From: a virus
DNA length: 38,920 nt
Direction: 5' to 3' (one strand)
IMG/VR virus record: IMGVR_UViG_3300044814_000116
Span: 1 to 38,920 of that record
Shown: positions 1-38,920 of the stretch, piece by piece
Layout of the letters: each line of letters opens with the position of its first letter
Numbering within the stretch: the first letter of the stretch is position 1
Notes under the pieces: generated by a model
Told to the model about the DNA's origin: nothing
Database searches by the model: none
What the model saw: the letters and a program-made list of their open reading frames with translations, nothing else
Translations under genes and position numbers: made by a program

Positions 1-49
1 AGCTGAGGAGATAGACGCGCTGTGTGAGCGGATAAGCGAGGAAGGATGA
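1..49 (+). CDS. C-terminal end of an upstream gene (partial)
   Basis: The frame starting at base 2 is open from the window edge and stops with TGA at 47-49, giving the tail AEEIDALCERISEEG. Its stop overlaps the ATG of the next gene in an ATGA junction, the same coupling seen at many junctions here. Too little is present to name it. Confidence 0.6.
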   Translation, partial: AEEIDALCERISEEG

Positions 50-354
50 AACTCGTTACTAGCTTTGAAAATCCTCCCATTCCTTGGCGCAAGTTCGATT
101 GGGTGGCGTTAGACGAGGATCAAATGAGCGGGGTGTGCGGAGATCCGGACTGCCATTGCCGGCAGAATCTAGTGCGCGGCTGGGGGGAGACGGAGGAACA
201 GGCGGTCGTGGCGTTCGTGAGGTGTCTGCTGGCGGGGTTGGGCATTGAGTTACTTGAGGAGAAGGAAATGAGACACGAGCTGGCGAACGGAGAAAAGATC
301 GTGGCGAGCTTTGCTATTGCGGCCACTTCCGGAGCGAACACTACGACACCCTAG
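46..354 (+). CDS. Small Cys-containing phage protein
   Basis: Hypothetical early protein. The first ~75 residues look natural: an IPWRKFDWVALDED segment, a CGDPDCHC Cys cluster (possible metal site) and a GWGETEEQAVVAFV helix typical of short phage proteins. The start ATG overlaps the preceding stop (ATGA) and follows GAGGAAGG. The 3' part is doubtful: after the internal ATG at 268 the frame runs without a stop into a Thr-rich tail, while a zinc-ribbon-like protein is encoded over the same bases in another frame. The original gene may end earlier, or the two may be joined through a frameshift. Confidence 0.6.
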   Translation: MKLVTSFENPPIPWRKFDWVALDEDQMSGVCGDPDCHCRQNLVRGWGETEEQAVVAFVRCLLAGLGIELLEEKEMRHELANGEKIVASFAIAATSGANTTTP

Positions 355-464
355 CCTTTGGTCATGGCGACTGCTCGCAGTGTGACTGCGCTAAGTTCAC
401 ATGGTCGGCCATGGTCAAGGGGCGCAAGAAGGAGACGAAGGAGACGAAGGAGACGGCGAAATGA
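268..464 (+). CDS. Zinc-ribbon-like small protein, apparently frameshifted
   Basis: An ATG at 268 has a strong ribosome site (GAGGAGAAGGAA) and begins MRHELANGEK. The frame from about 297 onward (codons at positions divisible by 3) reads DRGELCYCGHFRSEHYDTLA and then FGHGDCSQCDCAKFTWSAMV, a convincing Cys/His metal-binding pattern (CxC, H, H, CxxCxC). That second frame has no start codon of its own. A single extra A in the AAAA run at 293-296, or a -1 slip there, joins them into about 65 residues. The C-terminus is a tandem KET repeat (9-bp unit gagacgaag). Its TGA at 462-464 overlaps the ATG at 461, supporting a real gene. Function unknown. Confidence 0.55.
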
Positions 465-718
465 CCAAACGAATCTTACAGGATAACCAGCTCCAAGAGA
501 TGCTCTCCCAGGAGTACCAGCATCAACAAGTGGGCATAAAGCTCCATACCCACCGCTGCCATGAATGCGACGCGCAGCTGACCTGCTGCTGCCAGGACCG
601 CCGGGAGCGGGATCGCGGGACTGGAGAGCCTAGACTGTTCTGGTGCGTATCCTGTATAGCCAGCCGTGAAGAGCTGGAGCGCCTGGAGGCGTTTATGGCC
701 AAGTCTCCTGAGTTTTGA
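461..718 (+). CDS. Small Cys-cluster protein
   Basis: Unknown 85-residue protein starting MTKRILQDNQLQEML. Start chosen at 461 because it forms an ATGA overlap with the preceding stop. It has two Cys clusters, CHECDAQLTCCC and CVSC, separated by a charged segment, so it probably binds zinc. A helical C-terminus (SREELERLEAFM) follows. It is one of several short Cys-rich early proteins here; such proteins in phages often bind host factors or nucleic acid, but nothing specific can be assigned. Confidence 0.65.
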   Translation: MTKRILQDNQLQEMLSQEYQHQQVGIKLHTHRCHECDAQLTCCCQDRRERDRGTGEPRLFWCVSCIASREELERLEAFMAKSPEF

Positions 719-731
719 GAGTGGACTGAGG

Positions 732-866
732 GTGTTCGCGCTCGCTGGCTGGCTCCTCGGGTGTCTGGCGTTCATTCTGGTGGTCACTGGCAACCTTGGG
801 AAGGTGATCGACGCGGTGCGCGGGGCGGGGAGGAATCTACTCTACTGGCTGAGGAGGCGAGGTTGA
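732..866 (+). CDS. Small single-pass membrane protein
   Basis: A 44-residue product from a GTG start (codons before it read as a shadow of the upstream gene). One hydrophobic segment (roughly residues 2-20, FALAGWLLGCLAFILVVTG) is followed by a basic amphipathic tail ending in LRRRG, so the C-terminus should be cytoplasmic. No family recognised. It and the next two ORFs form a cluster of tiny membrane proteins. Confidence 0.45.
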   Translation: MFALAGWLLGCLAFILVVTGNLGKVIDAVRGAGRNLLYWLRRRG

Positions 867-955
867 ACATGGGAGGCGCCAGGGAGCGCGCGAGGCAAAC
901 GGCCTGCCCGCACCTGTGGAAAGCTACTCAAAATCTTGAACGGAGTACTACGAAT

Positions 956-1138
956 ATGCTCGAAATAGCTTTAGGGATCGTCTTGGGATACATTCTACTC
1001 AACCTAGGATGGCTTGCGCTGATGGCCGTGGTGCGATTTTTTCAATTTGCTTGGCTATTTCCTCCCAAGTCAAAGAGCTACAAGGAGATCGAAGAGGAGA
1101 TGATTCGCAACGAGCGCGCGGGAAGGAATCGCTACTGA
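956..1138 (+). CDS. Small membrane protein
   Basis: A 60-residue product beginning MLEIALGIVLGYILLNLGW with a long N-terminal hydrophobic segment (about residues 3-33, possibly two short passes), then PPKSKSYKEIEEEMIRNERA, a charged cytoplasmic-type tail. An alternative in-frame ATG at 869 would add 29 residues (MGGARERARQTACPHLW...) that look less natural. The stop overlaps the next ATG (TGATG). Function unknown. Confidence 0.5.
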   Translation: MLEIALGIVLGYILLNLGWLALMAVVRFFQFAWLFPPKSKSYKEIEEEMIRNERAGRNRY

Positions 1139-1200
1139 TGAGCAAGCGCGCGTGGTTCGTCCTCTTGCTTATCCTCTTGGCCTTAGTTGAGTTGTTTTAG
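1138..1200 (+). CDS. 20-residue transmembrane peptide
   Basis: ATG at 1138 overlaps the preceding TGA (TGATG). The peptide MSKRAWFVLLLILLALVELF is a basic N-terminus plus one hydrophobic helix, a typical one-helix membrane microprotein. It ends immediately before the convergent gene at 1202. Support is only from coupling and composition. Confidence 0.4.
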   Translation: MSKRAWFVLLLILLALVELF

Positions 1201-1201
1201 T

Positions 1202-1696
1202 TTAGTTGACATAGAGAAGCTGATGAGCCGGCGCCTTTTCCCCTCCGCAAGGGGTATTTCGTTTCGCCAGCTCCCCCTCCGCTATTTTGTCCAGCTCAGA
1301 CAGGATTGTAGGGAATCCCAACGCAAACTCGTTTGGCTGGGTGGTCAAATCTGACCGTAAACTAAATAGCCGTTGGCATGCGTAACAGAGATGAACTTCT
1401 CCGGGCGGCAATGACAGCACCAAGCGATAGTATGGCTTAGGAATGGGAACACGATAGTCTCCGTGCTCGTCACCCCAGTACTCAAATCCTTCCTCTATCG
1501 CGTAAGGCTCGGTAAGGCGCTCACGCAGGCTCTCGTCTGGTTCCGGTCGCACCTGCTGAAACAAGATAATGGGTTCCGGCAGAGTAAAATGTCGATTCGT
1601 TTTCCCCTGACACCGGAAGCAGGGAGACTTGACCTGCTCACGCCGGAAGATCCCGGCGCAATCCCAACAGGGGCGAGGGGGCTTCTTCATGGTCAT
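1202..1696 (-). CDS. Cys-rich zinc-binding protein
   Basis: Hypothetical 162-164-residue protein. The N-terminus has CWDC and CFRC spaced as C-x2-C-x12-C-x2-C, a clear zinc-ribbon pattern, and a third pair CYAC sits near residue 104. The middle is acidic with Tyr/Pro (EEGFEYWGDEHGDYRVPIP). An AGGAGG sequence precedes two nearby ATGs (1696 and 1690); spacing favours 1690 slightly. It lies 7 bp downstream of the larger minus-strand gene, so the two probably form one leftward operon. Confidence 0.65.
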   Translation of the reverse strand: MTMKKPPRPCWDCAGIFRREQVKSPCFRCQGKTNRHFTLPEPIILFQQVRPEPDESLRERLTEPYAIEEGFEYWGDEHGDYRVPIPKPYYRLVLSLPPGEVHLCYACQRLFSLRSDLTTQPNEFALGFPTILSELDKIAEGELAKRNTPCGGEKAPAHQLLYVN

Positions 1697-1703
1697 TCTC
1701 CTC

Positions 1704-2789
1704 CTAGTACTTGGTCCAAAATGGGTCTGCGTCTAATTCCGTCAATTCGCTTAACTTTCGCATAAAGTTGCATCTCCGGGGACTATTTGCGGCGGATTCT
1801 CGAGTCAATTTATCCCTCGGAGCCGCACAATGGGGACACAAATCTGGCTTTCGTTCTACTTTCGCTTCTGGACCATCAAAATTAGTACCTAACTCTAACA
1901 CATTATTACACTTATCATTAGTACTATTACCCATGACGGAATTAGACGTGGGGAGGGGGGGTTTTACTACGTCTAATTCCGTCAATTCGCTTAACTTTCG
2001 CCATTCGCTTAACCTTTGCAATTCGCTTAACTTTCGCCATCCAATAATCCTAAGCCTGCGGACCTCCTGGACGGAGGTCTGCATCCTCACTTGATTGGCT
2101 GGCTCCTTTGGGATGACTGGCGCCAGCAGGTAGGAAAGAAACCTTGGAAGCTGATCTACTCCCGCATTGATACCAACGAAGCAGGTGGAAGGAAAAACGG
2201 ACTTTATTTCTGCCGGGATTAAAAGGCGATCATTCCCAGCCGTTAGGATCCGGATGACGAACTCGCCGCCGTCGGTTAACCCGGATCCAAAAACACCAAC
2301 AAAACGGAGTTGCCTGGCGCATAAGCGTGAGAAGTTTTGAGCGCGATAAGCTTCTTTGACCCCGGGGAACAGGGACAGAAATTCCCCTGTCGTGCGATCC
2401 AGGTGCGCGTCTATAGCCCCGTCGGCAGGAAACGGGATACGAACATCGGCGTAAGTCATCCGGAATCCGGGACTCCTGGCGGCCAGCCATGTCGCGATTG
2501 GCAACATGCGCTCAGTTTGCTCTTTTGCCGCGTCCAGAGCGTCTTCCGGGCAGATCGCCAGGTTGCAGCGGATCGCTCCAAGTTTCTTCGTGCTCCCACA
2601 ACTGTAGTGGGCGAACAACGCGTAGCGGTCGCAATCGTCATAGCGGCAGGCTTGTTTTGTCAGCCCTTGTTTGTGTAGGAGCTGTGCAGTCGCCGCGCGG
2701 TGGGAGTCGAAGACGGGCTCGGTGTCATACTGAACCTCATTTAAGAGGCGTTCCTTTTCTTTATCAGTGAGGTCTGGACGACGAGGCAA
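1704..2789 (-). CDS. Possible replication-initiator-like protein with a repeat-containing C-terminus
   Basis: A 361-residue protein. Start is TTG at 2789 with AGGAG nine bases upstream; no better start exists. The N-terminal third has a Cys pattern (CRYDDC, SCGSTKKLGAIRCNLAIC) followed by a helix and the beta segment GFRMTYADVRIPFP. The layout of Cys cluster, beta strand, helical region and second beta strand (GGEFVIRILTAGNDRLL) resembles Rep proteins of the HUH type, but the HxH motif is absent at the expected place, so this is only a resemblance. The C-terminus repeats RKLSEL/RLSEW blocks and ends with a CPHC...C cluster. The repeat region doubles as an iteron-like DNA array. It is transcribed away from the helicase gene across a shared control region. 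Confidence 0.5.
   Translation of the reverse strand: MPRRPDLTDKEKERLLNEVQYDTEPVFDSHRAATAQLLHKQGLTKQACRYDDCDRYALFAHYSCGSTKKLGAIRCNLAICPEDALDAAKEQTERMLPIATWLAARSPGFRMTYADVRIPFPADGAIDAHLDRTTGEFLSLFPGVKEAYRAQNFSRLCARQLRFVGVFGSGLTDGGEFVIRILTAGNDRLLIPAEIKSVFPSTCFVGINAGVDQLPRFLSYLLAPVIPKEPANQVRMQTSVQEVRRLRIIGWRKLSELQRLSEWRKLSELTELDVVKPPLPTSNSVMGNSTNDKCNNVLELGTNFDGPEAKVERKPDLCPHCAAPRDKLTRESAANSPRRCNFMRKLSELTELDADPFWTKY
1731..2038. repeat. 18-bp tandem repeats plus dispersed copies; candidate iterons
   Basis: Three tandem 18-bp units occur at 1985-2002, 2003-2020 and 2021-2038, consensus attcgcttaactttcgcc; the middle one has three changes. A fourth core copy lies at 1745-1760. A 31-bp segment at 1731-1761 recurs exactly at 1971-2001. 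The 13-mer gtctaattccgtc (1731-1743 and 1971-1983) has an exact inverted copy at 1935-1947. The array is read as protein (RKLSEL units) on the minus strand, yet the conserved bases and the inverted copy are unusual for a purely protein-driven repeat. Confidence 0.75.
1876..1934. other. AT-rich segment next to the repeats; possible unwinding element
   Basis: This stretch is strongly A+T-rich (runs such as cattattacacttatcatta) in an otherwise GC-richer genome and lies directly beside the 18-bp repeats. AT-rich DNA beside iterons is the classical layout of plasmid and phage origins. It is coding on the minus strand (NSTNDKCNN region), so composition could also reflect that protein. Assignment as an origin is inference. 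Confidence 0.35.
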
Positions 2790-2847
2790 AGAGGGGGACT
2801 CCTAGCGCGAATAGAAGTAGGGAGGAGGTAGACGACGCCAAGGGCAT

Positions 2848-2876
2848 ATTGCTACAAAGGAGGGGGAGGTTGTCAA
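2848..2876 (-). promoter_or_regulatory. Possible leftward sigma70 promoter
   Basis: On the minus strand a perfect TTGACA (2876-2871) is followed after 17 bp by AGCAAT (2853-2848), a poor -10 (3 of 6). It is correctly placed to transcribe the Rep-like gene and its downstream partner. Moderate support because of the weak -10. Confidence 0.4.
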
Positions 2877-2937
2877 GTACATTTTACAATTTATATCGCG
2901 TGTCACGTCATCACACACGCAGGCGGCTCTAAAAATA

Positions 2938-2951
2938 GCATTAAATAATGC
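2938..2951. promoter_or_regulatory. Palindrome abutting the -35 box; operator candidate
   Basis: GCATTAAATAATGC has perfect 6-bp arms separated by AA and ends one base before the -35 of the rightward promoter. Its position between the divergent promoters suggests a binding site for a dimeric regulator. No regulator is identified. Confidence 0.45.
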
Positions 2952-2980
2952 TTGACAGGCGTTTTTAAAGGTGATATAAA
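2952..2980 (+). promoter_or_regulatory. Strong sigma70 promoter for the replication genes
   Basis: TTGACA at 2952-2957, a 17-bp spacer, then TATAAA at 2975-2980: a near-consensus housekeeping promoter. Transcription should begin near 2987, giving a leader of only about 20 bases before the helicase ATG at 3009, with the ribosome site GGAGG at 2996-3000. It implies that the region is read by the host RNA polymerase early in infection. Confidence 0.8.
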
Positions 2981-3008
2981 ACGAGCCGTTGGCTCGGAGG
3001 ATGGACAA

Positions 3009-4628
3009 ATGGAATGGTCGTCTTACCAGCAAGCTATCTTCGAAGCCGTCGCAAACACACAAGAAAGCCTTATTATTGAAGCAGTTGCGGGATCAGGAAA
3101 AACGACCACCATCGTCGAAGCGATCAAGCACGTCCCTCCGGAGCAATCCGTAGCGTTCCTGGCGTTCAATAAATCCATCGCCGAGGAACTCAAGCGTCGC
3201 GTGACGCAGCCGAACGCGCGCTGCATGACCTTGCACTCGGTAGGGCTCACCGCCTGGAAGCAACATCTCGCCTGGGAGGCAAACGATCTAGAGATCGACG
3301 GCAAAAAGACTTACGGGATTGTGGACGAGCTGGAACTCCCGTACGGCGCCTGGACGACGGACATGACGAAGTGCGTCGCGCTCGCCAAGGGGGCGGGAAT
3401 CGTTCCAAGCGGTTATCCCGGCGCCCGGGGCCTTACTCCGGACGATGAAGACACTTGGCATGACCTCATGGACATTTATAACCTGGATCCTGACCAAGTG
3501 GACTTGGACCTGGTGCGCCGAGTGCTCGCGGTGGGAATTGAGCAAGCCAGGAAGATCGTGGACTTTGACGATATGCTTTACATGCCGGTGATCGCCGGAG
3601 TCGCTTTCGATAAGACGGACGTGATATTCCTGGATGAAGCCCAGGACGTGAACGGGATCCAGGCGGAGATTGTTTCGCGGATGCTCCGCCCAGCGGTGAA
3701 ATGTGCCTGCGCGTCGCACTACGACAAGGAAGGTTCCGTTACAGATTGCTTCTGCCCGATCCATGGCGCTCCAGAGTATCGCCAGCCGCAGGGTTCGCGG
3801 GTGGTGGTCGTAGGCGACGGTCGGCAGGCGATCTATGGCTTCCGCGGAGCACTGAGCGATTCGATGGCCCAACTGGCCAAGCGATTCCACTGCCGATCGC
3901 TTCCTCTCACGATCTCCTATCGCTGCCCTAAATCAGTAGTAACGAAAGCGCGGGAATGGGTGAAGCATATTGAATCGCACGCGGACGCGCCGGACGGGTT
4001 AGTCGGCTATGGGGACTGGTCGCTGAAGGATTTCGCGCCAGGAGACGCTATTCTCTGCAGGAACGCCAGGCCGGTCGTGGAGGCGGCCTTTCTGCTCATC
4101 CGTAATAAAATCCCCGCGAAGGTCGCCGGCAGGGATATCGGACAGGGATTGGTGAAGCTGGTTGAAAAGATGAAAGCCAGGACGATCGAGGACCTCGCGG
4201 AGCGACTCGCGAAGTATCGCACGCGAGAGGCGGGAAGGCTGAGCACCAAAAAAGGCGCGGAGAGTAAGATCGCACTGCTGGACGACAAGCTCGACACGCT
4301 TCACGTCTTTATGGAGGAAGCCGGGCCGCACGCGGGGATTGGGACGCTGATTGCGAATATCAACGCTCTGTTCGGAGACAACGGCGGGATGGCTGGAGCG
4401 GTCTCCTGCAGCACGGTTCACAAGGCCAAGGGACTAGAATGGGATCGCGTGTTCGTGCTGGACGCGGATCTCTACATGCCGTCCCGCTGGGCGAAGCAGG
4501 ACTGGGAGCGCAAGCAGGAAGAGAATTTGATGTACGTGGCCGCGACGCGGGCGAAACGGGAGCTGAGGTACGTGACGAGCGAGGGATTGCGAGCTGGCTT
4601 GGAGCAAGCTAAGGCGGAGGGAGGCTGA
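3009..4628 (+). CDS. UvrD/Rep-like superfamily 1A DNA helicase with a Cys/His insertion
   Basis: A 539-residue ATP-driven 3'-5' type helicase, likely acting in phage replication or recombination. Visible motifs: Q-motif region (SSYQQAIFEA), Walker A AVAGSGKT (25-32), Walker B VIFLDEAQD (to 213), motif III VVVGDGRQAIYGFRGA (265-281), motif IV LTISYRCP, motif V STVHKAKGLEWDRVFVLD and motif VI MYVAATRAKRELRYV. Start at ATG 3009: GGAGG lies 8 bases upstream, and earlier in-frame starts fall inside the promoter. Between motifs II and III there is an insertion with CAC, H, CFC and H (residues 232-252) that could bind zinc; ordinary UvrD proteins lack it. It is shorter than UvrD (~720), so the 2B domain is probably reduced. 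The stop overlaps the next ATG. Confidence 0.9.
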   Translation: MEWSSYQQAIFEAVANTQESLIIEAVAGSGKTTTIVEAIKHVPPEQSVAFLAFNKSIAEELKRRVTQPNARCMTLHSVGLTAWKQHLAWEANDLEIDGKKTYGIVDELELPYGAWTTDMTKCVALAKGAGIVPSGYPGARGLTPDDEDTWHDLMDIYNLDPDQVDLDLVRRVLAVGIEQARKIVDFDDMLYMPVIAGVAFDKTDVIFLDEAQDVNGIQAEIVSRMLRPAVKCACASHYDKEGSVTDCFCPIHGAPEYRQPQGSRVVVVGDGRQAIYGFRGALSDSMAQLAKRFHCRSLPLTISYRCPKSVVTKAREWVKHIESHADAPDGLVGYGDWSLKDFAPGDAILCRNARPVVEAAFLLIRNKIPAKVAGRDIGQGLVKLVEKMKARTIEDLAERLAKYRTREAGRLSTKKGAESKIALLDDKLDTLHVFMEEAGPHAGIGTLIANINALFGDNGGMAGAVSCSTVHKAKGLEWDRVFVLDADLYMPSRWAKQDWERKQEENLMYVAATRAKRELRYVTSEGLRAGLEQAKAEGG

Positions 4629-4861
4629 TGAGGGTTTTGTGCGTGAAGTGCAAAGTAAAGCTCAAGAATATTAGAAGCGGTGTACACGTGGTCGAAACCT
4701 TTGGGACCGACTCTGACGACCCCTATAAACTCTGGCTGGCCGATCTCTACACGTGTCCCAAGTGTGGACTGGAAGTCGTTTGTGGATTCGCGCAGCACAA
4801 TTATGCGGAACGCACTGGCGTTCCCATTGTCTTTCTCCTCTTTCACCAACGCGGAGCCTAA
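4628..4861 (+). CDS. Zinc-ribbon protein
   Basis: A 77-residue protein with paired Cys clusters: CVKCKVKL near the N-terminus and CPKCGLEVVC in the middle, the usual two-knuckle zinc-ribbon arrangement. A segment between them (FGTDSDDPYKLWLADLYTC) is probably the ribbon's beta hairpin. The ATG overlaps the helicase stop (TGATG), so translation is coupled. Role unknown; could bind nucleic acid or a replication partner. Confidence 0.75.
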   Translation: MRVLCVKCKVKLKNIRSGVHVVETFGTDSDDPYKLWLADLYTCPKCGLEVVCGFAQHNYAERTGVPIVFLLFHQRGA

Positions 4862-4902
4862 GTTTTGGGACAAGAGTTGCTAGAGAGAAAGAGGAGAAAG
4901 AC

Positions 4903-4992
4903 ATGGGAACGCCAGCGCAGCAAATGCAGCCTCAAGTTAAAAAGGAGTTCGTGGATCGTAGCTGGCTGGAGCTTCGGATACCGGCAAATTAA
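4903..4992 (+). pseudogene. Truncated duplicate of the 5' end of the downstream nuclease gene
   Basis: A 29-residue ORF with a good ribosome site (gaggagaaag). Its sequence MQPQVKKEFVDRSWLEL parallels the start of the nuclease at 5446 (MQPSAEVQRAFTDRSRIET): both share MQP, a V-basic pair, F-x-DRS and the following E. The stub stops at a TAA and the methylase gene begins 13 bases later. It looks like the remnant left when the methylase gene entered next to the nuclease start. It may still be translated. Confidence 0.5.
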
Positions 4993-5005
4993 AAGGACAA
5001 GAACG

Positions 5006-5449
5006 ATGAATCGCGTTCACTTTATCTCTACAGGCTCGGAGCGTGAAACCCCGCAGAGATTTTTTGACGAGTTGGACCGGGAATTTCATTTTGAACGGGA
5101 CGTGTGCGCAAGCCGGGAGAATTTTAAGGTTACTGCGTTTTGGGACGAGGGCGATGATGCTCTTAAACAAGAGTGGAAGGGGGTCCTATGGATGAATCCT
5201 CCATATGGGCGCGTCATCGGTACTTGGCTCAAGAAAGCTTGGGAGAGCCGTGCGACTGCAACGACCGTTTGTTTGATCCCCACGAGGACCGATACGCAGT
5301 GGTGGCATCAATATGTGCTACAGGCAGACAAATTGCGCTTCATCAAAGGAAGGTTAAAATTTCAACGCGAAAAGGATGGAGCACCCTTCCCTTCTGCGAT
5401 TGTGATTTTCGGACTAGGAAGACTTGAAGAAAATAGAGGAAGAACATGA
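5006..5449 (+). CDS. dam: Phage-type DNA N6-adenine methyltransferase
   Basis: A 147-residue protein of the short phage Dam family (as in Pfam DNA N-6-adenine-methyltransferase Dam). It transfers methyl from S-adenosylmethionine to adenine in phage DNA, probably protecting it from restriction or marking it. Signs: the catalytic NPPYGR motif (W-M-NPPY), the following IGTWLKKAWE helix, an N-terminal ERETPQRFFDELDREFHFERDV-like segment with FELD/DVCA-type SAM-binding context, and the C-terminal RFIKGRLKF and PFPSAIVIF strands typical of the family. Start at ATG 5006 with AAAGGA eight bases upstream; longer in-frame starts run through the stub. It overlaps the nuclease start (ATGA). Confidence 0.88.
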   Translation: MNRVHFISTGSERETPQRFFDELDREFHFERDVCASRENFKVTAFWDEGDDALKQEWKGVLWMNPPYGRVIGTWLKKAWESRATATTVCLIPTRTDTQWWHQYVLQADKLRFIKGRLKFQREKDGAPFPSAIVIFGLGRLEENRGRT

Positions 5450-7071
5450 CACAAACTAAAATGCAGCCATCCGCGGAGGTCCAGAGAGCGTTCACCGATC
5501 GCAGCAGGATCGAGACATATCAGCGGTGCCATAGATTGCGCTGGCTGGAGTACCACGAGCGTGGCATGGGCATCGTGCAAGCCAGGAAGCCGCTGCCGCT
5601 GGCGGTGGGCGGGAGCACGCATGCTGGACTCGCGGAACTATTACGGTATGGGGTCCCTGGTCCGGATCCTCATCATGGCCAGGAAGTAGAGGACCGTGCG
5701 GTCTCCGTCGCGCTTCAAGATTTCGCGCAATATCAAGCCACGCTGGACATTGGCGAGGAAGCTTTCGAGATCGCCGCGGCAGTCGAAAAGAATCTCGCAA
5801 CCACGGGAGGGGACGCGGAACTAGCCGCGCGCGTACAGGAAGTCTCCCAAAAAGGGAGAAGCGAGTTCGAGCAGTATTTATACGAGGAACAGTCCGCAAT
5901 GGTAGAAGGTTTCGTGCGCGCGTACGCGAGGAGAAGGTTGAAGCCTTTGCTTGAACAGTTCGAGGTGCTGGAGGTGGAGCGGGAGGGGTCCTGGAAGCTA
6001 TCCGAGTGGCAGCACCAAGACTCCTTGTACGACATTCAAGGATTACATCTGCCAGCACCGTACTCGCCATGGGAGCTATGGTTCATGTCCCGTCCCGACG
6101 CGCTCCTCCTCGAGCGCACATCGAAGCAGCTTTACATCCTCTCCTTTAAAACTGCCGCGCGTTGGGACAGGCGCAAGAATGAAGACGCCAAGCGCGACAT
6201 GCAGGGCCTCAGCGAGGGCGTGGAGGTGGAGAAGCGGCTCGCTAGATTCTGGGAGCAAATCCACGTAACCAAACGGCCTTTTACGTATCCTGGCGGGCTG
6301 ACCCCGGAACAAGCGTTGATTGAAGGGTACATCCCTACGATGGGAGTAACTAAGTATCTAATGGAGCAGGCCGCTCCGCCGCGCATCTTGGGCATCCGCT
6401 ACGAGTACATGCTCAAAGGCGAGCGACGCATCGATAAAGACCTCTCGGCGAGGCTGGGACTGGACGTGCGCGCGCAATCCTCCCCGCTCGTGCGCGCTTA
6501 CAAGAACCAAGGTATGGCCGCAGGGGATGAGCAGTGGAATATCTCCTGGGACTATTTAAAGGACACGGGGGAGTCCGGGAAGCTCTATTTTAAAAACTGG
6601 AAAGGCGCTCCGGTATTTGAGAGCATCACGTCGCGCGAGTGGATCGATAAGTTGGACCAGACTGTCGAAGTTGCGGACACTCCAGACGGATTACAGAACG
6701 CCTGGTCCAGCCCAGCGCAGGCCACTGGATTCTTAGAGTCGCATCCTCTTGACGATATCTTCGTCCCGCCGATCGTGGTCTACAGAAATGACGACGATCT
6801 CCGGGACTGGATCGAGCAGGTAGAAGCTCAGGAGTGCGAGGTCGCGGAGCACGTCCAAAAGGTCCGCCAAGCACAAGATGAAGGCGAGAAGCGGCATCTC
6901 TTGAACATTCATTTCCAAATGAACAGGCGCGCTTGTTCATACCCTGTTGACTGCAGCATGATCCCGGTGTGCTTCGGCGGAGCAGAAGTCCGCCAGGATC
7001 CTCTGGGCACGAAGCTCTACAAGATTAGAGAAGCGAATCATCCCCAGGAGGTGGAGCATGCTAAGAGTTAG
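5446..7071 (+). CDS. PD-(D/E)XK nuclease, RecB/Cas4-like, with probable Fe-S cluster
   Basis: A 541-residue protein related to phage PD-(D/E)XK exonucleases. The N-terminus SRIETYQRCHRLRWLEYHE followed by GGSTHAGLAELL is the conserved entry of this superfamily. The core has RPDALLLE and then ILSFKTA (PD...x-F-K), where the usual acidic residue before x-K is Ser. The C-terminus contains ACSYPVDCSMIPVC (C-x5-C-x5-C), which with the N-terminal Cys of YQRC could hold a 4Fe-4S cluster as in AddB and Cas4. It probably resects DNA ends for recombination. ATGA overlap with the methylase. A second nuclease with the same Cys pattern lies at 19523-20602. Confidence 0.8.
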   Translation: MTQTKMQPSAEVQRAFTDRSRIETYQRCHRLRWLEYHERGMGIVQARKPLPLAVGGSTHAGLAELLRYGVPGPDPHHGQEVEDRAVSVALQDFAQYQATLDIGEEAFEIAAAVEKNLATTGGDAELAARVQEVSQKGRSEFEQYLYEEQSAMVEGFVRAYARRRLKPLLEQFEVLEVEREGSWKLSEWQHQDSLYDIQGLHLPAPYSPWELWFMSRPDALLLERTSKQLYILSFKTAARWDRRKNEDAKRDMQGLSEGVEVEKRLARFWEQIHVTKRPFTYPGGLTPEQALIEGYIPTMGVTKYLMEQAAPPRILGIRYEYMLKGERRIDKDLSARLGLDVRAQSSPLVRAYKNQGMAAGDEQWNISWDYLKDTGESGKLYFKNWKGAPVFESITSREWIDKLDQTVEVADTPDGLQNAWSSPAQATGFLESHPLDDIFVPPIVVYRNDDDLRDWIEQVEAQECEVAEHVQKVRQAQDEGEKRHLLNIHFQMNRRACSYPVDCSMIPVCFGGAEVRQDPLGTKLYKIREANHPQEVEHAKS

Positions 7072-7279
7072 CGGGGCGTTCGTCACCAGGTGGTATGCAG
7101 AGTGGCAGGCGTCGGGGGACAGCATGCTTTGCCCTCCTGGGTACGGGGAGCGTCACGCGCGAGTAGAACGATTCCTGGAAGTCATGAAGTACGATCTCGC
7201 GAAGGTCCTGCTCGCGGCTCCAGCGGATACTAGTAATAGTATTGTGGAAAACTCCAAAGAATCCGCAAAAAGTGCTTGA
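7058..7279 (+). CDS. Hypothetical protein
   Basis: A 73-residue protein, MLRVSGAFVTRWYAEWQASG..., overlapping the nuclease gene by 14 bp with GGAGG upstream. No recognised domain; the middle (RHARVERFLEVMKYDLAKVLL) is a likely amphipathic helix. Its stop codon TGA lies inside the -35 box of the next promoter. Confidence 0.6.
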   Translation: MLRVSGAFVTRWYAEWQASGDSMLCPPGYGERHARVERFLEVMKYDLAKVLLAAPADTSNSIVENSKESAKSA

Positions 7280-7306
7280 CAGCTTTTCCGCTTCATAGTA
7301 GTATCC
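7225..7306. promoter_or_regulatory. Inverted repeats around the 7276 promoter
   Basis: ATACTAGTAATAGTAT at 7227-7242 has 6-bp arms around GTAA. In addition GGATACTA (7225-7232) is exactly inverted as TAGTATCC (7299-7306), the latter covering the -10 box. The arrangement could let a repressor bridge two sites, but it is only pattern evidence. Confidence 0.35.
7276..7304 (+). promoter_or_regulatory. Sigma70 promoter for the zinc-ribbon/recombination genes
   Basis: TTGACA (7276-7281), a 17-bp spacer and TAGTAT (7299-7304, 4 of 6). It precedes a 64-base non-coding gap, one of the few in this tightly packed strand, and would drive 7344 onward. The base context before the -35 (agtgcttgacag) resembles that of the 2952 promoter (atgcttgacagg). 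Confidence 0.65.
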
Positions 7307-7343
7307 ACAACGCTGATAAGGACGCTGACAAGCGCTTACACGC

Positions 7344-7571
7344 ATGAATAAAACCCGATGTCCGGAATGCCAGAGGATGTTTGTGCCTATACGAAGCGGC
7401 CAAGTGTACTGCAATCTTGGCAAGAAGCACGACAAGAAGCGCACCTGCTCGAACAGGGCAGCCGCTCGCAGGCTGCGGGAGCGCGCCAGGAAGTACGACG
7501 ACGAGATAAAACGCCGCGAGATGCACGCTGAGCAGCATGGAGCGCTGGGCGTCGAGGAGATGGTTCGATGA
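7344..7571 (+). CDS. Small zinc-finger protein with basic helix
   Basis: A 75-residue protein starting MNKTRCPECQRMF, with CPEC, then C and C near residues 23 and 35 (YCNLGKKHDKKRTCS), a probable Cys4 site, followed by a long basic helix (NRAAARRLRERARKYDDEIKR). This layout resembles small nucleic-acid-binding proteins. First gene after the 7276 promoter, so possibly a regulator. Overlaps the next gene by ATGA. Confidence 0.65.
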   Translation: MNKTRCPECQRMFVPIRSGQVYCNLGKKHDKKRTCSNRAAARRLRERARKYDDEIKRREMHAEQHGALGVEEMVR

Positions 7572-7861
7572 GCCTAAGATATTGTCCGATTGACAAAAAG
7601 CACAACGTATCTGACGGTGACCGCTATTGTGAAGAGTGCGGCACAAAAGCGGTGCAAATCCTATGCTCCAAAGGGCACGAGCGCTTCAGTCGGAACGCCA
7701 AGTTCTGCTGGAGTTGCGGGGTGAAGCTAGCTCCTTTGAAGGATGAGGATGAGGATGCGAATGAGAAGGATGAAAAGGCTGAGAATATCGTAGCGCTCCT
7801 CGAGGAGCCTCAACCTCAGGAGGATCTTATAGGCTTCCGGAAGGGCGAGGATCCTTTCTAA
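7568..7861 (+). CDS. Double zinc-ribbon protein with acidic tail
   Basis: A 97-residue protein. Two ribbon units: YCPIDKKH...RYCEECG and LCSKGHERF...KFCWSCG, i.e. C-x-H and CxxC pairs repeated. The second half is highly acidic (DEDEDANEKDEKAENIVALLEE). Double zinc ribbons with acidic tails are often protein-interaction modules. Function unknown; coupled to both neighbours by overlaps. Confidence 0.7.
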   Translation: MSLRYCPIDKKHNVSDGDRYCEECGTKAVQILCSKGHERFSRNAKFCWSCGVKLAPLKDEDEDANEKDEKAENIVALLEEPQPQEDLIGFRKGEDPF

Positions 7862-8076
7862 TGTCCCGCGCGCGGCGTATACGGGTACTGATTTACGAAG
7901 GACCGGAGGATTGGGTCAACCTTTGCACTGAGAACAAGGATCGTTACGTTAAGGGGAGGCGAGTAGTGGAAAAATGGACTCCAAAGAACCAACCGTTTGA
8001 TGTCCAGCCGCTGATGGAGATCCCCGTTCCGTACAAGACTATCACTGAATACTTAACTGAATTGGAGATAATCTAA
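7861..8076 (+). CDS. Hypothetical protein
   Basis: A 71-residue protein, MSRARRIRVLIYEGPEDWVN..., whose ATG shares its A with the preceding TAA. Predicted beta strands followed by a helix; no recognised family. It sits directly before the RecA-fold ATPase gene, one base apart, and is probably co-translated with it. Confidence 0.7.
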   Translation: MSRARRIRVLIYEGPEDWVNLCTENKDRYVKGRRVVEKWTPKNQPFDVQPLMEIPVPYKTITEYLTELEII

Positions 8077-8077
8077 A

Positions 8078-9121
8078 ATGGCACGTTCAGGGTGTATCTA
8101 CTCGCCAACCGGCGGCAGAAAAACGTCTCAAGTAAAAGACTTCGCGCACTACATCGCGCGCAAGACCGGCAAGGCGACTCTCCTCCTCTCGCTCGACGGC
8201 GGCGGCTGGGATCCCTGCATCCCGGAGGTCAACGCGGACATGATTCGTCCGTATCGTTGCGAGGTGACTTCTCTTCCTCTCGTTCTCCTCCGCAAGATCA
8301 GCCAGGGTTACTGGCCTCTGAATACCGAGGAAACGGACCCAGGGAAAATCGACCTCGCTCCCATGAACTACGACGAGGTTGGAGGAGTTGCTGTGGAAGG
8401 CTGGTCTTCCATCTCGCAAGCGGTCATGCGTTTTCTCCCTGACCATGGTATCAGCGTGGGCGGCGAGGATCGTAAGAAACCCGGCGCGAACATGGCGTTC
8501 GCGCAGGCGGTACAAGTCATGGGCCAGTGGCTCCCTGAACAGTTTGGCAGCTCGACGCGCGGCGATTATGGATTCGTCCAGAACTTTCTCTATGGATTGG
8601 TAATGAATTTCAACTCGCTTCCGGTGGAGTACGTTCTCTACACCGCGCTTGAGAGCAAGACAGAAGACGATGATCGCTCGACCACGTTTGGTCCGGCGAT
8701 CGCAGGCAAAAAGGGAACCCGCGACTGCGGCGCCTGGGTAGGCGATCTTATCCACGGCCAGGATTATCCAGTGGTGACCAAGGTGCAGGTCCCCGATCCT
8801 AGTGACGCCACGAAAACAGTCCAGCAGGAGAATATCGACCTCACCGTGCGTTTTCACTACAAAAAGCACCTAGACCCTGCGAGCGGGATACCATTCCCGG
8901 CGAAAGCACGCGTCACTCCGGAGCAAATCGCCGCGCTGGAGAATCGTTTTCCGGGTGGATACTTCGAGCCGGTTATTAAGGACGGCGTGGTCCACGAGGG
9001 ATTCGGGACTTATTTGCAAGTGGTAGACGATCTCGGCGCGGCTCAGGGTGACGCTCTAAAAGGTTGGAGAGCGAAAATGGATTCCAAGCTAGGTCGCGCG
9101 GCGCAGGGGCAGGCGAAATAG
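8078..9121 (+). CDS. RecA-fold ATPase, Sak4-like recombinase candidate
   Basis: A 347-residue protein. The N-terminus GCIYSPTGGRKTSQVKDFA has the shape and position of a Walker A loop, and TLLLSLDGGGWDP follows as the next strand. A region GGVAVEGWSSISQAVMRFL matches the Walker B strand and helix of phage Sak4/AAA_24 proteins, with Glu in place of Asp. Sak4 proteins promote single-strand annealing or invasion and usually pair with an SSB; here the next gene looks like an SSB. The Walker A departs from consensus: Arg stands where the last Gly of GxxGxGK should be. Assignment is by layout, not by a search. Confidence 0.55.
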   Translation: MARSGCIYSPTGGRKTSQVKDFAHYIARKTGKATLLLSLDGGGWDPCIPEVNADMIRPYRCEVTSLPLVLLRKISQGYWPLNTEETDPGKIDLAPMNYDEVGGVAVEGWSSISQAVMRFLPDHGISVGGEDRKKPGANMAFAQAVQVMGQWLPEQFGSSTRGDYGFVQNFLYGLVMNFNSLPVEYVLYTALESKTEDDDRSTTFGPAIAGKKGTRDCGAWVGDLIHGQDYPVVTKVQVPDPSDATKTVQQENIDLTVRFHYKKHLDPASGIPFPAKARVTPEQIAALENRFPGGYFEPVIKDGVVHEGFGTYLQVVDDLGAAQGDALKGWRAKMDSKLGRAAQGQAK

Positions 9122-9137
9122 TTTTTTTTTTTATAAT
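9122..9137 (+). other. T11 tract followed by TATAAT
   Basis: Eleven consecutive T at 9122-9132 follow the ATPase stop; TATAAT overlaps their end (9132-9137). There is no convincing GC hairpin for a terminator and no good -35 for a promoter, so its role is open. The next gene starts 38 bases on with the strong site AAAAAGGAG. Confidence 0.3.
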
Positions 9138-9175
9138 ACAAGGCTCAGCAACCTAAATAAAAAGGAGAACACAAG

Positions 9176-9982
9176 ATGGCAGCAAACGCACCATGGGCTC
9201 CGACACAAGGGGCTACCACGCAGGAAGATCCAGGGAAGCCGAACGGGCCAGCAGGAGCAGCGGGAGCCGCAGCGGCTCCCGTACCGTCCGACGCTCCGCA
9301 GGAGATCATCGACGAGAACGATCCTCGTCTTATCAGCGAATCGCTGGACGCAAATCTCGAAGCGGACGCTTACGCGCAGCCGGCGCCTCCGCCGGACGGG
9401 AAATATCGTGCCAAGTTGAAACTGGAAGGCGTACGCGTCGAAGGCGGCGAGAATAAACCGTACGGGACAGGGCAGAATAAACAAAAGGTGCCTTATTTTC
9501 GCACTGGAGTCTCCTGCTCTATCATCGATCCAAGTGGAAAGTATGACGGCATCACCGTCTACCCGGCGTTCGGCGGCGGTGCGAACACCGATCGTCGGCG
9601 CGACGGCTCCACTCAGGTGACTACCATTCTCACGCGCATCACCAAGCCGGACGGCTCCCTCTGGGCTCCCAAGGGAGCAAAAATGACCCAGCTGGAGTGG
9701 ATCCAGCTTCTTGTAAAAGCTCTGGGGACGGAACCAGAGATCGGGATCGAGACGGCGTGGGAAGCCTCCTGCATGTCTTGCGCGGAGGAACTGAAGAAGA
9801 TTGCCAAGTACGCTTTGCGCACTACTGGCATGCATCACTTTCCTCCTGAAACAGCTGGCGATAAACGCAAAGCCGGACAACTCTTCCAGCCGGAGATCCG
9901 CTGCCAGGTGAATCCCGGGCACGGTTACGCGCGCGCTCGGGCCATCGTGGTCAGCTTTTTGTCCCTGAGCCAATTGAAGTAA
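9176..9982 (+). CDS. Probable single-stranded DNA-binding protein
   Basis: A 268-residue protein. Residues 1-60 are low-complexity and flexible (Ala/Gly/Pro-rich). The folded part begins DGKYRAKLKLEGVRVEGGENK and continues with alternating strands (TGVSCSIIDPSGKYDGITVYP), consistent with an OB fold, then a helical part and Cys residues (SCMSCAEEL, RCQ). Such proteins commonly follow Sak4-like ATPases in phage replication modules and coat single-stranded DNA. Strong ribosome site AAAAAGGAG. No acidic C-terminal tip like bacterial SSB is present; it ends LSQLK. Confidence 0.5.
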   Translation: MAANAPWAPTQGATTQEDPGKPNGPAGAAGAAAAPVPSDAPQEIIDENDPRLISESLDANLEADAYAQPAPPPDGKYRAKLKLEGVRVEGGENKPYGTGQNKQKVPYFRTGVSCSIIDPSGKYDGITVYPAFGGGANTDRRRDGSTQVTTILTRITKPDGSLWAPKGAKMTQLEWIQLLVKALGTEPEIGIETAWEASCMSCAEELKKIAKYALRTTGMHHFPPETAGDKRKAGQLFQPEIRCQVNPGHGYARARAIVVSFLSLSQLK

Positions 9983-9987
9983 GAACG

Positions 9988-10064
9988 AGCTGCCAAGACA
10001 GCAGCTACTTTTAGTGGCTGCAACTGGGGCCGTGTAGAGCCGAGCGGCGGCAGGGATTCGGCTC
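9988..10064 (+). ncRNA. Two hairpins in a non-coding gap; possible regulatory RNA or attenuator
   Basis: The 129-base gap 9983-10111 has two perfect stems: AGCTGC/GCAGCT (9988-9993 with 10001-10006, loop caagaca) followed by acttttag, and GAGCCGA/TCGGCTC (10037-10043 with 10058-10064). The first could be a weak intrinsic terminator; together they could form a leader element controlling the genes after 10112. No known RNA family recognised. Confidence 0.35.
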
Positions 10065-10111
10065 ACTTTGACTTGAGAAGGCTTGTAGAAGGATTGAGAA
10101 GGAGAGACATC

Positions 10112-10381
10112 ATGCCAGGAAAGAGCAGCGCGATCGCGAGGACCATGCGTTACTTCAGGGAATGCGAGCTGGATGAGGGCAGAGCGGCGTTCACGGTCGT
10201 TAGCACCATCATGGCGGCCAGGATCAAGCAAGCGGAAGCAGCGGCGAACTCGCAAACAAAAGCCGCTTCGACTCCCAGGAAGCAGCGGCGCACCAAAGCG
10301 CAGATGGCGCAGGCGGCTGCGGCGGGCTCTGGCGTCGATGCTTCAAACGATGGTAAACAAGAATCCCTGGCGAACGCTTAA
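10112..10381 (+). CDS. Small basic Ala-rich protein
   Basis: An 89-residue protein starting MPGKSSAIARTMRYFREC; start chosen for the AAGGAGA site just upstream. After a helical N-terminal half, the C-terminal half is basic and Ala-rich (PRKQRRTKAQMAQAAAA), a tail style seen in small nucleic-acid-binding proteins. Specific function unknown. Confidence 0.6.
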   Translation: MPGKSSAIARTMRYFRECELDEGRAAFTVVSTIMAARIKQAEAAANSQTKAASTPRKQRRTKAQMAQAAAAGSGVDASNDGKQESLANA

Positions 10382-10396
10382 AAAGGAGAACTCCAC

Positions 10397-10618
10397 ATGG
10401 CCGTCATCGACGAAGCAGCTTTAGTGAACTGGTTCACCGCGCACATCTTAGCCGAAGAGGACACCGCGAAGTGCAAGCTCATCCGCGAAGCTGGCCTCGT
10501 GTTCGCGCGGGTCATCGTGGAGAACACTCCGGCCAGCGCGGACCAGTCGGCGGCGATCAGGCAGGCGAGACAGGCAGTTTGGAGCGCGAATGCGGCGATC
10601 TCCTGCGGTGGCGTGTGA
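10397..10618 (+). CDS. Hypothetical helical protein
   Basis: A 73-residue protein, MAVIDEAALVNWFTAHILAE..., preceded by AAAAAGGAG. Predicted all-helical; contains a single Cys in the middle and one near the end. Its stop overlaps the GTG of the helicase gene (GTGA), so it is probably translationally coupled to it. Confidence 0.65.
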   Translation: MAVIDEAALVNWFTAHILAEEDTAKCKLIREAGLVFARVIVENTPASADQSAAIRQARQAVWSANAAISCGGV

Positions 10619-11955
10619 GCGAGGAAGTCCAGCTTAATTCCGCGCCGGATTCCGAGCTGCAAGCGCTTCCCGACGAGCGTCCTGTCCCTTGCGAGTTCAG
10701 AACCGGTCGCGCTGGCACCGGGAAGTCCTATCAGCTTCTTCAGCTAACCGAAGAGGATCCCTCGTACGGTGTCCTCTGTGCTACCACAGGAATCGCCGCC
10801 GTCAACCTTGGTGCGGTCACGATCAATTCCATCCTGCGCTACTTCGACACGCTCAGCATGCGAGACGCGTTCCTGTCCGGTCGTCTCACCACAGCCCTTC
10901 ATAAAATTGCCAAGTCCAAGCGCAGGATCCTCGTCGATGAAGCCAGCATGTTAGAAGACGATCAACTGGATTATCTCTACCGCGCAACGCAGGAGGCGAA
11001 TCGTTACGCGGACATCAAGCACCCTTTAGGAATAACTCTAATTGGCGATTTTGCGCAGCTCCCACCCGTCAGCGGCAAGTGGGCTTTCCGCGCCGCCTGC
11101 TGGAAGGAATTCGCGGCTAACACTACGCGTCTGGAAAAAGTCTGGCGTCAGGGAAGCGGGCCATTCCTAGACGCGCTCAATCATGCGCGCTTAGGTGAAG
11201 GAGGTCCGGCGGCGGAGATCCTCACCGCAGCTGGCATGAAATGGAATACCTCCCGCGTAGTGGAATTCGACGGCACTACGATCCTCTGTAAGAACGACAT
11301 GGTCTCCCGGCACAACGGCGAAGTCTTACGAACGCGTCCTGGGGAGGTATTCACCGTGCGCAGCGAGCGCTGGGGCCAGCAGCGCTCCGAGTGGGGCGAG
11401 AATCGCCGGACGCACGAGTGGGGCATTCCGCCAGCCAGCGAGTACAAGCTCGGCGCGTACGTGATGATCCTTACAAACTCCCGCGGATTCACCATGGTAA
11501 ACGGAGACTGCGGCTACATTGAATCCTATGACACAGATTTGCAGCAGTTCGTCATCAAGCTGGTCCGCACTGGGGAGACGGTTAACGTCCAGCGAATCAT
11601 CCGCGAGGTGACTCAGCCGGATGAACCCGCCAGCTGGTCTGGGGAATTGCTCGCCGAGGACGAAGGGGAGTGGCATCCTGGGCCGCACTTTCGCGTGAAG
11701 TCCAAGCAATACGTGACCGGGCAGATTCGCTATTTTCCCATAAGGTTGGCATATTCATCAACTTGTCATAAAAGTCAAGGTTTGTCACTTGATAAAGTTC
11801 AAGTTGATTTACGAGACCGCTTCTGGAAGTCCCCGGCGATGGTGTACGTGAGCCTTTCGCGCTGCAGAACTTTAGAGGGGCTTAGACTTGTCATTAACAA
11901 AGATTCATTTATACAACAAGTTCACATGGACAGGATGGTGCTTCCGTGGCTTTAG
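10615..11955 (+). CDS. Superfamily 1B DNA helicase, RecD/Pif1/Dda-like
   Basis: A 446-residue 5'-3' type helicase. GTG start at 10615 chosen because it forms a GTGA overlap; a longer frame runs back through the previous gene. Motifs: Walker A GRAGTGKS (31-38), Ia CATTGIAAVNLGA, Walker B RILVDEASML, motif III LIGDFAQLPPVSG, motif IV TRLEKVWRQG, motif V STCHKSQGLSLDKVQVDL and motif VI VYVSLSRCRTLEGLRLV. This complements the 3'-5' type helicase at 3009; phage Dda-like enzymes help start replication and clear proteins from DNA. The DNA coding motif V is unusually A+T-rich and holds an inverted repeat. Confidence 0.9.
   Translation: MSEEVQLNSAPDSELQALPDERPVPCEFRTGRAGTGKSYQLLQLTEEDPSYGVLCATTGIAAVNLGAVTINSILRYFDTLSMRDAFLSGRLTTALHKIAKSKRRILVDEASMLEDDQLDYLYRATQEANRYADIKHPLGITLIGDFAQLPPVSGKWAFRAACWKEFAANTTRLEKVWRQGSGPFLDALNHARLGEGGPAAEILTAAGMKWNTSRVVEFDGTTILCKNDMVSRHNGEVLRTRPGEVFTVRSERWGQQRSEWGENRRTHEWGIPPASEYKLGAYVMILTNSRGFTMVNGDCGYIESYDTDLQQFVIKLVRTGETVNVQRIIREVTQPDEPASWSGELLAEDEGEWHPGPHFRVKSKQYVTGQIRYFPIRLAYSSTCHKSQGLSLDKVQVDLRDRFWKSPAMVYVSLSRCRTLEGLRLVINKDSFIQQVHMDRMVLPWL
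11758..11807. repeat. Inverted repeat inside the helicase gene
   Basis: TCAACTTG (11758-11765) and CAAGTTGA (11800-11807) are exact inverted copies enclosing a second pair TCAAG/CTTGA. The segment is A+T-rich compared with the flanking code. It could fold in mRNA, or be a binding site; coincidence with codon choice is possible. Confidence 0.35.
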
Positions 11956-12139
11956 ATACATCGATCGCACCTGTTAGGACATTTCTCAATTTCCAGATGC
12001 TAGCCCGTCCAGTGGATAGAAAGACAGACACATGGCGTGTGCTTCCTTTCCTGAACCGGAGACAGTCTATGACCCAGGATGCCTGCGCGAGATCGCAAAT
12101 TTTTGCGAGGAAGCAACGCTGGTTTGGAGACAAAAATGA
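11946..12139 (+). CDS. Small protein, apparently frameshifted
   Basis: A GTG at 11946 (10 bp inside the helicase end) begins MALDTSIAPVRTFLNFQMLA and runs to TWRVLPF. From about 12047 the natural-looking sequence continues one frame back as PEPETVYDPGCLREIANFCE and ends WRQK, with a TGA (12137-12139) that forms an ATGA overlap with the next gene. One additional T or C at ttt/cc 12047-12051 would make a single protein of about 65 residues. Alternatively the second part is a separate 35-residue ORF starting at ATG 12032. Function unknown. Confidence 0.45.
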
Positions 12140-12384
12140 CTATGAGCTGGCATCATATTCGCGCTTTTCTATTTAACAGGCAGGAGGACGCGCCAGTCAT
12201 AAAAACGCAATGGGGACCCGTCACGGAGGCCGCGCGCAGGCAGGCGGCGGCGAACATAAAAGCCGATCCGGAGTTGCGTAAAAAGGTGGAAGCTCTTCTG
12301 GCTAGGGAATGCGGGGGGTTGGCGCAGGGACTCGTGGAGGCCCGGCGCAGATATCCGGAAGTCTACGAGGACAACGGAAGATGA
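12136..12384 (+). CDS. Hypothetical protein
   Basis: An 82-residue protein starting MTMSWHHIRAFLFNRQ. Start set by the ATGA overlap with the preceding frame. Charged and helical, with EAARRQAAANIKADPELRKK as a probable amphipathic helix. Ends with an ATGA overlap to the next gene. No family recognised. Confidence 0.65.
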   Translation: MTMSWHHIRAFLFNRQEDAPVIKTQWGPVTEAARRQAAANIKADPELRKKVEALLARECGGLAQGLVEARRRYPEVYEDNGR

Positions 12385-12659
12385 TCGACTCCATCGGCAA
12401 CAAAATCATGGAAGGCGACCTGGTGCGCTGGAACATCCCGGACTTCCTTTTGCATCGCCTGGTCTGGAAAGTCCTGCGTGTATCGGACGGAGGCATCTCC
12501 ACGCCTGAAGGCGTGACTCCTCCGATTATCCAGCTGAGCGTAGTCTTGCCGATTCAGTCGGGCAAGCCGGATCCGGTCCTGGAGGATTTCGTGTGCGTTA
12601 GGAACCCTCAGAGTGAAGCGATCATGGATGCGCTCACCGGAGGAGCGAAGCCGTCGTGA
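12381..12659 (+). CDS. Hypothetical beta-rich protein
   Basis: A 92-residue protein starting MIDSIGNKIMEGDLVRWNIP, ATGA-coupled to the previous gene and GTGA-coupled to the polymerase. The opening (GNKIMEGDLVRW...VWKVLRVSDGG) looks like a small SH3-like barrel of the kind found in short nucleic-acid or protein-binding phage proteins. This is a shape judgement only. Confidence 0.65.
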   Translation: MIDSIGNKIMEGDLVRWNIPDFLLHRLVWKVLRVSDGGISTPEGVTPPIIQLSVVLPIQSGKPDPVLEDFVCVRNPQSEAIMDALTGGAKPS

Positions 12660-15556
12660 GCCAGCGTTCCAAGCCTGGGTCCTGTACAAATTGCGCATGC
12701 TACGACCATGGCTCGGACTTCTCTGTCGTGTCCGGCACAGGTGCGAACGGGATAATGCTGGTCGGCGAAGCCTCCGGCGAACACGAGCAACGCGAGCAGC
12801 GTCCGTTTGTGGAGTTCGCTCCGGCTGGTGGGGTGCTGGAACGCAGCTTGCGTCGCATGGGCCTGGACAGGCAGGCATTCTCAATCACCAATATCGTGCG
12901 CTGCCGACCGCGTCACAACTGGCTGGAAAAATCCCCTTGGGAATACTCCGCTATCAACCACTGCCGCCCTAATCTCACCTCCGCGATTGCCGAGCGCCAG
13001 CCGCGCTGCATCGTAGCCTTAGGCGGCGTAGCCCTGCGCGAGCTAACCGGCATGGCCGGGGAAGCTCAGGGGATCACGCATCTCGCGGGATACGTTCTTC
13101 CGCAGGATACTCGTTACGGAGGCTCTCCTGTTCCTGTAATCGGCGACTTCCATCCCGCTTATCTCCGTCGCGGCAAAGCTTCGCATCAAGGAGTGTTCGC
13201 ACGCATCCTGCAGCGCGCGCTCAACATCGCCAAGGGGGCGGATAAAAACTGGCTCTGGGACATCGACCCGGAAGATCGGACGACTCATGGCGGAATCAAC
13301 TACCTCACCCACCCCAGCCTTGACGAGGTACGAAGCTACTATCACCGAGTTAGAGATGGTGCGGGAGCAGTGGTTAGCTACGACCTCGAAACTTTTGAGT
13401 CAGCTTCCCTCGATGAGGACGCGCGAGAAGGCTTTGTTGACACGAATATCCGACTTATCCAATTCTCTGCGGAACCTGGAAGCGGAATTGCTGTCCCTTG
13501 GGAGGGAGCGTATCGGGAAGTAGCTCGCGACATTCTCCATCTCCCAAACGTGAAGTGCGGGCACAACGTATGGATCTTCGACAACAAGGTCCTCCGCGCG
13601 GCTGGCGAGCGCGAGGGATTAGACCTCACTCCCAGGGGAACCGTCCATGACACGCTTCAAATGTTTCATCATTGGCAGCCGGATCTCCCGGCTCACCTGC
13701 AGTTCGCTGCTGGTTTCGTACAGTTTCCTTTTCCCTGGAAGCATCTCGCTGGTACTGATATCGAGTTCTATGGCTGCTGCGATGTCGATTCTACTTTTCG
13801 CCTTTATGGAATGCTCGAGAAGACGCTCAAGCGTGATCTCCTTTGGGGGGACTCGCAAATCGGCTACGTCGGCCAGGTACTAGAAGTTCGTCCGGTACTG
13901 GCGGCAATGGAAGACCGCGGCGTGCTGATCGACGACGCCGCGCGGCTGGCTCTTGGAGCGGAATTCGACCGCGCGCAATCCACGCTAGGCCGCGAGCTAT
14001 CTGCCCTGGCTCCGGATTCTTGTTGCAGAGTGCATCCAAAGGAAGGCTACAAGGGAGAGCCTCCGGAGGTAAAAAAGTGGGCGGACAACGAAGAATCTCT
14101 CCTGCTCCGCACTTTTACAGAGTCTGGAAAGGACCCTGAGAATTACCGCTACGAACGCCGGATGTTCGAGATCCCTGACGATGAGACGCTCGCGCTTACT
14201 CCTATCATGCGCTGGTGCCGCGTTTACGATTTCAATCCCAACTCCCGCCCGCAGGTTCTCGACTACATGCGTGCCAAAGGACATCCGATTCCCAAGTCTA
14301 AGGAGGAGGACAACGAAGGGAACCAGAAGGACACCACTGGCGAGAAGGAATTGCGGCGCCTCGCCAACAAAACTGGCGATACGTTCTATCTTAAAGTAGT
14401 GGAGTTTCGCGGCTACACCAAACTCAAAGGAACTTATATCGAAGGGTTTAAACCAGGACCGGACGGTCGCGTGCATCCAACGTTTACCTTTGCATCCTCC
14501 ATGGGACAGTTGACTGCGCGGAATCCCAACAGTCAAAATTTTGTCAAGCTGAAGCCTACTCCGCAGCTTGCGAAAGCCATGCGCAGGATGGTCGCCGCGG
14601 AACCAGGGAATATTATTACGGAGTGGGATTACAAATCTTTCCACGTACTCACGTTAGGATTCCTGGCCGAAGATCCTGTGTGGATGCGTCTGGCGCGGCT
14701 AGACATGCATTCCTTTTTCGCCGGCCACGTTCTTGGCCTCTGGGATGGTCCTTCCATTTTAAAGGAGACGGACGCTGAGCTGATGGCTCGCTTCAAATGG
14801 CTGAAGTCTAATCCCGAATGGAAGAATAAACGCGACGGACAGTTCAAGCGTTGTACGTTAGGAATCGGCAACGGTTTGCGCGCCAAGGGATTATTCGAAC
14901 GCTACATGGAGGACTTTCCTCCGCAGGATTGTAAAGAGTGCGCCGGCACTGGAAAAGTGCCCGGCGTGCGGGGCCTGAAGAATTGCTCAAATTGCAAAGG
15001 TGAGAAGCACGTTTCCGGCCTGCGTATCGTCCAGGAGATCATGTCCGCGCTCGAGAAGCTGGCTCCTCGTATCTTTGCTTACCAGCGCGCCGAGCGCCGC
15101 GCCGCGCATGAAGCTGGCGACCGCGGGTACTATTCGAAGCATTACGGATTCGCGCGGCGATTTTATGAAGTCTACAACTTCAGCAAGCAATGGCAGCGCA
15201 GGCCGGAGGATGAGCCTCCTCCGGGGGACCAGTCGGAGGAAGCGGTCAGCTTCCGGCACACCAATATCGCGCACTGCGAGGTCCGAGCGAGGATGAAGGA
15301 GTTGGCCAGGCTAGGGCTGGATGCACGTTACGGGATGTTTAACCAGATTCACGATTCTCTCCAATTTCATTTTCCTGAAGAGTTGCTGGAGCAGCACATC
15401 GCGGATGTCTATCCGGTGCTCGCGGCTCCTAGCAGAGTACTGATCCATCCCACGCTCGCGCCACATGGACTGGTGATTGGCGTGGAGGGGAGCTGGGGGA
15501 AGAGCTGGGACGACATGCGGGAAATGGAAGTAGGAGCGCTGGCGGCGGGCGTATGA
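12656..15556 (+). CDS. Uracil-DNA glycosylase / 3'-5' exonuclease / family A DNA polymerase fusion
   Basis: A 966-residue replicative polymerase with GTG start (GTGA overlap). Residues ~1-190 form a family-4-type uracil-DNA glycosylase domain: Cys10/Cys13, Cys83 and Cys103 match the Fe-S ligands, VGEASGEHE (36-44) the first active-site motif and HP (166-167) the second. Residues ~238-400 form a DnaQ-like proofreading exonuclease: YDLET (Asp243, Glu245), GHNVWIFD (Asp309) and Y-x3-D (372-376). Residues ~410-960 are the polymerase: motif A WDYKSFH (Asp658), an O-helix at KRCTLGIGNG (731-740) with Leu where E. coli Pol I has Phe762, and motif C HDS (Asp900). A Cys4 motif (CKEC 759-762, CSNC 777-780, with CxxCxGxG) is inserted after the O-helix. 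An N-terminal glycosylase relative is known in phage SPO1 polymerase. Confidence 0.93.
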   Translation: MSQRSKPGSCTNCACYDHGSDFSVVSGTGANGIMLVGEASGEHEQREQRPFVEFAPAGGVLERSLRRMGLDRQAFSITNIVRCRPRHNWLEKSPWEYSAINHCRPNLTSAIAERQPRCIVALGGVALRELTGMAGEAQGITHLAGYVLPQDTRYGGSPVPVIGDFHPAYLRRGKASHQGVFARILQRALNIAKGADKNWLWDIDPEDRTTHGGINYLTHPSLDEVRSYYHRVRDGAGAVVSYDLETFESASLDEDAREGFVDTNIRLIQFSAEPGSGIAVPWEGAYREVARDILHLPNVKCGHNVWIFDNKVLRAAGEREGLDLTPRGTVHDTLQMFHHWQPDLPAHLQFAAGFVQFPFPWKHLAGTDIEFYGCCDVDSTFRLYGMLEKTLKRDLLWGDSQIGYVGQVLEVRPVLAAMEDRGVLIDDAARLALGAEFDRAQSTLGRELSALAPDSCCRVHPKEGYKGEPPEVKKWADNEESLLLRTFTESGKDPENYRYERRMFEIPDDETLALTPIMRWCRVYDFNPNSRPQVLDYMRAKGHPIPKSKEEDNEGNQKDTTGEKELRRLANKTGDTFYLKVVEFRGYTKLKGTYIEGFKPGPDGRVHPTFTFASSMGQLTARNPNSQNFVKLKPTPQLAKAMRRMVAAEPGNIITEWDYKSFHVLTLGFLAEDPVWMRLARLDMHSFFAGHVLGLWDGPSILKETDAELMARFKWLKSNPEWKNKRDGQFKRCTLGIGNGLRAKGLFERYMEDFPPQDCKECAGTGKVPGVRGLKNCSNCKGEKHVSGLRIVQEIMSALEKLAPRIFAYQRAERRAAHEAGDRGYYSKHYGFARRFYEVYNFSKQWQRRPEDEPPPGDQSEEAVSFRHTNIAHCEVRARMKELARLGLDARYGMFNQIHDSLQFHFPEELLEQHIADVYPVLAAPSRVLIHPTLAPHGLVIGVEGSWGKSWDDMREMEVGALAAGV

Positions 15557-15801
15557 AAATCAAAAAGTATCGTCCAGAAATCCTAGCGCTCATGGAAAAG
15601 GTGCGCGGGCAGCTTCTGGAGTTGCAAAAGCCCGTCCGGAGAACGGTGGTTATAAAACGCTTCAAGACCGCCAAACGCAATCGTCGCTTGCAGGTGCTCC
15701 CGACGGTCGAAGATTACCGGCGCATGGATCCCTGCTGGATGAGCACGATGAGCGGGGCGTTTGCTGGTCGTGTCATCAAACGCGGGAAGGTTGGGCTATG
15801 A
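15553..15801 (+). CDS. Small basic protein
   Basis: An 82-residue protein, MKIKKYRPEILALMEKVRGQ, ATGA-coupled to the polymerase. Strongly basic in its first two thirds (RRTVVIKRFKTAKRNRR), suggesting nucleic-acid contact. Function unknown. Confidence 0.65.
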   Translation: MKIKKYRPEILALMEKVRGQLLELQKPVRRTVVIKRFKTAKRNRRLQVLPTVEDYRRMDPCWMSTMSGAFAGRVIKRGKVGL

Positions 15802-15977
15802 AAGAGAAAGCTTATTTAGGGGATGGCGTCTACATCCACGCAGAATACGGCGGAGTGATGCTCACGACTGAGGATGGCATACAGGTGACGAACAGCATCT
15901 TCCTCGAGCCGGAAGTGTATGCCGCGTTGCTCGAATACGTTCGGAGCCGGTCATCGGCGAAGGGAGCAAAGCCGTGA
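15798..15977 (+). CDS. Hypothetical protein
   Basis: A 59-residue product starting MKEKAYLGDGVYIHAEYGGV. The ATG at 15798 overlaps the preceding TGA (ATGA). Beta-rich N-terminus (YIHAEYGGVMLTTEDG) then a helix (EPEVYAALLEYVRSR). This pattern of a short beta domain with GDGVY/EDG and a helix is common among small phage hypothetical proteins. Confidence 0.7.
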   Translation: MKEKAYLGDGVYIHAEYGGVMLTTEDGIQVTNSIFLEPEVYAALLEYVRSRSSAKGAKP

Positions 15978-15980
15978 GTT

Positions 15981-16166
15981 ATGCGACCGGGTGAGACTGT
16001 AATTGTTAGGGATAATAAGGGCTTACAACTGACAAGGATAGTTGTCCAAATAATTGAAACTACGGTTGTTGTATGCAAAGAAGAGGAGTGGATAAGAGCT
16101 AAGAAGGAGGGCCGAGACCCGATATGCGTCGGATTCCCGCTATCAGCCGTAATTCGGGTAAAGTGA
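15981..16166 (+). CDS. Hypothetical small beta protein
   Basis: A 61-residue protein starting MRPGETVIVRDNKGLQLTRI, probably all-beta with an EEEWIRAKKEGRDP helix. Less GC-rich code than its neighbours. Start chosen at the first ATG after the preceding stop. Function unknown. Confidence 0.6.
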   Translation: MRPGETVIVRDNKGLQLTRIVVQIIETTVVVCKEEEWIRAKKEGRDPICVGFPLSAVIRVK

Positions 16167-16178
16167 GCGAGGCCGCTA

Positions 16179-16324
16179 ATGGCAAACAAAAAGACTAAGC
16201 CAAGCCAGAAGGAGGCACTAGCCCGCTGGATGGTCGAGAACAGTTTCTTTACTGGCCACGGCGACACGTTCGAGGATTTGCTGGCAGAACTGACCTGGCA
16301 GATAGCGGAGTTGCGGAGGAAACT

Positions 16325-16334
<10 letters not shown>
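16179..16334 (+). CDS. Hypothetical small helical protein
   Basis: A 51-residue product starting MANKKTKPSQKEALARWMVE, ending in an amphipathic helix (FEDLLAELTWQIAELRRKLW). It overlaps the next gene by 10 bp. No family recognised. Confidence 0.6.
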
Positions 16335-17017
<683 letters not shown>

Positions 17018-17073
17018 GTGCCCTGCCGGATGGATTCAAAGATGCGTGAGAAGCCAGAGGGCAATACCGGCAA

Positions 17074-17304
17074 ATGAAACGTGGCCTCCGTGCGCCTTTC
17101 TCGACGCTGGAGCAGCGAGTAGAATGGCTGCTCGCGCACCAAGAATTTCTCGTTGTGAGAATCAATATTAAAAAGATCGTCCAAGCCATGAAGCGCGACG
17201 GATTGTTCTCGCATCAGACTTGGTGGTTCGACGTGAATCTTGACGCCGCTGTTGCCGAAGCCCGGCGGCGCATGGAACGCATGGAATTTAAAGGCATCCC
17301 CTGA
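17074..17304 (+). CDS. Hypothetical protein, possibly truncated at the 5' end
   Basis: A 76-residue product from ATG 17074 (MKRGLRAPFSTLEQRVEWLL), helical and basic, with HQTWWFDVNLDAAVAEARRR near the C-terminus. The same frame extends upstream to a GTG at 17014 that forms a GTGA overlap with the previous stop (MSALPDGFKDA), interrupted only by a TGA at 17047-17049 followed by EARGQYRQ. A nonsense change (for example from TGG) would explain this. The stop overlaps the next gene's ATG. Confidence 0.6.
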   Translation: MKRGLRAPFSTLEQRVEWLLAHQEFLVVRINIKKIVQAMKRDGLFSHQTWWFDVNLDAAVAEARRRMERMEFKGIP

Positions 17305-17489
17305 TGGCCGCCGAGCGCCAGGGCATCATTTGCTCGCATTGCGCGGCTATCTGCTTCGTTGATAACCCTCCTTGGCCGTATTGTCAGGACTGTGGACATC
17401 GCGCAGACCGTCCGCGCTACCTTTGCGACTGTTCCCGCTGCAAAAACCAGCGCGCCAATCTGGCGCGCGAAGGGAAGCCTCGCGAATGA
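17304..17489 (+). CDS. Zinc-ribbon protein
   Basis: A 61-residue protein with CSHCAAIC, CQDC and a CDCSRC cluster: four to eight Cys in ribbon-like pairs (IICSHCAAICFVDNPPWPYC). The ATG follows TGA with a one-base overlap and the gene ends in an ATGA overlap with the next. Unknown role. Confidence 0.65.
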   Translation: MAAERQGIICSHCAAICFVDNPPWPYCQDCGHRADRPRYLCDCSRCKNQRANLAREGKPRE

Positions 17490-18145
17490 CGGCGCTGCGC
17501 ACCGCAGCCATCCTCCTCGTGGCCGGCATGGCTTCCTGGGTGCTCTACGATCTCCACGTGCTGATCGCGTCAGAGCAAACCACGCTCGCGACCACGCTGC
17601 GTGATCTCCATGTTACGATTCTAGAAGCGGGATTGACTCTCAAAAACCTCCGCGAGGCCAGCGAAACATGGAAGAAAGCAAGTCAGGAGCAAGCCGCCAA
17701 TTCTACGAAGGCTACTGCGTCTGTGAATGCGGCTGCGGAGCGACTTTCTTTATTCGTCTCGAATACGGATCGGTCCGTCAATGTGTCCCTACTGCCAGCC
17801 ATGACGGAAGCTATCAACCGCCAAAATGCCGCATTGCTCCTCAGTCAGGGCGCCTTACAGGAGAATCTGAAGGAGATGCTCCTGGCGACGCGCGCCCTCC
17901 AAAAGACCCTGGCTGACGCGGACGCGGCGATTTCCTCCCCGGACATTCAGCGCTCGCTCGACAATCTCGCCGCTGCGACCAGCCAGGCGACCGTCGCCAT
18001 GACCAACGTCGCTGGCATCACTAAGGATGGAAAAGATATCGCCGACCAGTTTAGAAGTACGTATCTACATCCTTCCAAATTCGCTTGGCAACTCATAAAG
18101 GAGTTAGTAGGATTGGGAGGCAGCGCAGCCCAGATTATCAAGTGA
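17486..18145 (+). CDS. Membrane-anchored coiled-coil protein
   Basis: A 219-residue product. Residues ~3-27 (ALRTAAILLVAGMASWVLYD) form one transmembrane segment, followed by long Ala/Thr/Leu-rich helical stretches with few prolines (residues ~35-190), likely a coiled coil, and a second moderately hydrophobic patch near the C-terminus (FAWQLIKELVGLGGSAA). Start at 17486 by ATGA overlap. The domain order resembles methyl-accepting-like or envelope-spanning phage proteins; location just upstream of the lysis genes makes a spanin-like or envelope role possible, but no Rz-type features are diagnostic. Confidence 0.6.
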   Translation: MTALRTAAILLVAGMASWVLYDLHVLIASEQTTLATTLRDLHVTILEAGLTLKNLREASETWKKASQEQAANSTKATASVNAAAERLSLFVSNTDRSVNVSLLPAMTEAINRQNAALLLSQGALQENLKEMLLATRALQKTLADADAAISSPDIQRSLDNLAAATSQATVAMTNVAGITKDGKDIADQFRSTYLHPSKFAWQLIKELVGLGGSAAQIIK

Positions 18146-18163
18146 CAAGTGACCGGAGGCATC

Positions 18164-18595
18164 ATGGCGACGACTTCTCCTGTATCCGCTCTCCATCAAA
18201 GCTGGCTCAGCCACATTGGAGCGGTCATGGGACGCATCCTGGGCCTCGCGCAGAAGGCGGAGCCATCCGCGGTGGCGATCGCGGAGGCTCTCCTCCCGCA
18301 ATTCTCTCCTGAGATTGCTGTGGCCAACGACATATTCAACCGTGTGGTAAAGTTCGCGCTGGTTGCAGAGACTTCCGCTGCCGCCGCGGGAGCCGCTACC
18401 GGCACCGGGCCGCAGAAGCTAGAACAGGTCCTCGGCCAGGTCGGACCGATGATCGATTCCTGGGTGGCCAATAACCTTCCTGGTCACAAGCAGGCTTCCC
18501 TGGCCAGGAAGAGCGCGGTAGTGAGAGCCATCGTGGACCTGGTGAACGAGCCGGATCCCTCTCCGGTGATACCAGCAACGCTAACTTCATCCTGA
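18164..18595 (+). CDS. Hypothetical helical protein
   Basis: A 143-residue protein starting MATTSPVSALHQSWLSHIGA, with GGAGG just upstream (18155-18159). Mostly Ala-rich helices (KAEPSAVAIAEALLPQFSPE, VAETSAAAAGAATG). No signal peptide. It lies in the cluster before the holin-like gene; related short Ala-rich phage proteins are of unknown role. Confidence 0.6.
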   Translation: MATTSPVSALHQSWLSHIGAVMGRILGLAQKAEPSAVAIAEALLPQFSPEIAVANDIFNRVVKFALVAETSAAAAGAATGTGPQKLEQVLGQVGPMIDSWVANNLPGHKQASLARKSAVVRAIVDLVNEPDPSPVIPATLTSS

Positions 18596-18640
18596 GAATC
18601 GAGCGCCCTGCCCGCCATTCAGGAGGGGTAAACAATCCAT

Positions 18641-18925
18641 ATGAATGTCCCGGCAGCGGAACAATTATTAGGAAATCCCCACGAATCCATTCCCGCTGCT
18701 GCGTACAAGACACTTATCGACCGTTTGGAAATCGAAGGCAGCAAGGTCCGTCTCCCGGACTACGGCAGTTTCAAGGAATATCTCGCTCCCATTATCGAGT
18801 ACGAACTAGCAAGCGCGCTTCTAAAAGAGCACAACAACTCACAAGCCGACCTGGCCTGGCGCATGATGCGGCATCACGAGCTACAGCGCCGCAAGATGAA
18901 CGCGGAAGCGCAACTCAAACGATGA
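18641..18925 (+). CDS. Hypothetical protein
   Basis: A 94-residue protein, MNVPAAEQLLGNPHESIPAA..., with a strong site (CAGGAGGGG) upstream. Helical; C-terminus basic (RRKMNAEAQLKR). ATGA overlap with the holin-like gene. No family recognised. Confidence 0.65.
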   Translation: MNVPAAEQLLGNPHESIPAAAYKTLIDRLEIEGSKVRLPDYGSFKEYLAPIIEYELASALLKEHNNSQADLAWRMMRHHELQRRKMNAEAQLKR

Positions 18926-19191
18926 CCGCACTGGATCTGCCTCCGAACGTAATTTGGGCGATCCTGGTCGCTGTCTTCAGCGCCGGCGGACTCAACTTCC
19001 TCATCCGCCAGGCGCGCAAGGACGCTACCGGGGTCAGGCAAAGGCTCGACGCCAGCACGGATCGCATGAACGAACGCGTAGACCGCACGAATGCGCGGAT
19101 ACGCAGGCTGGAAGTCATTCAGTTACTCGCGGCCAAGACGGACGAGGAGCGTTTGAACGCGGCCAGGATTATCCTGGGGAACTGGGACTGA
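18922..19191 (+). CDS. Holin-like membrane protein
   Basis: An 89-residue product with one transmembrane segment (about residues 9-27, NVIWAILVAVFSAGGLNFLI) followed by a charged helical coiled-coil-like tail (RMNERVDRTNARIRRLEVIQ). One N-terminal helix plus a charged coil, directly upstream of and abutting the endolysin gene, is typical of small phage holin or lysis-accessory proteins. A single helix is compatible with a class III holin, but function is inferred from position. Confidence 0.55.
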   Translation: MTALDLPPNVIWAILVAVFSAGGLNFLIRQARKDATGVRQRLDASTDRMNERVDRTNARIRRLEVIQLLAAKTDEERLNAARIILGNWD

Positions 19192-19656
19192 ATGCTCGAC
19201 AATCATTCCATGGCGCGGCTCGCGGAAGTTCATCCGGAACTGAGCAGGCGCGTTCAGATGCTTGCGAATATGTTATCTTTTGTTATAATGGTAACTCAAG
19301 GATTACGTAGCTACCCTCAACAAGACGCGCTTTGGCAGCAAGGGAGGACCACGCCGGGGAAGATTGTCACAAAAGCTACGGCGGGACACTCTATGCACAA
19401 CTTTGGTTTAGCCGTTGATGTCGCTCCGATGGGCGAAGATGGCAAGCCGGACTGGAACGGCAAGGACGAAAAATGGCAGGAGATTCTCGACAAGGCGCCG
19501 TCTTGTGGTCTCGCGGAGGGCGCTACGTGGCGGACGTTTCCGGACGAGCCCCATTTATATCTGGCGGGGTGTCCCGCGGACCCTGACGATCGCGTGCGGG
19601 AGTTGTTCGAATCTGGTGGGCTCCCAGCGGTATGGGCCGCGCTAGTTCAAACTTAG
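19192..19656 (+). CDS. Endolysin: M15-family L,D-type peptidase
   Basis: A 154-residue zinc peptidase of the VanY/endolysin M15 family, which cuts peptide cross-links of the host cell wall. The zinc-binding SMHNFGLAVDVAP (S-x-H-x2-G-x-A-x-D) and the second motif DEPHLYL, supplying a His ligand, are clear. RSYPQQDALWQQGR and the GRTTPGKIVTKA segment match the family entrance to the active site. No signal peptide, so it depends on a holin. It starts right after the upstream stop (TGAATG). Its last 134 bases overlap the convergent nuclease gene. Confidence 0.88.
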   Translation: MLDNHSMARLAEVHPELSRRVQMLANMLSFVIMVTQGLRSYPQQDALWQQGRTTPGKIVTKATAGHSMHNFGLAVDVAPMGEDGKPDWNGKDEKWQEILDKAPSCGLAEGATWRTFPDEPHLYLAGCPADPDDRVRELFESGGLPAVWAALVQT

Positions 19657-20602
19657 CTTCTCTTCGCTGGTAGATTCCTAATTCACCAATGTTCACCACA
19701 TCGGTGTAGCACACCTGCTGAAAAGGGCAAGGCACGTAAACGTCGCAAGCGTTCCTGGACATCGGCAACTCGCTCCAGGGCTCCTTTACTCTCTCCATGG
19801 CCTGAGCTTCCATGACGATCTCCCGTTTTATCGCCGCGCACTGTTTCTCAGAAGGAACCTTCACGCGAATGTCGTGCAAAAGCTCCTGCGCCGCACCTTC
19901 TTTCCAGAGTTGCTCCGCCCAGGCGTCCGGATCCATCTTACTGTCTGCGAGATAAAGATGCCGCCAGCCTTTGAACGCTTTGGGATCCTTCCCTTTGAAA
20001 TGCATCCCTAAGTTAGCCATTGTAGGATGTTTGTAGGCGCGTGCCCAGGCGACGCTTCTACGGCCATTTCTATTCTGGCCGATCTCTATGACATGAATCG
20101 TCATAGGGAGCCCGGTAGCCGCCATTTCGCCGATCGTTCGCCAGGAATGCAGCTCGCGCACCAGGTCCGCCTCCCCCCAGTGGTCCACGGTGATCCAGCG
20201 ATGCAGCGTGCTGTGGTCGTCTACGTGGGCCAGGGACTCCCAGGTGACTTCATGCTCGAGAACCACGGGCGGAGGATCCTTCAGGAGAGACGGAAGACCC
20301 GCCCGTGGCAGTATCCGCAGAGTTGTGTCGAGCATAGCACACCAGTCGCGGGCGGCCAGGAAGGGATCCGTCGAGATATCCAGCCCGGGATTGGCGGCAG
20401 ACTGCAGGAACCTGGTTCTCGCGGAGCTGGCGGCGTCTGCCGGGGTAACGTGATCCTGGACGATGGATAGGACTCCCTGGCGCAAACAGGCGTTGTAGAG
20501 GCGGCGGGGAGGCCATCTCATAGCGCGCCACGCTAGTCCTAGTACGAACTTCCGTTTACAAGCCTGCCAGTCGGAGATGCTTAGCGAGTCTATCGTAATC
20601 AT
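19523..20602 (-). CDS. Second PD-(D/E)XK nuclease, RecB/Cas4-like, with probable Fe-S cluster
   Basis: A 359-residue protein starting MITIDSLSISDWQACKRKFV, matching the superfamily start S-x-S-x4-C-x-R/K. The core contains HWGEADLVRE and later VIEIGQNRNG; GEADLV is the likely PD-like strand and E in VIEIG the likely second acidic residue. The C-terminus has ACDVYVPCPFQQVC (C-x5-C-x5-C), the same spacing as the nuclease at 5446. Together with the N-terminal Cys this suggests a 4Fe-4S cluster as in AddB/Cas4. It is the last gene of the leftward operon; its final ~45 codons are antisense to the endolysin. Confidence 0.65.
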   Translation of the reverse strand: MITIDSLSISDWQACKRKFVLGLAWRAMRWPPRRLYNACLRQGVLSIVQDHVTPADAASSARTRFLQSAANPGLDISTDPFLAARDWCAMLDTTLRILPRAGLPSLLKDPPPVVLEHEVTWESLAHVDDHSTLHRWITVDHWGEADLVRELHSWRTIGEMAATGLPMTIHVIEIGQNRNGRRSVAWARAYKHPTMANLGMHFKGKDPKAFKGWRHLYLADSKMDPDAWAEQLWKEGAAQELLHDIRVKVPSEKQCAAIKREIVMEAQAMERVKEPWSELPMSRNACDVYVPCPFQQVCYTDVVNIGELGIYQRREAKFELARPIPLGAHQIRTTPARDRQGPRDTPPDINGARPETSAT

Positions 20603-22092
20603 TCTTCAGGACTTGGAGGAGGATTCATCCGGGACTTTTTGGCATCCTCGCCAGCCGTCGCCAAGTGGCTCACCGGGAGGGCTAGAATCGCCGCCCGTGT
20701 GGCTTGGCCCTTCCGGGTAGGGCCAAACGCCTGGCGAACCTTCCTGCTGGCGACATCCGTGGCACCCTCAGCCGGGACGGCTTCGCCAAACGGAAGATGG
20801 ACTCGTGGCCCGGCGCCGCTCATGTACGCATGTGGCCGGAGACGCTCGCCGATCGTACGCCCGGATTTGGCCGCTTGCTTGTCGCGCAACTTTTCTACCT
20901 GTGTATCCATGTGATCGTTCAGATCCAAGAACGCTTCCTGTTTTTGACGCAGGATATCGTAGTAGGACTGCGGCTTTCCGCCCTGCTGCGCGAGATGGTC
21001 GTTGACCGTCTCGGAGTAAGAATCGGCGACGACTTTCTTGGCTCTGAACTCAGCGTCTCCTGCAAGCCTTGCCGCCTTGTCCGTAGGCGGAGCTGCGTAA
21101 TAAGCTCTCATTTGCTTTCTGAGCCTGGCGCGCTCTAGGTTCATAAACTCCAACGTCTGTGGCTTGTCGTACTCGCGCAGCACTTTTTTCATGGCCGCTA
21201 GTTCCTGACGTCCTTCAGCAGTTCCGGCCAGGTTGGGATTCTCGCGGATAATCCTGTCAATGTGATTCTTAATCGCTGGCGTGTACGCGCGATTGTGTTT
21301 GATAGGATCAAAAACGCTACTAAACTCGGATTGCAATCTGTTCAGCGAGGTGCGGAAATTCTCACCAAGCGCGCCGATCGTTACTGGCTTGCCAGCCTGC
21401 TTGGCGGTCTGCTCGATCTCCGGCAAGGTGCGTTCGAGATTCTTGACCGTCTCGCCGGTTTCGCCGACCGCGCTGGCAAGCTTGTTTATCCTTCCTGCAG
21501 TAGTCGGCGTTTTGCCGAATTTTCTGCCGCCCCACAGAGTGAGCAAATCGAACGCTCCAGCTCCAATAGACTCACGCAAGCGGCCTTCATCCGCGGCGCG
21601 ATTGGCGTCCACTACGCTTCCAGTAGCGAACGGATTGAAAAGAGACGCTCCGGTAACCGCAGAACGGGCAAACTCGCGGACGCTGGACCCAACGTTGCCT
21701 TCCTTTGCGGACGCGACGCCTTGTTGAAACTGCTGCTTGGCTTGTCGCCCTCCCTCTTTATAAGTCTCCGCAATATGCGACGGCAGATGGGCCTTCTGAG
21801 CTTCTACATCTTCCGCTTCAGCGGGCGTAACCATCTTGCGGATTCCGGAGAGCGTGCCTCCCACGCGATCCACAAATCCCTTGATGATTCCCTGATCGTC
21901 TTTTTGAGGCGTTTGTTGAGGTTCTACGCTTTTGAGTGCTTTTACGCCAAGGAGCAGCCAGCTCTTGGCGTCCGGGGACATCTTCGCTAGCGCACTGGTC
22001 TGTCCAGCGTCGTCTAGCTCCATGAACGCTTTTACGGAATCCTCATTGGCCTGCGCGGGGGACGCGGGGGAGGCTTGATTTTGTGGAGGCAA
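20599..22092 (-). CDS. Candidate internal virion protein
   Basis: A 497-residue protein with TTG start just after the preceding stop (ATG at 22023 is an alternative, residue 24). Long, mostly helical and charged, with Ala/Gly-rich N-terminal part (ARSAVTGASLFNPFATGSVV) and a central coiled region (QTLEFMNLERARLRKQMRAY). No enzymatic motif. Size, composition and position with the two following genes fit internal or ejected virion proteins of podovirus-like phages, but this is by analogy. ATGA overlap with the nuclease gene. Confidence 0.5.
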   Translation of the reverse strand: MPPQNQASPASPAQANEDSVKAFMELDDAGQTSALAKMSPDAKSWLLLGVKALKSVEPQQTPQKDDQGIIKGFVDRVGGTLSGIRKMVTPAEAEDVEAQKAHLPSHIAETYKEGGRQAKQQFQQGVASAKEGNVGSSVREFARSAVTGASLFNPFATGSVVDANRAADEGRLRESIGAGAFDLLTLWGGRKFGKTPTTAGRINKLASAVGETGETVKNLERTLPEIEQTAKQAGKPVTIGALGENFRTSLNRLQSEFSSVFDPIKHNRAYTPAIKNHIDRIIRENPNLAGTAEGRQELAAMKKVLREYDKPQTLEFMNLERARLRKQMRAYYAAPPTDKAARLAGDAEFRAKKVVADSYSETVNDHLAQQGGKPQSYYDILRQKQEAFLDLNDHMDTQVEKLRDKQAAKSGRTIGERLRPHAYMSGAGPRVHLPFGEAVPAEGATDVASRKVRQAFGPTRKGQATRAAILALPVSHLATAGEDAKKSRMNPPPSPEE

Positions 22093-22093
22093 C

Positions 22094-23899
22094 TTAAGCC
22101 GCCTTCTTTTTGGCTTCCGCGACGGCTTTCTTTATCTCGTCATCGAGAGGATGCGCCGCGCCGGGTGCTGGAGGAGGCGTCCCGCGAGGCTTCGTCCCGC
22201 CAGCTGGAGCGTTCTTCAAAATCTCCACTTGTTTCTTGATGAACTCGCGTTCCTCTTTCGGCAACGGCACGGTACGCGAGCCGGAGTAGACTTCTTCCGC
22301 CAGCCGGGACAGCTTGAAGTTGAATTGCTTGGAGGTAAAAGTATTGTACCCGGGGATAGGGATGTCGCGCTCGAGAGCCTTGACGCTGGCCTGCGCGGCG
22401 CTAGCGGTAGTGAGCGATCGCAATCCGACGACAGTGGATATGGATGAAATAATAGTATTGAACGCTTCGGCATCCTCGGCGTTCAGCTTCCCGATAACGT
22501 CCTTGTTGACGGTTAACTGCGAATCGATAAGAGCCTGGGGGACACCGCCGTAGTTCTGCAGCAGCCTGACGAAGGATCCGGCAGCTTTCTCCTGTTGGTC
22601 TAGTCCGTTCAGCACCAGCTGGACAGCGCTTCCGATGCGCTTGGCACGTTCCGGCTGGTCCGCAAGGTACGCATAATCCTTCAAACCTTTTACGGATGGC
22701 TGCGTGGGATCGCCGAATAGCTGTGTCGCAGCGCCGCGAACCGGAGCGATGCGCTTTGCGGTTGCATTCGTCGGGAGAAGGTCTCCGCCACCTGTGCCAG
22801 CTCCAGCGCCGCTTCTGGCACCAGGCGTCGGCGGTGGCGCCGTCCGTGACGCTCCAGCTCCAGTAGCTCCGGTTACCGGCGTCGTGGTGCGTCGCGTCTT
22901 CGTCGTTCCAGTGACCGGATCAATCCCTTGCTCGCTAGCAGAGGTTGTTGGCACGCGGGATGCGCCCTTGGCCGCTCCGCCGGTTGCATCGAACCGACTC
23001 CCGCGGTGCACGACGTTATCGTATGTGGTGTTTGTTTTTGGAGAGCTTCCAACTCTCCAGTACATCTTCCCTTTGCTTAAATAAACCGGGTACAAAACCT
23101 GATCGTCGGGGAGCTTCCCAATGTCGATCGGTTCCCCCTGAGCGTTCAAGAACTCCTTGAACTGCTCGTTCCCGCTGCTAGCCGCCGCTTTGGCATCTTG
23201 CACGCTCCAAGGATGCCCTTCGTATGCCCGCGCACTTCCTGGCGTCTCGGATTTGGCCTTCTCCTCTGCGATTCTCATGTCCCGGAGGACTTCCTGTTGT
23301 TTCTTCCAGAGGTTGAATTCCCGCTGGTCCGCCATCTCCTGCCTGAGCCTCGGCGCGTCTGCGTTCTGTTCCAAACTCTGAGTTGCAGATGGCGGTGGAG
23401 TCATCCTGGACGAGGGAGCCCCGCCGCCTGCGCCAGCATCCTGTCCCCCACCGCCCCCCGCACCCGGGCCTCCAGCTCCAGCCTTCGGATGCACTTTGAT
23501 AATGTGTTCGGCCAGCATGTACAGCTTCTGAAGCTTGCCCTTCACATCCTTGTTGACGCCAGCGGTCTTTTCCAACTCCGCTTTCCCGTGTTCCCACAAG
23601 TCCATGTAATGCTGCGCCTTATGTGCCTCTAGCTGCTCTCCGGTGTCTGGGTCTATTCCTGTAGCTAGGATTCCGGTGTAAGTCTGAAAGTCTTTATAAT
23701 TCTTTTGTGCAAGACTTACACGCTGCTGATGCTGCTTATCCATGGCCTGAACAAGAGGCGATTCGCTGCGATCGCGTCCACCGCCAGCGGCTAGCACTCC
23801 GCCGAGCGCTCCGCCGACGCGTTCCTTCATGGTCGTCGGAACGTCTTGTGGCTGCGCTGCGTCGGGAGTGGGAGGAGGAGTAGCTGGCATAGGCATCAC
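22094..23899 (-). CDS. Candidate internal virion protein with Gly/Pro/Thr-rich linkers
   Basis: A 601-residue protein, start GTG 23899 (GTGA overlap) or ATG 23896 (TGATG). The N-terminal part carries helical segments (KYKDF-type, MDLWEHGKAELEKTAGV). Three low-complexity linkers rich in Gly/Pro/Ala (around residues 150-180, 330-390) separate folded regions; the C-terminal region (KRIAPVRGAATQLFGDP, VQLVLNGLDQQEKAAG) is helical. Linkers such as these suit structural or ejected phage proteins. No catalytic motif visible. Confidence 0.5.
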   Translation of the reverse strand: MMPMPATPPPTPDAAQPQDVPTTMKERVGGALGGVLAAGGGRDRSESPLVQAMDKQHQQRVSLAQKNYKDFQTYTGILATGIDPDTGEQLEAHKAQHYMDLWEHGKAELEKTAGVNKDVKGKLQKLYMLAEHIIKVHPKAGAGGPGAGGGGGQDAGAGGGAPSSRMTPPPSATQSLEQNADAPRLRQEMADQREFNLWKKQQEVLRDMRIAEEKAKSETPGSARAYEGHPWSVQDAKAAASSGNEQFKEFLNAQGEPIDIGKLPDDQVLYPVYLSKGKMYWRVGSSPKTNTTYDNVVHRGSRFDATGGAAKGASRVPTTSASEQGIDPVTGTTKTRRTTTPVTGATGAGASRTAPPPTPGARSGAGAGTGGGDLLPTNATAKRIAPVRGAATQLFGDPTQPSVKGLKDYAYLADQPERAKRIGSAVQLVLNGLDQQEKAAGSFVRLLQNYGGVPQALIDSQLTVNKDVIGKLNAEDAEAFNTIISSISTVVGLRSLTTASAAQASVKALERDIPIPGYNTFTSKQFNFKLSRLAEEVYSGSRTVPLPKEEREFIKKQVEILKNAPAGGTKPRGTPPPAPGAAHPLDDEIKKAVAEAKKKAA

Positions 23900-24111
23900 T
23901 GAGCCTTTTTTTCGTTCTCAGTCATTACAGCAGCAAGCGCTTCTCCGGGGTCTATACCATAGGCTTTAAGCAAGTCCTCAACATCTTCAAAACGCACCGC
24001 TAAATAGAGAACCGGATTCAGTTCTCCTTCAAGCGGGACTATGTTACTGAGGAGCTTCATAGTGGCCAATCGACGTTCTTGTTCTACATTCATAGATAGT
24101 TCAGACCTCAC
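23896..24111 (-). CDS. Hypothetical small protein
   Basis: A 71-residue product with GTG start at 24111 in a GTGA overlap (ATG at 24093 is possible). Sequence MRSELSMNVEQERRLATMKL... ends acidic (NEKKAQ). A VRFEDVEDLLKAYGIDPGEAL segment is a probable helix-turn. Function unknown. Confidence 0.6.
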   Translation of the reverse strand: MRSELSMNVEQERRLATMKLLSNIVPLEGELNPVLYLAVRFEDVEDLLKAYGIDPGEALAAVMTENEKKAQ

Positions 24112-24679
24112 GCAAATAAAGCCAACATGGCGTTGTCGATCGCGCTGGTAACCTTACCTACCATTTCCTGATTTATTTTCTGGGACTGCCCGCGCGACTT
24201 CATAGAGATATCCGCGAGGTTCGTGGCCGTCTCGCTGGACAGCCCTAGCAGCGACGACGCATCCGAGAGTTCCGTCTTGCCAATGCTGGCGGTTTCCTTG
24301 GCGGCTTCTGGACGGGCCGCGAAAATGGAATTATCAATCTTGGCCCGCGTGGCGTCGTCGATCTGCTGATTCGTGCCCGCGGTGCCGCCGCCACGAGCGG
24401 TGCCGCTAGTGGCGAGTTGACGTTTACTGGCGTCCGCCGCGGTGCGCGTAGCGTTCGCTTCCGGTGCGACCGCTGCGTCTACCGCTGAGCGGTTGCCGGA
24501 GAGGATTTTAGACCAGTAGTCGCCTGCTTTATCCATGGACGCCGTGCCCTTGGCTTGCTGACCTTCGGCTTGCGGGAGCGCGAAGTTGAAAACATTCTTC
24601 ATTTTATTCATGGCGTCTAGTTGATACGACCTATCCGTCTTGGCGCTGGATCCGCCGATCCCTAAAGAAATCCGCCCAT
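24108..24679 (-). CDS. Candidate internal virion protein, probable 1-base 5' frameshift
   Basis: The long frame opens only with a TTG at 24722 inside the HNH gene. A better start is ATG at 24679, with AAAGGAGG eight bases upstream, but its own frame reads MGGF and stops within a few codons. One extra T in the TTT runs at 24664-24670 (minus strand) would give MGGF...LGIGGSSAKTDRSYQLDA, a natural-looking protein of about 190 residues. The body is Ala-rich and helical (KIDNSIFAARPEAAKETASI). It belongs with its downstream neighbours as an internal virion or structural protein candidate. Confidence 0.5.
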
Positions 24680-24703
24680 GTGCAGTTCCTCCTTTCTTCC
24701 GTT

Positions 24704-25387
24704 TCACATGGATGCTGCCCAACTATGCCCGCGTACGATCTTGCAAATGGTGCTGTAACCCATCCCAAATTTATTCGCTAGGCTTTGTCGGGTTTCCCCG
24801 GAGCTACACAAGGAGCGGATTTGCTCTACTTGTTCCAGAGATAGTTTGATAGGCGAACGTGTTGGAGTCGGTACGACGAGGCCCCTCCAGTTGATACCTC
24901 GAAGGATTTTGTGGATGCAGGATTGTGCAACGCCGAGATCGTTTGCGATTTGTCGCTCTGATTCTCCTGCTAGATATCGCGGGGACACGGAAAGAACTTG
25001 TTTTTCCGTAAGCATGGGAACTAAACCTCTTCTAATGTTCTCCACCAAGGTAACAGGTTCAACGTGCTCTGGCATCACACATTTGCGGATTCGACATAAA
25101 TGGTCAAGCGGATGGTATCGTCCATGATGGATTTCTCCAACATAAGCGCGGTAAAAAAGACGATGTCCTCCGAGCGTCTTTCTGTTTCTCTTTACTTTTG
25201 GATACCCCCACTTGTTTAACCCCTGTTCCCACACCCAACATTTCGTCTTGTATCCCATGTCCAGTACAAGATAGGAGGGAATGCCTGCTTTTTTATGATG
25301 GTTATGAAGAAAGCCGGAGACTTCTTTATCGTCCCCCGTAAACATTGGTTGGAGGCATCCACATCCACAAAGAACTGGAGAGAGCAT
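24704..25387 (-). CDS. HNH homing endonuclease with two HTH segments
   Basis: A 227-residue protein. Start ATG 25387 by ATGA overlap with the GNAT-like gene. The catalytic zone has GGHRLFYRAYVGE, then HHGRYHPLDHLCRIRKCVMP and EHVEPVTLVEN, the standard HNH pattern (D-H, C-x-N-P-E-H type, here CVMPEH). Two helix-turn-helix units follow: ERQIANDLGVAQSCIHKILR and RQSLANKFGMGYSTICKIVR, both ending in -RG-x-W, typical of NUMOD-like DNA-binding repeats. Such genes are selfish elements that cut near their own insertion site. It stands alone between structural genes. Confidence 0.85.
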   Translation of the reverse strand: MLSPVLCGCGCLQPMFTGDDKEVSGFLHNHHKKAGIPSYLVLDMGYKTKCWVWEQGLNKWGYPKVKRNRKTLGGHRLFYRAYVGEIHHGRYHPLDHLCRIRKCVMPEHVEPVTLVENIRRGLVPMLTEKQVLSVSPRYLAGESERQIANDLGVAQSCIHKILRGINWRGLVVPTPTRSPIKLSLEQVEQIRSLCSSGETRQSLANKFGMGYSTICKIVRGHSWAASM

Positions 25388-25779
25388 CACTGCGCCTCCG
25401 GCACAGAAACGTAAACCGGATACGGAACCTTCACCATACCACGCTCTTGGCACATTCGGACGGCGATCGGGTGCTCACAGACGGCCATGTATCCACGAGC
25501 GTGAGCTTCCGTAAGAAATTCCTGCATGTCGTTCGCAAGTTGTTCAGCGACTCCCGTGCCACGCTCGTCGCGATCCACAAGCAAAGGCTCAACGTGCGGG
25601 ACGTGCTGTAAAATATAAACACCGACGATCTTTCCGCTGCGCTCCGCAACGCGTATACGAGAGAACTCCCGGCTGAGAGACATCCAGCCGCGACTGGCCA
25701 GCTTTAAATCAATCGCGTCCCATTCTGCCTGCGTGGCGGAATGACCGTCGATCCACCGAAATGTAACTTCGTCGCTCAT
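25387..25779 (-). CDS. GNAT-like acetyltransferase domain protein
   Basis: A 130-residue protein. SGKIVGVYILQHVPHVEPLL is followed by VDRDERGTGVAEQLANDMQE, the acetyl-CoA-binding R-x-x-G-x-G/A loop and helix of the GNAT fold. The upstream half (TQAEWDAIDLKLASRGWM) resembles the first helices of the fold. The substrate is unknown; it is placed between a structural gene and the HNH gene. ATGA overlaps on both sides. Its use in a virion operon is unusual; it may modify a phage or host protein. Confidence 0.6.
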   Translation of the reverse strand: MSDEVTFRWIDGHSATQAEWDAIDLKLASRGWMSLSREFSRIRVAERSGKIVGVYILQHVPHVEPLLVDRDERGTGVAEQLANDMQEFLTEAHARGYMAVCEHPIAVRMCQERGMVKVPYPVYVSVPEAQ

Positions 25780-26213
25780 TGGATTAAGAGCACGACAAAA
25801 ACTCCATCGTTGGCGTTATCTGCGTCTACCAGATATCTGTACGGCGAGAACACATTTCTATCTAGCGGCGCGGAGGCCAGCACGAAAGTCTGTCCCGGAG
25901 TCAAGGTCGCCACGATGTCCCCCATGTCGTCGCGGTTGGCGCTCCCGGTGCCATCTCCCTTGCGAATGATGTACACATTTCCGGCGTTCAGTTGCGTGCC
26001 GTGGGACGCTCCGGGCTTAAATGCCTGGAATAGAATCTGCTGTGCGCGAGGGGTATACTCATCGGACGTGGAAGAAGTCGCAGCTTCCGGAGCTTCCACG
26101 GAGGCGGAATCCACAAGGGACATGAGCCCGACCGGAGTGCCGGGAGTGACAACTTTAATAAATCCAAGAGGCCAGTCTGGTCCATGACGATCTAGCAAAA
26201 CGGAGTTAGCCAT
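25776..26213 (-). CDS. Small virion protein candidate
   Basis: A 145-residue protein beginning MANSVLLDRHGPDWPLGFIK with AAGGAG upstream. Mixed strands with Gly/Thr/Pro-rich loops (IIRKGDGTGSANRDDMGDI, VATLTPGQTFVLASAPLDRN). The NDGVFVVLLIQ end and the position suggest a capsid-decoration or tail accessory protein. No signal peptide. Confidence 0.5.
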   Translation of the reverse strand: MANSVLLDRHGPDWPLGFIKVVTPGTPVGLMSLVDSASVEAPEAATSSTSDEYTPRAQQILFQAFKPGASHGTQLNAGNVYIIRKGDGTGSANRDDMGDIVATLTPGQTFVLASAPLDRNVFSPYRYLVDADNANDGVFVVLLIQ

Positions 26214-26246
26214 GCGCGTGCTCCTTCACTGATAGAAGATACCACT

Positions 26247-26798
26247 CTATTGGAAAAACACTGTTAAATTTCCTGCTGTACCACATGCCGAAGCTCCGTT
26301 TACTGCTGAAGCAATACCGACCGCAATTCCAGTAGAGAAATTTACCGGGTAAGGAAACGTCACATTTGATACGCCGCTTGCCGGCAGCGGGATCGAAAGA
26401 ATTACTGCCGTCCCCAAAGTTCCGGCAGTCGCTGAGTTAACAAATTCTACCCAACAAACAGAGGCGGCGCCGTTAACGGCATATACACCATAGACATTTC
26501 CGGCGCTAGCCTTCACATTCACAGATATCGTTACAGTAGCCTTGCCACTCGCGGAGATAGCTGCACCCGTTGCAGTCGTCGGAGTCGCTACGTGCCAGAT
26601 TTGATTTGCCGGCGCGGCGCCGTTTGTGGCTGCGTCGAAGACTGCTCCAGCATTCCCAGTGATTCCAACTTTCTGCACGCCAGTGGCAGCTGTTGAAACA
26701 GCGCTCCCACCAATGTTCTGCACGTTGGTCGGCGAAGGCGCAGACACGTTTAGCTGGAAGGCGAGAACTAAGGCTACGAGGGTGGCGATTGGTCGCAT
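26247..26798 (-). CDS. Exported small beta protein
   Basis: A 183-residue product. Residues 1-20 (MRPIATLVALVLAFQLNVSA) are a clear Sec-type signal peptide with cleavage after Ala20. The mature part is Ala/Val/Thr/Gly-rich with alternating strands (GKATVTISVNVKASAGNVYG, TFPYPVNFSTGIAVGIASAV), an Ig-like or jelly-roll composition. Two Cys in the mature part could form a disulfide outside the cytoplasm. The C-terminal pattern of PVNFSTGIA and NLTVFF recalls the neighbouring protein at 26803. Role unknown. Confidence 0.6.
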   Translation of the reverse strand: MRPIATLVALVLAFQLNVSAPSPTNVQNIGGSAVSTAATGVQKVGITGNAGAVFDAATNGAAPANQIWHVATPTTATGAAISASGKATVTISVNVKASAGNVYGVYAVNGAASVCWVEFVNSATAGTLGTAVILSIPLPASGVSNVTFPYPVNFSTGIAVGIASAVNGASACGTAGNLTVFFQ

Positions 26799-26802
26799 CA
26801 GA

Positions 26803-27555
26803 TTATTGCAGGCCCGCGACGAACAAATTTAGTGCTGAGCCCGTTCCCGCAATGGCTGTTATCCCGGCGGTAAAAAGTACTCCATTCACAGGGAATTGAA
26901 CGTTGGAGTTCGCGGGGACGCTGTAGTCTGCGTTGCCGCCAATCCAAATGATCGGCGTTCCTGTTTTATCCGCCAGGCGGAAGGTTACCGCGGAGTTCGT
27001 TATATTGTTGACGTAGACAGCGGTCACGCAGGTAGTGGTACTGGTGACGGATGTTCCCGCGCCAGTGGCCACGCCGACTGTGGCGCTCGTGAAAGTCGTA
27101 GACTGCGTGCAAGCGGAAGGAACAGCTCTAACGAAGCCGATATTCGCGGTCCCGTTGACCAGCGCGGAAAGCGAGGTCACCGCTGTTGTGGATCCGGTGT
27201 CTGCGATGACGTGCCCGATGACTGCAGCGCTGGCGTCGTTGATGACGTGACCAATGACAGCGGAGCCTGCAACTAATCCGACTGTACCGGTAGAGCCGAT
27301 CGACACTAAGTTCGTCGTGCCCGGGGTGGTCTGGTCGATGCCCACTTTTCCAATTACGTTGCCTCCGGCAGGAAGCGACCCGGTGACCGTGACGCTACTG
27401 CCTCCGCCACCAGACTGCTGTTGCTGCGAGTTCGTCGGCTGCGAGAAGACAATTCCTGCGATCACGATCAAAACAGCCAGCACGATCCACCTGGGAGTTT
27501 CGCGCCTGGGGCGCTCTCCGTAAACGTATCCCCGGCCTGGCTGTGGATAGCTCAT
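26803..27555 (-). CDS. Membrane-anchored beta-rich protein
   Basis: A 250-residue product. Start ATG at 27555 (MSYPQPGRGYVYGERPRRET); the longer frame up to 27807 is a shadow. A single N-terminal transmembrane segment (WIVLAVLIVIAGIVFSQ, about residues 23-39) follows a basic stretch, so the bulk should face outside. The mature part has repeated GHVI/GTV-type short strands (GHVINDASAAVIGHVIADTG), then a Cys-containing beta domain resembling 26247. Likely tail or surface protein. Confidence 0.6.
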   Translation of the reverse strand: MSYPQPGRGYVYGERPRRETPRWIVLAVLIVIAGIVFSQPTNSQQQQSGGGGSSVTVTGSLPAGGNVIGKVGIDQTTPGTTNLVSIGSTGTVGLVAGSAVIGHVINDASAAVIGHVIADTGSTTAVTSLSALVNGTANIGFVRAVPSACTQSTTFTSATVGVATGAGTSVTSTTTCVTAVYVNNITNSAVTFRLADKTGTPIIWIGGNADYSVPANSNVQFPVNGVLFTAGITAIAGTGSALNLFVAGLQ

Positions 27556-27575
27556 AGTCTGTCTCTCTCTCTCTT

Positions 27576-27863
27576 CTAGGCTGAGAACTGCGCCCGCACA
27601 ATAGTGCTTCCCGTTACCGCTTGCAGGAAAGCGAAAGTCTGCCCGGCGGGATAGCGATGCCCGGTGCCAGCCAGCAGGAGTTCCTGCACCCCGGCCTTTA
27701 TGATATCTTCCGTGTTCGCGTCGGCGGAATCTGTTCGAATACGCACGTCGGCGTCCGGGCGCAGGGCCCAAGTGGTGCAGTTGATTGGCGTGATTACCGG
27801 CGTCCACGTGCTGTCGGTTACCGCTATGGCCCGGATGGCGAATATGATGCTGGCGTCGGCCAT
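27576..27863 (-). CDS. Small beta protein, structural candidate
   Basis: A 95-residue protein starting MADASIIFAIRAIAVTDSTW, with short strands (RIRTDSADANTEDIIKAGVQ, ELLLAGTGHRYPAGQTFAFL). No signal peptide. Probably a virion or tail accessory protein given its place between two tail-like genes. Confidence 0.5.
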   Translation of the reverse strand: MADASIIFAIRAIAVTDSTWTPVITPINCTTWALRPDADVRIRTDSADANTEDIIKAGVQELLLAGTGHRYPAGQTFAFLQAVTGSTIVRAQFSA

Positions 27864-27887
27864 GGCGTCACCAATAGCTGTTAAGCA

Positions 27888-29510
27888 TCAGAAGCGCCGC
27901 TCCTTGGGCCTTGGTACCCTAGCAAAAATCGCTGCCGCTGGCGCTGTCATTGTTGGCCCTCCAGTTGAGTAAGTATAAGCTCCAATGTCCCAAGCCACGC
28001 TCGCGGAACGGCTGACTCCGGCCCTGTCTAGATCAAGGGCTGGAATCCCCAAACTGGTAAGATTCACACCGTTAGTGATGGCGGAGCTTCCAGCAGTTGG
28101 TTTGTAACCGGCACTCAAGAGTGGATTTCCTGTTTGGGTGCCGGTGTCGAATCCTGTACCGGTTGTCCATGCTGCTACAGTTGCGTACCCCGTTACCCCA
28201 TTTTGCATTTGCGAAAACCCTGTACCACCGTGGAGATTGTAGAAAAGGTTAAAGTCACTTGCCGTCAGTGTTGTCCCTGCATTTATGGCGATTCCTGTGC
28301 CGATATTCTCCACTAGATTGTTCTTGATCGTGCAGGAGTGATCTGTCTTGAAACCCAGACTGAACCCGTTGGCGTTTTGTACGTTTGCTCCATCGATTGT
28401 GTTGTTATAAGCCGCACAAGTGCCCGTACCCAAGCCGGTAAAGTAAGCGTTTCCGGGTGCGTTTGAGCTGGTGTTCACCATGAGATTGTTGAAGATCTGC
28501 GTGCTGGTAATGGTGCCGCCATTGGGGTCGTAGAATACATAACTGGTGCTGTTCACTCCGCAATCACCGTGCATGTAGTTCCCGTTTAGTGTGACGTTGG
28601 TGATCGTCCCGCCGCTCCCCTGAAAAATGAAAATGAAGTTATGATGGAAGGTGTCTGAGGCCGTGTCCCAGTTCATCATGTCGTACATTTCGTTGTTTTG
28701 TACGCTCACGGTGTCAATGGCATTAGCGCCTGCAGCGGTGCCTACCGCAATGCACTGGTTGCAGCGGTAAAGCACATTCCCTATATAAGTTACCGTTGAG
28801 TCACTGGCCCCAGCGTTATGATAGAAACCGTAAGCGGTGTCATGAATGAGATTGTTGGTAAACGTGACGTTGGAGCTGTTTTGCGATATTACCGCCGCAG
28901 GCAAGTTCCCGGAAGTTACGCATCCGGTGTTGTCCGCCGACGAGGTGTGCTGACAGATATTCGCAACCGCCAAGTTCTGAACGATGATGTGATTTGAGCC
29001 ATTGATCCACACAGCCGTGCTGTAGGCATTGTTAGCGAGGCCCGAGCCGTTTGCAGTGTTCTGAATGATTCCGCCCTGGACGAATGTTCCTGCAATAGCA
29101 CTGCCTGTACCGCCTCCATCAAACGTAATATAGCTCAAATTTACGAATGCTACTGCAGCGTTAGAGCCTCCTCCCCAGTAGGGAGATGTGATGTTCGCAC
29201 CGGTATCCAGTTTTACGACAATAGGACTCCCGGCGCTACCACTGCCCTGAGCAAACAAAAGGTCCGCTTGTCCTGCTGTTCCTGTGAATGTCCCGCAAAC
29301 AAGTACCTGAGTACCTGGGCCGATCTTCCCTGAGCTTGAGCCCCAGTTTCCAGCGGTATTATATTGTGCGGCTGTCAAGTTTGGAGACGAACCTGTGCCT
29401 GTTGGGCAGTTGCCGGTAGCTGCGCCGGTGGGAGTTACATAGACGTTGGCCGCCTGACCGAATGCGGATGGGCCAATCAACAATAGGAAGATTACAGAGA
29501 AGCGACTCAT
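27888..29510 (-). CDS. Exported right-handed parallel beta-helix protein (pectate-lyase-like)
   Basis: A 540-residue product. Residues 1-20 form a signal peptide (MSRFSVIFLLLIGPSAFGQA). The body shows the stacked-strand rhythm of parallel beta-helices: repeated N-rich turns such as HDTAYGFYHNAGASDSTVTY, IHDTAY, GNVLYRCNQCIAVG, NNLVENIGTGIAIN. The C-terminus LDLDRAGVSRSASVAWDIGA has the D-x-x-G-x-x-R...DIGA signature of choice-of-anchor Q-type domains, known from surface-anchored bacterial beta-helix proteins. Such folds act as depolymerases or adhesins in phage tail spikes. The signal peptide on a phage spike is unusual. Confidence 0.75.
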   Translation of the reverse strand: MSRFSVIFLLLIGPSAFGQAANVYVTPTGAATGNCPTGTGSSPNLTAAQYNTAGNWGSSSGKIGPGTQVLVCGTFTGTAGQADLLFAQGSGSAGSPIVVKLDTGANITSPYWGGGSNAAVAFVNLSYITFDGGGTGSAIAGTFVQGGIIQNTANGSGLANNAYSTAVWINGSNHIIVQNLAVANICQHTSSADNTGCVTSGNLPAAVISQNSSNVTFTNNLIHDTAYGFYHNAGASDSTVTYIGNVLYRCNQCIAVGTAAGANAIDTVSVQNNEMYDMMNWDTASDTFHHNFIFIFQGSGGTITNVTLNGNYMHGDCGVNSTSYVFYDPNGGTITSTQIFNNLMVNTSSNAPGNAYFTGLGTGTCAAYNNTIDGANVQNANGFSLGFKTDHSCTIKNNLVENIGTGIAINAGTTLTASDFNLFYNLHGGTGFSQMQNGVTGYATVAAWTTGTGFDTGTQTGNPLLSAGYKPTAGSSAITNGVNLTSLGIPALDLDRAGVSRSASVAWDIGAYTYSTGGPTMTAPAAAIFARVPRPKERRF

Positions 29511-29526
29511 GCGACACCCGTCTTGT

Positions 29527-30267
29527 TCACTTCAAAGCCACAATCAAAGCGTTCCAATTTGTAGATACTCCAATTGTCCCTGTAGCCGTAAGCGCCGCCG
29601 CAGTTGACTGATAGTAGTAAGCTCCTGTGGTCGAGACATTGGGCGCGTAACTGTTGAGCATTTTAGCGGAGTCGTAAATCCATGCCACGTTCGTACCGAT
29701 GGTAAAGGCTGGAGCGCCGTTATAGCAAAACAGCCCGACAAGCATCTCTTTATTTGCGGCTGGAGTGATGCTGTTGCTGGTCAGAGAGGTGCTATTTCCT
29801 GAAGCGGTCGTGCCTGAGGTGTCTACACAGCTCGTTGTCGGCAGATTGGCAAACTCCATTACAATGACTTCCGAGTGGTCGATGCTGGAGCCTAAAGTGC
29901 TGCCGATAACTGTTTCACTCCCAACAGCGTTGCAGACCACCAATATCGCGCTGTAGTTCCCGCCAACCACAGCTTGATTGGCTACCACTGTGGTTGCCGT
30001 GCCAGCATCCCCGTTTACGGTCACGGTGTTCACTCCGTAAGTAGTGGTGAACAACAGCAGGGAATGCCCAGCAGTCACAGGACTGGTCATCGTACAAGTA
30101 ACGGACGTGGCGTTTGCCGCGTTTATATTCGCGCAGGCCTTCACAAAACTGGCTACTGACACTCCGCCTATCCCTACTGGTCCAGTCGTTGTAGCTGGAC
30201 CAACAACTCTGGCCTGCGGAGGCAAGAGGGAAAGCAGCGCAAGTGACGCTGCTAGTCTCGTTATCAT
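29527..30267 (-). CDS. Exported beta-rich protein
   Basis: A 246-residue product with start ATG 30267 (ATGA overlap with the next upstream gene's stop). Residues 1-19 (MITRLAASLALLSLLPPQA) form a signal peptide. Mature part: Ser/Thr/Ala-rich beta strands (SVTCTMTSPVTAGHSLLLFT, TVNGDAGTATTVVANQAVVG) with Cys pairs. Overall form resembles a small adhesin-like or virion decoration protein. No enzymatic motif. Confidence 0.6.
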   Translation of the reverse strand: MITRLAASLALLSLLPPQARVVGPATTTGPVGIGGVSVASFVKACANINAANATSVTCTMTSPVTAGHSLLLFTTTYGVNTVTVNGDAGTATTVVANQAVVGGNYSAILVVCNAVGSETVIGSTLGSSIDHSEVIVMEFANLPTTSCVDTSGTTASGNSTSLTSNSITPAANKEMLVGLFCYNGAPAFTIGTNVAWIYDSAKMLNSYAPNVSTTGAYYYQSTAAALTATGTIGVSTNWNALIVALK

Positions 30268-31700
30268 GTCTGACCTTTTCGTGTTACTGTAATGTCCAAG
30301 TTGTAGTTGCCGGTGCCCACGCTGCAAGCAGTATAGCCAGTCGCGTACTGAATGATTGAACCGTTGGTGTAAATGTTGAAGCTCCCGCTGGCCCAAGCGG
30401 TCGCGTTGGCAGCGGCGAAATGAAATGTTCCTGTTGTGGCTACGAGACTGGCGCTGTCGTCCATGGAGAGAGAAATAGCCGAATGTGCCAAGGCATTGGC
30501 GTCGGTCCAAGTTAGGAGAAAAGTCACTCCTCCGGTCCCTGGGGTTCCGCAGGCGGTCCCTCCCTGGGTGAAGGCCCAATCTACGGTATAAAGACCAGCG
30601 GTATTACATGCTCCAGCAGCAGAGGCACAGAGCGTCGCTGTTGAGATAGCAGCAGTGTTCCCCGTTGAATGAATCCGGCCAGGTTGTGTGCGCACCATCA
30701 AGCCTTGATTTGAGGCTCCCGTAGCCCCGTTTGTGTAAGCCACAAATTCATGCTGAGTGGAATTCGAGTCAATACCAGCCGCTCCGGCTACGTTGGTGAG
30801 ATCGGTGCCCTCAGTCATGCAAATTGATCCTGCAGTTCCCGGCGTACAGGCTGGAGGAGAAGTCCCGGTTTGAATGCTTACGACCTTTAAGCCGGAGGTG
30901 TTCGTGCAGGTCAAGGTGTTTGCGGTTGTCGCGCCTTCGTCGCAAAGGCTATTCGTCGGCGCGCTACCAGCCCCGCCGCCTTTGACCAGAAAGCCAGTGT
31001 TCAGAATGGCTGATGAGGAGGACTGCGTGGTGGAGTTAAAGTACGGGATACCACCTGAGGTTACCGTGCCTGAGACGGTAACAGGATAGACGGGTGCACC
31101 TCCAGTGCGCTGGATGGCGAAGTAGTTGGTGTTGTCGCTATATATCCACGCGCATTGGCCGGTTGTAAGGGAGATGCTTGACGCTGCGCTAGTGTAGGCT
31201 GAGCCGGTTGTGTAGCTAATTGTTGAAGTGGTGGGAGTGATTGTCGCTGTGCCTGCGCCGATGTCACAAGCGACGGTGACGAAATTAGACGCGAAGCCTG
31301 CGGATCCCGCTTGCGGGAGTGTGACGGCAATGGAACCAGCGTTACTGAAGCTTACATACCCAACCCGATCGGTAGTGGCAATTGTATAGGTTGTTCCGGT
31401 TTGTGCGTTTGTCGCTACGCCAGCGAGCGTCGGATCCGCTCCGCCAACGATGGCCCAGGCTGAGCCGCTGTACTGGCAGAGCACGCGCGTCGAGCCGCCA
31501 CCAGACGTGCAGCTCACTCCATTTCCGTCAGTCACGACCGCTAGAGTGTTCGTCGCCGGAGCGGACGGGAGATTCGCTACAGTGTAGGAGCTGACCCCGC
31601 CGCCCACGCCTCCGCCGATAGTGGTTTGAGCCAGCGCGGGAGTAGCGAGTAGTGGCATGAAAATAAAATACAGCGAGAGTCTTATTGTGAAGATTCTCAT
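30264..31700 (-). CDS. Exported large beta-rich protein
   Basis: A 478-residue product. Start ATG 31700 (GTG 31718 is the alternative) gives the signal peptide MRIFTIRLSLYFIFMPLLAT...ALA, cleaved before QTTIGG. The mature part is Gly/Ser/Thr-rich with many short strands and repeats of TSGGIPYFNSTTQSSSSAIL, a motif I associate with phage tail-fibre and metagenomic virion proteins from soil; the middle carries Cys pairs (TPGTAGSICMTEGTD). C-terminus YNLDITVTRKGQT. Probably a tail fibre or receptor-binding-associated protein. Confidence 0.6.
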   Translation of the reverse strand: MRIFTIRLSLYFIFMPLLATPALAQTTIGGGVGGGVSSYTVANLPSAPATNTLAVVTDGNGVSCTSGGGSTRVLCQYSGSAWAIVGGADPTLAGVATNAQTGTTYTIATTDRVGYVSFSNAGSIAVTLPQAGSAGFASNFVTVACDIGAGTATITPTTSTISYTTGSAYTSAASSISLTTGQCAWIYSDNTNYFAIQRTGGAPVYPVTVSGTVTSGGIPYFNSTTQSSSSAILNTGFLVKGGGAGSAPTNSLCDEGATTANTLTCTNTSGLKVVSIQTGTSPPACTPGTAGSICMTEGTDLTNVAGAAGIDSNSTQHEFVAYTNGATGASNQGLMVRTQPGRIHSTGNTAAISTATLCASAAGACNTAGLYTVDWAFTQGGTACGTPGTGGVTFLLTWTDANALAHSAISLSMDDSASLVATTGTFHFAAANATAWASGSFNIYTNGSIIQYATGYTACSVGTGNYNLDITVTRKGQT

Positions 31701-31719
31701 AGCGTCACCATACCTCACC

Positions 31720-32025
31720 TCACAAGAACTCGAAATGGCCCGCCTTCTTTACGTACGTCAGTGTCGTGCCATCCGCGAGCGCGTCCGTGTCTACAGGCGC
31801 GACACGCAGCCCTAGCAGCATAGTATCCGCTGGACCGCTGCCTGGAGGGGGGCCGCTAGACTTCCCGCTTGGAGGAGCATGCACCTTGGCGTGCAGCGCG
31901 TTGAAACGGTCTTGGAGATCATAGTGTTGGGAGAGCAGCTGGCGGAACGAGCGCTCCAGCGCGGAAGGATCCTTCAGTTGTTCCGAACTTGGGAACCATC
32001 GCTGGTTAGATTGGGCTTTGAGCAT
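31720..32025 (-). CDS. Small structural or chaperone candidate
   Basis: A 101-residue protein with helical N-terminal half (LERSFRQLLSQHYDLQDRFN) and a Ser/Pro/Gly-rich linker, ending in a strand-rich segment (YVKKAGHFEFL). The preceding gene overlaps it by 20 bp, with GGGAG five bases upstream of ATG. Between a giant virion gene and tail genes; could link them. Function unknown. Confidence 0.55.
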   Translation of the reverse strand: MLKAQSNQRWFPSSEQLKDPSALERSFRQLLSQHYDLQDRFNALHAKVHAPPSGKSSGPPPGSGPADTMLLGLRVAPVDTDALADGTTLTYVKKAGHFEFL

Positions 32026-35000
32026 CAGGACTCCCGCCGAAGGACTTAAATATTTGATAAGGGCCTGAACGTGACCAGGCCCCTACGTGAACTTCAATGT
32101 CGTCCTCAAAGATTTGAAACGGCGCACTGGAAGCGGCTGCGACAATGAAAAGCTGCCCCTTGTTAGCGGTCAGCGGAAAGAGTTGCTTCTTTTGGACGCC
32201 TCCGCTCGACGGAATGGTGATCGCCTGCGGGGACTGGCCGTCGAAGGTCGTGATCGTGAGCGTAATCGTCGCCGTGCTCACCCAGGTGATCGCAATCTGC
32301 CGGATGTGCCCGAAGCCTTGCAAGCCGAACGAGGTCCCAAAGGTCGTCCAGCCGATCGTGCGCGCCGGCTGGACATCGAAGCTCGGTTGCCAGATGAAAA
32401 ATTGCGTAGGCGTGGTGCGCAGCGAGAAGTCGTCCGTCCATTGCAGGAATAATCCGAGGAAGTCGCTGACAACCGTGCCGCCAACGCTGACTGGAACGCG
32501 CACGCGGGTTGCGCCGCTCGGGATAGTAGTAGGAGCAGCAGCTTGCGCGCCAAGGGACATGGGAGTAGCTGCGACTCCAGCGGTGGCCGCGGGAACGCAG
32601 TCTAGGAAGAAATCCCCCCACTGTTTGGGAGCCCGTACGTCGCCTCCGTCGAACTCCCGGACAGCCAGCAGTCCCTGGATTAACGCTCCAGGGTCGTTCG
32701 TATGGTCCACTTGCGTGTAGATCGTACCCTTGGAGCTTAGCCCGCCGCTGCGTCCGGCGAAAAGAAGCGCTTGATTAAGAGCCCCTGCGGATTCCGGAGC
32801 CTGTTCAATGGAATATACCGCGGAGATGAACACTGTCGCGGCGCTCCCTCCGTTGCCCCATAGGTCCTCACTCCAGGCCATGCGCTTCAAGTCCAGCACT
32901 AGCGTGTGATAGAGGCCGTCGGTGAAGCCGATGTAGATGGCATAGAGATAGCCGTTGTGATGGGTAAGCCGGAACTTTGTGACTTTTGAGTAGTCCGGAG
33001 CGATGTAGGTGATGCCTTTGTAAGTTACATCCTCCCCGACGGTGAGTCCTTCGTGCGGGAAGAGGTTGAAAAGGTCCGCATCGGTGAGGCTTCCACGAGA
33101 GGTTCCCCAGATACCATCTCTGGCCCAAAAGAATATTTCCTTGCCATCAGTTGCGTGCCCATAGGGAGCAGCTAGTCCACGGGGAATCGGCTGCTCTACA
33201 TAGTTGTACCGCTGCGCAGGATTGCCAGGAGTAGGATACAAAGCCCACCAGCGTTTTGTTGACCCCACAAACGATAGACCGTCCACGACTTCACCGCCGA
33301 GGAGAGGCTCGCTTGGTTGAGTGATTTCAATGTTGTAGGCGTCCGAAGCGGAATCCGGTGCGTTATTTTTAGAGAAGTAGAGTTTTCCAGGATTGAGCGG
33401 ATCGCCGCACGCGAAGATAGTTCCGTTCACGTCCGGCCCCCACATATACGGGAGCTTTTGATTAGCGATAAGCGGTTCCTGGATATTGTACGGGACGTTC
33501 GTTCCAAAGCCCGCGTTCTCTAGGAACTCTAAGCGATACGTGGTCCCGGTGGTCAGCACCGGACGCGCCCGCAATGTATAAACGTTCAGGCCGCCGAGCT
33601 GCACGAGCGTCCCTGGAAGATAGTTCGCGGTGTCGGTGTCCGTGGAAGAGATGATCGCCACGGTGCCGTTGACGATGCTCGCGGTCCCGTTGTTCGGGAT
33701 ATCCACGCTCGGCCAGGGCTCGAAGTTGTCGAACTCCAGTTCGTCGCCAACGCCAACTGCGTCATCTGTATAATTATCGATGAACGTAGACGCGGACGAT
33801 GGCGCGGACCCCACGTAGCGCCAAGAGGTTATCGTGCCGCCGTAACGGAAAACGTCCCAGGTGTCGATTTGCGTATCGTAGGCGGCAGACGGGAAAGTTA
33901 ACATGATAGCTTGTCTGCGAGGGCTCACTCCGTAGCGTGTCGCCGGGGACGGATTGCCGACGGCTCCGGTGACCTTGGAGCGCGGGCGCACACGATAAAG
34001 GTAAGGAGAGCCTATGTCCCCGACGTCCGGTTGATAGCCGCCGAATACGGTGAAATAGTTGTCCTGCGCCACGGTCACGTTGCCGGAGACATTCCATAAA
34101 ACTTGAAAAGCAGCGAAGGTGAGCAGAGATTTGGTCTCGTCGCTGCCTACACGGGTCAGCTCGCTGACGGGAAAAACGATCTGAGCCCACTGGTTGGCGC
34201 CAGTAGCCGCTTGCGCTCCGCTAAAAGTGGTTCCTTGGTTCCCAGAGGAGATGGCATTCTCCTCATCCACTAAGGCTCGCTGAGTAACCGTTTGTGCGAT
34301 GGCTAGCTGAGTTACGGCGTTGGCGATCGCAGACGCGATATCCGAGGCTCGCACCGTATAGTAATAGAAATTCTTGGTGAACGTCCCGTCGTCCACGTCG
34401 AAGAGGATTTTGAACTCGTTGACGTTCTCTGGAACGTCCACACGGAAGCCCATGGAGATGTAATCGCTCTCCTGGAAAATGATTCCGCTGGTAGATATGA
34501 AGGAGTTGGCTCCTCCGGTAGCGGTGTATACCGTCCCGACTCCTGGGGTGACCGCGTAAGTTTTGGGAGTGTTAGGGTCCCCAATGGCGTCTCCGGGAGC
34601 AGGCGCGGCAAGGAATTTAATCGCCTGGATTGCAGGGATAATTGTTACGGTGTCTGCGGTGGTATGCGTGCTCGCTGTAGAAGTCTCGACGGCAAAGGAG
34701 CCATTGGGTCCTACGCTGACGCTCAGCACCAAAGCATACTCTGCAGCGATCTTGATGATCGCGCCACGGCGCAGGGAGGCTAGGAGGAGCGGATTGTAAA
34801 TGGAGTCGTTCCCGCCCTGGCCGGTTAACGCATTTATGACTAGCACGCATCGTCCCGATGAGCCGCTGAAGTAAAAAATACTGGAGAGCTGCAGCGCCGT
34901 CCCCAGCGCCGGGAACACGTCTGTTACCAGGGCGATGAGACCGTTGATAGTTATGGTCATCATTCGCTGGTAGGCCACGGTGGTAGACACTTGGATGCTG

Positions 35001-35638
35001 TAAGGAATATTAGACCCAGAACCAAGCGAAGGATCAGCGAACACTACGCCAGCGGTATCAGACACGCGCGTGGTGTTGGTGGTCGCTCTGGCTGTGCCTG
35101 CAGAGTTATAACCAGGACCTAGAGGATTCGGAGGCACGGTGTTGACGATCCCGGCGTCCGGCGAGGTCTGCGGCTCCGCAATTCCTACCTTAAACACGCT
35201 TACGGCGTTCGAGCCGTCCGGGGCGGAGAACTTTTGATAGTCGGTACCATTCGCGACGTACATGTACGGCGTGGGGGAAGCGTTGGGCCGGAAAGGAATC
35301 ATCGCCGCGCCGGGAGCGACGCCACCGCCAGCGAGCGTGCCAACCGAGACGCCGGTGTCCAGCCACACTTTATCCGAGACATCGCGGGCTAGGATTCGCG
35401 GGAGACTATCCGTCAGGAGCGCGGTGTAGGCGCGCAGGTCGGTGATATTGGCAAACGCTCCAGAGGTGGTGGTCAGTAGACCTAAGCCGGGACGCGTACG
35501 GATGCTGTGATCTGAGTAAGCGCGAATATTGGTAGCTACAGGGTACTTTCCTGGAGGCAGAGAGTCCGGGGAAGCGTTCAGCTTCAGGCCCAAAAACGCG
35601 AACCTCTCACCCTCTTTTAATCTGGTGAAATCGCTCAC
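32006..35638 (-). CDS. 1210-residue virion protein, candidate tail hub or nozzle
   Basis: GTG start at 35638 (GTGA overlap). The largest product in the window. N-terminal motif FLGLKLNASPDSLPPGKYPV followed by ATNIRAYSDHSIRTRPGLGL resembles the opening of phage tail nozzle and hub proteins (LN...PP...N...RpG). The body is beta-rich, with Tyr/Trp/Pro-containing strands spaced at 50-100 residues (YLYRVRPRSKVTGAVGNPSP; RPRSK; DGIWGTSRGSLTD), compatible with propeller-like or repeated tail-tip domains. No signal peptide. Assigned structural by size and neighbours. Confidence 0.6.
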   Translation of the reverse strand: MSDFTRLKEGERFAFLGLKLNASPDSLPPGKYPVATNIRAYSDHSIRTRPGLGLLTTTSGAFANITDLRAYTALLTDSLPRILARDVSDKVWLDTGVSVGTLAGGGVAPGAAMIPFRPNASPTPYMYVANGTDYQKFSAPDGSNAVSVFKVGIAEPQTSPDAGIVNTVPPNPLGPGYNSAGTARATTNTTRVSDTAGVVFADPSLGSGSNIPYSIQVSTTVAYQRMMTITINGLIALVTDVFPALGTALQLSSIFYFSGSSGRCVLVINALTGQGGNDSIYNPLLLASLRRGAIIKIAAEYALVLSVSVGPNGSFAVETSTASTHTTADTVTIIPAIQAIKFLAAPAPGDAIGDPNTPKTYAVTPGVGTVYTATGGANSFISTSGIIFQESDYISMGFRVDVPENVNEFKILFDVDDGTFTKNFYYYTVRASDIASAIANAVTQLAIAQTVTQRALVDEENAISSGNQGTTFSGAQAATGANQWAQIVFPVSELTRVGSDETKSLLTFAAFQVLWNVSGNVTVAQDNYFTVFGGYQPDVGDIGSPYLYRVRPRSKVTGAVGNPSPATRYGVSPRRQAIMLTFPSAAYDTQIDTWDVFRYGGTITSWRYVGSAPSSASTFIDNYTDDAVGVGDELEFDNFEPWPSVDIPNNGTASIVNGTVAIISSTDTDTANYLPGTLVQLGGLNVYTLRARPVLTTGTTYRLEFLENAGFGTNVPYNIQEPLIANQKLPYMWGPDVNGTIFACGDPLNPGKLYFSKNNAPDSASDAYNIEITQPSEPLLGGEVVDGLSFVGSTKRWWALYPTPGNPAQRYNYVEQPIPRGLAAPYGHATDGKEIFFWARDGIWGTSRGSLTDADLFNLFPHEGLTVGEDVTYKGITYIAPDYSKVTKFRLTHHNGYLYAIYIGFTDGLYHTLVLDLKRMAWSEDLWGNGGSAATVFISAVYSIEQAPESAGALNQALLFAGRSGGLSSKGTIYTQVDHTNDPGALIQGLLAVREFDGGDVRAPKQWGDFFLDCVPAATAGVAATPMSLGAQAAAPTTIPSGATRVRVPVSVGGTVVSDFLGLFLQWTDDFSLRTTPTQFFIWQPSFDVQPARTIGWTTFGTSFGLQGFGHIRQIAITWVSTATITLTITTFDGQSPQAITIPSSGGVQKKQLFPLTANKGQLFIVAAASSAPFQIFEDDIEVHVGAWSRSGPYQIFKSFGGSPDAQSPI

Positions 35639-36978
35639 GCGGATGTCTCCGCAACAGGAGCCATACGCGGCGCCTGCTCTTCCTGCAACTGGCTGAGGTT
35701 GAATAGCGGCTTCGTGAACTCTCCCAGCTCGGCCAGCTTAGCGTTGTAGACCGCCGCCTGCTTCAAGAAGCGTTCAAGGAGCGGAGTCGTGGAGATGAAT
35801 TCCGCTCCGCCAGCTTTGAACATCGCTACGTGCACACAGTAGTCTAAAATCGCGTCGAGATCCTCGCGGGCAGCAGGAAGGTTGTCTGCGTCGGCAACGG
35901 GGACAGGGGCGTTCTGGACCACTGTCGCGGTCATGGAGTATGGTCCCGCGTCTGGGACGGAGGCTAGTGCGATGAGGTTGAGCCCGGAGTGGAACGCCGT
36001 GTCCGGAATGCCAGGGGATTCCGCCTGCCAGTTAGCGCGATAGAGATCGGCGGAGCGAATGGAGTCGATTTGCATGGTCGTGTTGGCGATGCGCATGGCC
36101 AGGAGCGCAGGGGAACTAGCCAGCAGGGCTAAGCCCATGCGATACCGTTGCTCGCAGTAAGCTGCGCGAGTGGGATCCTTGGCATTCGACTCCCGCGAGA
36201 GTAGATCGGCCAGCGCTCCCCACTTGATGAGGTGAGTCCAGTCGTCCGGGACAATAAGAAGCGTAGCGCTCGCGGCACTGAGTGCTGGACCGGCTTCTAC
36301 AGTCAGAAGTTCGTAATTCCCTGCTCCTCCAGGAGCGCGATCGGTGTCGAAAGAGATCGGAGGCTGCGTGGAAAGTAGATAAGTAAAAGGAGTTCCGGCT
36401 GGGAGTTGCAGATAGCCAGGCTGGAAGGACTGCTCGCCCCAGGTGTCCTCTGGCCACATGGTGGACGGAGGGTCGATAGCCGGAAGGTAAGCCATGCGCC
36501 GCACGTCGATCACCGTGTCAGGAAGCGCGATGCGCCCGTTCACTGCAGGAACGAGGCGGCGAGTCGTAGTGCAGCCGGTCACTGAGAGTATTTCATCCCG
36601 GCGGCGCGAGACGGCGTTGATGAGATCGTCGGCGGTGAACTGCGTGGAGACTCCCGTCCAGGGGTTGACGCCTACAGATGGTTCGAGGAGAGCGTACTGG
36701 ATGTCGAGGTAGAGCGCCGCGTCCGTGATGGTCAGCGGTCGCAGCGTGTTCGGAAGGTTCGTCGCGTCGGTGAGGTCATAGTAGGAGACTCCGGTTTGCG
36801 TCGGGAAGGTGAAATCGCTGCGCCAGAAGGAGGTGAGCGCCTGCCACGTGCGTAGGGATTCCAAAAGGAGCGATTTTAATTCCGTGTCGGACCAAAATTG
36901 CTTCGAACTATCATAGAGACGATTCGCGAGCTGCTGGCGCGCGGCGGCGTAGGTGATATATGTATAAATGTCAGCCAT
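35635..36978 (-). CDS. Tail adaptor candidate
   Basis: A 447-residue protein starting MADIYTYITYAAARQQLANR. The N-terminal helical part (QQLANRLYDSSKQFWSDTEL) followed by the beta region (TFPTQTGVSYYDLTD) is the pattern of podovirus head-tail adaptors and tail-tube-associated proteins. Helices with W/Y (HLIKWGALADLLSRESNAKD) and an acidic C-terminus follow. It starts immediately after the microORF stop and abuts the 1210-aa gene. No direct motif proof. Confidence 0.55.
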   Translation of the reverse strand: MADIYTYITYAAARQQLANRLYDSSKQFWSDTELKSLLLESLRTWQALTSFWRSDFTFPTQTGVSYYDLTDATNLPNTLRPLTITDAALYLDIQYALLEPSVGVNPWTGVSTQFTADDLINAVSRRRDEILSVTGCTTTRRLVPAVNGRIALPDTVIDVRRMAYLPAIDPPSTMWPEDTWGEQSFQPGYLQLPAGTPFTYLLSTQPPISFDTDRAPGGAGNYELLTVEAGPALSAASATLLIVPDDWTHLIKWGALADLLSRESNAKDPTRAAYCEQRYRMGLALLASSPALLAMRIANTTMQIDSIRSADLYRANWQAESPGIPDTAFHSGLNLIALASVPDAGPYSMTATVVQNAPVPVADADNLPAAREDLDAILDYCVHVAMFKAGGAEFISTTPLLERFLKQAAVYNAKLAELGEFTKPLFNLSQLQEEQAPRMAPVAETSA

Positions 36979-37032
36979 TTACGGCTTCTTTCCAAATGTC
37001 CACGGATAAGTGATGCCATTCTCTCCCGCCAC
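36979..37032 (-). CDS. 17-residue micropeptide candidate
   Basis: GTG at 37032 is preceded by AGAAGG six bases upstream. The product MAGENGITYPWTFGKKP ends in TAA directly before the ATG of the adaptor gene. This could be a real micropeptide or a leader for coupled translation. Evidence is limited to ribosome site and neat junctions. Confidence 0.35.
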   Translation of the reverse strand: MAGENGITYPWTFGKKP

Positions 37033-37035
37033 GAA

Positions 37036-37341
37036 TCACCTTCTGCTGCGCTTGCGTTGATACTTGCGGTCTTGTTTCCTCGTCAGGATCCGCTCGCCTT
37101 TATGCACCCGTGCTTGCCCACCGCGCTTTACCTTGCCGCCTCGCTTGTAGCTCGCGGGATCGGATTTGTAACCCGCGGCTTTTCCGATTGTCGCGTTCAT
37201 TTGCCGCCCGGCGGCTTCCTTGTCGCCTTGCTCGGAGATGTAGGAGCGAACTTTGTCCATGCTGGAACCGGATTTTATCATCCGCGCGGCCTGCTTGCCG
37301 CGGCTTTCAGAAGTTTCTGCGCGGGTTGTTTCGTCGGCCAC
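37036..37341 (-). CDS. Small basic protein, paralog of the next upstream gene
   Basis: A 101-residue protein with an acidic/polar N-terminal half and a basic C-terminus containing YKRGGKVKRGGQARVHKGER. This tail matches that of the neighbour at 37345 (YRRGGKVSRTGIARLHKGEL, both followed by -LTRKQ-). HKGE-type motifs with G-x-A-R-x-HKGE are frequent in phage virion or tail proteins. A tandem duplication is the natural explanation. Confidence 0.65.
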   Translation of the reverse strand: MADETTRAETSESRGKQAARMIKSGSSMDKVRSYISEQGDKEAAGRQMNATIGKAAGYKSDPASYKRGGKVKRGGQARVHKGERILTRKQDRKYQRKRSRR

Positions 37342-37344
37342 TGG

Positions 37345-37590
37345 TCACCTACGCTTTCCGCTGCGCTTGTACTGCTTCGCCTGCTTGCGAGTAAGCACCA
37401 ATTCCCCCTTGTGAAGACGCGCGATCCCGGTGCGAGATACCTTGCCGCCGCGGCGATAGGATTTGAACTGACGGCGGGGAGCGTCGTAGAGAGCATCGTC
37501 GATACTGGAGCTGTCGCTGTCTGATTTGCCGCCGCCAGCCTTGGCTACGCCGCTAGCGGCTTTCTCTAGTCCGGCTGCGCTGAATGGCAT
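37345..37590 (-). CDS. Small basic protein, paralog of the next downstream gene
   Basis: Start set at ATG 37590 (MPFSAAGLEKAASGVAKAGG), with GGTGAGG five bases upstream; an in-frame GTG at 37611 overlaps the upstream gene. N-terminus Gly/Ser-rich (AKAGGGKSDSDSSSIDDA), C-terminus basic with RRGGKVSRTGIARLHKGELV. About 81 residues. Probably virion-associated. Confidence 0.6.
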   Translation of the reverse strand: MPFSAAGLEKAASGVAKAGGGKSDSDSSSIDDALYDAPRRQFKSYRRGGKVSRTGIARLHKGELVLTRKQAKQYKRSGKRR

Positions 37591-37597
37591 GAGGACC

Positions 37598-37864
37598 TCA
37601 CCGGGAGCCACGAAGCTGGCGGTTGAATAAAGCTACACGATCCTCGGTGATGTCTCCGGAGTGCGGTCCAGGCGGATGCTCCTGCTCGGGATACTCCTGG
37701 TAGCCGCGGTCTCCGCGGATGGTTCCCTCGCGGGCTTCGCGCTCCTCGTCCCATGGAAGGGAACAGTGGATGCGCGTCGCCAGCAGCGGACGCTGCGCGG
37801 CGATCTCTGACGGATAAGTACGGTCCCTAACAAGACCATGCTGATCTGTTTTGTATCCGGACAT
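37598..37864 (-). CDS. Hypothetical protein
   Basis: An 88-residue protein, MSGYKTDQHGLVRDRTYPSE..., with AAGGAAGG upstream of the ATG. Highly charged in the middle (DEEREAREGTIRGDRGYQEY) with no membrane segment. Related to unnamed phage proteins in style; function unknown. Confidence 0.6.
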   Translation of the reverse strand: MSGYKTDQHGLVRDRTYPSEIAAQRPLLATRIHCSLPWDEEREAREGTIRGDRGYQEYPEQEHPPGPHSGDITEDRVALFNRQLRGSR

Positions 37865-37882
37865 AGTGCACCTTCCTTTAGA

Positions 37883-38104
37883 TTAAGGCTTCACACTGTC
37901 TGAAACGGTCGCTGGAAGCTTCGACGAATACGCGCGCATGACGTTCGCGGCTAGCGTGTTTGCAAATTGAAAAAAGAAGCGATAGAACATGGAGGAGTCG
38001 GCACCAGGCATCGGCAGCGACCCGACAAACGCGCTCACGAAATAGTAGAGTCCGAGCACGAAGGCTGTCGGGTGCAGTTTTATGAAAGTGATAAGTCCGG
38101 TCAT
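37883..38104 (-). CDS. Holin-like small membrane protein
   Basis: A 73-residue product with a hydrophobic region (FVLGLYYFVSAFVGSLP, residues ~15-31) and a second, aromatic one (MFYRFFFQFANTLAANVMRA). Y-x-F...GSLP and YRFFFxFxNTLAANVxRA are features I recall from small phage proteins often annotated as holins. Located in the structural block rather than beside the endolysin. The first ATG follows ggagttact. Confidence 0.55.
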   Translation of the reverse strand: MTGLITFIKLHPTAFVLGLYYFVSAFVGSLPMPGADSSMFYRFFFQFANTLAANVMRAYSSKLPATVSDSVKP

Positions 38105-38114
38105 TAGTAACTCC

Positions 38115-38920
38115 TTAGTTGCTCGTCTGTGCCGCTACTTGGAAGCTGGAGTTCGGAGCACTTCCTGCTACTTGGGACGCCGCGCGCACGGTATAAGTAT
38201 GATCGCCCTCAGTGCGCAAAGTGAAAGTGACAGCCGTGTTGTTGGTGTAGGTGACAGTAGTATACCCACTATAGGAGAGGCTAGTGAGGGCTCCGCTTGA
38301 GCCGTTGGATTGCCCGGCGTTGGTTCCTCCCATGTTCGCCGAGCCATCGTTCACCCACGCAGAGTAGCCAACGCCGCTTCCCCCGGTTGTGATGTAGAGA
38401 GAATAAGACATCAGCACGCGGCAAGGGCAGCCGGAAGAAGGCATGGTGATAGTCCGAACCAGCACGTCGGTTTGTGTCGTGGCGGACACCGAGACGTCGC
38501 CGCCCAACGTGATGGAGGAGAATACCTGCACCCCCGTCGTACTAGGCGCGGCGACACAGATGGGAGTAAATCCAGCGTTCAATCCTTGCACAAAATTAGT
38601 CCCAGTGCAGTTTGAAGTCGTCGCTGGCAACTGCGCCCCGGTAGCAGTCCCGCTCAAGCTGGCGAATGAGGGTTGCACCCAGGTCGCATCGCCGCGCCAG
38701 AAGGTGGAGCTAGAAGCACTGGTACCGCTGTTCAGGTTCGTCACTGGAAGATTGCCAATCACTCCGCCATCCAGGTTTACGTCATTCGGCGCATGCGCTC
38801 GGAACGTGGGAACCGCCACGATTGGAGTAGTCTTAAGATTGGTTACCTGATAGACCTCGAAGCGCGAAGATGCCGGCGCTGGACTAGGATAGGAATAAGT
38901 GACGCTATGCCCACCAGCAT
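38115..38920 (-). CDS. Tail-fibre-like protein (partial, continues past the window edge)
   Basis: The frame is open to the window edge; the residues before the first GTG read naturally ([20 protein letters not shown]), so this is the C-terminal part of a larger protein. It contains the motif [20 protein letters not shown] followed by [12 protein letters not shown], common in phage tail-fibre proteins (N-x-G-x-S-A...FWRGDGTW). The C-terminal ~110 residues are Gly/Thr/Ser-rich strands ([20 protein letters not shown]). Likely a tail fibre or receptor-binding protein. Confidence 0.7.

Follow-up and report, generated by a model that had tools for sequence, protein, structure and literature searches.

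Six consecutive genes in a 38.9-kb virus record (IMGVR_UViG_3300044814_000116; the window is the whole stretch analysed, 38,920 nt) are best explained overall as coding for an exported, oxidatively folded set of spike, fibre and depolymerase proteins, a tentative reading from sequence that we place slightly below an even chance. The record is a partial podovirus-type genome of a soil phage with its virion block on the minus strand, in which the cluster is best read as a 'spike slot' of variable content (Table 1). The only cultured relatives found were Tunturi_1 and Tunturi_2, podoviruses of the acidobacterium Tunturiibacter (PMC11924767). In both, the gap between gp32 and gp33 is about 150 bp, so that the six genes here represent a variable slot relative to them. 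All cluster reading frames were recovered where they had been placed previously. Gene calls were made with a simple hexamer model, and numerous loci of the relatives are incomplete at their ends. Neither a gp31 profile run against 84,980 bacterial and archaeal genomes nor a fibre-domain search of bacterial and archaeal genome contigs returned a provirus or host copy, and the host of the source phage, probably an acidobacterium, is therefore assigned solely from the Tunturi relatives and the style of the signal peptides. The phage group as a whole appears to infect Acidobacteria.

Table 1. Features of the virion block and the six-gene cluster (coordinates in the window; 'exported' refers to signal-peptide predictions).
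Feature	Coordinates	Strand	Size or residues	Start	Remarks
Fibre-like gene	38115..38918	(-)			Truncated by contig end, N-terminus off contig
gp30-like gene	36978-35635	(-)			Virion block
gp31-like large tail protein	32006..35638	(-)	1210 aa		Anchor gene for finding relatives
gp32-like short protein	31720..32025	(-)	101 aa		Probably helical in part; not exported; candidate cytoplasmic anchor
Six-gene cluster	26247-31700	(-)			Between gp32 and gp33 homologues
30264, exported fibre-like protein	30264..31700	(-)	478 aa	ATG 31700	Listed ORF from GTG 31718
30264 signal peptide	31700-31629	(-)	24 aa		ALA before Q
30264 spike-assembly domain	31098..31421	(-)	aa 94-201		Cysteine pair; HMM, AF2, fold match
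30264 C-terminal beta-sandwich tip	30267..30713	(-)	aa 330-478		AF2
29527, probable exported beta protein	29527..30267	(-)	246 aa	ATG 30267	Listed ORF from upstream TTG 30579
27888, exported right-handed beta-helix protein	27888..29510	(-)	540 aa	29510
27888 signal peptide	29510-29457	(-)			AFG before Q
27576, small cluster protein	27576..27863	(-)	95 aa	27863
26803, protein	26803..27555	(-)	250 aa	ATG 27555	Listed ORF from upstream GTG
26247, exported protein	26247..26798	(-)	183 aa	26798
26247 signal peptide	26798-26739	(-)
gp33-like protein	25776..26213	(-)			Not exported; right border of variable slot
GNAT acetyltransferase	25779-25387	(-)			Adjoins gp33-like gene
Gene beyond GNAT gene	24722-24108	(-)			Virion block; large internal proteins follow

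Signal peptides were called by a home-made rule that required a basic n-region, an uncharged hydrophobic core of 10 residues and, at -3/-1, small residues. Those of 30264 (MRIFTIRLSLYFIFMPLLATPALA, followed by QTT), 27888 (MSRFSVIFLLLIGPSAFG, followed by QAA) and 26247 (MRPIATLVALVLAFQLNVSA, followed by PSP) are clear. Protein 29527, the start of which overlaps the stop of the preceding gene (30264), has n- and h-regions (MITRLAASLALLSLLPPQA..) and a poor cleavage site; a signal peptide is probable, and its homologues L035_15928 (34%) and L002_9056 (27%) carry strong ones. In 26803, a hydrophobic helix follows a basic stretch of about 22 residues (..WIVLAVLIVIAGIVFS, followed by Q), and this N-terminus may be a signal anchor or may be cleaved between VFS and Q. 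No export signal was called by the rule in 27576, nor a signal peptide in the other tested genes of the window, where one low-hydrophobicity call was rejected and one short membrane protein was noted. A sequence-only reading had assigned Sec-type signals to four of the six genes and an N-terminal membrane anchor to 26803; the present calls agree, the signal of 29527 being probable. Its further claim, that export signals are unusual for phage tail proteins, is borne out by the controls. The rule was conservative on these controls, calling two of 222 conserved virion genes of the relatives, only the Rz spanin in T7, and no named tail fibre in Tunturi_3; the signals of the cluster thus exceed chance. 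Whether such signals are also borne by virion proteins in phages of Bacteroidota was considered and rejected, as none of the 20 virion proteins of Cellulophaga phage phi14:2 proven by mass spectrometry (MS) was called, and the sole call in phi17:2 was a membrane anchor. A 942-aa protein of phi17:2 with a fold like that of 27888 lacks a signal peptide.

The same kind of gene set was sought in other phages and proved to be group-wide. The gp31 tail-protein profile retrieved 46 viral loci or contigs (designated by L numbers). Among genes coding for 140 aa or more, the rule called 97 of 509 exported in a set of 45 loci; the 25 closest phages, including Tunturi_1, accounted for 72 exported proteins above the same size limit, mostly with textbook signal peptides. 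In the complete genome of Tunturi_1, export is predicted by this measure for all four large spike-like proteins, namely gp12 (1190 aa), gp13, gp14 (annotated as 'tail spike') and gp17 (annotated as 'virion structural protein'), as well as for the small gp16, and signal peptides were also found on gp113 and gp114 of Tunturi_4, an unrelated siphovirus. A single fixed insertion site was considered and rejected, since exported genes lie before gp30, in the gp32–gp33 slot or after gp33. The gene order seen here, a 30264-like fibre, a protein of about 250–350 aa and a 27888-like beta-helix, is repeated in L021, L024, L032 and L041, with overlapping stop and start in the cassette, and L058 has its last two genes. 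L021, L024 and L032 were located through the fibre domain only, so the cassette may exist in other phage backgrounds. Exported members elsewhere in the group carry ASH/HYDIN, TIG, CHB_HEX_C and beta-helix domains, all of which are common in secreted proteins. Segments matching the truncated fibre-like gene at the end of the contig were found within an exported protein of L008.

The predicted cleavage sites resemble those of the presumed hosts. An allowed site followed by Gln was present in 42 of the 72 phage signal peptides (shuffled sequences: mean 18.6, maximum 29), and within the cluster Gln at +1 is clear for 30264 and 27888. The same motif occurs in 46% of 28 signal peptides encoded in 250 kb of a megaplasmid of Granulicella tundricola (by eye, in 13 of about 20 convincing ones), and the similar frequencies indicate that the phage signals resemble those of Terriglobia. 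The Q-rule of Bacteroidetes substrates (Gln after the signal peptidase I site) is thus seen here as a group tendency, with a different host phylum.

Cysteine content differs between the two classes of protein. Exported proteins contain 2.0 cysteines per 100 residues against 0.77 in the remaining proteins with 150 aa or more (p = 6e-13), and the median is 2.0 against 0.55 in non-exported proteins of similar composition, a conservative contrast because the latter include a few exported proteins that the rule overlooked. The difference extends to copies of one fibre domain: that of 30264 has 2.06 Cys per 100 aa in exported and 0.35 in non-exported copies, and its cysteine pair appears only in exported ones, a count biased by the search pattern TGQCAWI for L018–L032. 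An independent N-terminal fibre domain, which like the whole-protein densities is free of that bias, has the full cysteine pair in 16 of 17 exported copies and in none of seven non-exported ones, counts taken from kin sequences that are not independent events. Its exported form reads GWC..SFPxC and its non-exported form GWV or GWS..SFPxA, or lacks the first cysteine; L048 carries an exported and a non-exported copy within one phage. Periplasmic disulphide formation is a plausible reason for the enrichment, which fits folding within an oxidising compartment. Taken with the cleavage sites, the cysteines make the export signals look genuine.

Pfam and PHROGs searches with the six-gene cluster gave a weak Beta_helix match, one PHROG of unknown function and nothing else convincing, and tblastn searches of INPHARED with the fibre domain and 27888 gave no match. 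Protein 30264 is read as a fibre that combines a spike-assembly domain with a putative binding tip. Full-length AF2 prediction was poor (pTM 0.34) and the trusted part is confined to aa 93–201, where pLDDT is mostly >90. This domain matched the Pa223 capsid spike (Z 12.5, rmsd 2.1, 96 residues), the Solidus tailspike (Z 11.8), a KP1 baseplate protein (11.6) and CBA120 TSP4 (10.5). The tip resembles TNF/C1q-like folds and the Bd2133 fibre tip weakly (Z about 7), at a level frequent by chance. The relatives of 30264 in L002, L003, L004, L005 and others are all exported, and HMM searches found its 108-aa domain in 19 distinct exported and 12 non-exported fibres; in distant relatives, which retain a non-exported fibre too, the latter sit directly downstream of gp31. 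Protein 27888 is predicted to be a right-handed beta-helix (AF2 pTM 0.78) and has an exported homologue, L008_15846 (43% identity over aa 1–526). Its model matched the polysaccharide lyase RbmB (Z 30.3, rmsd 2.8 over 313 residues; 12% identity over the aligned part), the Dettilon and Sf6 tailspikes (Z 28–29), AlgE epimerases and the adhesin PfbA. It combines a signal peptide with a right-handed beta-helix, as secreted beta-helix lyases and hydrolases do, and a carbohydrate-enzyme, depolymerase-type function is suggested by the model.

That the exported proteins are spike and fibre homologues is very probable. Their function can be approached through Tunturi_1, in which a spike-like composition (Ser/Thr/Gly/Asn-rich, charge-poor) is found, among unexported proteins with 200 aa or more, in the annotated scaffold gp9 alone; the single unexported protein annotated as 'tail fiber', gp33, is 124 aa long. 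As Tunturi_1 has no other obvious receptor-binding protein, the exported proteins are favoured as its adhesins. Within the clade of the source phage (gp31 identity of at least 50%), large non-exported spike-like proteins occur only in L040 and L041, allowing for missed signals. In L045 and L046 the independent N-terminal fibre domain occurs in non-exported versions, and the available stretch holds no convincing exported protein. On the simplest reading of these sequences, exported and non-exported forms would serve the virion alike, in binding receptors and digesting polysaccharide, with exported forms docking upon lysis or later. The sequence-only reading had offered several fates, namely coating of the infected cell, a block to superinfection, action on the biofilm or attachment to virions once the cell has lysed; homology to tail fibres and spikes, together with the beta-helix of carbohydrate-enzyme type, favours roles as adhesins and depolymerases.

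The proposed route would begin with translocation of the spike and fibre homologues through Sec during infection and cleavage by host signal peptidase I; the proteins would fold and form disulphides in the periplasm, and lysis would set them free. They may serve, less certainly, as receptor-binding and polysaccharide-degrading equipment, joining virions during or after lysis, perhaps via the short unexported gp32 and gp33 proteins. T4 fibres and P22 spikes can be attached to particles in vitro, which makes it feasible for docking to take place without an intact cell around the virion. Actual docking of the exported proteins on virions is put at not quite evens. No N-terminal docking domain shared across all exported proteins was found, and gp32 as the detached anchor of the exported fibre was set aside as weakly supported (hhalign probability 46%). 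That a tailed-phage lineage of Acidobacteriota no longer assembles its receptor-binding proteins in the cytoplasm, and instead relies on Sec export, periplasmic oxidation and folding, and the joining of otherwise finished virions during or after lysis, is a real possibility that we lean modestly against.

Some exported members have domains usual in secreted host proteins and would thus also suit roles away from the virion. They may be free depolymerases and adhesins, soluble or stuck to debris and matrix, which digest or coat extracellular polysaccharide and let progeny spread. The closeness of 27888 to secreted polysaccharide enzymes such as RbmB and the presence of ASH, TIG and CHB_HEX_C domains favour this, but the spike-assembly domain of 30264 is that of virion spikes, and on this reading no obvious receptor-binding protein would remain in Tunturi_1; we regard it as unlikely. 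Alternatively, exported copies of fibre domains may occupy receptors on the infected cell or on debris, stopping superinfection and the loss of progeny on dead cells. Fibre domains are indeed common to exported and non-exported copies, in L048 within one phage, but the numerous different large exported proteins per phage exceed the needs of a blocker. Known receptor blockers are small membrane proteins or lipoproteins; Llp-type lipoproteins of superinfection exclusion are small and have a lipobox cysteine, whereas the five proteins of the window that have N-terminal signals (183–540 aa) gave no lipobox call. Receptor blocking is, on this balance, improbable.

The signal-like N-termini might also have nothing to do with export and act as hydrophobic virion-anchoring tags, or be trimmed during cytoplasmic assembly. 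The lack of ideal cleavage sites in 26803 and 29527 is in keeping with this, and there is a precedent in capsid proteins of Porphyromonas phages, from which the prohead protease is believed to cut the predicted signal peptides (PMC10367356). Such tags would leave without reason both the host-style cleavage motif followed by Gln and the restriction of cysteine pairs to signal-bearing copies, and this explanation is considered very improbable.

Several known systems share features with the exported spike and fibre set. Tailed-phage fibres and tailspikes (CBA120 TSP4, Sf6, Dettilon, the Pa223 spike) have the folds of 30264 and 27888 and the same place in the virion block, but are made in the cytoplasm without a signal peptide; here there are signal peptides, cysteine pairs and several exported proteins per phage, and presence in the virion is putative. 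The mosaic adhesive trimer (MAT) fibres of Bdellovibrio are phage-like trimeric proteins that are exported and displayed on the cell surface, with a conserved beta-rich domain of about 130 aa directly after the signal peptide (PMC10769870). They share with the cluster a signal peptide on a phage-fibre-like protein, the tip match being weak and at a level frequent by chance, but their genes belong to a predatory bacterium that bears them on its surface, whereas the cluster is encoded by a phage. RbmB of Vibrio cholerae has its right-handed beta-helix in common with 27888 (Z 30), which is a phage gene beside a fibre gene. Phages of Porphyromonas gingivalis encode exported Q-rule proteins with a signal peptide followed by Gln, as here, but these are proteins of unknown function in other phages and are not described as fibres or spikes (PMC10367356). 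The exported spike- or fibre-like proteins of the cultured acidobacterial phages Tunturi_1 (gp12–gp17; PP887698) and Tunturi_4 (gp113–gp114; PP885687) are a further parallel, although their annotation does not mention export and the Tunturi_1 set lies before gp30 and not in the gp32–gp33 slot. Exported phage endolysins have been described (PMC6116005), and the target proteins of phage DGRs are stated to lack signal peptides (PMC6199706). Searches of the open-access literature turned up no tailed phage described as exporting its fibres or spikes; the assembly route would be new if docking were shown.

The usual view is that tailed phages make their fibres and spikes in the cytoplasm and attach them there, so that export is unexpected. 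When soil viromes are annotated, a fibre gene with a signal peptide should not be put down to misassembly or to a host. With cleavable export signals and disulphide-type cysteine pairs on most such proteins, the group would either complete its adhesins outside the cytoplasm or deploy fibre-derived proteins on or around the infected cell at large scale; either would be new, if true, for phages that infect a phylum among the most abundant in soil.

In three related viral loci (L008, L033 and L043), the tail-spike- or tail-fibre-like genes with Sec signal peptides alternate with a gene for a small non-exported protein, which carries the sequence stretch ..PTVGGSANxWGTxLN.. and is possibly a small fibre or chaperone. 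The GNAT gene of the virion block is retained in many relatives of the window phage, and Tunturi gp34, from the cultured Tunturiibacter podoviruses, is a GNAT acetyltransferase in the same position. The gene between the window's GNAT gene and 24108 (minus strand, nt 24,722–24,108) is likely an insertion of the homing-endonuclease type; no homologue of this gene was found in a related locus, L006. The short protein with a hydrophobic N-terminal helix, encoded where the window's two gene blocks meet, is possibly a holin.

Coordinates of genes in the window and related loci
Locus	Position (nt)	Feature
Window	18922-19191	Short protein, single strongly hydrophobic N-terminal helix
Window	24704-25453	HNH/resolvase-type helix-turn-helix gene (weak matches to both)
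Window	25387-25779	GNAT acetyltransferase, virion block
L008	18587-18991	Non-exported protein, ~135 aa
L033	18698-19108	Non-exported protein, ~135 aa
L043	18673-19077	Non-exported protein, ~135 aa

Lipoprotein-type signal sequences occur at the N-termini of Tunturi_1 gp43 (L011; SLSGC) and of L080 gp78 (LLTGC), and because of this start the annotation of gp78 as a 'tail protein' is doubtful.

In the first 250 kb of plasmid pACIX901 of the acidobacterium Granulicella tundricola (L074, L076-L079), 20 signal peptides were convincing, and about 13 of these carry Gln directly behind the cleavage site. Such a preference has been reported as Bacteroidetes-specific (PMC5837995); Terriglobia, too, may share it.
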